Below are positions 1 through 64,000 of a DNA stretch of 64,000 nucleotides, piece by piece. Positions within the stretch are counted from its first letter, which is position 1, and the number at the start of each line of letters is the position of its first letter. The position numbers and the translations under genes were made by a program. This DNA comes from Helicostylum pulchrum (lineage: Eukaryota > Mucoromycota > Mucoromycetes > Mucorales > Mucoraceae), in the NCBI GenBank assembly GCA_025677825.1, contig JAIXMO010000015.1, positions 248,001-312,000 on the forward strand, read 5' to 3'. The notes below the pieces were generated by a model. The model saw only the letters and a list, made by a program, of their open reading frames with translations. It had not been told where the DNA came from and did no database searches.

Positions 1-687
1 GAAACACTCTTGTCTCAAATAGTTGAAATACAAAGTAAACTAGATATTATTAAACTAGAAGCTACTATTTCTTTACAGTCGATTGATTCCAACCATTTAA
101 ATCATTTTGAAAAGAGACTTGAAAACCATAAATTTGATTTAGAAAATATTGTGGTTGAAAAGGCTGCGACAACAAATACACCTTCACTAAGTCTTTCTTC
201 TATTTTATCTTTAAATGAAGATGATTACTTTGTTAGTATAGGTCAAAAGAAGAAGAAGAAAAGAAGAAGGGCAGCAAGAATAATAAAACAAGATGAACAG
301 TTATCATCATCTTCTTCTTCATCATCTTCAGCATCATCATCAGTATCAGTATCATCGGATATCGGAAGAAATGAGCTGATTGTGTTACACTCTATTCATG
401 ACAGTAACAATAATGGTCCGATAAATTCCTGTTGTTCTTTACTGGACAAAAGAAATGCACTGGATGACACTTTAAGCTTTTTAAATGATCTCGGTTCAGA
501 TGATGGTGGATTTCGTCAAGACATTATAGACTTGCTAGATCGTCCTACTGTACATATCAACAAGCCTTACTTTAAAAACAATCCCTTTTCAAGCCTACTT
601 TTAATCAGTTGGAAGTGGATACGGTTTGCTCTTATCATGACTTTGGCTATACTAATTAATATAAAACAAGGCCCATCCATACTCTAA
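1..687 (+). CDS. C-terminal part of an unidentified serine-rich protein with a C-terminal hydrophobic segment (5' partial)
   Basis: The reading frame is open from base 1 to a TAA at 685-687, so the gene starts outside the window; the apparent TTG start near base 10 is only an artefact of the edge. About 228 residues are visible. The first third looks helical (ELxSxxL-type spacing, many K/E/L/I), followed by a basic KKKKKRRR stretch (possible nuclear signal) and a run of about 15 serines. The last 30 residues contain a hydrophobic segment (FALIMTLAILINI) close to the C-terminus, as in tail-anchored membrane proteins. AATAAA-like signals follow the stop. I do not recognise the family. The convergent neighbour is NUP54, whose stop lies 93 bp away. 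Confidence 0.6.
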   Translation, partial: ETLLSQIVEIQSKLDIIKLEATISLQSIDSNHLNHFEKRLENHKFDLENIVVEKAATTNTPSLSLSSILSLNEDDYFVSIGQKKKKKRRRAARIIKQDEQLSSSSSSSSSASSSVSVSSDIGRNELIVLHSIHDSNNNGPINSCCSLLDKRNALDDTLSFLNDLGSDDGGFRQDIIDLLDRPTVHINKPYFKNNPFSSLLLISWKWIRFALIMTLAILINIKQGPSIL

Positions 688-779
688 AATAAATAATAAT
701 AAAAAAAGAGCAGTTTTTTATTTTTTGTTGTATACAAGTATATATATTTGTATGTGTGTATGTGTGTATTTCTTTTTTT

Positions 780-2355
780 TTAGCGTAAGTCGCCTCTCCA
801 TCCTTTACTAAGCATGTCAATATCTGTTGTATCCTTCTTGATGACTTCGATAATATGTTGTACCCCATTATCTTGTTCTTCCAAGATCTGTGGTACATGT
901 ACTTAATATATACATATACATATATAAAATAGTGTTGTATTATATTCCCTTACCTTTGTAATACATGTCATATCATTTTCACTAACAGCATCCCACTCAT
1001 CAACTCCGTCAATCTTACCATACTTTCTCCCTGATTCCTTTATAAGCTGTAACTGAGCCCACAACTGACTCAATTTACCATGAAACTGTTCTGATCTTTC
1101 TAATTGATCTTGAATATTTTCAAGTCTTGTACGCATCACTTCTTCTTCAGGTGTAATAGATAATCCTTTATTACGCAATACTTGAGTATATTTTAAAAAC
1201 TACCAAAAAAAATTAATAAAAAAAAAATCATGTAGTTAAAAATAGTTATGTTTACCTTGATAACTCGTTGTGCTGCTTCCATATGTCTACGCTTATACTC
1301 TGCCAACTTTGTTGCGGTCTCCAACATGTCTTTTAACTGGATTTTCTTCAATATATCTTGCATTAATACCAATTTAGCGTTATGTGCTTCACATAATAAT
1401 CTTTGTTGTTCCAATCTTTTCTCTACATCTTCAAATCCAACAGCTAAAGCAGGTACCATTCTAATAATAAAAGATATTTAAATACACACACTATACACCA
1501 CCAACAACAACAAAAAACTTACGTTGTTTTATCTGGGTTAAGTTTTTGTGCTTCATTCCACTTGGCTTCATCATGATCAGCCGGCCTCTGATACAAAGGT
1601 ACCTCATTAGCCGGAACAACATTATAAAAGTAATGTTTAAATCGGCAATTAGGTGATTTAGGATCCCACCAAGACTTTAACAATGCTAAAGCATGCCAAA
1701 CATTTTCTGGTTCATAGTTGTCGCTAGTAATGGAAGGAGCAGAAGCTTTCCTTGATTCTTCATCTACCTGTGCTAATAATTGGTAGATTTGCTGATCTCT
1801 TTGTTGTTGTTGTTGCTGTTGTAAATTAGGATTCGTACCAAACCCTCCTACTCCTGTTGTCTTGTTTGCTCCGAATAAACTTGTATTGTTCGTACCAAAC
1901 GTCGTCGTAGCCGGTTTAGGTGCAAACGTAGAGTTGAAAGAAAATCCAGTGGAAGGTGCTGCTGTAGTAGTAGGTTGACCAAAAGGAGAAGCTGTAGTAG
2001 TTTGACCAAACCCTGTAGCAGCAGGTTGTTGGCCAAAGCCGGTAGCTGATTGTCCAAAGGGTGCTGGGGTTACTGTTTGACCAAAAGGTGTTGATGTAGC
2101 CGCAGGCTGTCCAAAGCCTGTATTTGCTTGTTGTCCAAAAGGACTTGCTTGTTGTTGTTGCGGCTGTTGTTGTGGCTGTCCAAAGGGTGAAGCAGTGGCA
2201 GCAGGTTGTTGTCCAAAGGGTGTTGAAGTTGCAGGCTGGCCAAATGGTGTTGAAGTAGCAGCAGGTTGTTGGCCAAACGGTGTAGAAGTTGCAGGTTGTC
2301 CAAACCCACCTCCAAATCCTGCACTTGCAGGTTGTGCTCCAAATGAAAAGGACAT
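780..2355 (-). CDS. NUP54: Nucleoporin Nup54 (yeast Nup57 relative)
   Basis: Central-channel nucleoporin of the Nup62-Nup58-Nup54 complex, where FG repeats form the permeability barrier. The model has four exons: 2355-1523, 1460-1256, 1199-954 and 887-780, with consistent phases, giving 463 aa. Residues 1 to about 190 are FG repeats of the form TPFGQ/AAFGQ rich in Q, P, T and A. A Q-run follows, then the conserved Nup54 region with the hallmarks NVWHALALLKSWWDP and RFKHYFYNVVP, then coiled-coil helices to the C-terminus (SKGWRGDLR end). The start used is the ATG at 2355, directly before the FG region; an in-frame ATG at 2391 would add 12 basic residues. The last acceptor (CACAG before 887) was picked because the nearer TTAAG breaks the frame. 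Family assignment is firm; exact ends of exon 4 are less so. Confidence 0.9.
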
Positions 2356-2531
2356 TTTTTTATTTTCTTTTCTTAAGGGTAAACAAAACAAAAAAGAACG
2401 CGTTTGTCCTTTTGAAAAGAAAAAAAAAAAATGTTGTCTGTGACGTTTTTTTATTTATTTTTTAAAGAAAAGGTTTGCATTTTTGAGGGAAAATGTTACA
2501 AGGGCTTTTATAATTCTCTTTTTCATAAAAA

Positions 2532-2820
2532 ATGGAACATCAGCCTACTCGTGAAAAGCTTTATTCTACTTCAAAGGGTTATGGTTTCAGCCCTGCCTTA
2601 CAAAGAACTCGTAAGCCTTTTGTTGTTCGTAACTTGTTCACATTAGTTGGTCTTTTAACATTTACCGGAAGTGTTTGTAAGTTTTTAAAATGAAGCTTTT
2701 TGACGGGATATGTAAAATTAAATATTTTCTTTAGATGGATACTCTCTCTATGCTGTTCAACAAGATGATTTCAGTGACGTTCCTTTACCTGCAGCCCTTC
2801 CCACTACTGAAGAAAAATAA
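2532..2820 (+). CDS. COA3: Cytochrome c oxidase assembly factor 3 (COA3/CCDC56 family)
   Basis: Small inner-mitochondrial-membrane protein that in yeast and animals helps COX1 translation and complex IV assembly. Two exons, 2532-2676 and 2735-2820, joined by a GTAAG..TTTAG intron, give 76 aa. A basic N-terminus (TREKLYSTSKGYGF, RTRKPFVVRN) precedes one membrane segment at about residues 36-53 (NLFTLVGLLTFTGSVYGYSL), followed at once by the family hallmark VQQDDFSDVPLP. Length is typical for the family. The gene is divergent from NUP54 (176 bp between starts), so they probably share a promoter region. Assignment rests on the membrane segment plus the DDFSDV motif. Confidence 0.85.
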
Positions 2821-2902
2821 ATTATGTTTTTTTTGTGTGTAAATAATAAAAAAAAAGGACGACCTTGAAAGTGTGTGGATATATATATTTATTGTTACAA
2901 GA

Positions 2903-2917
2903 GGGGGGGGGGGGGGG
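2903..2917. repeat. Run of 15 G in the 3' region of the SPPxRV gene
   Basis: Fifteen consecutive G on the plus strand, lying just downstream of the stop of the minus-strand gene (C-rich in its transcript). Similar long G/C runs recur elsewhere in this AT-rich window. Confidence 0.9.
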
Positions 2918-2924
2918 ATATAAT

Positions 2925-4840
2925 TTATATGAATACAGATGATTTCTTTGTAGTGATAGCTCTTGTTCTCCAATCGGGTTGAGCAATAGCTGCAGGATAC
3001 GTTAACATGGTAGGTTTTTTCAAACTTGGTGGTTTTGCCCGAGTTTTTGTAAGCTTTTAAAAATTATAGATTAGTCATCAAGTACCAAAAAAAAAGAACA
3101 AGAAAACTTACATGTGTTAATTCTTTACTACTACTAGTTGGTTGTTGAACCATCATTACCTTTGGTTTCTTTTGAAAGATATCCAGCAACTTATTTGACA
3201 ACTTTTGCGGCTGCACCTCTTTCTTTTGAAACACAACAGGCACCTCTTTCTTCTTTTGAAGTAGTGCCGGTATGAACTTTTCTCTGTGCTGTTGAGTTTG
3301 TACAGCACTGATAACATCCGACAATTCATTACTTAATGTACGTACAAAGGTTGACACGTTCTCCTCTTCTTCTTCTTCTTCTTCGTTACTTTGATTATCT
3401 GGAATAAACGTTGATAGTTGGTCTGAGAAGGAAACTTGTTTTTTAATGCAAGGACGCTTTTGATCAGTCTGTGGCGGTATGTCAAGTGCATTGGTACAAA
3501 AGGATATGTCTGGTGATAGCTGTGGTAAATAAACAATAATAGGCTCTTCTTCCGTCTCGGCTGGTGTAGGACTAAACCGACGATCAATGACCTCGGAAAA
3601 ATAGGATTCGGTAGGTATCACAGATGAGCATGATGTAACTGGAATGATCGTTTCAACTACTGCAGCCTAAAATTAAAAAATCAACAACAACATTTAATTT
3701 ACTATTTATCTGTTTTATTACACTTTTATTTACATTAAGTGGTGTTGAAACAGAACTTGCTGGTGGTATTATAACGTGTCTAGGTGGTTTAGGTGGTGGT
3801 GGTGTAGTCTCAAACGCAGAAATAAAAGATGACTATATACACATATTAGGTTGTTTTTTTTTACTGACGTATCTAAAGTAGCTTAATATATACTTACTAC
3901 TATTCCGTTCTTCTTCTTGGTCGGTGCCACAGGCAAGTTTTTTACAATTACATTTTGTTGTTGTTGTTGTTGTTGCACAGAAAATAGCTTTCGCTTTGCT
4001 TCAAGTAAGAAATTCTTTTCGGGCGTTGACATTGGAGACGTGGTTGATTTAGATGTAGACAGAGTTTGTGTAGGTGGGGATGATACTCTTGTCGGTGGAG
4101 ATGTTGCTCTTGTCGGTGGAGATGTTACTCTTGTCGGTGGAGATGTTACTCTTGCGGGTGGAGATGTTACTCTTGCGGGTGGAGATGTTACTCTGGCTGG
4201 TGGAGAACTGACTCTAGCAGGTGGAGAAATCACTCTTTCAGGCGGTGAGGCTGGTGGTAAAGCAACCTTCACAGGCGGTGAGGCTACTCTAACCGGTGGA
4301 GAAACTACTCTTGCAGGCGGGGAGGCTACTCTAGCAGGCGGGGAGGCAACGCTAACAGGCGATACTGCCACTCTACCAACCCTGCCGACGTCCTTCTCAG
4401 CGACACTACTACGCTTCATGATGGCATCTCTCTTCTCTTGCACGCTACTGCTTGTAATAACCGACAACTTTTTCACATTCTTTTCCTCCCTCGGTTTTAC
4501 ACTTGCAATAGGCTGTTGTTGTATCTCTTCTGCCTTTACAAGCTTAGGCTCTTCAAGAGGAGAAGGAGGTCGTTGCAACACACGGTTTATTTTTGAAATA
4601 TGTATAATGGGTTCAAGTGTAGTAGGTGATAAAGGTGGTGTGGTGTATCTGTGTCTGGAAGACCGTTTCTTTCTTCTTTGGTTTAATTCCTTTTAATAAA
4701 AAAAGAATTAGATTATTTTTTGACAGCACATTTTTGTGGTTTTTTTTTATTTATTTTACATCGTTTAAAACTTGTAAACCTTGTGGGTTTTTGTAAATCC
4801 ACATGTTGTCTTTTCTTCTTAGGGACGCTATTGAACTCAT
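2925..4840 (-). CDS. Proline-rich protein with an SPPxRV repeat array, function unknown
   Basis: Five exons in constant phase 0: 4840-4760, 4689-3898, 3832-3734, 3666-3112 and 3053-2925, giving 551 aa. The N-terminus (MSSIASLRRKDNMWIYKNPQ) and C-terminus (AQPDWRTRAITTKKSSV) look globular and may be the conserved parts. Between them, about residues 115-210 carry some 15 tandem copies of a 6-7 residue unit, ARVxSPP, rich in possible proline-directed phosphosites; a Q7 run and an acidic E-run (about 8 residues in the fourth exon) follow. Such a protein is probably disordered and regulatory or a scaffold. It lies head-to-tail with the kinesin gene, 128 bp downstream of its stop. No family recognised. 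The long open frame on the opposite strand at 3917-4696 is a by-product of the repeat. Confidence 0.7.
4069..4365 (-). repeat. Coding tandem repeat encoding SPPxRV units
   Basis: Degenerate 18-21 bp units, read on the minus strand as serine-proline-proline followed by A/T/V-R-V. Central copies (about 4085-4200) are nearly identical at DNA level while outer copies diverge, the pattern expected of recent expansion by slippage or unequal exchange. The unit number probably varies between strains. Confidence 0.8.
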
Positions 4841-4967
4841 AATAATAGTACAAAAATAAATGAAAAAGGGAAAAAATTAGGCTTCAAAACGTTTTTTTAT
4901 TTTATCTGCTTTAAAAAAAAAAAAAAAAATCTAAAAAAAGCAAAAAAGAAAAAAACAATAGACCAAA

Positions 4968-7900
4968 TTAAGCAATTTCATCATTTTGATTTTTCTGCAA
5001 CTCATTTGCCCACTGAGTTCTTAAATCCTCAATACTGCTTGACGAGTACCTGTAGGCGCCTCTTCTTCTTGCCGATTTCGCCGACGACGCTTGCGTATGC
5101 CCTGACGACAGCCTATCGAACACATTATTTGCCGCTGCCGACCGCCTCAACTCGAACGAATTATTAGGTGACGAGTCCATGCGCTTCATCGCTGTTGACG
5201 GTCTTGGTATATTTACAGCTGGCACATGCATCGCCAACACAGACTGCGATCTTTGTTTCTGCAGCAAAATGGAGCTATTATTAAATGCAGGAATTAACGT
5301 AGTCCCGTGAGTGGAATAATCGGTCTTTACCGTGGTATCGAAATTTTGTTGCTGTAAAGGAGATTTAGGTTGCGGTTCCTGTTGTGTAGGTGGTAAATTT
5401 GTCAGTTCGCGTAACAGAGATCGGCGACGTAAAGTGGAAGGTGGTGGGGTACTGGGTGTAGCACTGGGAGGTTGCTGGAACGAGAAAGCTCTGCGTCTGT
5501 TCAAGATGGTAGTAGGTGGCAGTGGCTGCTGTTGCTGCAAAGGCTCTGGTTGCTGAGGAGGTAATTTACTGCCTGAAGAAGCACGAATCATTTGCTGACT
5601 GAACCCGTGGCTGCTTGAGTACAGTGACGACCACGACCCTGTATCCGACTGAACAGACGACCTGCGACGAACGCTACCACTACGAATGGACGACGTCGAC
5701 GACTCGCGGTCTTGCTGGTACCTTGTAAACTCTGCAGGTTTCATCAACGGAGAAGGAGGCGTTTGTCTTACATCCTTTGGCGTTTGAAGTAACTGTTGCA
5801 AAAACTGTTCAGGAGAAGACATCGAGTCTCGACGATTGGCTAGTGGAGACGTAGATGGTTTCAACGGTGCGCCTGATTTATTGTTGGTTGAAACACCTCC
5901 TCCCCCAGTAGGGTGAGGTCGAAGGTAGGGACTGAGCTCGTTTTCAGCAGCCAAGGTCACAGCGGACTCTGTAGGAGGGTAATCGATCTTGCCGTTGATA
6001 CCGTCAGAATAGATCTTTTCAAATAACGTTTCAACATGTTGGTATTGTTCTTCGGGGTATAAATCAATAGCGGAATCGGCATCACTGCTATCTTCGGTGG
6101 GTGAAGAATGGTTGCTTAATTTAGAGCAAGAACGGTCTCTAGAAAGCGAAGTACGACGAGAAGAACCTTGCTGTTGCTGTTGTAATCTCTTTAGTTTCTT
6201 TTCGTTTTCAATGGTTGTATCAATAGCTGCCTTTTTCATTACGATTAAAGTGCGTCTTAAATCCTGTGTAGATTTCTCAAGTTGCTGAATGGACATCTTG
6301 TTATTATGTTCTTCCATACGAAGCAAAACGATATCGTCAATCACGGACTCCATGACATAGCCCGATTCATCATCCGCCATGGACTTCAATAGCTTGGAAA
6401 TCATTTCAAGAGATTGTTCAGGTCCGGCACTAACAGGTAAACTGTACCGTTCTTCAAGTGCGTCCATGTCAAGCCACTCATCTTCAGTTTCTTCTGCTGC
6501 AGTAACAGAAGCAGTTTTGGGTTCTTGGTCATGGTCAGCAAAAGTAACTCGCTTTTCAGGTCGCGTAGCATCCACCACAACAATTTCTTCTTCTTGTTCG
6601 TCATCTTGCATAATCTCTGCAGCGGCGTCATTATGGATGGCATGAATACGAGCATTCAAGTAGGAAATCTCTGCTTCTACAGTTTCAATATTCTCATCAA
6701 TCACCTGTCTAAAGGCATGATCAATGGTTGAAAGTTGTTTACTGTCTTCATCCAAGATCAACAGCTCACGTTCAGACATGTACTCGACCTTTCTTTGAGA
6801 CAAGTCGTTTCGTTTGGCTAACAGTTGCTTCATTTCTTCTACGGCTTGTTTACCTTGAATAAACTGGTACAGTGCGTTATCGAGCAAGGCCTTCTTCTTT
6901 GCGGCACGTACGTCTACAGGCACACGGTTCTTGCGCTGACTACTATTGTTATTGTTCTTGCGTCGGTTACGCGACATGCGCCCTACTTTTGACGACTGCA
7001 CCAAAGCGGACCCCATATCCAGCAACGACCCACAGCTACTCAACAGCTTTTCATCTAGCATACCACCCTCACGTACGGCCTTTTTCAAAATTTGCACCAA
7101 CGACTTTAGTTTCTCAGCAGTGACCACAGACTCATCAGTCTTCTTTTGAATCGTCGACTGCATTTGCTTCACCTCGCGCTCCAGTTTCTTTTTGCTTTCG
7201 TTTTCCTTTTGTTGTTTGCGGCGGAGGCCCTGGATCTCGCGTTCGTGCGTGTGCAGCTTTTCTTTGACACGTTCAGCTTCGTCCTTCATGCGCTTGATCA
7301 TGCGCCGCTTTTCAACCTTGAGCGACTCGACGTTGACACGAAGCGCACGCAACATGCTTTCGTTTTGGTTACGAGAGGATTGGATGGTACTGGAGGTCTG
7401 TGTGTACTTGCGACGAAGGTCAGAGAGTTGGCCCATCAACGTCTTCATTTTAATTTCGTACGCTTGACGTATATGGTTCATATTATTCAAACTACTTGTA
7501 GAATCTTTTCTCTTTATACTAAGCTTTGGTTGCTGCTGTTGCTGCTGCTGAATAGCTTGTTGTTGTCTTTGTAACTGTTGCTCACGGCGCAAATTTAAAA
7601 TCTCGTCACGTAACGAATAAAGTTTCTTTTCAAACTTTTTACGCATTTGACCGTACTCGACTTCGGTCTTTTCAAGTTGAACAACGAGATCTTCATTGAC
7701 TTGGATATCAGACTGGATTTGGTCCACCATGCGGTGCAAGTGCGGGTTGTTCTCGTAGAACTCTAAAAGCTCGCCGTCGTCCATGAAGGTTTCACACGAT
7801 GGCATTCGGGAGCGTAAGGTTCGCACCGTTTCAACAGGTGATTCGGATTCTAACGTCTAAAAGAAATTTTGTTATTAGATTAAAAAAAGGAGAAAGTGTG

Positions 7901-9708
7901 GGTACAGTAGTACTTACTGCTTCTGCAATGCGTTGGTCTTCTTCAATGTCACCGAATAAACTGGCGTTATCTTCAGATTGCAACTTTATAAAAAGTTCAT
8001 CGTCTGCTAAAAGATCACAATTATATTCAACTTGTTCAGATTCTTTAGCCTACAGGGGGAAAAAAAATATTAGCATTTTTTAAAAATAAAAGATAAATAT
8101 ACGTTCATTACCTTGAACTCGTCAAGAACTTTCAAAGCTTTATCAATTTGAGACTTTGCATTTGAGATAGAATGCTTTGCATCGACTCTTAACCCTGAAG
8201 ATTCAGAAATCTCCGGGGACCCAATGGTAGCCTTCAACCACGACTCAATATCCTGATCATCATCATAATCAACCGAACTAGCAAGCACCTGCGGTACATT
8301 GGGCACCTTGGACCTCCTTGTCGATCGAAACGTAACATTTCTTGCAGTTGTCGTACTTCCATTTCTTCTCTTCTTGCCATTGCTAACCACAACACGACGC
8401 TTCGCAGTAGTAGTAGAAGAATACTGTTGTTTACTACTTGTTTTCAGCGACATTTGTGGAGTTGCGCCCATAGCTGCATGCATCAGTGGAGCCCGGATCG
8501 ATTCAGAAAACGTCAGTCGTTCTTGCGTATCTGCCAGCTCATTACGCAGCTCTTGAATTGTCTTTTGGTACTGACCAATGATGGGTAGTGTAGTGGTATT
8601 GGTTTCAAAAAATGAGGGACGACGGTTCAACTGGTCTAATAAGTGAGGCCATTCTTCTGTCCCCATGTGCTGGCTTAATTCACGCTCCATCAAGATGGAA
8701 TCTCGTTCGGTTGTTAGTCGACAGATATCGTCAGACATACTTGTCACACGTGTCTTTAAGCGATCGATTTCTTCCTTGAGCACTTTAGCTGCGTTGGTGG
8801 TATGGCTAACATTGCCCATCATGTTTTGGATCATCATGTCGGACGGGCTATTCCCTGTTACTGCTGTAGCAGATGAACTGACACGTAAAGCATTGAGCTC
8901 CAATTTTAAACGTGCTACTTGCGATCGAAGTTGGTTGACTTCAACAGACGAACCTGTAAATTCTTGATTGACTTGCACCTTGTTTTTAATGTTACGTGCT
9001 CGATTAGCGTATTTTAATGTACTGAGGGTTTCTAGGAAATTAGAGTCGGAAGGAGACACACAGGCCATCATTAAGGTCTGTGAGTTACCGCCAAGTGAGT
9101 CTTGCAAAAGCCGCGTCAGTTTGGAGTCTCGGTACGGCACATGAACGGATTTTTTCGAGTCGTCGCCTAGTGCACTGATCACGTTGCCTAATGCCAGTAG
9201 ACCTGAGTTGATGGATATACCCTCACGCGCACGATCGCCGGAAGCATTTGTACGCTTAAGTCTTTCTGAACCAGCCAAATCGACAAAATGGAACTTACTA
9301 ACAATAGTTCTGTTTGTTGTTGATTCACCATCATCGCCTAATTGCTGTTTAATGATGACGGAAAAGATGGCGTGTGATCTAGAAGAAACGGAATTCATAT
9401 CTGTAGATCCGGTTGTACGACATAATGACCCTTTGGAAAGGTACTGTAATAATTCAGCGGGACTAGCACAAGGTTCTTCACGCACGCCGCTCCAGTAGAT
9501 TTGGCCGTGAATGTCTTCGCGGATCTGAACCTCACATGCGTGACCGGGCTTTCGCTTCGGCTGCTGGTTTAGTAAATCCACAAGGTCTTCGTTGTAGAGT
9601 TCCAGGTACGAAACAAACACTTGGAAGTTTTGAAGCCCGTTGTTCTTTTTCTTTTCGCCTAGTCTGTAGTATAAATCGTCAATGAACCGTGGTACAATGC
9701 CTAACATC

Positions 9709-9739
<31 letters not shown>

Positions 9740-10317
9740 GGTTAAATAATAGAAAATAAAATGTTTTGAGTGTGTGGTAATTTTACCTTGGTTTTCTGAA
9801 TTGGTGTGTTCATCAAGTGCTGTGCCCATGCTAAACGTTTTTCCAGATCCTGTTTGACTACAGTGTTATAAAAATTGTTTAGCAAACATGTTTATGAAAA
9901 AAAAAAGGGGGGGGGTGGGATTGTCCTACCCATAAGCTAGGATTGTTGCGTTGAAACTACTCAGGAAAAAAAAAAAAAAAATGTTAGAGAAAATAAAAAA
10001 ATAAATATCAGTGTTATCTTTACCCATCAACAAATTTTTCTACTAGAGGCACGACACTTTTGTCGTATATTGGTTGTTGTGATGAATTTGTATCGAAAAT
10101 ATAATCATAGGTAAATGAATGATCTTTTCCTATTAGAATCTGTGGTTGGTTTGGTATAAATGATATACATTCTGTACAATTTGAAAGGTGTTCTTTTTGT
10201 GTTAAAGGGCGAACACGTAATGCGACTCTACAGTATAAAAAAAGGGAAAGTAAGTAAACCAAAAAAAAAACAGTGCGATGTAAATCTTTCTTTGTACCTA
10301 ACAGCTGTGGAAGTCAT
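4968..10317 (-). CDS. Kinesin-4-like motor protein (KIF4/KIF21 type)
   Basis: Plus-end microtubule motor with an N-terminal motor domain. Seven exons: 10317-10298, 10227-10024, 9956-9930, 9857-9787, 9700-8112, 8049-7918 and 7856-4968; all phases close, giving 1643 aa. Motor landmarks: RVALRVRPL near residue 7, P-loop GQTGSGKT at about 84-91, NQGIVPR, switch I NSVSSRSH at about 210-217, switch II VDLAGSERLKRT at about 247, then YADRARNIKNK-like neck text and LRSQVARLKLEL, which is typical of kinesin-4. Long coiled coils follow (about 690-1010), then a serine/proline/glutamine-rich tail of some 500 residues, likely disordered, with many RRxS/SP sites. The 20-bp first exon carries the start codon; exon 3 is only 27 bp and its acceptor is a tandem GAGTAG, allowing an optional serine. 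Kinesin family is certain; the subfamily is inferred from the neck and overall layout. Confidence 0.88.
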
Positions 10318-12934
10318 ATTTTTTTTTTTTTTTATATATATATGTGTGTTGTATAAATATATTAGTACAGATATAGATTTATTTTATTATAAAAAAAAAG
10401 GGTTCCTGTATTTTTTATTATAAGGAAGAAATAAATTATTTTATTTTTGAAGAAAGAAAAAATAAAGAAAAATGGAAAGAAATGTGAATGACGAAAAAAA
10501 GTTGAAATTATTTATGTTTACGATTTAAAACGTTTCAAAATTTTACATGTAAAAAAAAAAAAAAGTAGTGGGCTGACGTCTTCACTTGCATAATCCAACG
10601 AAAACATATAAAAATGATTGCTATAGGTTTTTAGTTTTTTTTGTACGTGGGCAGAACTTAAAAACGCACTTTTAAAAAAGGTAAATTACATATAATCATA
10701 TAAGCTGGTAACTTATCTCTTTTTTGCCCCTTTAAAACAAGTCTTTTTTTTTTTTCTTTGTGTACTAATCATATGACATGTTGGAATAGAATGAAAATAA
10801 ACAAATCTTTTTTTTTTGTTAGCTTTTTTGGCTTTAAACCCACAGACTAAAATAAAGGCTTTATTGGAGTCCTTTCCAAAAATAATGTTATTTGTGCCAC
10901 ATCAAAATCGATACGAACCAAAGAAATCTAACGTCCGGATCGTTCATCCGGATTATAGAGCTTTTATTTTAGTTTTGAGTTACGGAACCAAAACGAACAT
11001 CATTCTGCAGTAGAAAAAAACCAATTTTACCTTTTGCCCTGGATATGTACTCTTTCTTTTTTTTTTTTTTTTTTTTTTTTGCTTGTGCGTACGTATGTAT
11101 CACAAGAGTAAAAATGTATTTTTTTTTTTCTACTCTCTCTCTCTCTCTTTTCTTTTATTTTCCCTCATAGTACATTAAAAGCTAGATTGTACGAAAGAAA
11201 TGCGTTACTAAAATTGTCATATCCTCCGCTAAACTCTAATCTGTTACCTGTTTATACAGATTCAACCTGATCTTGTTTTTCTTTGTGTATATAACCATTT
11301 TGATGTGTATCAGAGGTAACAAAAAAAACTGGTAAGGGAATGATTACATATACTTTTTGTATTAAATAACAGCGAATATATCATTATATTAAGCAATGTT
11401 AATTTTATGGGTTTTTCTTTTTTTGCAGTGTCCCCCTCTCTTTTCCTTCTGTATATGGTTTTTCCGCTTATAGCGCTGCATAATAGTTTTTTTTTTTTTT
11501 TGGTAGTACTTGATTGGTTAGGTAAAACCGAATCAATTACTTTTTTTTTCTTTTTTTTTTGAGAATAGTAACAAACTCCAAGATCATATTATATTAACTA
11601 AAAGGTAAATATTGTAAAGTAGTAAAAAAAAAAATCTCCCCCCGTGACAAACAACAACAACAACAACAACAGCTTCTGTCTGGATCATTTGTTTTTTTTT
11701 TTCGCTAGTGCATATTATTCTCTTATACATATTACGTATATTTGGAGTTTCTTGCTTATAGCGCACACTGTTGCACTGACCAAAAAAAAAAAACTATCTT
11801 AAAATATGACTTACCAGTTACAATGGATATATGAAACAAATAGAGTTGTCAACAAAACCACGAGATGTATTGTTATTCTTCCTCGTGAAAATTGCAAGGT
11901 TGGAATAAAAAGAATGTCTTAGCACATATAAACAACTTGTTTTATTTATCTTTTTTTTTTTCCCCCTTTTTTTTTTGATGGGCATACATGTACGCTTGGC
12001 ATTTTTGTTATTTTCGTACGCTCTTGATGTAACATTAATATTTCAAGTGCCACCCTAAAACTGAGCTGGGACCACACACTTTTTTTTTTTTGTGTACGCA
12101 GACTATTTCTAGTTGTACGAAATGTTTAGAACCTTTTCTCTTTAAAAATACTCTTATATTAAGGTTTTCTCTCTCTCTCTCTCTCTCTCTTCAAAGCGTT
12201 GCGTCAGTAAAAACATTAACCGGGATGATCGGTTCATTAATATATTGAAGCATACTGCAAATCATTTGAACCCCCTTTTTCTGAAAGAGAAGCACATTTT
12301 GTGTATGAGCTACAGTGGCTTTTTTTTTTAATTCCTAATTTTGGCTACATTAGCACTAAGATAAAGATTCTTGTGTTTATTAACGAATCATGCGGATAAA
12401 AAAATACAACAGTCCTCAATATTTTTTAGTGCAAATATGTTGGGTCTTACACGTACCACTGTAAAAAGATATTTATCTAGAAAACGCTGCTGTAGGATAC
12501 CTATCTTTTTATTTTTAAATATATATAATTGACTTGCTATTACCAATATAAAAAAAAAGGGGGGGGTATGGTTACACGTCAATTGAGGGGAAAGCCAACA
12601 GACAATTAATATAAAAGAAACATGTATCAACTAAAAAGAAAATATAAAACAGAAATTCGTTTTTATCGCCAATGAGATTATCTCCTTTCTCATATTTCCT
12701 CTTTGCTCTTGTTTTGTTTTGTTTAATATACAAGTATTTATTCTTTAACCAATTCCTTAACAAACACAATGGCTTTCTCTCAATTGAAGTGTAACCATGC
12801 CTCCCTTTTTTTTATTATCTGATCCTCTTGATTGGGGCTTTAGTAAATACTCTATTTTACTATGACCTCATTTATAGATTGAGGTGGCATCAACCTCACA
12901 AATACAGTAAATAACCTGTTCTTGATCTTAAGCA
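10318..12934. other. Gene-poor AT-rich stretch
   Basis: No supported gene in 2.6 kb. It holds many poly-T/poly-A runs, CT-dinucleotide tracts at about 11132-11150 and 12170-12192, and a few short frames (for example 10816-11013, 65 codons) without start context, splice partners or recognisable domains. Its first 200 bp or so must include the promoter and 5' UTR of the kinesin gene. Confidence 0.7.
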
Positions 12935-14179
12935 CAGTAGTGACTCTCTATTTAAGGGTTTGGCCGAAATGCGGAAGAAAATCCACCCTTATACCAAACA
13001 ATGAAGAATAATTACTTCTAAAGAAAAAAGCTCACTGAGATACCTGAGTTTAAATAATCGCTCACATAAGAAATCACTGCAGTTATAATAAATATTGGTT
13101 TTTTTCGATTTTCATTTCTGGGTGTCAACCCCTTTTGTGTTTTTGAGGTTATTTTACCATTACTCATAATCCAATTTGTTTATCTTTGTGGAAAAACAGC
13201 GATTACTCTTTCAGTTTTTGCACTAAAATATGATTTAAAATGGATTAGAAGCGTCTAAACGAGTGCTATACTATCCGTGTTTTTTCCACAAAGATAAACA
13301 AATTGGATTATGAGTAATGGTAAAATAACCTCAAAAAACACAAAAGGGGTTGACCTCCCAAAATGGCCAAAAATGATCAAAAATGATCAACCGAAGAAAA
13401 AAATAAAAAATCGAGAAAACGATAAAACAACATATGGTTTTTAATGTTGGTGTTAAAGACAACATCCTAAAGAGTAACTTTTACCAAGCAACTTGAAAAA
13501 AAGAGTCATTTCCTGATGTTTAATCATACAATGAAAACATCTTATTTCGATCACCGAAAAATGGCCTTTTTTAGAAGTTGTTTCTAAACCTTCACTTAAG
13601 AACACGCGTAACTATGGTGTGTATCTTTTTCTGTAAGAGCTCAAACATTAAAATTATGTTAAATTATATTACATTTTTTATTGATGTCAGTTAAAATAGT
13701 ACAAAGCTATTTATTGGAATACCACATAACAATGCACTTAAAAACTGCTAGCTGTGATATATAGAACTAAACGATATTTTTTGCGTTCACTTTATTGGCT
13801 TATATTTCATTCCTTTCCAATATTTCATCACTTAGCAACAGTCTGTATTTAACTACTTTTCCTAGTTAAATTTCTAAAGATTCAATGCTGATACGCACTC
13901 CATTCAAGTATAAATTTACTATCTTTATATTTTAATTACTTTGTAAGGTTTATTTTATTATTCTCTCTATCGGTTTGATTATTATCCCTTTGTTTTAACA
14001 ATATCGATTTAATTGTACACTTTTGACGACTAGACGCTTTTATATAAGTTAAATAACACTTTTTTATTATTATCACTCTTAAATTTATTTTACATATTTA
14101 GTAATTTTGTGAAGTTGGATTCCACCTTTAAATCGAACATATCCTTAAATCAGGTCACCCCTAAATAGAGCCGCTACTG
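12935..14179 (+). mobile_element. Element 1: non-coding palindromic element with pogo-like terminal inverted repeats
   Basis: The left end reads CAGTAGTGACTCTCTATTTA and the right end is the approximate reverse complement, ending AGCCGCTACTG followed by TA. Short ends beginning CAG next to a TA dinucleotide are what pogo/Tigger-type DNA transposons leave. The 1245-bp interior has no coding frame but holds a large inverted repeat (see next entry). A diverged copy in opposite orientation lies at about 56.9-58.56 kb; matches can be followed through most of the length, for example 12950-13100 with 58410-58550 and 13620-13800 with 57150-57330. It is therefore a non-autonomous, foldback- or MITE-like element. 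Confidence 0.7.
13104..13366. repeat. Internal inverted repeat of element 1
   Basis: Arms of about 85 bp at 13110-13195 and 13280-13366 are nearly perfect reverse complements (key words GGTTATTTTACCATTACTCA and its complement), separated by about 85 bp. Transcription would give a long stable hairpin. Confidence 0.85.
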
Positions 14180-14497
14180 TAGTAAAATAATTATAAGCAA
14201 GACACCTTAAAATAAGGGGAAGCAGCTTGCAATGGCGTCTTCTATTTATTGTAGAGACAAACCAATTTGGCTGAATTTATAAAAAAAGTAACTTTTTCTA
14301 TTTTTGAATGTGAGTTGAAATTGTATATGCCTTTCTCTGCTTGATCAACGAAGAAGCATACTCTTAGTATCAGCAGGAATTCCCGTCAACTATCGTAATC
14401 GTGACATATTTCCCCTGCGGTTTATTAAAATTCTCATGGACTTCTTCAAAGTATTTCTGAAATCCCACAATTACACACCACAATTTAATGAAATGGC

Positions 14498-14847
14498 GTG
14501 AGCCTTCCTGCTTTGAGAACCGGGCTTGCTATTTCACCGGAAATGCTTGTAAAGCTTTATAGAATGGACATGTGCAAAGCTAACCAAAAAGAAGCACACC
14601 CAAACCTAATGAGATTATACGTGGATATACAAGGTAAACCATGCGCGGCTTGCAAAAAGGTAATTTGTAATAAACGATCATCTTTTTTTGTAAATTACTG
14701 ATCCCATTTATTTTTTAAACTTAGGTTCCTATCGATGATGTAAAATTCAATAACGCACTCGTTGTGTTCGATAAAATGCGTAGAATCGCTCATAAAACTA
14801 AAAAACAACCAGATAAAAAACAAACAAATAAAAAACAAAAGAAATAA
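14498..14847 (+). pseudogene. Fragment of an unidentified two-exon gene
   Basis: An open frame at 14498-14659 ends in a good donor (AAG/GTAATT) and continues in phase after an acceptor at 14723-14724 to a TAA at 14847. The joined peptide includes YRMDMCKANQKEAHPNLMRL, IQGKPCAACKK and VPIDDVKFNNALVVFDKM and ends in a lysine/glutamine-rich tail. Just upstream (about 14360-14495) another frame reads GIPVNYRNRDIFPLRFIKIL and LKSHNYTPQFNEMA and is broken by a stop, so the piece looks like the decayed 3' end of a longer gene. I do not recognise it; CxxC may bind metal. It could also be a live terminal exon of an unmodelled gene. Confidence 0.4.
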
Positions 14848-15473
14848 TAAAACATAAACAATTTTTATTGTTATTGTAATCTGAATTTCCCTTTCTATTT
14901 GTACTTTTTTATATATTTTTACACCTTTCTTCCTATTACAGTTTACCACACTATATATTGATTAACTAGTCGTTCGATAGGCTCTCGCAAACCCACTTTC
15001 AGTCAATATAAGACCACCAACACGGCATAAGATCGTTAGTTGAGGCTCCTCAAGTATACATATTCTGGGTTATCAATCATGATTTTTATTTAAGCTCCTA
15101 GAATTTATTTTCGACCCTTTTTGAATTATAAAAATTTTGCTTTCTCTCTTCCACATTGCTTTTCTCGGCGAGGCTAATTGGATAGCAATTCTAAACCTAT
15201 AACCAATGAAAAGAAAATGGAAGCTCATCACCAATGGGGCTTATCTCCTCCCCAATATATATTTAAATAAATCACCATTTTTTTTTTTTTGCTCTTTTTG
15301 CTGCTCTCTCTTTTCTTTTTACAGAACAATTATAAAATTCTTATTTTTGACCAATTCTTCAACCAAAAACAAAAATAACCAGATCAAAAAAACTCAATTG
15401 AAGGTAAAAAAAAAAAAAAAAACCCCCACATATTAACATCTCACGATATTCTAATAAAACAAAAAAGATAATG
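14848..15473. other. Intergenic stretch, nothing recognised
   Basis: AT-rich DNA between the broken gene fragment and the tRNA. It contains a poly-A/poly-C junction near 15405-15428 and no supported frame. Confidence 0.6.
15461..15466 (-). terminator. RNA polymerase III terminator of tRNA-Lys
   Basis: Six T on the minus strand, 7 nt after the tRNA 3' end. Confidence 0.75.
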
Positions 15474-15546
15474 CGCCCCATGAGGGGCTCGAACCCTCGA
15501 CATTGGGATTAAAAGTCCCACGCTCTACCAACTGAGCTAACAGGGC
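15474..15546 (-). tRNA. tRNA-Lys (anticodon UUU)
   Basis: Reading the minus strand from 15546: a 7-bp acceptor stem (GCCCTGT paired with ATGGGGC, including G-T pairs), D-arm with TAGCTCAGTTGG (A box), anticodon stem TGGGA/TCCCA around the loop CTTTTAA with anticodon TTT, and T-arm GAGGG-TTCGAGC-CCCTC (B box). Discriminator is G; no intron and no encoded CCA. Length 73 nt is standard. UUU decodes lysine AAA codons, which are frequent in this AT-rich genome. Confidence 0.95.
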
Positions 15547-15603
15547 GATCTTCTTGAAAAGTTGCTTTTTGTAGGCATTTTATAATGAAAAATTTAAATA
15601 AAA

Positions 15604-15622
15604 GTCACGTGCTAGTCACGTG
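15604..15622. promoter_or_regulatory. Twin GTCACGTG E-boxes upstream of tRNA-Lys
   Basis: Two identical palindromic-core sites GTCACGTG at 15604-15611 and 15615-15622, start-to-start spacing 11 bp (about one helical turn), 58-76 bp upstream of the tRNA. CACGTG is the core bound by bHLH factors such as Cbf1/USF/Pho4 types. Function here is inference. Confidence 0.45.
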
Positions 15623-15769
15623 CCTGTTTACTTTGTCGTATTTTTTTAGGCATTTGCTATATTTTGCTAGCGCTAAAGCATACAGTAAGGTAATATTAAA
15701 GTATAGGTATGTTTATTAAGTACAGACGAGAACAAGGTGTTATGAACTTATCCTGTAATTCCTTGTTTC

Positions 15770-15889
15770 CTGATTTAGACATGTCTTAAAGCTATTGCCG
15801 TGTGTAACTACTCCATTCGCTAAGGCAAGAAAAAAGTGATAAGTCTAAATCAGCAGTGCTAGCAGAGAAGTAATGGAGTAACTGCGGCA
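15770..15889. repeat. Interleaved inverted repeats
   Basis: CTGATTTAGAC (15770-15780) pairs with GTCTAAATCAG (15843-15853), and TGCCGTGTGTAACTACTCCA (from 15796) pairs imperfectly with the sequence at 15872-15889. The order a-b-a'-b' would form a pseudoknot in RNA. No coding frame overlaps it. Confidence 0.6.
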
Positions 15890-16562
15890 TCACTGATGAT
15901 TCACTTCAAGCTGTATGAAATAAAATTATCAATAAGCACATTTTTTACTTTGTTTTCTCACATATTTTTTTATTTTTTATGCAAACAAAAAATCGTCGCT
16001 TGAAATAAAAGTAATATCAATCGTAAGTCCATCACTGATGATAAAGCTTACCACGGAATAATATATTTCTTCTCATACCTTTGACTTATTGTTATATTTA
16101 ATATTCTGTCCAGCGAAATACTATATATACGAGCTTTTTTTTTTTTCAAAAAAGCGTCATTATTATTCAACCATAACTTTATTTTATTTTTTCTTATTTC
16201 TAAATTAATACCACCGTCAACCACAACTGTAAATATCCTCTACCATTTTATTATGGTAGATATTGTGAAATTTGTAGATTTGTAAAATTGTATTTGGGTT
16301 TTTAAACTATGGTATGGTATTGATTTTTTTTGATAAATTGCGCATATATTGGATATATTGGTAGTTTTATGATGAGTAAATAGTGACCTATTTTATTATT
16401 CTTTTTTATCACCCATATTTATCAAGTCCTTTTTTTTTTTTATCAAATCTTTTTTTTCTTTGCTTTTATGTTTTTGTTTCGCGTTTCTGTTTTTTATGTT
16501 CATACAAACCTATACGGCCCTTCTTAGAGTAACAGTTATCTATAAAGGTAAGTAATACGTCA

Positions 16563-16610
16563 GAATTTTTTAATCGACCGTGTAAATTGACCGTGTATCA
16601 AGATTTCCCC
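16563..16610 (-). repeat. Transposon end of a second family (CCGTGTATCAAG type)
   Basis: Contains AATCGACCGTGTAAATTGAC followed by CGTGTATCAAGATTTCCCC. Related ends are at 45131-45176, 52498-52538 (opposite strand) and 52763-52811. Only one end of this copy is recognisable. Confidence 0.6.
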
Positions 16611-16649
16611 TAAATTTTTAACTTATATTCAAAAAAGAAAAAGAAACTT

Positions 16650-17925
16650 TCCCGACAAAAGCCGTGTTGATGGCCGCCGTGGCTCAAAAGGCTGCAAAAA
16701 GAAAGAAAGAAAAGAAAAACATCCGTGGTTATTAACGGAACAATTACTGGAAGTACAGTTATTATCGGTGATAATGCTCGTATCAATAAAGTAAGGGCCA
16801 ATAGACACATACCAAATTTTATAGAATTCTAATGTATTCTTTTTTAAAAGGAGAGCTCCGACTCAAACGTCCGGGAGAGAGAAGAAAGGGACGCTGACGA
16901 CAACAACAACAATAAAGTAGGTTGTTGTAACAATAGCCTTTTATCTGGACTAACAACCCTGTTTTTTGATTCAGGAAGCAAGTATTTGGAGTGACTGGTT
17001 GCGTTTTTTAGAACACCATAAATCCGCTTTCCATCCTTACAGGTAATTAAAGTATATAACGTAATCTTTTTCCAACTAAGAAATATTTATGTCTTTCTTT
17101 TAGTCCTAAGGCTAACAATGTGATCAGAGCTGGCAATGGAGTATCATCTAAACCATATTTGGGTAATACTCTTTATACCAAACATTTAGAAGGACGTACT
17201 GTCCATGGCTTGGACATTCCTGCCATGCTTAAAGAGCATATTGACGCCGTTTTAGAATGCGTAAGTAATTATAATTATCAATTACTTGAGATTATATTTG
17301 TAATAGACTCTTATTTCTTGATGTAGAATAGTCTAGGCCAGTTGAAGAAGAATATCAAAAAATATTCCAAGCTAGATCTTTAGGAAGAAGAAGAAGCATT
17401 GTTCGAATTTTTTGAAGGATTATTCAATGAGCTGTAAGTTACATAATTTTGCCGTTTAATTATTAAACACTATCTTACAATGTTTTTATAGCTACGGCAT
17501 GTATAATTCACCTTTGGATAAAAATGAAAATGAAGACACTTTCAATCAATTAATCATTTGGCCTTAATCGGCAGTTATCGCGAAAAGTATAACGATAAAC
17601 AATTCCGAAGTTGGATTTATGTCTGGGCAACCCCGTCTGGAAAGTATGTCTAAGCAATTGGAGGCCAATGGTATCTTTGTAGATGAAAAAAGCTGCTACA
17701 AGCCAGATGGGCTCATGAAGCTTTTTGGTTTTAAAAAGCTAGAAATGCTTGTACTTGAAACATCAGGACACTTTGGTAACACTGATAGGGTCAAACTTAA
17801 GTTTGATCATCATAAAGGCGTGCTCGGTGTGCTAGCCATCTTGAAAAGTGTAGGGTTTGGTTGTCGAGCTAAGAAGTGTCAGGAACCCCGTCCCAACACT
17901 GTTCAGAAGTTTTTTTTTATTAAAT
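16650..17925 (+). pseudogene. Decayed multi-exon gene of a lineage-specific repeated family
   Basis: Several exon-like pieces with good splice sites can be followed: about 16717-16790, 16852-16917, 16975-17040, 17103-17260, 17327 on, and 17491-17925. The frame is broken by stops (TAG at about 17379, TAA at about 17567), so it is no longer a complete gene. The most telling part is KLEMLVLETSGHFGNTDRVK with KFDHHKGVLGVLAILKS near 17735-17850. From memory this pattern (LLETSG...DHxKGxxGxLxxLK) is typical of a large hypothetical-protein family repeated in Mucorales genomes; that identification is not verified. A second decayed copy may lie at 27.5-28.4 kb. Confidence 0.5.
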
Positions 17926-18513
17926 AAAATGTGAATAAATGAATAATTACATCTTTAGAGTATTAGTTTTAAAGAGAAAGGTATCTTTGAATGATGATGA
18001 CCAACTTTTTTTAATTGACCAATAAAAAACACTTTGCATACATGAATAAATTCCTTTACAACCCCCCTTAAAAAAAGCTTTTCTTTCAAACAATTATTAA
18101 AAAACATATGCCGTTGCTGCTTGCTAGATTGGCGCTTCGGCCATGCAGCAGTGTGGTAAAAAAAAAACATTTAACATTCCCACTTTCAAAAAAAAAAAGC
18201 ATGTACTAATAATATAACGAAAACGATAATAATAGGCTTTCACTGTTTTTCGACCAACGATAAACTTGAAGCAAATGTCAACTTTAAAACAATTAGTCAA
18301 TCAACAACAACCATTTTTAAAACCAACGTAACGAAAAAGAAAAAAAGACATGAACTTCAAAATCCCTTCTATTAACTTTTTACATGTAGTCATACAAAAC
18401 AACCTAAAATACTTTCGATATTAACTTCAACCACCACCTTTCAAACGATAAAGTCCAACAGTTTACCTCTCATTTCACTTGCAACCTGTTTAAAGCTGGC
18501 TCATTCACTTGAC
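17926..18513. other. Promoter and 5' region of the ABC transporter gene
   Basis: No coding frame supported. AT-rich, with short A and T runs. It must hold the promoter of the plus-strand transporter, and may hide a small upstream exon with a mitochondrial presequence. Confidence 0.5.
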
Positions 18514-20544
18514 ATGTTCAAACTCAAGACCGTCTACTGCGATTTCCAGCCTCTACAACCAACGTTTATTATCCAACCCGCCACCACCAAACAAACCGTC
18601 CTTAATAAAATTCTACCTGTCGAAACCCCTCAAACGATCAGTCAAGATATTTGGGACCTCGTGAAACCCGATTTACTTTTACTTGCATTTATTATTTTGA
18701 CAGCTGTTGGAGCCGCTATCCTTCAACTGCAAACACCTCTGGTTACAGGCCAATTGATCAACGTATTGTCCATGAGCGTCAATGCAGCAGCTGACGGTCT
18801 TGGTTCATTAACCATTCGCGATTTAAATGGACCTGCTTTAAAATTGTTTGGATTATTAACTGCACAAGGTGTTTTAACATTTGCACATATTAGTTTGGTT
18901 TCTATGTTTGGTGAGAATGTCGCAAAGAGATTAAGAGCTAAATTGTTTAGAGCTATTATTCAACAGGATATTTCGTTTTTTGATTGCCATCGAAGTGGTG
19001 AACTTGTCAGTCGATTAACTGGTGATGTTTCTGACTTTAAGGTACGGTATTAAAAAAAAAAAAAAAATGGTTGTAAAAAAAATCAATCAATTTAACGTCG
19101 TTTTTTTTGTGGTTGTTGTAGAGCACGTTTAAACAACTCGTTACGCAAGGTCTTAAATCAGTAACTCAAACGATCGGATCATCTATTCAATTATTCAGAA
19201 TCTCAACCTCGCTTACATTAACCATGTTAGGTACTATGCCAATTCTTTACGTCTTATTAAACCTTTACGGTGCCTATTTAAGAAAACTCAGTAAACACAG
19301 TAAGCAATTAGATGGATACTGTGGAGGAGTAGCAGGTGAGGTGATTTCCAACATGAGAACGGTTCGAGCATTTGCATCGGAAGATCGAGAGATGCAACAT
19401 TATGCTGACGCATGTGAACGTGTATCGGATTCGAATAAAAATATGGGAGTTCATATTGGTTTGTTTCAAGGATTAACCAATATCTCGGTTGGATGTATGG
19501 TCTTGACTGTACTTTATTACGGTGGATCATTAGTCGTCAAGGAGGAATTAACCAGTGGAGATTTAATGTCTTATATGCTTTCAACACAAACTGCACAGCA
19601 TTCTTTAGTTTCACTTGGTGTATTGTTCGGTCAATCGATTAAAGCAGCTGCTTCCGCAAACAGAGTATTTGAATTTATTCATTTACACCCTCAAGTTCCT
19701 TTAAGAGGTGGTTTAACACTCGACCATGTTCAAGGCGATGTTGTATTCCAAGATATCGATTTCTGTTACCCGACCAGACCAGATCAAAAGGTACTTGACA
19801 GATTTAATTTAGTTGTACCTCAAGGCCATACAATTGCATTATGTGGTCCCTCCGGTTCTGGTAAATCTACCATTGCTTCTTTGCTGGAAAGGTTTTATGA
19901 ACCCACAGATGGTATGATTTCACTGGATGGTCAAAACTTGAAAGATTTAGATCCTTCTTGGCTTAGACATCATATTGGCTTTATCAATCAGGAACCTGTG
20001 CTGTTTGCTACTTCCATTTCAGAAAATATTAGGTACGGATGTCCTGAGGCTACAATGGATCAAGTGAAAGAGGCTGCTAGAAAAGCAAATGCCCAAGGTT
20101 TTATCGAAGGGTTCCCTGATGGGTACGATACCATTGTTGGAGAACGAGGTGCTGCTCTTTCTGGTGGACAGAAGCAACGTATTGCCATTGCTCGTGCCAT
20201 TTTAAAGGACCCCAAGATCCTTATATTAGATGAAGCTACTTCTGCTTTAGACAGTAAAGTGACACACACACAGATATATATAACTGTAATTTCTAACTCC
20301 TGCTTTTTTTAATGTAGCTCAAAGTGAACGTATGGTACAAGACGCACTTGATAAATTAATGCAAGGAAGAACAGTTTTAGTGATTGCTCATAGACTTTCT
20401 ACGATTAGAAAAGCCGATACAATTGTCGTGATGGGTAAAACGCCTGGAAACATTCTTGAAAAGGGTACACACGACCAGTTGATGGCAAATCAATCCACTT
20501 ATTTCAGACTTCATAATCAATTGGTTCATGCCGAAAACCAATAA
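18514..20544 (+). CDS. Mitochondrial half-size ABC transporter, ABCB8-like
   Basis: ATP-driven exporter of the inner mitochondrial membrane (ABCB8/MDL group). Three exons, 18514-19041, 19122-20253 and 20318-20544, phases closing, 628 aa. A membrane domain begins near residue 52 (LLLLAFIILTAVGAAILQL) and holds the family text FFDCHRSGELVSRLTGDVSDFKSTF. The ATPase domain has Walker A GPSGSGKST at about 418-426, signature LSGGQKQR at about 522, Walker B ILILDEATSALD at about 543-553 and the H-loop IAHRLST. All catalytic motifs are intact. Closest in wording to animal ABCB8 (mitochondrial K-ATP regulator) rather than ATM1. The N-terminus (MFKLKTVYCDFQ) is only a moderate presequence, so an upstream exon is possible. 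Its stop is 158 bp from the next gene on the same strand. Confidence 0.85.
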
Positions 20545-20591
20545 AAACTACTACCATTTGCGATGTGAATAAATAAACGTATAGATATTCA

Positions 20592-20599
20592 TCACGTGA
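20592..20599. promoter_or_regulatory. TCACGTGA palindrome in the RALGAPB promoter
   Basis: Perfect TCACGTGA about 104 bp upstream of the ATG at 20703 in a short intergenic gap. It is the core E-box bound by bHLH-zip regulators (TFEB/USF/Cbf1 class). Role is inference. Confidence 0.4.
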
Positions 20600-20702
20600 T
20601 TCATTAATTTTAGCACCCCCTCTCTCTCTTCCAAATATAAACTATTTTCTTCTTCTTTTGGGTATCAAAGCAGAAAAAGAAAAGAAAAAACTAAACTCTT
20701 TC

Positions 20703-23700
20703 ATGTTTCTGGATTGGATCGCTCAGCTTCGTTTGCTGCAGCATGACTCACGTAATGAAGTCTCTTTCTCATAGTTGAGTGTAACTTTTTTTTTAACTCA
20801 ACCCAATTTTTTTTATTTTATTTTTATTCTCTTTCTCTCTCTCTTTCTTTAATATAGAAACGAATATATTGGGTTCACTTCCATTATCGATACGAAGAGT
20901 ACTAATTTCAGAGATTACCAGCTACTTACACCCATCCTCTGGTAAATCTCCACCCGATGCCGCACTCTTTAGTTCACCCGCCCACGTCAAGTGGTTTATG
21001 GAAGTTATCGGTCAAGGTTTTAATTTACCTTTAGAAGACATGTCTATTACCAACCAAGATGTAGATATCTATGCCAGATGGTTATTTGAACAAAGTACTA
21101 GACCTGAAGCTGTCATCAAAGAAGGTTTAGAACAAGAGTTCTATCAAATTATCTTTCATCAATTTTCTTTATTGTTTCAACCACGTATTGCTAGAAATCA
21201 TGTCGTCGTATCTCCTAATAATAATGCTAATAACACAAAGTCAAGTTTTCATATCGGTGTACCTGCTACTGCTCAAATGCCTTTAGCATTTAATTCGGTC
21301 ACACCTAATCAAACCATTAATTTAAAAGAAACTCTAGCTCAGTTAGTGCAAAGACATGTGGAGTTGTGTAAAAAGACGCTCAAGATATTTGCTATGGCCG
21401 GTAGAACTTTAAAACTCTCGACAGAGACTTGGGCTGTACTTTTAAAGGTTATGTTGGGTGTAACTGATTATTTGTTGAAGGAACCTACTGGCGAAACGTC
21501 GAGTGTGGGTGTAATGAATATGGCTGATGAATTATGCGATAATCTATTACAGGTCTTGTTTGAGTTATGGTTACGATCAAATACGATGGATGTAGAAATG
21601 TGGGATGTATTAAAGGTACGAAAAAAGAAAATAAAGGAAACATTACAATTGAGTTAATTTTTATACCGGATAACAGAACTGCTTTATGCGCTGGACACAT
21701 CGATCAAAAGCGATTCAACAATGGAGCACCACCTCATTAGCATTAACCAAACGAGTACAATGTTTAATGTACGGCGAAAAACAAGGTACAGATGGAGTTT
21801 ATATCAACGGCCCCAACATCAAACTAGACCTACCTACCGACTTTGTTTATTACGCATGGCACCGAGTCATGTATTTAATTCCTCATCCATTACAACTACC
21901 CTCCAGTAACTTTACACTGGCCATGTTTGGTATAGGTCATCTTATTGACGCATTTAACCTTACTGCACCACCAGACGCTAACGACAGCTTACAAAATACC
22001 AACCCTGATGGCAACACACTTTTACACATGTTTGGTACTTACTTATTCGACGCAGCCTCTAAATCCTGTACCACTGATACCGAATCACAGTACGGATGTG
22101 CAGAATCCTTTGCCACCATCTGCAAGATATTCTGTAAGCCACAAAAGCGTCAACAGTTTTTAAAGACGTATCTTGAAAGATTTTATGCTTGTCTTACGAT
22201 TGGATTAAAATCCGAATCTTGTTTACCTACCATCTTGTTATCTTGTACGGAATTGTTTGCGACGGAATTGGAAGGTGTGCGTATGTTGGTACCTGATTTT
22301 ATTGCGGCTATCAAGATGGTTCTTCCAAAGTTAAGGTTTGAGTGTAAAACCAATGTCTCAATTGATAATTTAAGATTGGCCGCGATTAAGGTGTTGAGTA
22401 CCATCATGTGCTTGCCGAATCATTTTAATAAGGTTGAGTTGAAGTTGGGGTGGGATTGTGAGCTGAATGCTTCGTCGGAGAATGTGTCTTTGGTAGGAGA
22501 TCAAGAACAGTTAATAACTCAACTGGTAAGTCTCTTTTTGTGTATTATAAAAGTGAAGGGAAAACTTAATTATTTTTTTTCCATCGATAGATTCGTGTCT
22601 TGTATGCAGAGCCTGTAGAAGGAGATTCTGAACACCCATTTTTATCGGTAAGTCTTTTTTTAATCAGTATAAAACCAATACGCTTACTTTTTTTTGTAAC
22701 CTAAATAGCTTAAGTTCTACATACTTGAAGTTTTACTCGTATCGTTACGTACAGAGACATCATCTTATAATATGAGATACATACTACACCTCATCAACGT
22801 CTACGTTATTGAAGATGTTCCCTTCTGTCCCGGACTTGTTGGAACCGTAGTCAAATTAATTCAAGACAAGATCCTCACTATGCAATTACCTGCCGATGTA
22901 ACGCTTGTAGCATTTGATGTCCTCATGGATTTTGTAGACCTATACGATTTTGTAAAAAGAGATAATAAGAATGTAGCTAGAGAACTTGTATTAGCATTAA
23001 GTCGTTACGTCGATACATTAATTAGTGCAGGTAAATTAGTTCAGACTTACCCGTTGATTGTGCAAGCCTACGATTGTATGATTAAATGGATCTTGGTAAG
23101 TCAATGGATTATCGATGATCGAGATTGTTATAAAGCTGTGATTGCTACGCTTAGTAAAGGTATCACTATCTTTGACCGTGAACCAGTGACTCCTGCTACA
23201 CCTACTGAACCCGTCAATGTTGAAAAAAAGAAGAGAAGAGATACTGCGTTTCAACCTACAAAACAATTATTTCAGTTGCCCCCTCGAGTGAATAAGCAGC
23301 AACATCAACAACAACAACAAGAACCGAATACAACGCCTAATACAGTTCGACATAGTTCATCTGCACATAAAAAAGAAGAAATGGCAGTGAGAATGGCAGC
23401 TGAATATTGTATGTCTCAATTTGTCAATCAATTAGGAAGATTTAGTTTATCAACTGAACGTTCGTTTGCAAGCTGCAGGTCAGCCATGATAGACGATGTA
23501 CAGCGATTAAAAGAATTTAAAGAGTTGCAAAAGAAGGATACAAGTGTAGACCATTCTTCCATTCGATACTTTTTAATTGATAAAAAGACGTTGTTGGCTA
23601 TTATTGATGTCACAGATAAAGTACCCAGCGTACCAAAACATATACCTTCCATTATAGCTGTGATTCGAGATACAACAGGTAAATACGTTTGGTCTATGGA

Positions 23701-25206
23701 AAGTCAGTATACAGACCCATTAGCCCCTACTTCGACGCCGTCTACACCATTAGATTCACCTGCCAGTCTTTTAAAGCCTTCGGCTATTAGTAGTAATAAT
23801 ATACACCACCATTCAGATAAGCCAATTACGGTACCTACATCCGTCGCAGTGAATGAAAAAGAAATGCCTACGATGGAAAATATATTTGTTCCTGGATCAA
23901 ATCAATGGCAAGAATTAGAGTCGATAAAGAATTTAATGAAGCGTCAAGAAGAAATTGAATCGGTTCATAAAGAATCATGCACTAGTAATTATTTAAACCA
24001 ATATCAGGCTTCTTCCGATGGACCCAAGATTGATAGCCGTAGTCCAACTGGATTTAGATTGCTGTTGTCTCAAATGGGATTTTTGCTGCCAAAAAATAGA
24101 AGACATATTACTCCGTTACATATCACGGATGATGTTATTTCTGAAATGGAAACTTTGGATATGTTGAACGAGTAAAGTAATAAGAATGAAAATGAAAAAA
24201 CGTGGTTTTTTTTTGTCTCTGTTAAAAAATTATGGCTAACCTCTTTTTTTTATTAGACGTGATTGTATTTCTATTTCTGCTTATTATGCAACTTCTGGAA
24301 ACACAACTTGGTCTGAATTAATTGAAGCCCCTCCACCACTAAGTGAACAATTCCTGCAATTTATTCATTGTGTTGCATGGCCCGTAAGTTTTTGCTTTTT
24401 TTTCAGCGCTTTTTATTTATTTAATTTTTTTTTATTTTTTTTATAGGTCAATACCAAAGAACATAAGGGATATAAAGGAAAACTAGACGCTTCCATTTGC
24501 GAAACTTTACCTTACTACTCTGACCGTACTGTAGAACTTGTTATCAATGTACCTTACTTTTTAAAACTACCACCTGTCGATGATATTACGTGGGGTAACG
24601 CTAACTCCCTCACTAAAATACATCAACAAGTCTCCTCCGATGATCATGTCTGTATTATCTGGATTCAAGATTTAGATCACTATAAATCAATTGCTAAAAT
24701 GATCAAGAATTCAGTCAATTCAAAGGCAATGGTTTATATCTTTATTAATCCGTTAAAGAATAGTGCCAATGGATTGTATTGGGTTAGAATTTTAGTTCCT
24801 GCTTTAGGGAATACGCCTACTAGTATTGCTGCTAGCCAAAGGTTAAATGAAAATGCATTGGTATGTTTTTTTTATATATTTTATATGTTTGTTGATGCAA
24901 TAATTGATTTTGGTAAAATAGATTTTTGGTCCTTTGGTAGATGGTATTGTGGTTAGTCGTCATGCGTTGGGCTCAATGGTAAGAAGCACAGCTATTTCTG
25001 CGCATCAGGCTTGTCGCGTTGTAACAGATACCTATACCAGACCCTATATTATTCGAAAAGAATATATTGAAGAGATGGCACATAGACATCGAGTCAAGTT
25101 ACCATTATCAGAGTTCGTACTTCAAATTCCTGAAATAATTGTGTGTTTTACTAACGGTTTTTTCTTAAATAGATTTTATTCTGATATATTTACAGACAAA
25201 GATTAG
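20703..25206 (+). CDS. Ral GTPase-activating protein, beta-subunit-like (RALGAPB)
   Basis: Relative of the RalGAP/TSC2-type complexes that switch off small GTPases; RALGAPB partners the catalytic alpha subunit. Nine exons: 20703-20751, 20858-21615, 21677-22525, 22591-22647, 22709-24171, 24257-24383, 24447-24860, 24922-25112 and 25173-25206, all in phase, 1313 aa (human about 1490). Family text runs end to end: an N-terminal helical region with VKWFMEVIGQGFNLPLE and ARWLFEQ, and a C-terminal RapGAP-like domain from about residue 1060 with FIHCVAWPVNTKEHKGYKG, DDHVCIIWI and VDGIVVSRHALGSMVRSTAI. A disordered Q-rich insert lies near residues 850-890. The last 34-bp exon was placed because the 60-bp intron holds a perfect TACTAAC branch point and restores a SEFYSDIF ending like that of the animal protein; reading through would replace this end. 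Confidence 0.83.
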
Positions 25207-25340
25207 GTTAAACAACTTTTTTTTTTATGTGATATTATATTTTTATTAGACTTATAAACGACACATTCCCCTATTTTTTTTTAATAGCCCAACCAACCAC
25301 AACACAAAATAAATAAAACATATAGAAATATCCCATCTAT

Positions 25341-27110
25341 TTATTTTACTTTTAATGCTGTTAAATAAATTGAACGTATATGTTTACATTGTACATATAC
25401 ATGAGTACTTTGTTCCAACTTGTTATCTGATACTTCATCAAGACCATGTGCTGTCACTTTCACTTTACTTGCTTTCGTCCTAGAAAATCCTTCATCATCC
25501 CTTGCAGTTGTAGTACAGACGTCATGTCCTATCAAATCATACCATTTTATTTCTTCTTCCTTCGTACAGACTTTAAAACGTGATACTCTACGCTTTCTCG
25601 ATACACGAATAACATCCATAATCAACGTCTTTAACTCGTGTTGCGGTAAATAAATCTCCAAATTTCTCGAATCTAAACTTGTCGCGAACTCTATCAATGA
25701 TACATAGGTCAAATCTGGACACTGAGATCGAACCATTTCAAAAATATCACTTTCCATGACCACATGTTTCAATGTTATTGACTGTAACTTGAAGTGTTGC
25801 TTTCTCGAATTAAATTGATTTACTGATAATTTAGCGTTTGATATAGTCAAATTTGTTAATTTTTCACATGTTTTTAAAATAGAATCTAAGTCAATAGATT
25901 CTAATGCCGAAACGGTAGGCAAAGATAAGTCGAGGGTGGTCATGTTTTTACAAGCACGAATTGTATTCATCACTAAAAGTGAGCAAGACCCGTGAATTGC
26001 AAGCGATACAATACTATCCGTTTGTTTCGATTTCACTAGCGCTTCTAGTCCCTTTATCAATTGTGTAGTATTTAATATATCGTCGAGACTAAGTCCGGTT
26101 AGATATCTGCCATTTCGATCGAGCATCTCAAAGAATGAATGACCGAGTACAAAAGGCGATAGCCTGAGAATTTTTAGTCTTGTGAACTTTACAGCTATTT
26201 GTAACAGTTGATGTTGGTACTTTGCGGCTAGTCCTTCAGCGACCGGACTTTTGATATCCAATGCTTTAACGCCAGTGTATTTTTTACTGATATATTCTAA
26301 CCACGAAAGAGTATCGCCAGAGAAGTTTACATTTAAAAATTCGAGATACTGTAGCGGTTTAACAGGTTGAAAATGCTGTAATAAAAAATCCTGTTGAGAT
26401 ATAGGTAAGAACACTACGTAGATCAGAGACAATGAACCCAAGTTTGGACTGTTTTGATGTATCTGCTCTAATTCACCTGCATCCAGGTACATGTTTTTCA
26501 TTGATAAAGATTGTAATAAAGGTGCATTTTTTAATAAACTTATAAACGATGACTTTGAGTTTGTTGTATCGTTCACATTATTAAAACGAACCGATATATG
26601 AGTGAGAGAACTACTGGTAACAAGTAAAGCATATGGTACGCAAATTCCGCTATATTGTACAAGCTGCCGCATATATTTCCAAGCACCAAAATTTTGATTT
26701 ACTTTATATAGTTCTTGTTTGTTTTTCATTTCTCGGCGACACCCAAAAGGTTCTGCGCGTGATTCTTTACTAAGTACTGTACCATCAAATACAAACACTT
26801 GTAAAAAAGGTAAAAGTAAAGGTAATTGACCTAACGTCAAAGGTTCAATACGACCATTTTCAATAGACAGGATACGAATCTGAGTACCAACTGCATACAC
26901 GGATCCTTTAGGATAAATTGAATTATTCAAGGTGTGTTTAAAAAACCTTTGAAATTGAATTGAACCGACGATCTGAACTGTGTGGTAGATGATGGGCATA
27001 AATGTTTTGTACCATTTTTTACAAATCGTTTGGCATGTGGTTATGTCTTGTCTTGAGAGATAGTAGATAATATCTTGAAGTATTTCAGTAGGAAGTTTTT
27101 TAGCTAGCAT
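25341..27110 (-). CDS. F-box protein with leucine-rich repeats
   Basis: Probable substrate receptor of an SCF ubiquitin ligase. Intronless, 589 aa from the ATG at 27110; an in-frame ATG at 27245 would add 45 hydrophobic, unlikely residues. The F-box is at residues 5-45 (KLPTEILQDIIYYLSRQD, then ICKKWY), which binds Skp1. The rest is a degenerate leucine-rich-repeat fold with about ten units of the LxxLxLxxN/C type (LTHISVRFNN, LQSLSMKNM, LGSLSLIYV, LKILRLSPF, MTTLDLSLPT, LTNLTISNAKL). The C-terminal 90 residues are charged. It converges on RALGAPB with 134 bp between stops. The target is unknown; such F-box proteins are numerous in Mucorales. Confidence 0.8.
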   Translation of the reverse strand: MLAKKLPTEILQDIIYYLSRQDITTCQTICKKWYKTFMPIIYHTVQIVGSIQFQRFFKHTLNNSIYPKGSVYAVGTQIRILSIENGRIEPLTLGQLPLLLPFLQVFVFDGTVLSKESRAEPFGCRREMKNKQELYKVNQNFGAWKYMRQLVQYSGICVPYALLVTSSSLTHISVRFNNVNDTTNSKSSFISLLKNAPLLQSLSMKNMYLDAGELEQIHQNSPNLGSLSLIYVVFLPISQQDFLLQHFQPVKPLQYLEFLNVNFSGDTLSWLEYISKKYTGVKALDIKSPVAEGLAAKYQHQLLQIAVKFTRLKILRLSPFVLGHSFFEMLDRNGRYLTGLSLDDILNTTQLIKGLEALVKSKQTDSIVSLAIHGSCSLLVMNTIRACKNMTTLDLSLPTVSALESIDLDSILKTCEKLTNLTISNAKLSVNQFNSRKQHFKLQSITLKHVVMESDIFEMVRSQCPDLTYVSLIEFATSLDSRNLEIYLPQHELKTLIMDVIRVSRKRRVSRFKVCTKEEEIKWYDLIGHDVCTTTARDDEGFSRTKASKVKVTAHGLDEVSDNKLEQSTHVYVQCKHIRSIYLTALKVK

Positions 27111-27470
27111 TTTATTGTAAGAAAGAAAGAAAAAGTGAAAAATATGTGGGAAAAAAAACCAGATATACTTCTTTAATTCACGAAAGATGACCAAACTTTT
27201 TTTACTGTTATTTGTGTGGGATGTTTTTGGTACAATGTTTATCAATCATGTGATTTTATGTTTTTTTGCATGAACAAAAAAAGTATAAATTTGAGCACTT
27301 GTGATAAAATAGATTTTTATCTTTTTCCTTTTTAGCTGTGAATTTAAAAATACCAGTAAGTATATTTTATATGTCTATATCTTTTAAAAAAGAACTTATA
27401 TTTGATATATATTCTTCATATATTAGCTCGTTTATTTTACCTGTGATATGGCTGTTTTCTCTGAAAACTG
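27111..27470. other. Upstream region of the F-box gene
   Basis: AT-rich promoter region of the minus-strand F-box gene. A short frame from 27338 has a donor after AAAATACCA and no recognisable content. Confidence 0.4.
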
Positions 27471-28439
27471 ATATGGCTCTTCTTAGAGCAACCGCCGTGC
27501 ATAAGGAGGATTGTAACAACTCTTACGCAGTTAGAGATCCCCTTTGTAAGTTAACGCGCTCACTGAAAAAAAAACATAGCTTAATACGCCTTTCTTCTTA
27601 ATAGAAAAAAAGTAAGGCTAACTGGAAAAAATCTATTGCCTCATACAAGAGAAAAGACTTGGAATTTACAATGAAAATAATGCTTTCAATATTGTTTGGG
27701 ATTCGCTTAGCTCCAAAACTACCAACTCAAGTGCTGTTAGGGAAGAAAGTACAGCTACACAATGCCCTGGGCCGCGCTCTTTAATGAAACAAGATCTTCT
27801 AAATAATGCGGATAAGGTAGCTATTCATGAATTGTATAAAAACTTAGATCCACTAAAGATGTAGAAGGTTTTTTTTTGCCGCATTGATAACTAACTATTT
27901 TAAAGTGAAAGATAAAACTAGAAGATCTCACGAACAATTGTTGGTGTCAACCAGGCTAGAATAAAGGTCATGAAGAAAAAAGTAAAAATGGCATACATAC
28001 TTCAATTGAACGAATACGGGTGTTTGGAGTGTGGGATATTCGAAACCGACAATACTAAAAAACTTTCAGATGGCATGTTTAAAATCCCAATAATCATGAA
28101 AGACATTTCAATAGTATTACGAAGCCTGCACCTTCCTTAATGAATCAAATGACTATATCAAGCTTCTTAATCATGGGTAAAGATAAATGTTTAATAGAAA
28201 AAAAAGAAAAACTTGGAACTTATTTGAATTGTGTAGAAACTAAGATTTGGTTAATGATCATGGATTCACCGGCAAGTTATGTCTGTCGTATTAGTAGAAT
28301 CGAGCCATGTCATTTTCCAGTCCAATCCGTTGAATTCATGAAATCGCTTGTTTCAGTAATGACTGATTTACTCTGCCAGACTATCAATGGAAAGTACATT
28401 TTTATCTGTCGCGAACTGTACGCCAACTCTGGAGTATGA
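27471..28439 (+). pseudogene. Decayed gene, probably of the same repeated family as 16.65-17.9 kb
   Basis: Frame pieces with intervening stops: MALLRATAVHKEDCNNSYAV from 27471 with a donor near 27547; a piece with FNIVWDSLSSKTTNSSAVRE and an ending NLDPLKM; and the longest at 28140-28439 with GTYLNCVETKIWLMIMDSPA followed by SYVCRISRIEPCHFPVQSVE. The last part resembles the C-terminal end of the Mucorales repeated hypothetical family suggested for the 17-kb pseudogene (from memory, unverified). There is no continuous reading frame, and introns alone do not remove all stops. Confidence 0.45.
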
Positions 28440-28686
28440 TCTTGGTTGCAGGGCGGACCTTGTTCCTCCAACATTTCTACAAGAGAGAACGAGACGAAAG
28501 TATTATCGAAGAAAATGAGGGAAATAAGGCCTTACTGAAGCACGGACTCAGTACAGCTCATACTAACATATTATTTTTAATGTAAGTCTTATCCAACCAA
28601 CTGTGACGTTCCAATATGAATAATAAAATATTTTTTTCAAGTTTTTATTACCTTTTTCTCTCATTTTTCAATAACAATAAAAAAAA

Positions 28687-30060
28687 ATGTACCAAAACAC
28701 GGCTCCAGTAAAAGATATAGAAAAGAAAATACCAGCGAAGCAATTCAAAACTATCGCACCTACAGTCGTTGCAACTACTTCCAATACTGCACCTACTTCA
28801 CAAAAAAATATTCCACCTTTTTTAAATAAACTCTACAGGTAAAAAATATTAATACATCAATTTATCATTTATTAAGCATGTCCGTTATAGCATGGTGAAC
28901 GATCCAGAATCAGATGATTTAATTTGTTGGTCTGATGATGGAGCTTCTTTTTTTGTTAACCGTCAAGAAGATTTCGCTCGTAAAGTATTACCACGTTTCT
29001 TTAAACACAAGAAGTTTTCTTCTTTTGTACGTCAATTAAACATGTATGGGTTTCATAAAGTACCACATTTACAACAAGGTGTACTTGAGACCGATGGTGA
29101 ATCAGAGCGATGGGAATTCAGCAACCCACATTTCCAGCGTAATCAACGCGACCTTTTATTACTCGTCAACCGAAAAAAAGGGCCGAACACTGACGAAAAA
29201 GAAATCTCTAGTATTGACTTACATCATATCTTGGAAGAAATTCAATCTATCAAAAAACATCAAACTAATATCTCGACTCAGCTTCAAAACATTCAACGAG
29301 ATAATCAAGTCCTTTGGCAAGAGACAATGGCTGCGAGAGAAAGACATGTTCGACATCAGGAAACCATTGATAAAATCTTAAGATTTTTAGCCTCTGTCTT
29401 TTCTAATAGTGAAAAGCGAAATGTCATCCCTAGAAAGAGAAGGTTTTTGTTGGGTCCTGCCGATGAATCCGATCATGAGTTGGATTTAGAGTTGGAAGAT
29501 GGTAATCAACAGACTCAGTTTCAAAACATGGCTACAACTATCAATGAAGAAAGTGGAAGACCAACAAAGATACCTCGTCAGGCTGAACCTGCAAGTTCTT
29601 TTAATATTGATGATTATGTGAATGGTAAAAATGATCTAAGCGAATTAAGTACAACACTACCTGAACACTTGAAAAATACTACAAGCGCCACCTCCTCTGA
29701 TCTGGACGATGCCATCGCACTAAACGATCAATCAAAAATAGGTATGTATATAAAAGGGGTATACTACGTTATGTACTAATTCTTCCTAATTAGATCATTC
29801 CGCCATAGCTTCAATTAACGACTTTTCTAATATAACCAATATACCACAATTACAAAACCTTCAAAATTTGATTACCTTAGCTCAATCGAATCCCGACTTA
29901 TTAAATCAATTGACAAACGAAGTGTTTTACGGAAGCTCATCGGATCCATTTTCTTCACAGACTCATCATCCACAACCACCACCACAACAACAACTTCAAC
30001 AACAACAGCTTCAACAGCAACAAAATCAACAGCAACAAAATCAACAGCAACAGCAACAGC

Positions 30061-30097
<37 letters not shown>

Positions 30098-30767
30098 TCA
30101 TCATCATCAACAGCAACACCAGCAACCACAATCATCTTTACCACAACAGCCACCACAGCAAATACTACCATTACAACAACCACCGCAATCACAACCAAAT
30201 CAATCACCTGCAACCTATATACATAATACTACAAGCAATAATAACAACCTACCTAATCAAACCTACTCCCAAGTATCTTCCAACTCCATCTCTATACCAC
30301 CACCAACATCTTCCGCGTTAAATACAACGCAAACAGCACGGACCATCGATCAAGTTACAAACCGTATTTCAAATATCTCACATACAGCAGATGCTTTAAA
30401 TCAAGATATAGATGATCTTGGCATCAGTCTTCAGCAATTGGCAAATCATTTAGGGTTTGACCCTTCTAAAAATGTATCGGATACAGAAAGGATAGATGAT
30501 GTAGTGGATGGAGAATTATTAGATATGGATGAATTCTTAAATACATACGGTAAGGAAAAAAAAAATGGGTGTGTGCGATAAAAAAGTTTTATTAACGTTT
30601 TATATATGAAAAAAAAAGGACCTGATGTTCATTCAGACTTTACAAATAATCAGGCTCAAAATGCTGCTACCATTACTGATGTTCCCTCAACAGCTACCAC
30701 AAGATCTCCTAGCCCTGTTGTATCTACTCCTGGATCTATAGCTTCTACATATACTAATAAAAAATAA
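28687..30767 (+). CDS. Heat shock transcription factor (HSF family)
   Basis: Nuclear activator that binds nGAAn repeats as a trimer. Four exons, 28687-28838, 28891-29741, 29794-30549 and 30619-30767, phases closing, 635 aa. The winged-helix DNA-binding domain spans about residues 43-150: PPFLNKLYSMVNDPE, the recognition-helix text FKHKKFSSFVRQLNMYGFHK, and FQRNQRDLLLLVNRKK. The HR-A/B trimerisation coiled coil follows (about 160-215: LHHILEEIQSIKKHQTNIST). After an RKRR basic motif, the C-terminal half is disordered with a long Q/H tract (near 400-440) and TQTART-type text, as in activation domains. The conserved exon 1/2 junction splits the start of the DNA-binding domain. A Skn7-like fungal HSF is unlikely because no receiver domain follows. 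Confidence 0.88.
29985..30115 (+). repeat. CAA/CAG tract encoding polyglutamine in HSF
   Basis: Mixed CAA and CAG codons, purest at 30046-30097, give an almost unbroken run of more than 20 glutamines followed by histidines. Expected to vary in length. Confidence 0.9.
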
Positions 30768-31415
30768 GTACGTATATATATTATATATACACAAGTACAC
30801 ATTTTTATTTATTTGAACGCGCTTTATTACGAGTTAAATATACCCAAAGTCATTTATACTTTGTTTTTATGTATTAATTTTTTTTTATATTTACATCTCA
30901 TTCACAGCTTTTTAGTTAAGCTATTGCTTGATTCTTAAGCCTGTCATATAAATTACAACATCTGTCTTCAGGACCTCCTAATAACTCTACAATACATACG
31001 TCAGCGGTAAGAAATATATAATAATACACTATTGTCTCTCTTTTTGTTTAAATTGTTTTTGGAACTTACTATTTTCATACTTGCATATTTCTCAGGAAGG
31101 TGGTTCCGTTTTCACTGCACGGTCGCAATGGTCCGTACCAGCCTTAATTTGTTGCGTAACAGACCGCCGATTTCTTGGCCTATTTCTGTTTAAAATGCGT
31201 TGAAAACCCTTTCTTTTAGTGTCAGTTTCTTGTTTCATATATCATTGTTAAAAAAATATACATAGAAATATTTAATTTTAAATGTTAGCGAGATTCAGTC
31301 ACAAATGAAGTAGATAAGCGGATTAATAATACGTTTATTAATATAAATATATGAAAATATATTGTAGTTTGTTTGCAGCTGTATTAATCAGGTTTAAACC
31401 ATAGTATTCAGCTAT
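30768..31415. other. Intergenic stretch between HSF and the zinc-finger cluster
   Basis: Contains HSF 3' sequence and two exon-like short pieces with splice-like borders near 31013 (GGTAAG) and 31096 (TCTCAG), but no frame that I can connect to a protein. Confidence 0.5.
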
Positions 31416-33155
31416 TCATAGTTTTTCGCTCTTAATACTTAGTTCCTCTGTGTTATAGAATTTTTTCTCACTCGTATTAGATAAGTTATGAGCTCTGGCC
31501 ATGTGTTTGTTGTAATTGTATTTTCGCGTGAAATTTTGATCGCATATGACACAATAAGCACCTTGTGGTAGTTTAGGTAGCGATGTTTTAGGTAGTGATA
31601 TGCCGTGAATCGCATATAGATGACTTTTATACGTTGCCTTTCTTTTGTATACTTTGTCACAGGCGGTGCAATGTCTGTTTACCTCGTCAATAACCGGTAT
31701 TTCATTACGATTAACAAAAGTTGACAATCTGTCAGTTTTGGGTGGGTTTATATGATGATATTTAGACATGTGAGTTCGGTAGAAGCCCAAGTTTTTGTAT
31801 GTTCGATCACAGGAGTTGCAATACCGATTTAAAAGGTCCAAAATAGGTATTGTATCATTAATTATAATTCGTCTACTGGGTGTATAAGGAATATGCACAT
31901 TATGAGCTGTAGCTTGATGGTTTCTGTAGCCCCTCCAGGTAGAAAGTGTTCTATTGCATGGAGTGCAATAGTTTTTTGTATTTTTAACATCTTGATCATT
32001 AACATTTGTCAAAGGTTCGAGTGCCTTGAGTGTTTTGATGCCGTGGATTTTATCCATGTGGATTCTACATAAACGACTTGACAGAAATACCTTTTCACAG
32101 CCGGTACAATATTTCTTAAACCGCAGGTCTCTTTTATTAGGGTTCTTGCAATTTATCCCTTGATAAAGTTCTGGATTTAGGCTAAGATGAACTCTAACCA
32201 AATGCCGTAAATAATTGTGTCTCTCGGCGAACTTTTTATCACAAGCAGCGCAATACTTATTTGTATCAGTAGCGTTTTGTATCATATCAGGAAGAGAAGA
32301 TGATTCTATACGATGTATGCCTTTCAAGTGAGCACTAAAACTCCACATGTTTTTGAGCGTTACATCGCACGTTTTACAGTATAATTTTTTTATATCAAAA
32401 TTGCAGGGCTCCGAGTAAATATCCGGTAAGGTCATTTCGTGAATTTGAACCAAATGCCGTATATAAAATTGATTGGCGTCATATATTTTGTTGCATACAT
32501 TGCAATACAGATTTATTATATCAATTTTCGGTGGTACATTTTTTAGTGTTTTTAGTTTGTTAAGAGGTGCAAAGCGCGGCATATTGTGGTATTCAATCAA
32601 ATGTGTACGGAAGACACTTCGAGTTCTGTACTTAACATCGCATGATATACAGTAGTTGTTTGGATCTTTGAAGTCAGGCATTTTTGACGGGTCTGGGTTT
32701 AAGTGTTTTTTGAGAAGTGGAATATGAAGATTGTTTAGATTGGCCATATGTCTGCGATATAAACTAGCAGATCTGTAACTCTTATTGCATATATTACAGC
32801 GAAGGGTTTTGAGGTCGGCAATCGGTGTCTCTGTAGTTGTATGAAAGTGAAGTTCGTGTTCAAGATAAATTTCGCTTCTAGCAAAACTGATATTACACGT
32901 ACTACAATGTCTACTTTTAGTGATTTTTGGTGAGGCTATGTATGTATAAAGTGAGTGTCAAGTAATCTAATTTCTTTCTATAAAAAGAACCTGTCTTTAG
33001 CACTTACATTGTAAAGTCCCAGTAGAACCATTGCCTTCGTATTTACTTATTTCTAAAGAAATGGGTTCAACTTTAACTGGGGGATATAAGGCACATTTCA
33101 AGTATTCCTTGCTTTCTTCTGTTTCTCGCTTAATATAAGCTCTAGTTTTTGGCAT
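31416..33155 (-). CDS. Zinc-finger cluster gene A: 11-finger C2H2-like protein, original start lost
   Basis: Member of the local family of widely spaced C2H2-like proteins; probably nucleic-acid binding and nuclear. Exon 1 (33155-33008) plus exon 2 (32935-31416), phase-1 intron, 555 aa. Exon 1 holds the family text TRAYIKRETEES and PVKVEP, two psi-K-x-E SUMO-type motifs. Exon 2 holds 11 fingers C-x2-C-x12-H-x4-H with 20-30 residue linkers instead of TGEKP; finger 2 ends in N in place of the last His, as in all paralogs. The paralogs start with MKQ about 13 codons further up; here that ATG is gone (the frame reads LYQKILKSS), so translation must begin at the MPKTR codon or fail. It is divergent from gene B (426 bp between starts). 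Confidence 0.72.
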
Positions 33156-33240
33156 TTCAACTTTTAAATCACGATTAAACACGCTACTTTTTAATATTTT
33201 TTGATAAAGAGGAAAGGAGTTTTTTATTGTTATTTTGACA

Positions 33241-33288
33241 GTCTTTTGTTACTCTACTTTCAGTCACACATGAAACACAGAAAGGGGC
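33241..33288 (-). promoter_or_regulatory. Shared promoter block, copy in front of gene A
   Basis: On the minus strand it reads CCCCTTTCTGTGTTTCATG, then GTGTGACTGAAAGTAGAGTA and ACAAAA. The same block precedes genes B, E and F and lies between D and E. Confidence 0.75.
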
Positions 33289-33486
33289 ATATATGTCGTG
33301 GAACACATCAGGGGTGTAAAATGTATTGAAAGATGATTATCGATATCATAACACAAGGAGGTTTGCGCCTGCGTAAACTCTCAATAATCATCATTGAGTT
33401 CATATGGTGTCGTAATTGATAACCGTCTTTTACTAAAAGCCATATACTCGATTATCAAAAACAAGGAATATGCGGACGGCTCTCCT

Positions 33487-33530
33487 CCCTAATGTGTTAC
33501 ATGTGGTGACTGAAATAGCGTAACAAAATA
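33487..33530 (+). promoter_or_regulatory. Shared promoter block, copy in front of gene B
   Basis: Reads CCCTAATGTGTTACATGTGG, then TGACTGAAATAGCGTAACAA. It ends 52 bp before the gene B start. Confidence 0.75.
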
Positions 33531-33581
33531 TTTCCGACAAGAAAAGAGCTCTTTACTTTTTCTTTTTCTCAATCAAATAAT

Positions 33582-33855
33582 ATGAAACAAAGAATTGCCG
33601 AAAACATAAAAAATAACGCGTTCAAACGTGCTTTGGGGGTAAACAGGCCAAGAACTAGAGCTATAATTAAGCAAGAAACTGATGACAGTAAAGAAACTTT
33701 GAATTGCACTTTATATTCCCCAGTAAAAATTGAATCATCTCCTTCAGAATTAAAAGTGTATGAATATAATGGCCCTACCAAGACTTTGCGGCGTAAGTGT
33801 GGAAAAAGGAAATTACCCAGAGAGAGAAAAAAAAAAAAATTAATGACCTGATACT

Positions 33856-33886
<31 letters not shown>

Positions 33887-35422
33887 GCTTTATCAAAAGG
33901 TATCAAAAGTAGACACTGTAATCTATGTAATAGCACTTTTGCGGCAAGACATCTTTATCTCGAACACGAACTTCACTCCCATAAAACCAAATTGAAGCCC
34001 ATTATCGATCTTGAAACCCTTTGCTGCAATATATGCAATAAGAAATTTAGATCTCCTCAAACGTATCGCTTACATATGGCTACTCGAAATAATATCAACG
34101 TTCCACCTAAGAGAAAAACACTAAAGCCAGATCCATCCATAATTCCTGATATCAAAGACCCGAACAATCGTTGTGGGTCGTGTGATTTTACATACAAGGA
34201 ACGAAAAGGCTATCGTAACCACCTTATTAGAGTCCATAATATGTCGCATCTTCGACCTTCTAAAGAACCTCAAATACTAGATATAAAAACACCAACACTT
34301 GATATCTTGAACACCTATTGCGATTCCTGTGATAGCAGATTTAATGATAAGTGTAGATACTTACAACATTTGAATCAGATTCACAAAATGGTCTTCCCAG
34401 AAAGTTACTATCAGTTAACCAATTTCGATTTTCGCAAAAGATCTTGTAAAATATGCGAGACAGGATATCAAAACATGTATAGTTTTATGCGTCACTTGAA
34501 AAACGTACACGATGTGACTCCACCTCCATCCTCAAAAGCTGATTCGATACCAAGCACTGCTCGCTACAACAAGTACTGCAATGTATGTGATAAAACACTT
34601 TGCAGTGCGAAGGTTTATTTTAATCATTTGGCTATAGTTCATATTGAAAAAGTGCCTGAACTGTATCAGGGAGTTGACTGCACAAATACTAAAGGAAAAG
34701 GCAATGTGCGCAAGCCATATTGTGCCGATTGTAAAAAAATATTTCTCACAAAGAATTTCTATCTTATCCATTTGGAGAAAATCCATGATATTAAACCAGT
34801 CAAATCGCTACCAAATGCAGACAGCCCAGATATTAATGATCCCAATAACCATTGTAGTGCATGCAATAAAACCTTTAGTATCAGAGGCTCATATCGATCA
34901 CATCTTTCTAATTTTCATCAATTGATTCTACCATTTACGAGGAAAAGTATTAATACTAGTGTCGAAACACCTACTATAGATGTTTTAAGCAAGTACTGTA
35001 ATGTCTGTAATGAAAATTTTGAAAATATAGCATACTACCGAGAACATCTTCTCGAAATTCACAGAATACATATACCTTCGACTGCGGAAATGGCAAAGCC
35101 TGTTAATCGCAATGAGACGCCAGTAATCAGCGAAACAACTAACTACTGTACAGCGTGCGACAAGTTATACAAAGATAAGTCAGGGTATAGACGTCATTTG
35201 AGAGTAATTCATGGCGTACAATTGCCTAGACTTGGTTATACGCCATTGCGTGTCAATCCCGACGTTAAACCAGACATAAATAACAAGGATAACTATTGTG
35301 CTGCATGCGATAGACACTATGCGAGCGGGTATGGTTACCGCACTCACTTGGAAAAAATGCACAATATAAGAAGATTATTAAATATCAAGCAAGAAGATAC
35401 AACTAAACCATGTTTGAATTGA
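33582..35422 (+). CDS. Zinc-finger cluster gene B: 11-finger C2H2-like protein
   Basis: Two exons, 33582-33792 and 33888-35422, phase-1 intron of 95 bp holding a (TA)n run, 581 aa. The N-terminal module (MKQ start, NRPRTRAIIKQETDDSKET, SPVKIESS) carries two psi-K-x-E motifs. Eleven fingers follow, each C-x2-C-x12-H-x4-H (for example CGSCDFTYKERKGYRNHLIR then VH), with conserved linkers such as PDIKDPNN and DILNTYC. The C-terminus ends LNIKQEDTTK, a third psi-K-x-E site. Finger number and order match the other paralogs, so the cluster grew by whole-gene duplication. The 3' half of exon 2 exists again as a perfect-looking inverted copy at 35881-36736. Target and function unknown; DNA or RNA binding is inferred from the fingers. 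Confidence 0.82.
34567..35422 (+). repeat. Inverted duplication, left arm (3' half of gene B)
   Basis: Position x in this arm corresponds to 71303-x in the right arm. All segments I compared are identical and contain no indels, and the derived peptides agree in several frames. Homology fades a few bases after the stop codon. Confidence 0.9.
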
Positions 35423-35519
35423 TATAAGGTATCGTCTATTTGTTCGATCGATACCACCACATTTTTTTTAAGTCCCTAATTAAAGGGATTTTATTTTTAA
35501 ATAAAAACAAGACTTTTAC

Positions 35520-35709
35520 TCTGCAAAGTATTACCAGGGCCATTATTTTTATACTCGCTTAATTCTGAAGAAAACGATTTAGTTTTATGGGAATATAAAG
35601 TGCAATCCAAAGTTTCTTGCTTAATGCTAGATCTAGTTCTTGATCTGTACCTTTTCAAAGCACAGTGGGACACGTCGTTTCTAACATTTTTAGCTAATTT
35701 TTGTTTCAT
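35520..35709 (-). pseudogene. Orphan first exon of a zinc-finger family member (gene C)
   Basis: Starts with ATG at 35709, reads MKQKLAKNVRNDV, then SSIKQETLDCTLYS, and ends at a proper phase-1 donor (GTAAAA after 35520). Compared with the 211-bp first exons of B, D, E and G it is 21 bp shorter but still in frame. Downstream on this strand there is no finger exon: the antisense of gene B begins 98 bp away. A partial promoter block (CCTTATGTGTTTCATACGTG) lies upstream at about 35736-35765. It is a stranded exon left by rearrangement. Confidence 0.75.
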
Positions 35710-35880
35710 ATTGTTTAGTAAAGAGTATTAGATCTACTCACGTATGAAACACATAAGGTAAAGTTTCGTATAAGGTGTAGGTTTATTAAAAAGAAGATCG
35801 ATTTTCCCTTTAGTTAAGGGCTTATGAAACAGTACTATTTTTTTGTAGTGGTATCGACCAAATATAGCCTACAATATATA

Positions 35881-36736
35881 TCAATTCAAACATGGTTTAG
35901 TTGTATCTTCTTGCTTGATATTTAATAATCTTCTTATATTGTGCATTTTTTCCAAGTGAGTGCGGTAACCATACCCGCTCGCATAGTGTCTATCGCATGC
36001 AGCACAATAGTTATCCTTGTTATTTATGTCTGGTTTAACGTCGGGATTGACACGCAATGGCGTATAACCAAGTCTAGGCAATTGTACGCCATGAATTACT
36101 CTCAAATGACGTCTATACCCTGACTTATCTTTGTATAACTTGTCGCACGCTGTACAGTAGTTAGTTGTTTCGCTGATTACTGGCGTCTCATTGCGATTAA
36201 CAGGCTTTGCCATTTCCGCAGTCGAAGGTATATGTATTCTGTGAATTTCGAGAAGATGTTCTCGGTAGTATGCTATATTTTCAAAATTTTCATTACAGAC
36301 ATTACAGTACTTGCTTAAAACATCTATAGTAGGTGTTTCGACACTAGTATTAATACTTTTCCTCGTAAATGGTAGAATCAATTGATGAAAATTAGAAAGA
36401 TGTGATCGATATGAGCCTCTGATACTAAAGGTTTTATTGCATGCACTACAATGGTTATTGGGATCATTAATATCTGGGCTGTCTGCATTTGGTAGCGATT
36501 TGACTGGTTTAATATCATGGATTTTCTCCAAATGGATAAGATAGAAATTCTTTGTGAGAAATATTTTTTTACAATCGGCACAATATGGCTTGCGCACATT
36601 GCCTTTTCCTTTAGTATTTGTGCAGTCAACTCCCTGATACAGTTCAGGCACTTTTTCAATATGAACTATAGCCAAATGATTAAAATAAACCTTCGCACTG
36701 CAAAGTGTTTTATCACATACATTGCAGTACTTGTTG
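35881..36736 (-). pseudogene. Inverted copy of the 3' half of gene B (fingers 6-11), no first exon; right arm of the duplication
   Basis: Encodes the same last 264-285 residues as gene B, from within finger 6 (NKYCNVCDK) to IKQEDTTKPCLN. No promoter, first exon or splice acceptor precedes it; the sequence stops matching B exactly at 36736, where a Fanzor/TnpB-like fragment on the other strand begins. It is probably not expressed as a proper protein. A start at the internal ATG-like codon (36675) is possible but unsupported. Confidence 0.8.
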
Positions 36737-36969
36737 CCATGACTGGCCTAATTGCTGTCACCATTGACAAGTATTCAACCTCGCAGACATGCAGTTTATG
36801 CGATAACAGAACCTTAAAGGGCGCCGGTAATAAAGGGAAAAAATCTCTCATCTGTGAAAACTGCAACAAAATTTGACAAAGGGCAAGAAATAAGTTGGCT
36901 GTGACAAGCTCTGTTTTTAAGATGAAAGACGTGCCTGTTGCTTTCAAGAGAGCTACTACAAGCAACTAA
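36737..36969 (+). pseudogene. C-terminal remnant of a Fanzor/TnpB-like RNA-guided nuclease
   Basis: The frame from about 36737 reads AVTIDKYSTSQTCSLCDN, then KGKKSLICENCNKI, a TGA, and QRARNKLA...KDVPVAFKRATTSN. This matches the TnpB/Fanzor C-terminal zinc ribbon (TSxxCxxC ... CxxC, then W-x-R-D-x-N-AA-x-N). The TGA at 36874-36876 sits where the conserved Trp is expected, and the RuvC-III Asp position reads Ala, so even the remnant is inactivated. Only the last 75 or so codons remain. Family assignment is from motif memory; a generic zinc ribbon is the alternative. Confidence 0.6.
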
Positions 36970-37158
36970 TGCAAGTCCCAAATTGTCGTAACAGACATGG
37001 TTCGTATTTCAAAAAGACTTTATATTTTGTACAAGTAATTTTATTACACTTCACATAATCCGGCTTGCCTTTTTTGAAACATAATAGATCTCCATGTGTG
37101 TATTTAAGGTTGCAAAAAGTTTTTATCTATGAGTCTCACTATATTATGGCTTTATTAA

Positions 37159-38982
37159 TCAAATATGTAACTTTTTATCAGTATCTTCTTGCTTAATTTT
37201 TAGCTTTTTCATATTATGGATTGTGGCCAAGTGCTTCCTGTAACCAGAAATTCCCGTGTAAGTTCTATTGCACGCGGTACAATAGTTTTTTTCATTATCC
37301 CAGTCAGGTATAATATCGTCATTAATAGGCAATATTCTCTTCTTAGGTATTTTTATATTGTGAATCTTGTAGAGGTGATTTAGATATGATTTTCTATTTT
37401 TATATACTTTGTCACAAGCGGTACAGTGGTTGTTTATTTCGTCAATGACTGGAATTTCAGTACGATTACAAAGCTTTGGCAACCTGTTACTTTGAGAGCG
37501 TCTTATGCCATGACAACTATACAAGTGACTTCGGTAATACGACAACCGATTATATGATTTATCGCAGACATTGCAGTACTTATTTAATTCATTCACAATA
37601 GGTGTCTCCGTTTTAATAGCAGGTCCCTTGGGTAATGGAGGTAAAACAAAATGATGAGTCTTAAATAAATGTTGACGGTATATACTTTTTTCAGAGTATG
37701 TTCTATTACATAAAGCACAATGGTTATTCGGATCGTCAATGTCTGGGTCATTAATACCGGGAAACAATCTGATTGGTTTGATATTATGAATTTTATCCAT
37801 ATGAATTTGACATAAACGTTTCAACAGAAATACTTTTCGGCAATCAGTGCAATATTTTTTATGTACTATGTCCAGCTTACTTGGCTTTGCGCAACCTATT
37901 CCTTGATAAAGTTCTGGAATTTTGTCAAGATGAATGGAAGTCAGATGATGTAAATAGTTTTTTCTTTTGATCAGCGTTATATCGCAAGCAATGCAATAAT
38001 GATACTTATCATAAATGTCTGGTATTGGATCAGGACAAGGTAGCGGTGGCGGTGGTTCCGTACAATGTATTTTTTGCAAGTGGATGTTAAATGTTCGCTT
38101 CTTTTGAAATCTTATATCACATACTTTACAATAAAAGGTTTCATAATCAAAATTACTCTGTTCCGAGTAAATATTCGGTAGAGCCATTCGATGAGTTCGA
38201 ACCAAATGAATTATATAAATACTTTTGGAACGATATGTTTTGTCGCAGAAATCACAATAAAGAGTTAACATATCAATTGTTAAATTGGTGCTTCTTAGTT
38301 TGCGTAGTTTTTTTGGTGTTCTAACATGCGACATACCATGTGTTCTAACCAAGTGTGCACTGTAGGTAGCTCGTCTCTTGAACTTAAAATCGCATGAAAT
38401 ACAATAATTATTTGGGTCTTCAGCATCAGGTATTTTAGATGGATCTGAACCAGGTTTTGCGTTTGATCGGATACGTGGAACATGAATATTATTTCGACTG
38501 GCCATATGTGACCGGTACATCCAAGCAGATGTATACATCTTATTGCATATATTACAACGAAGTGTTACGAGGTCTATAACTGGCGTCTCCTTAGTTGTAT
38601 GTGAATGGAGTTTGTGGTCGAGGTAAACCCCTCTGCTCCAAAATGTGATATCACATATACTACAATGTTTGTTTTTTATACCTTTCGGTAAAGCTATATA
38701 TACATATATGTAACGCATGTTAGATCGTATACTTTTTATCTTTTTCCTTAACTTTTGCATTTAGTACTTACATCGCAAAGTCACAGTAGAACCACTGTTT
38801 TCGCACTCGTCTATTTCTAATGAAGACGATTCAACTTTTACTGGTGAATATAAAGCGCGTCTCATACTATCATTGCTGTCATCAGTTTCTTGCTTAATAT
38901 AAGCTCTTGTTCTTGGCCTGTCTGCTTTCAAATCATGACCTAGCAGGTTAATAGTGATATTTTTATCTTTTTCTTGTTTCAT
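37159..38982 (-). CDS. Zinc-finger cluster gene D: 11-finger C2H2-like protein
   Basis: Two exons, 38982-38772 and 38693-37159 (211 and 1535 bp, exactly the lengths found in gene B), phase-1 intron, 581 aa. N-terminal module: MKQEKDKN, DRPRTRAYIKQETDDSNDS, SPVKVESS with two psi-K-x-E sites. Eleven C-x2-C-x12-H-x4-H fingers; the C-terminus again has LKIKQEDTDKK. Equal exon lengths show B and D descend from one ancestor without net indels, yet their sequences differ at many positions. Head-to-head with gene E, with 168 bp between the start codons. Confidence 0.82.
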
Positions 38983-39049
38983 GTTGTTTAAGGAAGAAAT
39001 AAAGAGGGGAATTTTTTTTCGTGTGTAAAGTTTTATCTATAGCACTTTA

Positions 39050-39094
39050 CCCCTTACTGTGTTTCACTTGTGACTGACTCTAGTGTAACAAGAT
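39050..39094. promoter_or_regulatory. Shared promoter block between divergent genes D and E
   Basis: Reads CCCCTTACTGTGTTTCACTT, then GTGACTGACTCTAGTGTAAC and AAGAT on the plus strand, 57 bp before gene E and 68 bp before gene D. It is the only copy in this 168-bp gap, so it may serve both directions. Confidence 0.75.
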
Positions 39095-39150
39095 TTTCGC
39101 CATACACACATAAAAATAAAATTATTTTCTTTCCCCTTTATTCAAATAAT

Positions 39151-40952
39151 ATGAAACAAAAAACAGAAAAAATTGTCAAAAACGACGTGTTTACACGCGA
39201 TTTTAAAGTAGACAGGCCAAGAACAAGAGCTTATATTAAGCAAGAAACTGAAGACAGCAAAGAGAGCATGAGATGCGCTTTATATTCAACAGTAAAAGTT
39301 GAACCGTTGTCTTCAGAAATAGGAAAAGATACAAATAGTCACCCTATTGAGGCTTTTCAGCGTAAGTGTCGACAATAAAATTCAAATTTAAAACAAGAAA
39401 AAATAATACGACCTGTCACTCACACTTATACGTAGACTTACCGGAAGAAGTGAAAAAAAGACACTGCGGTGTATGCAACATCACTTTCGCGAATAGAAAT
39501 ATTTATCTTAATCATGACATTCACACCCATAACACTAAGGAGGCACCCATTTACGACCCCAAAACTCTTTACTGTAATATCTGCAAGAAAACATATAAAT
39601 CTAGTACAGGGTATCGCCATCATATGATCACTCTAAATAATACTCGTTTATCAACTGCCTGGAGACTAATACCAAACCCATTGAAAGAACCTGATGCAAA
39701 GGACCCAAACAATCACTGTGCGTCCTGCAATTTTACGTTCCGGGACCGGAATGCATATCGTCATCACCTGCTTATACGCCACAACATACCGAGGGTTACA
39801 CGCCTTAAAGAACTAAAAAATGTAAAAGATGAACCACCAATAATTGACATTATAAACCTTTACTGCGATGTTTGCAACAAGGTTTACGATGTCAAGAGTA
39901 TTTATATAGCACATTTAGTTCGAATTCACGGAATGGTTTTACCAGATATCTACTCGGAACAAAAGCATTTCGATCCAGAAAACCGTTATTGTAGACTGTG
40001 TGATAAAAAATATAAAGGCATGTCGAGTTTTAAGGCTCATTTGCAAAATATACATCATACGGAATTACCTTCTCGTCCTCTTCTGTTACAAAGTACTGAC
40101 GATAAAAACAATTATTGCGTTATATGCGATAGAAAGTTTGGTGATAGACCACACTATCTCGATCACCTGGCTCGGATTCACCGTAGCGAAGACCTGGACA
40201 TTTTTAAAGGAGTAGATTGCGCAAAACCTAGTAAGGCAGATAAGGACGGTAATAGATACTGTTCTGATTGTCATGAGGTATTTATGACGAGAATGTTCTT
40301 TCAAATTCATTTGGATAGAATACATGGTATTAAACCACTTAAACCACTGAAACCACCCAAAAAGTTGCCAGATGTTGACGATCCAGATATTGATGATCCA
40401 AATAACTATTGCGTATCATGCAATAAAACATATGCCAGTAAAAGAGTATATCGCAGTCATCTGGTTAATTTTCATAATCTGATTTTACCCGGGAGTAGAA
40501 TTGCTGCTACTAACAATACAGCACCCGTTGTGGACCTTTTAAAGAAGTATTGCAATGTATGTGATAAAACATATGCCTGTTTGAGAGGCTACCGAGGACA
40601 CATGTCTAAACTTCATGGTATAGTACTACACCGACGAAACATACGGCGACATTTTGTTAATCGAAATGAGACACCAGTAATCAGCAAAATAGAGAACCAC
40701 TGTACCGCGTGCGACAAAATATTCCATGATAGACGAGGGCATAGAATACATTTTCGTCGTATTCACGGTATGCTGCTACCTGCACTTCGGCCAATTAATC
40801 ACGATATAACGCCTGACATAGATGATAAAAATCATTATTGCGCCTCATGTGATAGAACTTACGCGAGTAGAGCAAGTTACTCGAACCACTTGTATTATAC
40901 TCACAAAATGAAAATAAGCGACATCCGGGAAAAAAATAAAATAAAAAAATAA
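39151..40952 (+). CDS. Zinc-finger cluster gene E: 11-finger C2H2-like protein
   Basis: Two exons, 39151-39361 (211 bp) and 39436-40952, phase-1 intron, 575 aa. The first exon has KNDVFTRDFKVDRPRTRAYI, KQETEDSKES and TVKVEP, keeping both N-terminal psi-K-x-E motifs. Eleven fingers follow in the same order as in B and D (finger 4: CDVCNKVYDVKSIYIAHLVR then IH; finger 10: CTACDKIFHDRRGHRIHFRR). The start at 39151 was chosen over an upstream in-frame ATG because MKQ is conserved among paralogs. Unlike B, D and F it has no C-terminal IKQED motif; it ends in a lysine-rich tail. Frame intact, so probably functional. Confidence 0.82.
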
Positions 40953-40969
40953 AACAACTTGCTTAAAAC

Positions 40970-41011
40970 CCCCTAATGCGTTTCATCTGAATGTAGTGTA
41001 ACAAAGACTGT
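40970..41011 (+). promoter_or_regulatory. Shared promoter block, copy in front of pseudogene F
   Basis: Reads CCCCCTAATGCGTTTCATCT, then GAATGTAGTGTAACAAAGAC. It starts 18 bp after the stop of gene E and ends 25 bp before the dead start codon of F. Confidence 0.7.
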
Positions 41012-41035
41012 CAAAAAAAAACTTTTCCCCCCTTT

Positions 41036-42855
41036 ATCAAACAAAAAATAGATAAAAACGCGCTGAAACCTGATTTAAAAGTAGAAAGGCTACATACTAG
41101 AACATATATTAAAGGAGAAACTGAAGACAGTAATGATTACTCGAAATGTGCTTTGTATTCCCCAATGAAAGTTGAATCGCCTTCTTTAGACCTAAGCAAG
41201 TACGAAAATAATGGACCTGCTGAAGTTTTACAATGTATGTGCTCTTTTTTAAAAAGAATTAATATGCAAACAGCCTAATACTCAGTCTTTATATAGATTT
41301 ATCGACGGATACCCGAAACAGACCCTATAGTATATGCAACATTACTTTGGCGAAAAGAAGTCTTTGCCTTGATCACGAACATCACTCTCATAAAACTAAA
41401 GAAACACCCATCATCGATATCGAAACCCTTTGCTGTAATATATGCAAGAAAACATGCGCATCTCTTACGACGTACAATAGACATATGGCCAATCTGAATA
41501 ATATTCACGTCCCGCTTATTAGAAAAAAACCTAAACCAGACTCACCAAAAACGCCTGATATCAAAGATGAAAACAATTGTTTGTCATATAATTATACCTT
41601 CAAGTCACGAAAAACCTACATGTTACACTTGATTAAAGTCCACCATATTTCGCATATTAGACCCTTAAAAGAACTACACAAACCGAGAAACGTGATGCCA
41701 ACAATTAATCTCTTAGATCGTTATTGTGATGTCTGTAATAGAGCATATAACATCAGGAGAATTTGTATACGCCACTTGATTCAATTTCATGGAATGGTAT
41801 TACCTGAGAGTTATTCGGATTCAAGTAATTTTGACTCAAAAATGCGTTAATGTAAAGTGTGCGATATGAAATATAACTGCAAGACGCGCTTTACATGTCA
41901 TTTAAGAGACATACATCGTACAGAATTACCTTGTCATACTGATTTGATATCAGATACCAATGATCAAAACTATTATTGAATTGCATGCGATAAGGATTTC
42001 GGTCGAAGAAAACTCTACATAGACCATCTAATTAGCCACCATCTTGACAAAAAGCCAGGCCTTTATCTAGGAATGGATTATACAGATCCTAGTAATGGGG
42101 AGGAGAAGAGTCGGGTATATTGTTCTGAATGCCAAAAAGCATTTTTGTCAAAACGTTTGGGTCAAATTCACATGGATAAAATCCATGCTACAAGCACACC
42201 GTCACCGTTGTCAAGTGTTAATATTCCTGATGTTACTAATCCCGATAACCATTGTACTGCATGCAATATAACGTACACTAAAGGATACATGTATCGAAAA
42301 CATTTGGCCAGTGTTCATAATTTGATGATATCTCCAATACCCCAGAGTCGCATCGTCATTAGCGAGACAAAACCTGTTGTGGACAATTTAAATAAGTATT
42401 GTAACGTCTGTGATAGAAAATACGTAAGGTTGGGCTACTACCATTCACACCTGTCAAGACATCACAATATAAATTTTCCCTCAAGTAGTAGATTGTCTAG
42501 CATTGTGAATTGTAACGACACACCGCTCATTGACGAAATAAACAACCGTTGTACAGCCTGTGATAAAGTATACAAAAATAAAAAAGAGTATCGATCACAT
42601 TTGTTAAAGATTCATGGCATAGAATTACTTAGGCTCAAGTATAGTGCACTTCGAATCAACCATGATATCACACCCGACATCAATAATAAAGATAATTCTT
42701 GTGCTGCATGCGATAGAACTTATGTGAACAGAAGTGGCTTTACACATCGCTTGGAGACAGTTCATAATATTGGAACACTAAGAATTAAACAAGAAGATAC
42801 AGTTTTAAAAAAAAACTGTGAATTGAAACAAGACATAGCATATAAAACAAACTAA
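41036..42855 (+). pseudogene. Zinc-finger cluster gene F: degenerate copy
   Basis: Same two-exon plan as its neighbours: exon 1 41036-41234, exon 2 41297-42855. The start codon is ATC instead of ATG (ATC AAA CAA where paralogs have ATG AAA CAA). In exon 2 a TAA at 41848-41850 replaces the Tyr of RYC, and a TGA at 41977-41979 replaces the first Cys of finger 6. Finger 1 has also lost its first Cys (PYSICN). Outside these points the frame is open and the family text is clear, including a C-terminal RIKQEDT. The mutations are simple substitutions, which suggests fairly recent loss of function. Fragments 41347-41850 and 42073-42855 are pieces of this gene, not separate genes. Confidence 0.85.
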
Positions 42856-43155
42856 GGTTTTAATTCATGACTTGGATAAAAAAATAAAAAAATCTATCAT
42901 TGAATCTGTAAATAATTTATCTTTAAGACACTCCTCCCCTTTACCAGCCTAAGCTGTATTTATTCTGTTCCAAAGTTACATTGGTTATTTTCCTATGATT
43001 TTAACCCAATCTTATTGAAAGTAAAAAAACTGAAAATAAAAAACTATTTTCTCGCTTAATCTTTGGTTCTTTTATATTATCAATTTTAGCTAAACGGTGT
43101 GTATAATTTACTTCCAGTCGAATAAGTTTTATTACATGTCGCGCAATGGTAATCT

Positions 43156-44824
43156 TTATGTCTCTACTTCGAGTGTTATTTCCTGAACAATCCGAATACT
43201 ATCACGCAGCTGTATGTCGTGAATACGACGCAAATGACTTCTATAACCCTTTCTGCTTGTGTATATGTTGTCACAAGCTGAACAATAATTGCGTATTTCG
43301 TCAATAACTGGTACTTCATTACGATTAACAGAATTTTTCTGTTCTTCAGCTCGGCGTAATTTCGTTTGGTGAAAATTAAACATATGATGTCGATATGAAT
43401 TCAATGTTTTAAATGTCTTATCACAGACATTACAATTCTTATTTAAAACGTCCAAAACAGGTTTTATATCGCTATTTGCAACTACACTATTGGTTATAGT
43501 ACAAAGTTTACGCAGATTATGCACACTCTTCAAATGAAATCGATAATGCGCGCTGTTAGAATAATTTCTATTGCACGAGTTACAATGGTGATTTGGAGTG
43601 CTAGCATAATCATCATTTGGCAAATATTCGACAGGTTTGATATCATGGATTGTATCCACATGAATGTAATATAAATCTTTCTGCAGAAATAATTTTCGGC
43701 AGTCGGCACAATATCTCTTATATAGGATGTCTGCCGTACTAGGGGTTTCACAGTCTCTTCCTTGAAGAAGCTCTGGTATCTTGTCATGATGAGAAACGAG
43801 GTGACATATGTAGGACGATTTACTGCAAAACCCTTTATCACAAGCAATACAGTAATTATCTTGATCATAAGCGTCTGGTATTAAACCAGGACGAGGAGAT
43901 GGAAGTTCCGTACGATGTATGTTCCGCAAATGAACATTAAAGTGCACCTTAGTTTTATACTTCATATCACACGCTTTACAATAACAACTTTCGGAATCAA
44001 AATTACTAGGTTCCGAGTAAGAATCCGGTAAGACTACTTCATGAAGTCGAACTAAATGAGTTATATAACCTCTCTTGGAATCAAATACTCTGTTACAGAC
44101 ATTACAATACAAATTTAAAATATCAATTGTTGGCTTCCTGTTTTTTGGCACCGGTATTGTTATTGAGAGTCGAAGATGTGACATTTGATGGAACTTAACC
44201 AAGTGTATATAGTATTTGCTTCTCGACCCGGACGTAAAATCACATGAAATACAGTAATTATTTGGATTTTCGATATCAGGTGTTTTTAATGGGTTTGGTT
44301 TTGGTTTTGGTTTTGGTTTTGGTTTGAGAAGTGGAACACGAACATTATTTAGATGGTTCATATGGTTACGATATTTCATCATGGTTCTAAATCGCTTAAA
44401 ACAAATATTACAACAAAGATTTTCGAGGTCGATAATAGGTTTCTCTTTCGTTTTATGTACATGAAGTTCGTGGTCAAGATAACGAGCTCTATCACTAAAA
44501 GTGATGTCACATATACCACAGTGTTTGTTTTTGGTACCTGTGGATAAAGCTGTATCGGGTGAGTATCATATATATATGTATATATATTACATGCTGCCTT
44601 TTTTAACGCTTACATTGCAAAGTCTTAGTAGAGCTACATTTTTCATATTCTTTTAATTTTAAAGGAGACGATTCAGTTTTCAACGGAGAGTATAAAGCGC
44701 ATTTCAAATATTCTTTGCTGTCTTCAATTTCTTGCTTAATAGAAACTCTAGTTGGAGATCTTTCTCTTTTCAAAACGCGATTAGACGCGTCCTTTTTAAC
44801 GGGTTTAACTTTTTTTTGTTTCAT
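43156..44824 (-). CDS. Zinc-finger cluster gene G: 10-finger C2H2-like protein, C-terminus truncated by a frameshift
   Basis: Two exons, 44824-44614 (211 bp) and 44549-43156, phase-1 intron, 534 aa. The first exon contains RSPTRVSIKQEIEDSKEY and SPLKTESS. Ten fingers are intact. After QEITLEVET a stop ends the protein, but the eleventh finger is still legible in the +1 frame just downstream (43140-43040: KDYHCATCNKTYS), so one base was gained (or two lost) near 43160. A KPKPKPKP stretch, encoded by GGTTTT-type repeats at 44291-44326, replaces the usual linker after finger 2. It may still work as a 10-finger protein. It converges with pseudogene F. Confidence 0.72.
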
Positions 44825-45130
44825 ATTGTTAGATAAAATGGGAAGAACGTTTTTTTTTCTCGAGGGAGGGGGGGGGGGCTTAAATTTCCGCATAATTTTA
44901 TCACAGTGAATTTTATACAGCAGAAAGATACGTGCACCAGGTTTTCACACCAGGTTTTTTTTTATATGCATATTATATGTTTATTAACTTATAAATACGA
45001 GCTTGTTTGAAAAAAAGAAGTATTTTATATTTTTTATATTTGACAATGAGTAAAGTAATTTTTTATTTAGTACGTGTACATCTTTTCAAAAGGAGATTTT
45101 CCTGCGATATGGCAAACAGATATGGTTCAC
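44825..45130. other. Upstream region of gene G
   Basis: Contains a run of 11 G at 44868-44878. The shared promoter block seen at B, D/E and F is not clearly recognisable here. Confidence 0.5.
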
Positions 45131-45176
45131 ACTTTTTAAATCGACCGTAAAATTTGGCCGTGCATCAAGAATTCCC
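45131..45176 (-). repeat. Transposon end of the CCGTG(T/C)ATCAAG family
   Basis: Reads TTTTTAAATCGACCGTAAAA, then TTTGGCCGTGCATCAAGAAT and TCCC. Matches the ends at 16.57 kb and 52.5-52.8 kb. No partner end identified nearby. Confidence 0.6.
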
Positions 45177-45351
45177 AAAAGTTACAGCCTCTTTAAAATG
45201 AAGTGTGGTAACATGTCGTTGACTCGTTGAATCACCCGGGACTGTCAATTATTAAAACCGCCACCTTTAAGAATGATAAAAAGTAAGCGTATTTTTTTTT
45301 ATTGTTTACCTGTTATTTTAGATGACATAAATCTCTTATGCCATCTAATTA

Positions 45352-45570
45352 ATTATGTGCTAGAAGCACCTCCTCTCACATGATTTAGGACAGCTAACAA
45401 AAGTTGTAGGTTATCTTTTGACCAGCTGCCCGTGTGCTTTAACGGGTTAATATGATCAATATTAACCCCCCCCCCAGTAAGGCTTGAAATCAGGAATAGG
45501 TTCTGTAGAAAAGTAAAGAGAAAGTCCAGAAGCAGCACATCTGATATTACTGTTAGCACAAAGATCAAAA
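45352..45570 (-). pseudogene. HNH-endonuclease-like relic
   Basis: The minus-strand frame contains VNIDHINPLKHTGSWSKDNL followed by QLL and LNHVRG, which fits the HNH core pattern xxxDHIxPLxxGGxxxxxNLQxLxxxxN. Upstream coding-like text (NFFDLCANSNIRCAASGLSL) is in a different frame, the change falling at a run of ten C (45466-45475). It is therefore a frameshifted fragment of a mobile-element-associated HNH protein. The second metal-binding Cys/His positions are not all present. Confidence 0.45.
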
Positions 45571-46604
45571 AAGTTCATTTATACTAACTAATTCAGACGC
45601 ACTGCAACTGTACTTGTTAACTCTTTCTGCCATTTGATTTCGTCTTATTTCCAAGCGATCGCGAACCTTCGTCTGCGATTTTTACTGGGAGGCGTTCAAA
45701 TGGTATATTACCCGTTAAAAGCCATCCAGAGACTTCTACCAACCCCCTTTTTATCTTTGGGAAAGGAATGCAACCTGTTTTTGTAAATAATAATAATAAT
45801 TAACAGCTAGCTCAATATTTTTATTAGATAAACACTTTCCTAAAGCATCCCAGACAAAGTTTTCGGCGCTTTATGTTTTGAGAGCTCATGTTGTTCGGAA
45901 CGTCCGCCACTCCTCTTGTTGTCACGACTTGACACTCTCTACGCCTTATAGATGTCTCCTAAAATTTTAATTATTAACGAAGATAGTTATTACGTGTTTG
46001 TTAAATTGACTTACCACACCAAAGTCCTCCTGTAAATTGAGGTGTAAATAATATAATAAATAGTCTACCCGGCAAATTTTGTCTTTTTGACGTTTGGTAC
46101 CGTCTTCATTTTTTTTTTTCAAAGTTTTATTCTTTTGCGGCTTGATCTGGGCATATTTTACGAAAATCGTTAAAATGTCCATAATGTTATATTTTATTAT
46201 ATATTAGCTCTTTAAACTAATATCTTTACAGCTGTTTATCTCTTTTCATAAACCTCTGTTTATATTTACTAACCTTTGACTTTTTTTTAGAAAAATGAGA
46301 GCACTCTGCCAGTAATAAAAACTACAATATCAAGAAACGTAGTTGCCTTCTTGCTCTTGTACCCTTTTTTTTGAACATCTAATGACAAAAATGAACAAAG
46401 CTAAAAGAGTGAACGTGGTTGGAACCTTAACGAAAGGAGAGGGTGCTTTTGGAAGATCTTGAAGTGTTGTTTTATGAAAATATTAATTAGTTGAAAAAAG
46501 TAATTTATTTTATCTTTTTTTTTTTGAAACCCCACAGGAAATATCGTTATGAAGTCTTATGTACAAATTAAGTTTTTTTTTTATTGCAAAAATAAAAAAG
46601 ATAG
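45571..46604. other. Intergenic stretch, nothing firm
   Basis: Contains only short frames (for example 45967-46182, minus, lysine-rich) and the 3' flank of the myosin gene. No recognisable protein. Confidence 0.55.
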
Positions 46605-49600
46605 TTATGCGCTAGTAGAAGAAGTCCTCTCTAGTAGAGAAGCAATCATATTTTCAAGTCTACAAAGAAAAAAAAAGTTAGTTTTTACACATAAAAAAAT
46701 ATCACGGCCCTTTTGTAATATACCTTTCTGCTCGCGCCCTAGATTCTTTTGCTTCATTTTGTACAAGTCGAGTCAACATATCTACATCTCTTTCCAATTG
46801 GGCGTTCTTCTTTTGATACGATTTCCTTTCCTCTGTTTCTTTTGCCAACGAAGATTCCAGTGCGTTAAAGTGTGATTGTATTTTGGTATGAGCCAGTGTC
46901 TTTTCATGAATTTCTCCTCTATACTGAATCATTTCCTTTTGTAAAATATCATGTTGTGTATCTATCTCCTTATTTTTTCTCTTCTCAGCCTATATAAAGA
47001 ATGTATTTGGTTAGTAAGCTATATATTCACACATACAAAAAAAAAAAAAAAAATGGACACACCTCTATCAGTTCTTCTAGATCCGTAATTGTATCTTTCT
47101 TTAATTGTAGTTCTTGAACATGCTGTACTTCTTTATCCTGTATCTCGGCCCACAGTTTATGATTTTCAGCATCTCTCGAATCCAACTCGGCTTGTAATTC
47201 ATCCGACACAGTTTTATCATTTTCCAGGAACTGAATCTTTTCTTGCAACTCGTTATTTTCTTTACACAGTTCATCGCATTGAACCATCAACGTCTCATTC
47301 TCCTCACACTCTTCTTGAATATCCTTATGTATTTTTGATAGCATAACTGCTTGTTCTTCACTGAACTGTTTTGTCAAGCTTAACTCAGTCTCTGTCTGCT
47401 CCAACTTTTCATTTGTTTCCTTTAATTGTTGCTCCAACAGCTTGCACTTTTGCTCCCAATCATTACGTTCTTCCACTACCACACTATACGACTGTTTCGC
47501 CTTATTTAAATCAATACGCTGCACGGCGATTGTTTCTTCGTGTGTCTCCATAATCTTTAGTTGACTTTGATTCTCCACCGAAAGTTCCTGCAACTGCTCT
47601 TGCGACGCCGCCAACACCTGCTCCAAATCATCGATTTTTTTACGTTCAGCATCCTCAGTACCAAAAGTATACTGAAGCTCCTTTCTGCGATGATACACTT
47701 TCCATAACCGGCACTGCATCATATTAATATAGATCCTACTATTTCTCTGGATCGTACGAATTAATTGATCTTGCGACTGACGTTGTGTTACTTTTCTTTG
47801 CGCAATCAACCGTAAACAGGCTGCTTGAATCTTGGTAGCAATCTCTGATAATCGGATATCTCTTTGTTCTTCCAAATCACCGAGAATACCTGCTTTAAAA
47901 AACACTTTCGTTCGACCAATTTGAAATTGATGTGCTTGTAATCCAGGTACAGACTGTAATAACATTTGGCACGCTTTACGATGATCCTTTATATTGGCAA
48001 TTACATCAGGTGCTAATAGCTTGTATTGTTCGCGGAATTGCTCGAATTGAAGTCGGTTAGGAAATCCTACACGACAGATACGAATACCTTCAAGTACACC
48101 GTTACATCGCAATTGATGTAAGACCAGTTGAGGTTGAATTTCACCAGGTCGTTTACGGTCGTTGGGAAGAATACAACGTACGAAATGTGGGTGCGTGTTT
48201 CTTAACGTACTCATAAGTACAGAGAGTTGTTGTTTATGCTTATATCCTACTGTATGGAAACTTCCGCCACCTTTACGAATACGGTACAGAGATTTACGAA
48301 TATCGGCTTGACGAATGGCGAGGGTAGCAGTAGGCGTTGCGGGAGTAGCATAATCCTTGAATAAAGTAGCAACATGGGCATTGGTAGATTCAGCAAACAA
48401 GCGAGCTACATGCTCATTCAAAGGATCTTTACCACGTTCGATCCAACCTGCTGTAGAGTATTTTACTTCGCCCGCATAATGTTTCACTGAGAATCCTTCA
48501 TTGTATTTGTCTTGCTTGAATCTTGAATTGGAAATATTTTGCTCTGTGATTTTGGATAATAGACGTTCATCTGTTCCTTGCGTTACACATTCATCTTCTA
48601 AACAAGATAAAATACCGATAGGCTATTTTTCGAAAAAAATAATATTTAGTTAACAAAATAAAAACGCTGCAACTATATGCTTACATTTTTAATACTCTCA
48701 ATTAGATTTATAGTAGGCTGTAAATCATTTCGATAATCGAACGATTCATCACAAAAGATATTTTCACGTTTATACTCTTTTTCTTCCAACACAAACATAT
48801 TCTGGTTAAAGAAATCTTGTAACTTTTCATTGGTATAATTGATACATAACTGCTCAAAGCTGTTGACCTCGAAGATTTCAAAGCCTGCAATATCCAATAC
48901 ACCAATAAACCGTTCACCTTCAGAGACGGACATACCTTCCATTGACTTTGGCCCATCAATTGCTGCATTCACACGGCTTACTAACTGACCGAAATTTCTT
49001 TCATAAAGTACTTTAGAGAGTGCGTCTAGGTTATCCTTCACCTGACTTGGTGATTTGGATTGGCTGACCCATTCATTACCTGCTCTGATTTGAGGTTCCA
49101 GCAAGTGCTTTTTGAACAAGACAGGAGACACTCCAAGTATTTCACATGCACTTTCGTATCCGCTGATTTCTACTCTACTATAGTTGCTATTGACAATTGT
49201 GTTTCCTAAATAAAGGACGGCAGTTATGATTCGAAAGAATTCGATTTGCTCTTGTGCAGAGATGCTCATGATGTTCATAGACTGAACTAGTTTACTGTAC
49301 TCGGCAGCATCATCCACACCTTGAATTGTATGATTTGAGTTCTTTGTATAAGTGAAATCCGAAGGACATTTTTGATCAATTTTTAACACAGCTACAACAC
49401 ACAAAACATATTAGTTCGCACATACACACTCTATCTTTATTTTCATATTACCTTTCATTTCAGGATCAGCATTCAGCAATTGATAGAAAATATGATAATT
49501 TCTTTCTTCCAAAGTCTGAGTATGTACACGTGAAGTCTCCAACAAATACCAATCAATAAACGCACCACGAATATCACCATTTCGATTAAACGCAATTCGA

Positions 49601-50566
49601 ATAAACTTACCAAACCGAGACGAATTATTATTTCGAATCGTTTGTGCGTTACCAAAGGATTCCAAAATTGGATTTGCTTGCAAGATTTGTCCTTCAAGCT
49701 TGGTCTTTTGTGTATAGTCAGGACCAAATCCGTTACTACCATTAGCGGCGATAGATGCCAAGTACTGAATTACGATTTTAGTGTTTTCTGTCTTTCCTGC
49801 ACCAGATTCACCACTAAAATATATATTATTTAGCTTTTACTTTCTGTTAACAAAAAAAAAAGGGGCAGACTTACGTGATGAGAATAGATTGGTTTTCTTT
49901 ATCATGAAGCATATCGTAAAATGCATGATCAGCAATAGCGTAAATATGAGGAGGTGCTTCACCTCTTCTCTTCTTTCGATAATGACGAATGATCTCGGTA
50001 GAATAAATAGGCAAATAACGGTACGGATTTACAGCCACCAAAAACAAACCCGAATAAGTCTGTACAGTAAATAAAAAAAAAAGTATTAGCCCGCATGTAC
50101 ACTTTTTTTTTTAGATTGTTATATACTTGCATAAATATCATTCTTTTGGTATCTCTGAGTCAAGTTATGAACAACAGCTGGTTCGTGCATATATAGTAAT
50201 TCTGCCATATCTTCTACATGATCAAATTTAGGCGGGTTCATCATGTACACTTTATTTTTTGGCACTTGTTCCTCCTACACATATAAAATATAAGTAAAAA
50301 GAGAAAGGTACTTTTTATATATACTTTACTTTAGATCCGTCTTCATGTTCAACCAATACAGTATCTTCACTCACTTCAGAAACAACACGCACTCTCGTAA
50401 ATGGCTGCGGCGAAGACTTTTTTTCATGCGCTATCCAAGCTAATTTCTGTAAATTAAATCCAGCATCATTGACAGTTTCATAGGATCGAGGTTTATGATA
50501 GACTTCGATACCATGACTGTGATACATTCCTGCATAAATTTTATCTTGTTCTGGTGGTGGTGTCAT
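46605..50566 (-). CDS. Class II-like myosin heavy chain with a short coiled-coil tail
   Basis: Actin motor. Eight exons: 50566-50330, 50274-50131, 50059-49875, 49813-49452, 49391-48685, 48622-47063, 46989-46724 and 46659-46605, phases closing, 1171 aa. Motor landmarks: [36 protein letters not shown]-loop GESGAGKT, switch [11 protein letters not shown], switch [12 protein letters not shown], and relay text [17 protein letters not shown]. The converter is followed by one clear IQ-like stretch ([20 protein letters not shown]) and about 350 residues of coiled coil. The tail is much shorter than in usual myosin II (about 1000 residues), so this may be a short variant or the gene may continue by exons I did not find, although exon 8 ends in a good stop. 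The intron at 50130-50060 uses a GC donor. Confidence 0.85.
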
Positions 50567-51264
50567 TTTATTTTATTTTACTAGTAGTAGTAAAAAAGGA
50601 GAGAAAAAAAAAGAGTAAATATACTTCAAATAAATATCTTTTGTTTTGTTTTGTTTTTTTAATCCAGATTGGGTTAAAAAAAACAAAAGACCCAATATGG
50701 TAATTTCAGTAAAAAAAGTGTCTGTGTTACATGCACTGTTGTAATATATGCTCCTTCTTTTTGTTGTATGTTGGTGCCTGTGCTTTTTTTTTTTTTTTTT
50801 TTGCAGAAGGGGTTTCATTCAGATATTATATATACTTTACACTCATAAAAATATATGCCTTAGTCGATAAAAGACTATAAAGTAAAGTTCAATGGAATTT
50901 ACTGTATTTTATTTTATATATTTCTCTCTCTCCCTTTTTCCAAGTTAAAAAATATATGTATATGTACAATGAACTGTAAAGACACTTTTTTTAAATTTGT
51001 CAATAACATGACTGTTTTTGCAAGAAAAAAAAAGGTACAATTGAAATATGACAGGTACATTTTTTTATTACTATTGGTTACCCCATCATACAAAATCATC
51101 TCTCTTTTTAAACAAAATAATACAAAAAGATAAAGAAAAAAAAGGGTCATATTCATTAAATACTTCTGTTTTTGAAAGAAAAAGGTCATCTGCTGCCAAC
51201 AGACGGAAGAAAGAAGAAATAATTCAGAAGGAGTATTTATTAGCATAATTTGTATTTTTTTTTT

Positions 51265-52001
51265 TCACTCTACAGTGGCGGCTCGATTTAAGGGTAGGAC
51301 AACGCCACTATTCATACCTCTAATATTTTTCTCTTCGTGAGAAAAAACACTATTATAATCTTTTATGGAATCAGATGAAGTTAAAAGGTTTTTTGAAACC
51401 CGAGTAGCATGAAGACAAGGTTTTTTGAAGTTGATGAGATTAAGGACCCAGTCAACCATATCATTGGAAAATAGCTCATACATCAGCTTTAGTACCACAG
51501 ATTTATAAATTTAGCAAGTAAAGATTCTCAACTGTCTGAGGTTCATAGTGGGTAATAAGATTATTGAGTATACATTTTGTTTCGCTTGCAAGCTTGGATT
51601 TGTCCTTGTGTACTTTATCTTTACAGTTTAATGACTTTGGTTATTTCAATGAGTGTTTTGTTGTATGCTTTTTCTGCTTCACCTTTTAGAATATACTAAT
51701 CAACGAGTTATATACTACTCTTTGGAAATATTGTTTATGCTTAAGTAAATTTACTTTCTTTAATTTTCCAAAAAATTGAATTAATTTTTTAGATAATTTA
51801 CCTTGAAATAAAAGTTGATTTTAATTCAAAGGTAAATGGTTGCCTTTGCATATCATCAGAATCATCACTCAAAACAGGTATTCCATTTAAGCAGTAATTT
51901 GCTAATAATTTTTCTTCTTTTGACAAAGAGGAATACCTGTTGAATAACCGTTTCCCCTTTGACTTCAGAATACTTCCTAAGCTTCTTCCTTTAAGTATCA
52001 C
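51265..52001 (-). pseudogene. Decayed coding sequence inside a transposon-rich stretch
   Basis: Two minus-strand frames: 52001-51798 ([20 protein letters not shown], then LNGIPVLSDDSDD, ending near a possible donor at about 51806) and 51498-51265 (ELFSNDMVDWVLNLINFKKP). They could be exons of one broken gene; the second runs into the transposon end at 51273. Possibly a further copy of the repeated Mucorales family seen at 16.65 and 27.5 kb, but this is a guess. Confidence 0.3.
51273..51295 (+). repeat. Single pogo-like transposon end
   Basis: CAGTGGCGGCTCGATTTAAG, preceded by TA, matches the ends of elements 1 and 2 (CAGTAGCGGCTCTATTTAAG). The partner end was not found with confidence. Confidence 0.6.
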
Positions 52002-52497
52002 TTTTGTGTCACTTTCTATAACGTTCTATATTATTGTTTGTATTATTATTTATAGCGTTCTTATTGATGTAATTATTAAATATCTTACGTTATTATTTTT
52101 ACGGCGACACTACTGCTATCACCATTAGTTAGCATGTTGAAATATCGATTAAGTTTTTTCTGATGGTCTCTTTGGGAAGCTAAAGATCTTGTTTTTTTCC
52201 GCTTATTTCTCTTAAAGCCTCCCAAAGGGTATCAACTTTAATTGTATTTAGTTAAGATCTATATATACTACTGTAGGTTATTATATATCCAAAATACTTT
52301 TTATACAGACATATTAACCTTACAGGATAGTTACAATTCTTCTGTTGATTCACCCATTTAGTTTCATTTACGCCACAGTGTACGTTCAAAAGGGAGTTGT
52401 TCAAATCTTTTATGAATGTTTCTTCTGTTTTTTGTCTTGTGAATCCTTGACAGAAGGCATTGTAGTATGTAGCGTACTCAAAAGTGTATGTTTTTTA

Positions 52498-52811
52498 GGG
52501 GAAAATTTGATACACGGTCAATTAAAAAAGTGTGCGCCGTATTACTTTTTCACTTACTTTTACAGATGGTCATTACTCTAAGAAGAACCGTATTGGTTTA
52601 TGAACGAACATAAAATAAAATAAAAGCCAAAACACGAAAACAAAGCAAAATGATAAGAGAGAAGACACCTGTCCGCTGATAAAATAGGGCGTCTATTTAC
52701 TGATGTGATATATTTATTTGTTTCAGATGCATTAGTTAATCATTTTTATGCGGAAAAAGTCACATTTTATTGGATCGACCCTGTCGAGAGGCCGTGTATC
52801 AAGGATTCCCC
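52498..52811. mobile_element. Short non-autonomous element with CCGTGTATCAAG-type ends
   Basis: Left end GGGGAAAATTTGATACACGG and right end CGTGTATCAAGGATTCCCC are inverted to each other; inside them the words GGTCAATTAAAAAAGTGTG and GGATCGACC match other family ends. 314 bp, no coding capacity, so MITE-like. No clear target duplication. Confidence 0.6.
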
Positions 52812-53461
52812 TTTTTTTAAGATATAATCAACTGGGTCAAAAGTCTAAAAAAAAACACCATAATGAATTATTTTAGCTGTGAAAGTTAAAAATAAAGAGG
52901 TTTTGTTTGTACAAAAAAAATAAATAAACACTTATGTCATAAAATGGTACAAACCATAATCGGATTTAAGCACAAGTTAAAGTATAAAACATATAATGAA
53001 GGATAGTAAAAGTAAATATTGGTATGATTATTCAGAGGTCATTGGCATAAGTGACAATACGGGCATATGACATACTTATAAGGAATGAGCACGACTTCAT
53101 AATTATGACAATAAAATATTATAACAGTCACCTTACAACCCAAATTATCATTCCATGTTTATCGCAACTTGTCATGCAATAAGCACAATGAATAAAAAAC
53201 GTCAAAAAGCTACTAATTACCCTGAATAATATGTATCATAAAAAAGGTTACTAAAGTTCTTTTGAGTGACCATCAATCGGATAGTCACAATTTTTTTTAG
53301 GCTTTTCTATTTGGTAGTTTTGCCAAAACGTTTAAAAGACTTGACAAATCGTGAATGCAACTGGTGTGACTGAAATAACTGAACCCCCGCCTATTGATTT
53401 TTTTCATGTGAAAAAAACACCCTTCCCCACACTCTGTTGTTTCCTTTCTATCTTTCATACA

Positions 53462-55252
53462 ATGACAATTTACACATCAGTTAAAGATTATGTTAAAAGA
53501 CATCGTAACGGATTATTAATTTCCGCTACTATTGCAGGTGGTAGTTACTTTGCAGGCAAATATGCTACATCTAAAATAAGAAGTGTTCAGGAGAAAGCAA
53601 CTGCTGACAGATTAGCAAAAGAAAAGTAAGGGGGAGGAGACCAAAGAAAACAATAATACTAACTTTATATATTTATTTTCATTATACATATATATAGTCT
53701 TAAGCGTCGTTTCCAACAAAACCAAAATGATTGTGTCTTTACAGTTTTGTCACTTTTACCTACTTTAGGCGATCAAATCTTGCACCAAATGAATATTGAA
53801 GAAGGATGGGCTAAACTTCAAGAAACGAGAAAGTTGGAAAAGATTGAGGCAAAGTTAAGAAAGGAACGTGAGGTTGCTGCTTTACTAAAGGAAGAACAAG
53901 ACGCTTTGAATCAATTACAGGATACCACTAGCGAATCTGTTGTTATGGTTGAGCATGAATCAAGTGACGATAAATCAGAGGATAAATCAGAGGATAAATC
54001 AGAAGAGGATAATAAGCAAGAGGACGGTAGCGATACATCGAAACCTGTCGAGAAACCTGTCGAGAAACACACCGAGAAACACGCCGAGAAATCTGCCGAA
54101 ATTGAATCTAGTGTTGGTAGTTTAGCTACTTCTTTTATTGCAGAAGAAGATATTCCTCTTCCTGCAGGTATCTTGAGTAAAAAAGAAAAGAATCTTCTTT
54201 GGGATGAAATCAAGACAATGAGTTAGTGTTCATACAAGTCTGAAAACCCTTCGTATTACTAATTCATTCTTTATTATTTAGGTTTCACTCGTACTTTTAC
54301 GTCCATTTACTCTGTTACATTATTGACAATACTCACTCATATTCAATTAAATCTTTTGGGTAGATTTACTTATATTTGGTCTGTATCTGTTCTTAATAAG
54401 AGTGAACCTACCATTAGATTACAACAAGAAGGTGCTGGACCTGATATCGGATTTTTAGACCCTCAAATTGAACGTATGTTCCTTAGTGTTAGCTGGTGGA
54501 TCCTTCATCGTGGATGGAAGAAGCTTGCTGCTAGAGTACAAGAAGCAGTTGATGAAATTGTCTCCAGGTAATTGATGCATACATACATAAATACTTCAAT
54601 TATTAATAGCTCGATGAATTAGTGTACCTATCAAGGGATTCTTGAATTATCAAGATGCAGAACGACTCATCGCTAATCTTAGACGACGCATTGAATACGA
54701 CGCCGATAACAAACCTATCAGCTATCGATCATTTATGTTACCCGATACCGAAGAAGAAGAATTAGAGTTTATTCGTGGAGCTGGATTTGATGAAGAATAT
54801 CCTACAGAAGAAACATCAACTATTTCACTCCGTCAATTATTAGATGAGACAAAGGACTTCATTGATAGCCCTGATTTCTCTCAAGTGTTATCATCTTGTT
54901 TGGATGAAGTGTTTGCTATCTTTGATCATCACGCTTTTGCAAAGACCTTATTACCTAGCCATGAACCTATGGGCTCTAGTATTAAGGAAATATCAAATGC
55001 CGAAGCATTAGATTTGGAGCAGGAAAAGAAGGTCATTCTTGCTAATCTTTTACCTACCATTAGTAGACAAGCACATTTAATTATCGCTGGTAACGAATAT
55101 CTTAATGTAAGTTCACACTAAAAGAATATATTCCTGCTTTTTTTTTAATACTAATCTACTTTTTTGTATAGGCGTTTGCTTATATCAAAGAACTTCAAGC
55201 CTTTTCTGCTTTAATTTATACGCAATATGGCGATGAGACAAGCAAAGCTTAA
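53462..55252 (+). CDS. PEX3: Peroxin-3 (PEX3), peroxisomal membrane biogenesis
   Basis: Peroxisomal membrane receptor that docks PEX19 and inserts membrane proteins. Five exons, 53462-53625, 53698-54221, 54282-54567, 54623-55106 and 55172-55252, phases closing, 512 aa. The N-terminus has the typical signal, YVKRHRNGLLISATIAGGSY, with one membrane segment at about 17-36. Conserved helices follow: WAKLQETRKLEKIEAKLRKE, LLWDEIKTMSFTRTFTSIYS and IQLNLLGRFTYI. A charged, disordered insert (about 130-195; DKSED repeats and EKPVEK/EKHAEK repeats) interrupts the cytosolic domain and is likely lineage-specific. An upstream in-frame ATG at 53351 was rejected because the conserved N-terminus begins at MTIYTSVKDYV. 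Confidence 0.9.
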
Positions 55253-56156
55253 TCCTGTAATATTAAAATAATTTTATCTATACCGATTTTTTTTTTCTTT
55301 TTTTCTTTATACTATTTGGCATATTTCGACAAATCTTTTTAAAAAAACACGACGCTTGAATCTACTGTTACCCCCCCCCCTTTTCTTTTTTTTAAAAAAA
55401 GGGTAAACATTCTAGATGCCTCTGTACTAGTACTACACTAATAATGATGAGTAAAAGATCGTAAAGAAAAGAAAAGTGGTAATACAGCCTTTAGACTACT
55501 ACTTTTTTACCATGTACTAACATGACCCCCTTGCTTATAAACAAAATGTATTATGTTGCAACGTGCAAAAATAGATAACGTAACAATGCAAAAAAAAAAA
55601 GCGTATAAAAATAGGTAAACCCAGTATAAAAGACTTGAATTACACGTTTTTTACTATAAGAATTCCGAAACATTCCAAGAGGGAGCTCTGTACGATTTCT
55701 TCTGTACGATTCAGTTTTTTCATCGTAGTACAAATAGTAGCTTAAATAGAACTGTTGTCAATTGGCATGGATTCATCCATTTTAGTCTCGAAAATGTGCT
55801 TGTGCGACAGATGGTATCACTCTTTCGGCTTACAAACCTTTGGAGTGTATAACATTCGAGGGGGGGGGGGGGAGGTTACAACAGTACGGTTCCAACTGCA
55901 TGGTACGCTTAAGGTAAAAAAAAAAATTAACTTAAATGTTAATTAAAAATAAAATAAAAACCATACTTTGTAATCGTGTTTTATAAGATCGTTTTGAATT
56001 GTGTACGACCCATATGTTTTATTTTGTTGTAGAGGTGTAACCTTTTTATTTGACAAGCCGTGACTGGGGTTAAACATGGTATTTAATATTCCTTTTTGTT
56101 TACCATATTAGATATGTATTCCTTTTTCCCCTTTTGTCGTTATCTTTAAAAGCGTT
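55253..56156. other. Intergenic stretch with long C and G runs
   Basis: Holds ten C at 55371-55380 shortly after PEX3 and thirteen G at 55860-55872. Short frames have no recognisable content. The end must hold the promoter of the next gene. Confidence 0.6.
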
Positions 56157-56790
56157 ATGGAATCTGTCTCATTTACAACGTTCAAAACTTGGTTAGTTCT
56201 TTTAATAAAAAAATTACTTTTAGCTTGAACGAGCGATACTTACATATCTATATATAAGTCTAGATACTTGGAGTAAATACAACGAAAAGGGTGTGCAGTG
56301 TCTAAGTACTCAAACTTTGGGTAGTCCATCAACTGAATTAGATGACATTGTAAACAACTGTAAGTTACTAGTCTCTATTCTTCTTTTATTTTTCTTGCGT
56401 GGTACACTAACAGTTTAATATACAGTGAAGCAAGTGCTGGACACTATGTTTGAAGAGTATGTACAAGTAGTCACCGAATTAGGTTTAGAAGAAGTGATAC
56501 AAAACGATGATAACGATAATATACCAAAGGAATTAAACTACATGAGAAATTGTGTTGATATGTATGACCAAGAGTATATGGTTAAGGTAAGCATTTTTTT
56601 AAAAAAATTACGCCTTGTCACTATGTTTTTTAATCCTAGTTTTTTTTTTTATGTGTTGTAGGAGTGTATAAGAGGAATAGTATCTGGCGAAGGATTTGCA
56701 ACTCGACAACATTTATCAGGCTCTATTGCGTTGTGGAAATCCGAATCTTATCTCGATGACGAATTACAAGAAGAAATAAAGAAGCTTTAA
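56157..56790 (+). CDS. Small helical protein, possibly related to AIRIM/C1orf109
   Basis: Four exons, 56157-56191, 56259-56359, 56426-56586 and 56662-56790, all in phase, 141 aa. It starts MESVSFTTFKTCLDTWSKYN and ends LDDELQEEIKKL; composition suggests an all-helical fold. A middle part, FEEYVQVVTELGLEEVIQ, and a later YDQEYMVKECI resemble, in my memory, the ribosome-maturation factor AIRIM (C1orf109: Y-x7-G-hydrophobic-x2-hydrophobic-hydrophobic-Q and a Y-x2-S/Y-x2-K motif). This is only a weak likeness. Four in-phase exons with good splice sites make it a real gene even if the family is wrong. Confidence 0.6.
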
Positions 56791-56929
56791 ATAAGCTCAA
56801 CAACTTTTATTTATTTTTTTAAAACTCTACAATAGCTTCACTACCACTTTAAAATAAATTTGCATATCTTTTTTTAGTAAAAGACGAATGAAAAGAGATC
56901 TTTTTTACCTGTAATTATTTCTCTTGCGA

Positions 56930-58563
56930 GTGGAAACCGTGTCTGCTACGGCGATGTAAAGAATAAGGGTTCGCATACCGGAGTAACCTTATCTCCAGCC
57001 GTAATTCCGTACGTAACCTTAATCGTATATTGAACCCAAAGCGTACACAGTAATGGAATGAAGCGGCATTCAAATTACTGTTATCTATTATGTTCGTATA
57101 CTCTTTATCATCAAACATGTTTTCGAGTTCTTATGAAAGATTGTAAAGGAATGCAGTGTAAGCCAAATAAAGTGAACGCAAGGATACCTTTTAGTTCTAT
57201 ATATCATAGCTAAGTAACTTTTAAATGTATTGTTATGTGGTATTCCAATAAATAGCTTTGTACTATTTTAAGTGAAATCAATAAAAAAATTAATATAATT
57301 TAACATAATTTTAATGTTTGAGCTCTTGCAGAAAAAGATACACATCATATTTTTTTATACAATAGCTTGGACGAGCTTAAGAACTATTTCAAGTGTTATA
57401 GTCCATCATTGTTCATTTTTTATCCTATTAAAAACGAGTCTTTTTAAGTAAAGGTTTAGAAGTAACTTCTAAAAAAGGTCGTTTTACAGTGATCGAAATA
57501 AGATGTTTTCTTTGTATGATTAAACGTCGGGAAATCATTCTTTTACCCAAGTTACTTAGTAAAAGTTACTCCTTAGGGTATTTTCTTTAATACTAAAATT
57601 AAAAACTGCATGTCGTTTTAAATTCTTCTCGATTTTTTATATTTTTCTTCAGTCGATCATTTTTGGTCATTTTGGAGGGTCAACCCCTTTTGTGTTTTTG
57701 AGGTTATTTTAAATTACCTTCGATCCAATCTAACTTTCTTTGTAGAAAAACAAATCATAATAAAGAGCTCTTTTTGGCGCATCTAATCCATCCAAAATCA
57801 TATTTTTAATAAACACACTAACAGAGTAATCACCATTTTAGACGTTTTTTTTTTCGCTAAAATTTGAGTTAAGCGGTCCTTAAATTGGCAAATTCTTTAA
57901 AGCGCGTTTTCTCGTTCAATTGTAGATGTAGCACTTTTTTTTATAAACATCCAATATATAGTTTTTGAATATCTACATTCGGTGTTATAATCAAACACGG
58001 TAATAAAAAACTATATTTTACGTAATTGCGAAGCTCTAAAAATGATTACACGATGTTATACTACAAAAGTGTATTTTTTACCCAAAAAAAAAAAAACGTC
58101 TAAAACAGCGATTACTCTTTCAGTTTTTGCATTAGAAGTATGATTCAAAATGTATTAGAAGCGTCTAAATGAGCTCTATTTTATCAGTATTTTTTCCACA
58201 AAGATAGGCAAATTGGACCCGAAATAAATATAAAATAACTACAAAAACACAAAAGGGGTTGACCCCCAAAAATGAAAATCGAAAAAAAAACAAAAAAGTT
58301 CGCTTTTAATTTTTTTTATCAAGATATAATTAAAGCAGCAATATTGCATTAAAAAAGTAAGGTCCGAAAAGCGTTTCCTGTTTCTTTAAAAAATAAAAAC
58401 CAATATTTATTATAACTGCTAATTTTAGCAGTGATTTCTTATGTGAGCGATTATTTAAACTTAGGTATCTCGGTGAGCTTTTTTCTTTAGAAGTAAATTA
58501 TTCACTGTTCGATGTTAGGGTGGATTTCTACATTTTGGCCGCCCTTAAATAGAGCCGCTACTG
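56930..58563 (-). mobile_element. Element 2: inverted, longer relative of element 1
   Basis: The right end reads CCCTTAAATAGAGCCGCTAC followed by TG-TA, as in element 1. Sequence runs parallel to the reverse complement of element 1 for most of its length, with scattered substitutions and indels. The inner palindrome is larger here: arms at about 57660-57860 and 58090-58270 (AACCCCTTTTGTGTTTTTGA and its complement), with a 230-bp loop. The left end is decayed; 56930 is approximate. No coding frame. Confidence 0.65.
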
Positions 58564-59037
58564 TATAGACTCATTTAACTAAAAGATGCACGTATAAAAA
58601 AAGTAGTAAAAATGTAATGAGAAAGAAAAGTAATTAATTTTAGTCTGCCTATTTAATCATTTTTATACATGTTCTCCAACTGGTTTTTTTTGAGTGAACG
58701 TGTACCAAGAGTTTCGCTTTTGTTCTTTTTATCTAACCCGCACTAAAAAAACTTGGTTCAAAGATTTAAAACCACTTTCGAATGCAAACAATATTTGAAG
58801 GTGCTTAGCTGGAATAGCTTGTACGGCTTGAATTAACTAGTTCGGCTTCAAGTGTTTAGGTATCTTGTAACTTTGACGCTTGCTTTTAACTAGAGCCCAG
58901 AAGATTCACTAATTGTTTTGTAGTGTTGGGATCTTTTTTATCATCTGCTACTATGTCCATAACTCTAATTTAAGTATACTGATAAGAATACACGAGTTTA
59001 AAGCTATTTTATTTATTAAAAATAAAAAAATAGTTTT
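58564..59037. other. 3' flank of the cytidylyltransferase gene
   Basis: AT-rich, no gene. A weak likeness to the CCGTGTATCAAG-type end is seen at about 58695-58718 (CGTGTACCAAGAGTTTCGC). Confidence 0.45.
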
Positions 59038-60009
59038 CTACGCTTCGCCTATTATATACTTTACCACAAAGGGTTCTATACCAAATAAACTAGCAAATGA
59101 TTTAATCAATACATGGCTTTCTGATTTCCAAACGTTCAATTGATCCATCACTGATACATAGAGTCTTTCCAATTGATATTGCGTTTTGAGTTGTTGTTCT
59201 TTCAAGTACGAAATGTTTAACTGTTTAGCGGACATACCACGCTGCAAGTTTCTCATTAAGAATAAATCGTAATCACGTACAATACGTGTAATTAAATCCG
59301 ATGTAGAGATACCATCCGTACGTTTTGTAGGTAAGAATCTTCCTTGAGATTTCACAAAGGCGTATACATCACCAGACTCTGTGGATTGGTATGGCTCTGC
59401 GTCGTGTGCAACATAGTCAATTTTGTGCTGTTCCATAAACTCTTGCGTAACAACCCAAGGCGCAGCTTCTATTACTTCATCCACCCATTTACAATGACGA
59501 ACAGATTCATATCGTTCGGTATCTTTCATAATTGTACAGCCCTTTCTTTTATGCGTCTCTTGATCGTTACACACTATCATTTGTAATAAAATAAATAAAT
59601 AAATAAATGACGGTGTTACTATTCTTAGTACCTCCAACTAAAAGATAAACATTGGGAAAAGCCTTTTTTGCTTGCTCTAAAGCTTTTGCATGACCAAAAT
59701 GAAATGAGTCATAAATACCATCACAGTATACTCTGACAGGTCTACCTACAGGTGGCTAAATGGCTTTTTTTTAAAAAAAAAACTCAATTTTTCTAAATAT
59801 AAAAATAGGTTACTTGATTAATTTCGAAATCAAATTCTGGTGATATGACTGACGAGGAATTATCTTCTATTTTTGAACCTTTCAACGTAGGCGAGGTAGA
59901 GCACGAGGATGTAGGTGTAGGAAGTGAACCTGTTCCCGAAAAAAAAAGTAAGCGGAAAATAATAATGCAAAAAAAAAATACTATAAATACTTTTACTATT
60001 TTGGTTCAT
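59038..60009 (-). CDS. Choline-phosphate cytidylyltransferase (Kennedy pathway)
   Basis: Makes CDP-choline from CTP and phosphocholine, the rate-limiting step of phosphatidylcholine synthesis. Four exons, 60009-59991, 59929-59814, 59755-59632 and 59573-59038, phases closing, 264 aa. The catalytic domain carries all hallmarks: [20 protein letters not shown] (HxGH nucleotide-binding motif, about residue 60), [28 protein letters not shown], and [19 protein letters not shown], then [21 protein letters not shown] short amphipathic C-terminal region may bind membranes. Choline rather than ethanolamine specificity is inferred because there is only one catalytic domain and the [19 protein letters not shown] block is of the CCT type. 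The 19-bp first exon and its weak donor (GTATTT) are the least certain part. Confidence 0.88.
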
Positions 60010-60973
60010 TTTTTAATTGAAAAAGCTTACAAAATAAAATAAAAAAGAGTTTGGAGATTATAGACATTTATATATGTCCTCGGTTGATATGATATCATAA
60101 AATGGTCACGGAGAAGAAGCGAGAGGGGGGGGGGGGTGTCCATAAAAAAATCTATAAAATCTCAGACTCTGACGAAGCTCTCTTCTTTGTTATACAAAAA
60201 AAAAAAATGTGTACTTCGTCCTAGTCAATAAAAAAAAACTGCTTTTCCCCGATTGGTTTATTGTAGGCGAGGAATAGACCTTCGCCCTTTTATGCGTAGT
60301 CGGAGCGCATGTAAAGCATTCGCCGAAAAAAAAAAAACTATGCTTAGAAAATAACACGTTTGGTTTTACTAATATAATTGAACGTTTCCGAACGGCGGTT
60401 TTTTATAGCTTTTTTCATTTAGGACAGTACACCTCTCGGAAGAGGATTAGGAAGGAATATCATTATAGGCCTCAGATATTCCAGCAGCCAAAATCATCAC
60501 AAGTTTCAAAGAGAACTTCGTTTGATCTTAACTGCTAATAAAGAAAAATTCTCTATAAGGTTTAAGTTCAGGATGAATAAGGTAGATAGATAGACGCATT
60601 TATATCCTTGGGATGAGCGCATAGTCTATCACGAAATAAAAGCCTTTCGTTTATTCGAACTGGTCGATTTTTTCCCAAGTTCATACATAAAATACAAAAT
60701 AATGTAGTCTGTATATATAGCGAAGTCGTTGATAACGGTCAGTGAATGCCTTTATTGATGGCACTCATAGAAAAACGAGAATGATAGAACTTGCACTTTA
60801 GTATTTTCGTTGTTTTTTTTTTGCTTTGTAGCATGGAGTTTATAAAGTATAAATTAAAAACAAAACAAACTTGGAATCCGGCCAATAAACACCCACGAAA
60901 CAGTTCCCTCTTTGTGGGTTACACTTTTTTATTGAGAATTTAAATATTATCACCTTTTTTTTTTGTATGCAAT
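60010..60973. other. Divergent promoter region between cytidylyltransferase and PIG-A
   Basis: About 960 bp without a supported gene. Contains twelve G at 60125-60136 and the CCAAT box listed above. The plus-strand frame 59845-60042 is antisense to the cytidylyltransferase N-terminus. Confidence 0.6.
60249..60258 (-). promoter_or_regulatory. CCAAT box of the cytidylyltransferase promoter
   Basis: AACCAATCGG on the minus strand, a full match to the NF-Y/HAP consensus, about 240 bp upstream of the start codon. Confidence 0.45.
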
Positions 60974-62712
60974 ATGTTATACAACATTTGGTAAGATCAA
61001 CAGTATAGATTGAAGCCAAAATACTTACGAAATATAAAATAGTATGGTATCTGATTTTTTCTACCCTAATATGGGTGGAGTCGAATCTCATTTATACGAA
61101 TTGTCTCAACGATTGATTCAAAGAGGTCATAAGGTAAAAAGGTACCCGTAACAAAGGAGGACATGTCAAAATAAAAAAAAAGAAGAAGCATCACGTTAAA
61201 AAAAAAACTTTTTAGGTCATTATAGTAACTCATGCTTACGGTAACAGAAAAGGTGTTCGGTACCTGACAAACGGTCTTAAAGTATACTATATATCTGCAC
61301 AAGTTATTTATTCCGAAGCAACTATACCTTCATTTTATGGATTCTTTCCCATCTTTCGACACATTTTAATTCGTGAATCGATACAAATTGTTCATGGACA
61401 TGGTGCGTTCTCTGCACTTTGTCACGAAGGTATTTTGCATAGTAAAACTATGGGTTTAAAAGCTGTGTTTACAGATCATTCGTTGTTTGGATTTGCTGAT
61501 GCTTCTTCGATTTTGACAAACAAGTTGTTAAAGTTTACCTTGAGTGATATTGATCATGTTATTTGTGTATCTCATACCAGGTAAGAAAACATATACATAC
61601 AACTGTACTTGGAATTTAACGTGTTTTTTTTTGGTCAATAGTAAAGAAAATACAGTGTTAAGAGCGGCGTTATCCCCAAGAAATGTATCAGTTATACCCA
61701 ACGCAGTAGTAGCATCTCAATTTTTACCCGATCCAACCGTTCCAGACCCAAACTGGATCACTATTGTAGTGATTAGTAGATTGGTATATAGAAAAGGAGT
61801 TGATCTGTTGGTAGCCATTATACCGCGTATTTGCGAATCGTACAAACATGTTCGATTTATTATTGGTGGTGATGGACCTAAAAGGATCGATTTGGAACAA
61901 ATGAGAGAAAAGCATTTGTTACACGACAGAGTCGAATTATTAGGGCCCATTAAACATCATGAAGTACGCAATGTACTGGTGCAAGGAAACATTTTCTTAA
62001 ATACGAGTTTAACTGAAGCCTTTTGTATCGCCATTGTTGAAGCTGCTTGTGCCGGGTAAATGGTGTATAAAAATAGGGTTGTATGTGTAATAACTAATTA
62101 TAACTCATATCTAGATTGTTTGTTGTAAGTACAAAAATTGGAGGCGTACCGGAAGTTCTACCTAGCCATATGATTCACTACGCTAGTCCCGAGGAAGACG
62201 GTAATAGACCCTTTTTTTGTTTCGTTTTTTTTAAAAAAAAACAAACTGGATTCCGGCTTTTGTTTACTAACTAAAATGTTTTTTTTTTCATAGATCTTGT
62301 GATTGCTATATCCAAAGCAATTCATACGTTCAGGTTTGGACATATTGATGCTAGCAAATTTAACGATCAATTAAAGGAAATGTATAACTGGTCAAATGTT
62401 GCAGAGCGTACAGAGAAAGTATACGCTTCCATTCAACAAACCAAGAACTCGCCATTAATAGAAAGGTTGCGTAGATATTATGGCTGCGGTGTGTACGCGG
62501 GAAAAGTGTTTTGTATGATTGTTGCGTTGGATTATTTAATTTGGAAGTTATTGGAATGGTTATTTCCTGATGATTCTATTGAAAAAGCTGTTGTTTTCCC
62601 GTATCAAAGATACAGAAGGTATTTTCAAGAGAATCAAGAGGCTCCTACAACATATAGTATGAGCCATGTTGGAAACTCTGTAATAGTAGAAGAAGAAGAG
62701 TATGACGAATAA
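60974..62712 (+). CDS. PIGA: PIG-A, catalytic GlcNAc transferase of GPI-anchor synthesis (yeast Spt14)
   Basis: Glycosyltransferase family 4 enzyme of the ER that adds GlcNAc to phosphatidylinositol, the first step of GPI-anchor synthesis. Six exons, 60974-60990, 61043-61133, 61216-61580, 61642-62055, 62115-62200 and 62294-62712, all in phase, 463 aa (human 484). The first exon is only 17 bp; joining it gives [20 protein letters not shown], just like animal PIG-A. Further hallmarks: [86 protein letters not shown], and [20 protein letters not shown] (with the catalytic EAFxxxxxE pattern). One membrane anchor near residue 400 ([20 protein letters not shown]) precedes a cytosol/lumen tail. Confidence 0.95.
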
Positions 62713-62846
62713 AATAGATTATCCGATGTAAAAGTATAAAAAAAATTAGATTGAGGCACAGCATGTTACACATACTTCCGGGAAGCAGTTATTATAAAAG
62801 GAAATAGGAAGTGACAAATGACCCTGTTTTTTATTAATAATTATTA

Positions 62847-63770
62847 TTATTTTTTACAAATTGCTATGTCAGAACTTAATTTTGGTTCGGAATTTCTTCT
62901 AATTTGGTCCTGTAGACATTTGCGCATAAAAATATGTTCGCTAATTACAACGCGTTGTGCAGCGATATAAGCGTTTAAATTTATCTCAATCCAATATAAA
63001 GCGTTCTTTTGAGTATTTAAAAGAGCACCTGTAACCCACTCGCAAGCAAATTTCCAGCACTGTACTAACTGTTCAGCCATTTGTATTTTGCCAAACAGTA
63101 TTTTAAGCAGATTCTCTCGAAACGCGATAGCATTTACAGTATTGCCTAATTTCACTTCCTGGCACAATTTTTCAAATTCATTTAAAAATAAACGAGGCGC
63201 ATTGGTGGATGTACCGGCTCGACTGCAGTATCGCATAATTTCAATGAATACTCGACATAAAAAACCGTATGTTTTGAGACGCGTATTATTGATTTTGATG
63301 CATGATGTGGGGATAATTTTATTATGGATGGTGTTGTTGTTGTTGGTTTCAACGGGTATATCTTCCTGTATGATTTCATCTTGTTCTTCCTCGTTTTCTT
63401 CTTCCTCAGCCTCATCTTCTTGATCTTCTTGATCTTCATCAGTATCTTCTTCTTCTTCTTCCTCATTATCATTATCATCGTCGTCGTCATAAACATCTTG
63501 GTCCATATAGATAATCTCTTGATCAGCATGTATAGGAAGTAATGGTGGCGCAACCCGTAGTGGCTCTAGTAATCTAGTATCTACTATAATTTCAGTCAAT
63601 TGCTCATAATTTTCACAGTGCCTTGGTCTAACATCATTTTGTATACGATATAATTCACTACTAATCCATTCTGTAATCGTAACTACCGTATTAGTAAGCG
63701 TATCCTTAATTTTAAAAGCATCCGGAGGACAACTATTAGGTGGAGCAAGATCTTTTAACGATATATCCAT
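62847..63770 (-). CDS. Unidentified acidic protein
   Basis: Intronless, 307 aa from ATG at 63770 to TAA at 62847. The N-terminal 90 residues look structured (MDISLKDLAPPNSCPPDAFK, WISSELYRIQNDVRPRHCEN). A highly acidic stretch of about 50 residues (D/E runs, about 95-145) follows, then a helical C-terminal half with the cyclin-like or HEAT-like text LKTYGFLCRVFIEIMRYCSR and AEQLVQCWKFACEWVTGALL. No family recognised. Convergent with PIG-A (134 bp between stops). The shadow frames over the acidic run are products of its biased composition. Confidence 0.7.
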   Translation of the reverse strand: MDISLKDLAPPNSCPPDAFKIKDTLTNTVVTITEWISSELYRIQNDVRPRHCENYEQLTEIIVDTRLLEPLRVAPPLLPIHADQEIIYMDQDVYDDDDDNDNEEEEEEDTDEDQEDQEDEAEEEENEEEQDEIIQEDIPVETNNNNTIHNKIIPTSCIKINNTRLKTYGFLCRVFIEIMRYCSRAGTSTNAPRLFLNEFEKLCQEVKLGNTVNAIAFRENLLKILFGKIQMAEQLVQCWKFACEWVTGALLNTQKNALYWIEINLNAYIAAQRVVISEHIFMRKCLQDQIRRNSEPKLSSDIAICKK

Positions 63771-64000
63771 GATTTTTAAAAAAAATGATTAAGAGTAAGA
63801 GAAACCAGAAATAAAGTAAAAAAGTATCCTTTTTATAGAGGGGCGCCGCTAAATTTACTGTAAAAGGTAATCTTTATAATTGCCTTATTGGGGTAATGTG
63901 GTAACTCTCCATGTTAGGTTTGTGTATTGCTATATTAGCAAAATAACATTTCGGAATTACTCTATTTTCAGCACACAAATCAAAATATTTACGGGTACAG
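63771..64000. other. Upstream region of the acidic-protein gene
   Basis: Likely promoter and 5' UTR of the minus-strand gene; no other feature seen. Confidence 0.5.

Follow-up and report, generated by a model that had tools for sequence, protein, structure and literature searches.

A large, fast-turning-over family of fungal zinc-finger proteins in Helicostylum pulchrum, with positive selection on contact residues

The cluster of zinc-finger genes in the Helicostylum pulchrum DNA analysed here (64,000 nucleotides, contig JAIXMO010000015.1, positions 248,001 to 312,000; "the window") belongs to a large family of fungal zinc-finger proteins that turns over fast. In recent paralogs the contact residues of the fingers are under positive selection and the zinc ligands under purifying selection, and exon 1 is under purifying selection as well. 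In our judgement there is an even chance that these proteins are sequence-specific DNA binders chasing changing targets, most likely transposable elements (TEs), via a SUMO-type repressive module.

An earlier note on this DNA had described seven related loci (A to G) at positions 31416-44824, four of them intact and all sharing one layout. All seven are present. However, only B, D and E are certainly intact: the fourth could only be A or G, both nearly intact, because A is without the usual start and the frame of G is lost in finger 11. B, D and E consist of a 211-bp exon 1 with a GTAAGT donor, a phase-1 intron and one long exon, and encode 581, 581 and 575 aa, respectively. G follows the same layout, as does A except for its start, whereas F and C do so less. 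The following features were located:

33582..35422, + strand: gene B, intact; exon 1 33582-33792, intron 95 bp, exon 2 33888-35422; ortholog P0004
37159..38982, - strand: gene D, intact; exon 1 38772-38982, exon 2 37159-38693; ortholog P0003
39151..40952, + strand: gene E, intact; exon 1 39151-39361, exon 2 39436-40952; ortholog P0001
31416..33224, - strand: gene A; long exon 31416-32935 intact; exon 1 near 33008-33224
43156..44824, - strand: gene G; exon 1 44614-44824; exon 2 uninterrupted over the first ten fingers
41040..42855, + strand: pseudogene F; reading frame interrupted by two stops, ATG missing from its usual position
35864..36736, - strand: fragment C, fingers 6-11; inverted copy of B; annotated as P0028
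34567..35439, + strand: inverted-repeat arm inside and just past B
35525..35709, - strand: orphan exon 1 between the inverted-repeat arms; end approximate
31050..31238, - strand: eighth copy, a relic of exon 1 only; end approximate

D and E are arranged head-to-head, and B, D and F do have a third motif, IKQED, at their ends (near the C-terminus in B and D), as the earlier note had it. In A the usual ATGAAACAA start is missing and there is an ATG in the same frame some 22 codons downstream; the relic of G runs on to about 43050. The B/C inverted repeat has arms of 873 bp (860 identical), with all 6 differences within the last 13 bp.

Grouping the matches in the species' own genome gave 53 loci on 21 contigs. 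The description as a local cluster thus holds for the seven loci in this region of the window, but most of the family lies elsewhere in the genome. Two contigs alone carry 14 (C57) and 13 loci (C158), a lineage-specific, clustered expansion. The best own-genome match of E exon 2 to another copy had an E-value of 2.5e-149, far beyond chance, and many family matches contain stops. In protein searches close relatives with names came only from Thamnidium, Helicostylum and Mucor flavus, and distant ones from other Mucorales. B, D and E each have a 1:1 ortholog in Thamnidium (T. elegans for P0001), and E matched P0002 of H. pulchrum KT1b at 93% over 46%. A known, single-copy conserved family, the outcome the earlier note had set against its own proposal, is not what we found: the number of loci rejects a single-copy gene and all named relatives are mucoralean. 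Among the papers that could be searched (most subscription journals were outside reach) none concerned this family by its title or the start of its abstract, and the same literature yielded no arms-race selection on zinc-finger contacts in fungi.

The proteins had been described as arrays of 11 fingers of the form C-x2-C-x12-H-x4-H, joined by linkers of 20-30 residues and not by TGEKP-type linkers. Ten fingers do fit if the last spacing may be x3-5 (mostly x4), while finger 2 is atypical (C-x2-C-x12-H-x7-[HRN]). The linkers in A, B, D, E and G are indeed long, but measure 17-28 residues and 62-67 across finger 2; TGEKP-type linkers are absent from all five. AlphaFold (AF2) modelled eleven beta-beta-alpha units, the atypical finger 2 included. 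It gave the N-terminus low confidence, and this module is predicted to be disordered. A fold search returned the arrays of CTCF, ZFP568 and PRDM9, all at low TM-scores and therefore indicating only a C2H2 array; searching solved structures by sequence produced three matches, all of them weak. With Pfam at E-values up to 1 we found no KRAB, SCAN, BTB or ZAD domain in full-length P0003, P0004, P0005 and P0012 or in exon 1 of B, D and E. Gene A matched ZNF451, a SUMO ligase, above the Pfam cut-off, which we judged to be a generic finger match.

Exon 1 carries two conserved psi-K-x-E motifs of the SUMO-acceptor type, outside the DNA-binding domain. The first reads [IV]KQE in 34 of 38 exon 1s (IKRE in A), and the second fits the strict pattern in 28 of 38 (LKTE in G). 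Codon maximum likelihood (ML) over 10 copies gave an omega of 0.45 for this exon. We looked at 9 divergent relatives; all 7 that have an N-terminus of more than 60 residues carry psi-K-x-E in it. These motifs suggest that the N-terminal module may be sumoylated. Between D and its ortholog exon 1 differs as much as the contact positions do (26/72 and 16/44, both 36%).

As contact positions we took helix positions -1, 2, 3 and 6, which contact DNA in known C2H2 fingers; the structural-core class was left out of the ML analysis. The close test set comprised 8 recent paralogs, none from the window; 4 of the 8 have only 8-9 strict fingers. Contact omega was 3.57 (against 1: 2dlnL 24.4, p = 8e-7) and 4.64 when finger 7 was left out. 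The zinc ligands were nearly frozen at 0.09, other finger positions neutral at 1.07, and linkers at 0.92. The check proposed earlier, dN/dS on the finger contact residues, hence came out in favour of positive selection in recent paralogs. For 16 open copies, including A, B, D, E and G, contact omega was 1.96 (p = 7e-5), with 0.016 for ligands, 0.70 for other finger positions and 0.62 for linkers. Among 1820 four-position sets the four contact positions ranked first in close pairs and second in more distant pairs, and of 200 sets drawn at random from the other finger positions none reached 3.57 (maximum 2.73). Estimates of omega for single positions carry much noise: 3.6 was obtained at position 5, which is not among the classical contacts, and position 2 lay at the upper bound. 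Pair counts for the structural core gave pN 0.037 and pS 0.191. The pairs L016-L017, L020-L029 and L030-L032 showed a ratio of 1.55 (bootstrap 1.02-2.15), but share branches in the tree and so are not independent. Between paralogs in the window 80-95% of the contact positions differ, and ligand changes are absent in six pairs.

The orthologs, compared at the protein level, show the same pattern. For B, D and E together 49/124 contact positions had changed versus 261/1092 other finger and linker positions (Fisher p = 3e-4; p = 0.009 against other finger positions alone), and 0/124 ligands. In a fourth ortholog pair, L011-P0014, 5/40 ligand positions had changed, and for this reason the L011 gene looks to be in decay. 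Two close paralog pairs had ligand changes at 2/44 and 2/40 positions.

Most copies also have a conserved module of about 42 bp upstream, which is nearly specific to the family: it has 33 matches in the genome, compared with 2 for the reversed pattern, and 25 of the 33 lie directly 5' of a family exon 2. Two modules stand without a gene. We scanned the window with a matrix built from 12 copies outside it and ranked the matches over the 64 kb:

33240..33287, - strand: upstream module of A; best match
39050..39097, + strand: single upstream module between the divergently oriented D and E; second best
33485..33532, + strand: upstream module of B; third best
35714..35761, - strand: upstream module of the orphan exon 1; fourth best
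31275..31322, - strand: upstream module of the eighth relic; fifth best
40969..41016, + strand: upstream module of F, degraded; weak, rank 8, below two matches elsewhere in the window, visible by eye

The module often includes TGTTTCA, which we take to resemble the yeast pheromone-response element TGAAACA. Its recurrence suggests that the copies may be expressed jointly.

The reading we favour joins these observations as follows. Helix positions -1, 2, 3 and 6 would let the fingers recognise specific DNA, and selection would favour new binding specificity in newly arisen copies. Their targets would most likely be TEs, themselves ever-changing, and the sumoylated N-terminal module would recruit repressive chromatin. 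Many copies would be switched on together through the common upstream module. DNA as the ligand, TEs as targets and silencing as the outcome are what we infer from the sequence. Several points speak against this reading: the linkers are long and not of the TGEKP type, which may keep the fingers from reading DNA as one unbroken array; zf-met and zf-C2H2_jaz, the latter a Pfam model named for double-stranded RNA binding, are among the best Pfam matches; and Mucor also has RNAi as a control of TEs, according to the accessible part of PMC11943222. A bolder version, in which Mucorales independently evolved a KRAB-like defence whose eleven-finger guides are jointly switched on and silence transposons via a sumoylated N-terminus, is possible but tentative, and we would put it somewhat below even.

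The selection and the anatomy would fit any fast-changing DNA target, and the same adaptive family of DNA binders could instead be chasing satellites, repeats of centromeres or rDNA, a selfish part of a chromosome or the promoters of host genes, as regulators of species-specific programmes. The likeness of TGTTTCA to a pheromone-response element makes mating-related control conceivable. However, dozens of copies with divergent contacts and kept ligands would rather point to many renewing targets, most simply TEs, and we consider non-TE targets unlikely while giving them real weight.

Binding of RNA, e.g. of double-stranded or structured TE transcripts together with the RNAi machinery, seems improbable to us. 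The Pfam models zf-met and zf-C2H2_jaz both exceed their cut-offs (the latter with 31.9-65.7 bits in A, B, D, E and G against a cut-off of 22.6), and the long linkers recall JAZ-type proteins. The zf-C2H2_jaz match is not specific, though, since another C2H2 model scores higher in each of the five, and fingers reading the shape of double-stranded RNA would not be expected to show positive selection at base-contact positions.

Still less probable is a role of the PRDM9 or centromere type, in which the fingers would direct recombination or chromosome behaviour, with the loss of hotspots, or drive, pushing their evolution. The positive selection at the contact residues and their faster change between orthologs are reminiscent of PRDM9, but no SET or other catalytic domain was matched in Pfam and there are many dispersed copies instead of one.

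We traced the homology of close copies outwards from the genes and found duplicated units of 2.3 to 5.4 kb, varying between groups: L016, L017, L019 and L021 also have about 3 kb upstream in common, while L030-L032 have only 2.3 kb in all. Flank-to-flank repeats occur at 6 of 23 loci, inverted at L022 (115 bp, 82%) and short and direct at L012, L016, L017, L021 and L030. As a second, oppositely oriented family fragment adjoins L022, its inverted repeat probably represents the 3' flanks of two opposite family copies. The abundant repeat CCCTTAAATAGARCCGCTACTG lies near five of the loci examined. With 389 occurrences in the genome it is much more numerous than the family and is therefore a separate repeat, rejected as the end of the duplicated unit. 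Neutral birth and death, or carriage as mobile-element cargo with the copies as relics, might draw on these repeats, the many matches with stops and the two modules without a gene, but we hold it to be the least probable explanation given a contact omega significantly above 1 with ligands near 0 (which also disposes of the outcome that all copies are neutral relics), the conserved ligands of the three Thamnidium orthologs, the varying unit lengths and the lack of terminal repeats or target-site duplications by eye at the three close copies L030-L032.

Two published analyses, in their accessible parts, treat such families as metazoan. New here are the contact-residue selection in recent paralogs and the common upstream module. 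If the KRAB-like defence were true, it would overturn the view of zinc-finger-guided transposon targeting as a metazoan innovation. The same signature of selection in a fungal family that differs in finger spacing and in its N-terminal module would mean that the strategy evolved convergently, and would offer a culturable, small-genome system for testing it. Even if transposons are not the targets, some force in these genomes alters the DNA-binding specificity again and again.

The parallel with KRAB zinc fingers drawn by the earlier note gains from the positive selection on contact residues, but it is an analogy, as no KRAB or other named effector domain was matched and TGEKP-type linkers are absent; on the best reading the family is a convergent analogue and not a member of the KRAB zinc-finger genes. 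KRAB zinc-finger proteins (KZFPs; KAP1/TRIM28) likewise form large, lineage-specific, partly clustered many-finger families, with N-terminal module and fingers on separate exons; they bind transposable elements and repress them through KAP1. They differ in their 7-residue TGEKP-type linkers, compared with 17-28 residues in the fungal family. The accessible part of PMC2604467 describes positive selection on base-contact residues of recent KZFP paralogs too, but mammalian orthologs keep the helix, whereas the ortholog contacts here change faster than the rest. The poly-ZF family of Emerson and Thomas 2009, as far as its accessible text goes, is matched in its many fingers but not in its characteristic 7-aa linker. 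The FiNZ genes of cyprinid fish also expanded independently, have an N-terminal module peculiar to them and show positive selection at their contact residues; they are animal genes for which TE repression was shown by knockdown, whereas in the fungal family it is inferred (PMC10547256, accessible part). Nearer at hand, C2H2 proteins with the same type of finger from Mucor circinelloides (P0034), M. velutinosus (P0035), M. bainieri (P0040), Parasitella (P0021) and Pilaira (P0037) have long-linker fingers with DPNxYC-type linkers and psi-K-x-E in the N-terminus (5/5), but are only 27-29% identical to family members and the family's exon-1 sequence was not seen in them. JAZ-type double-stranded-RNA-binding fingers have long linkers and share the Pfam matches, yet the selection here fits base-specific rather than shape reading. 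With SUMO-regulated transcription factors, finally, the family has in common conserved psi-K-x-E motifs outside the DNA-binding domain, foremost the [IV]KQE of exon 1.

The zinc-finger loci A-G belong to a family of two-exon genes, in which exon 1 carries psi-K-x-E motifs and exon 2 eleven long-linker C2H2 fingers. The genome of H. pulchrum consists of 168 contigs (32.2 Mb) and the window corresponds to C57:248001-312000. Searching exon 2 of E against this genome gave at least 96 matches, which were grouped into 59 loci (same strand, gaps <500 bp). Six weak loci (on C78, C13, C94, C84, C82 and at C103:887 kb) were dropped. The remaining 53, fragments among them, are found on 21 contigs, with 14 on C57 and 13 on C158. 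Across the cluster and loci L009-L033 (26 pieces), exon 2 is open over at least 430 codons in 16 copies.

As the finger alignment contains few gaps, sites could be classed by finger position. The close comparison took five paralogs of recent origin in ten pairs (dS 0.14-0.21). Here pN/pS was 0.304/0.133 at the contact positions (helix -1, 2, 3 and 6); the linkers gave 0.135/0.174, the other finger positions 0.121/0.121, the core residues 0.037/0.191 and the zinc ligands 0.013/0.200. Among all 1820 four-position sets drawn from the 16 non-structural finger positions the contact set ranked first, and second in a more distant comparison. The ratio of contact pN to finger-wide pS was 2.25 (1.55-3.11, bootstrap over fingers). 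The earlier note had named dN/dS on finger contact residues as a check, and codon ML (IQ-TREE, GY, fixed tree, eight copies, all outside the window) answered it with a contact omega of 3.57 (2dlnL 24.4 against omega 1), rising to 4.64 when finger 7 was removed. Elsewhere omega was 0.09 for ligands, 1.07 for other finger positions and 0.92 for linkers. None of 200 random position sets reached 3.57; single positions are noisy. These rates show that selection on this many-finger repertoire favours change at the residues with which known C2H2 fingers read DNA.

The same classes were compared for the window's own genes. For the 16 open copies, including A, B, D, E and G, contact omega was 1.96 (2.70 without finger 7), with 0.016 for ligands, 0.70 for other finger positions and 0.62 for linkers, in a fit whose synonymous sites are far diverged. 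Between window paralogs 80-95% of the contact positions differ, and the ligand positions are unchanged in six pairs. The contacts of finger 7 are almost fixed (..LI in most open copies) while other fingers vary, and this finger may therefore have a constant role.

A tree of 35 rows resolved one-to-one pairs between Helicostylum genes and Thamnidium proteins (B-P0004, D-P0003, E-P0001 and L011-P0014, support 100/100). For B, D and E changes were found at 49/124 contacts, 0/124 ligands, 99/372 other finger positions and 162/720 linker positions, P0001 being counted up to residue 465, the point at which its gene model enters another exon 1. Exon 1 differed at 56/216 positions (26%), and in gene D its changes were as frequent as those at contacts. 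The pair L011-P0014 (5/40 ligand positions and 21/36 contacts changed) was excluded from the pooled count as an apparently decaying gene. One Thamnidium contig of 606,781 bases bears P0003, P0004, P0014, P0023 and P0029, so that Thamnidium likely also has a cluster of family genes. A dispersed clade (L016, L017, L020, L028, L029) contains exclusively H. pulchrum and Mucor flavus rows.

Protein searches, which reach only relatives with exact words in common, returned 22, 37 and 14 proteins at differing cut-offs. All relatives with species names are Mucorales, and named close relatives are limited to Thamnidium elegans, two strains of H. pulchrum, and M. flavus. A few further proteins were listed, P0032 and P0039 among them at 44-50% identity. 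The locus L038 (693-4055, minus strand) is an open frame of 1120 residues with many long-linker fingers, a divergent relative. Two long-linker C2H2 proteins of Mucor velutinosus, P0035 ('ethionine resistance protein') and P0045 ('Translation machinery-associated protein 46'), bear database names that look like annotation errors, for P0035 by its sequence.

Within the cluster B, D and E have the intact two-exon structure, and decay grows from A through G, F and C to an eighth relic:
31238, minus strand: exon 1 of the eighth relic
Strict C-x2-C-x12-H-x3-5-H fingers number ten in A, B, D and E and nine in G; finger 2 keeps both cysteines and the first histidine, with the second ligand displaced or absent. 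An AlphaFold model of P0003 (22 sequences in the input; mean pLDDT 68.5, pTM 0.24) showed eleven separate beta-beta-alpha units, whose mutual placement it does not predict; the N-terminus lies below pLDDT 50. At 34567-36736 an inverted repeat with arms 424 bp apart joins the 3' half of B and fragment C. It is identical over 860 bp, with 6 differences all within the last 13 bp, and possible explanations are a recent inverted duplication or conversion, an assembly artefact, or a source of hairpin RNA for RNAi.

Adjoining this repeat is the end of a TnpB/Fanzor-like protein (36709-36876, plus strand; Pfam Cas12f1-like_TNB, 25.4 bits, slightly below the cut-off of 26.3), and similar ends (62-74% identity) are carried by C130, C132, C139 and C79. 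The repeat CCCTTAAATAGARCCGCTACTG occurs at 389 places in the genome, two of them in the window (14158 and 58542). By eye, some of the listed places lie in pairs on opposite strands, separated by about 1.7 kb or 80 bp, an arrangement expected of the terminal repeats of a DNA transposon. The genes around the cluster are ordinary (kinesin, ABC transporter, F-box, heat-shock factor, myosin, peroxin-3, cytidylyltransferase-like, glycosyltransferase); 2/10 neighbouring frames searched had no match.

The N-terminal module of the family is conserved. The lysine of the first motif is present in every row aligned there, and [IV]KQE occurs in 34/38 exon 1s (exceptions A, F, L025 and L026). The second motif fits the strict pattern in 28/38, with a close variant in five of the remaining ten. 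Exon 1 omega was 0.45 over 10 copies (lnL -772.5 versus -779.1 at omega 1). Nine divergent relatives were examined, and all seven with an N-terminus of more than 60 residues have psi-K-x-E in it. PVKVE-type sequences are similar to the 'synergy control' motifs known from sumoylated factors of vertebrates.

By eye, a stretch like CCTTAATGYGTTTCATATGTGACTGAATCTAGTGTAACAAAA lies in most of 27 regions upstream of the start codon; it was not seen in those 5' of G and of the second L011 copy. A 22-base pattern from this upstream module has 33 genome matches at up to 3 mismatches, the reversed pattern 2, and 25/33 fall at most 700 bp upstream of a same-strand family exon 2. Four of the remaining eight were examined: those at L034 and L037 carry relic family copies. 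L035 and L036 have the module without a recognisable gene, and at L035 it passes directly, by eye, into sequence resembling the 3' flank of family members, as an internal deletion would leave it. A matrix built from 12 copies outside the window and scanned over the 64 kb placed A, D/E, B, the orphan exon 1 (35525..35709, minus strand) and the eighth relic as its five top matches; F reached rank 8 only. Common descent alone could account for part of this conservation; the module looks better kept than its surroundings in copies with about 45% identical proteins. The module contains TGTTTCA (e.g. 39050-39097), which is similar to TGAAACA, the pheromone-response element of yeast Ste12.

In the mechanism that we propose, DNA would be the ligand of the finger array, its many targets would keep being renewed and would most simply be transposable elements, and the motif module would become sumoylated and bring in repression. 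The selection pattern also fits other fast-changing targets.

Titles and abstract starts in an open-access library yielded no paper on an eleven-finger mucoralean family. Shelest 2017 (PMC5415576) states that zygomycetes have more C2H2 factors than Zn clusters, and the passages covered hold no description of such a family. According to Wells et al. 2023 (PMC10547256), zinc-finger targeting of TEs is likely a metazoan innovation. Emerson and Thomas 2009 (PMC2604467) describe large families with many tandem fingers as metazoan only, with few in plants and fungi, the fungi in their figure 1 being five yeasts. They also report that the helix is conserved between mammalian poly-ZF orthologs, whereas the orthologs of the present family go on changing at their contacts.
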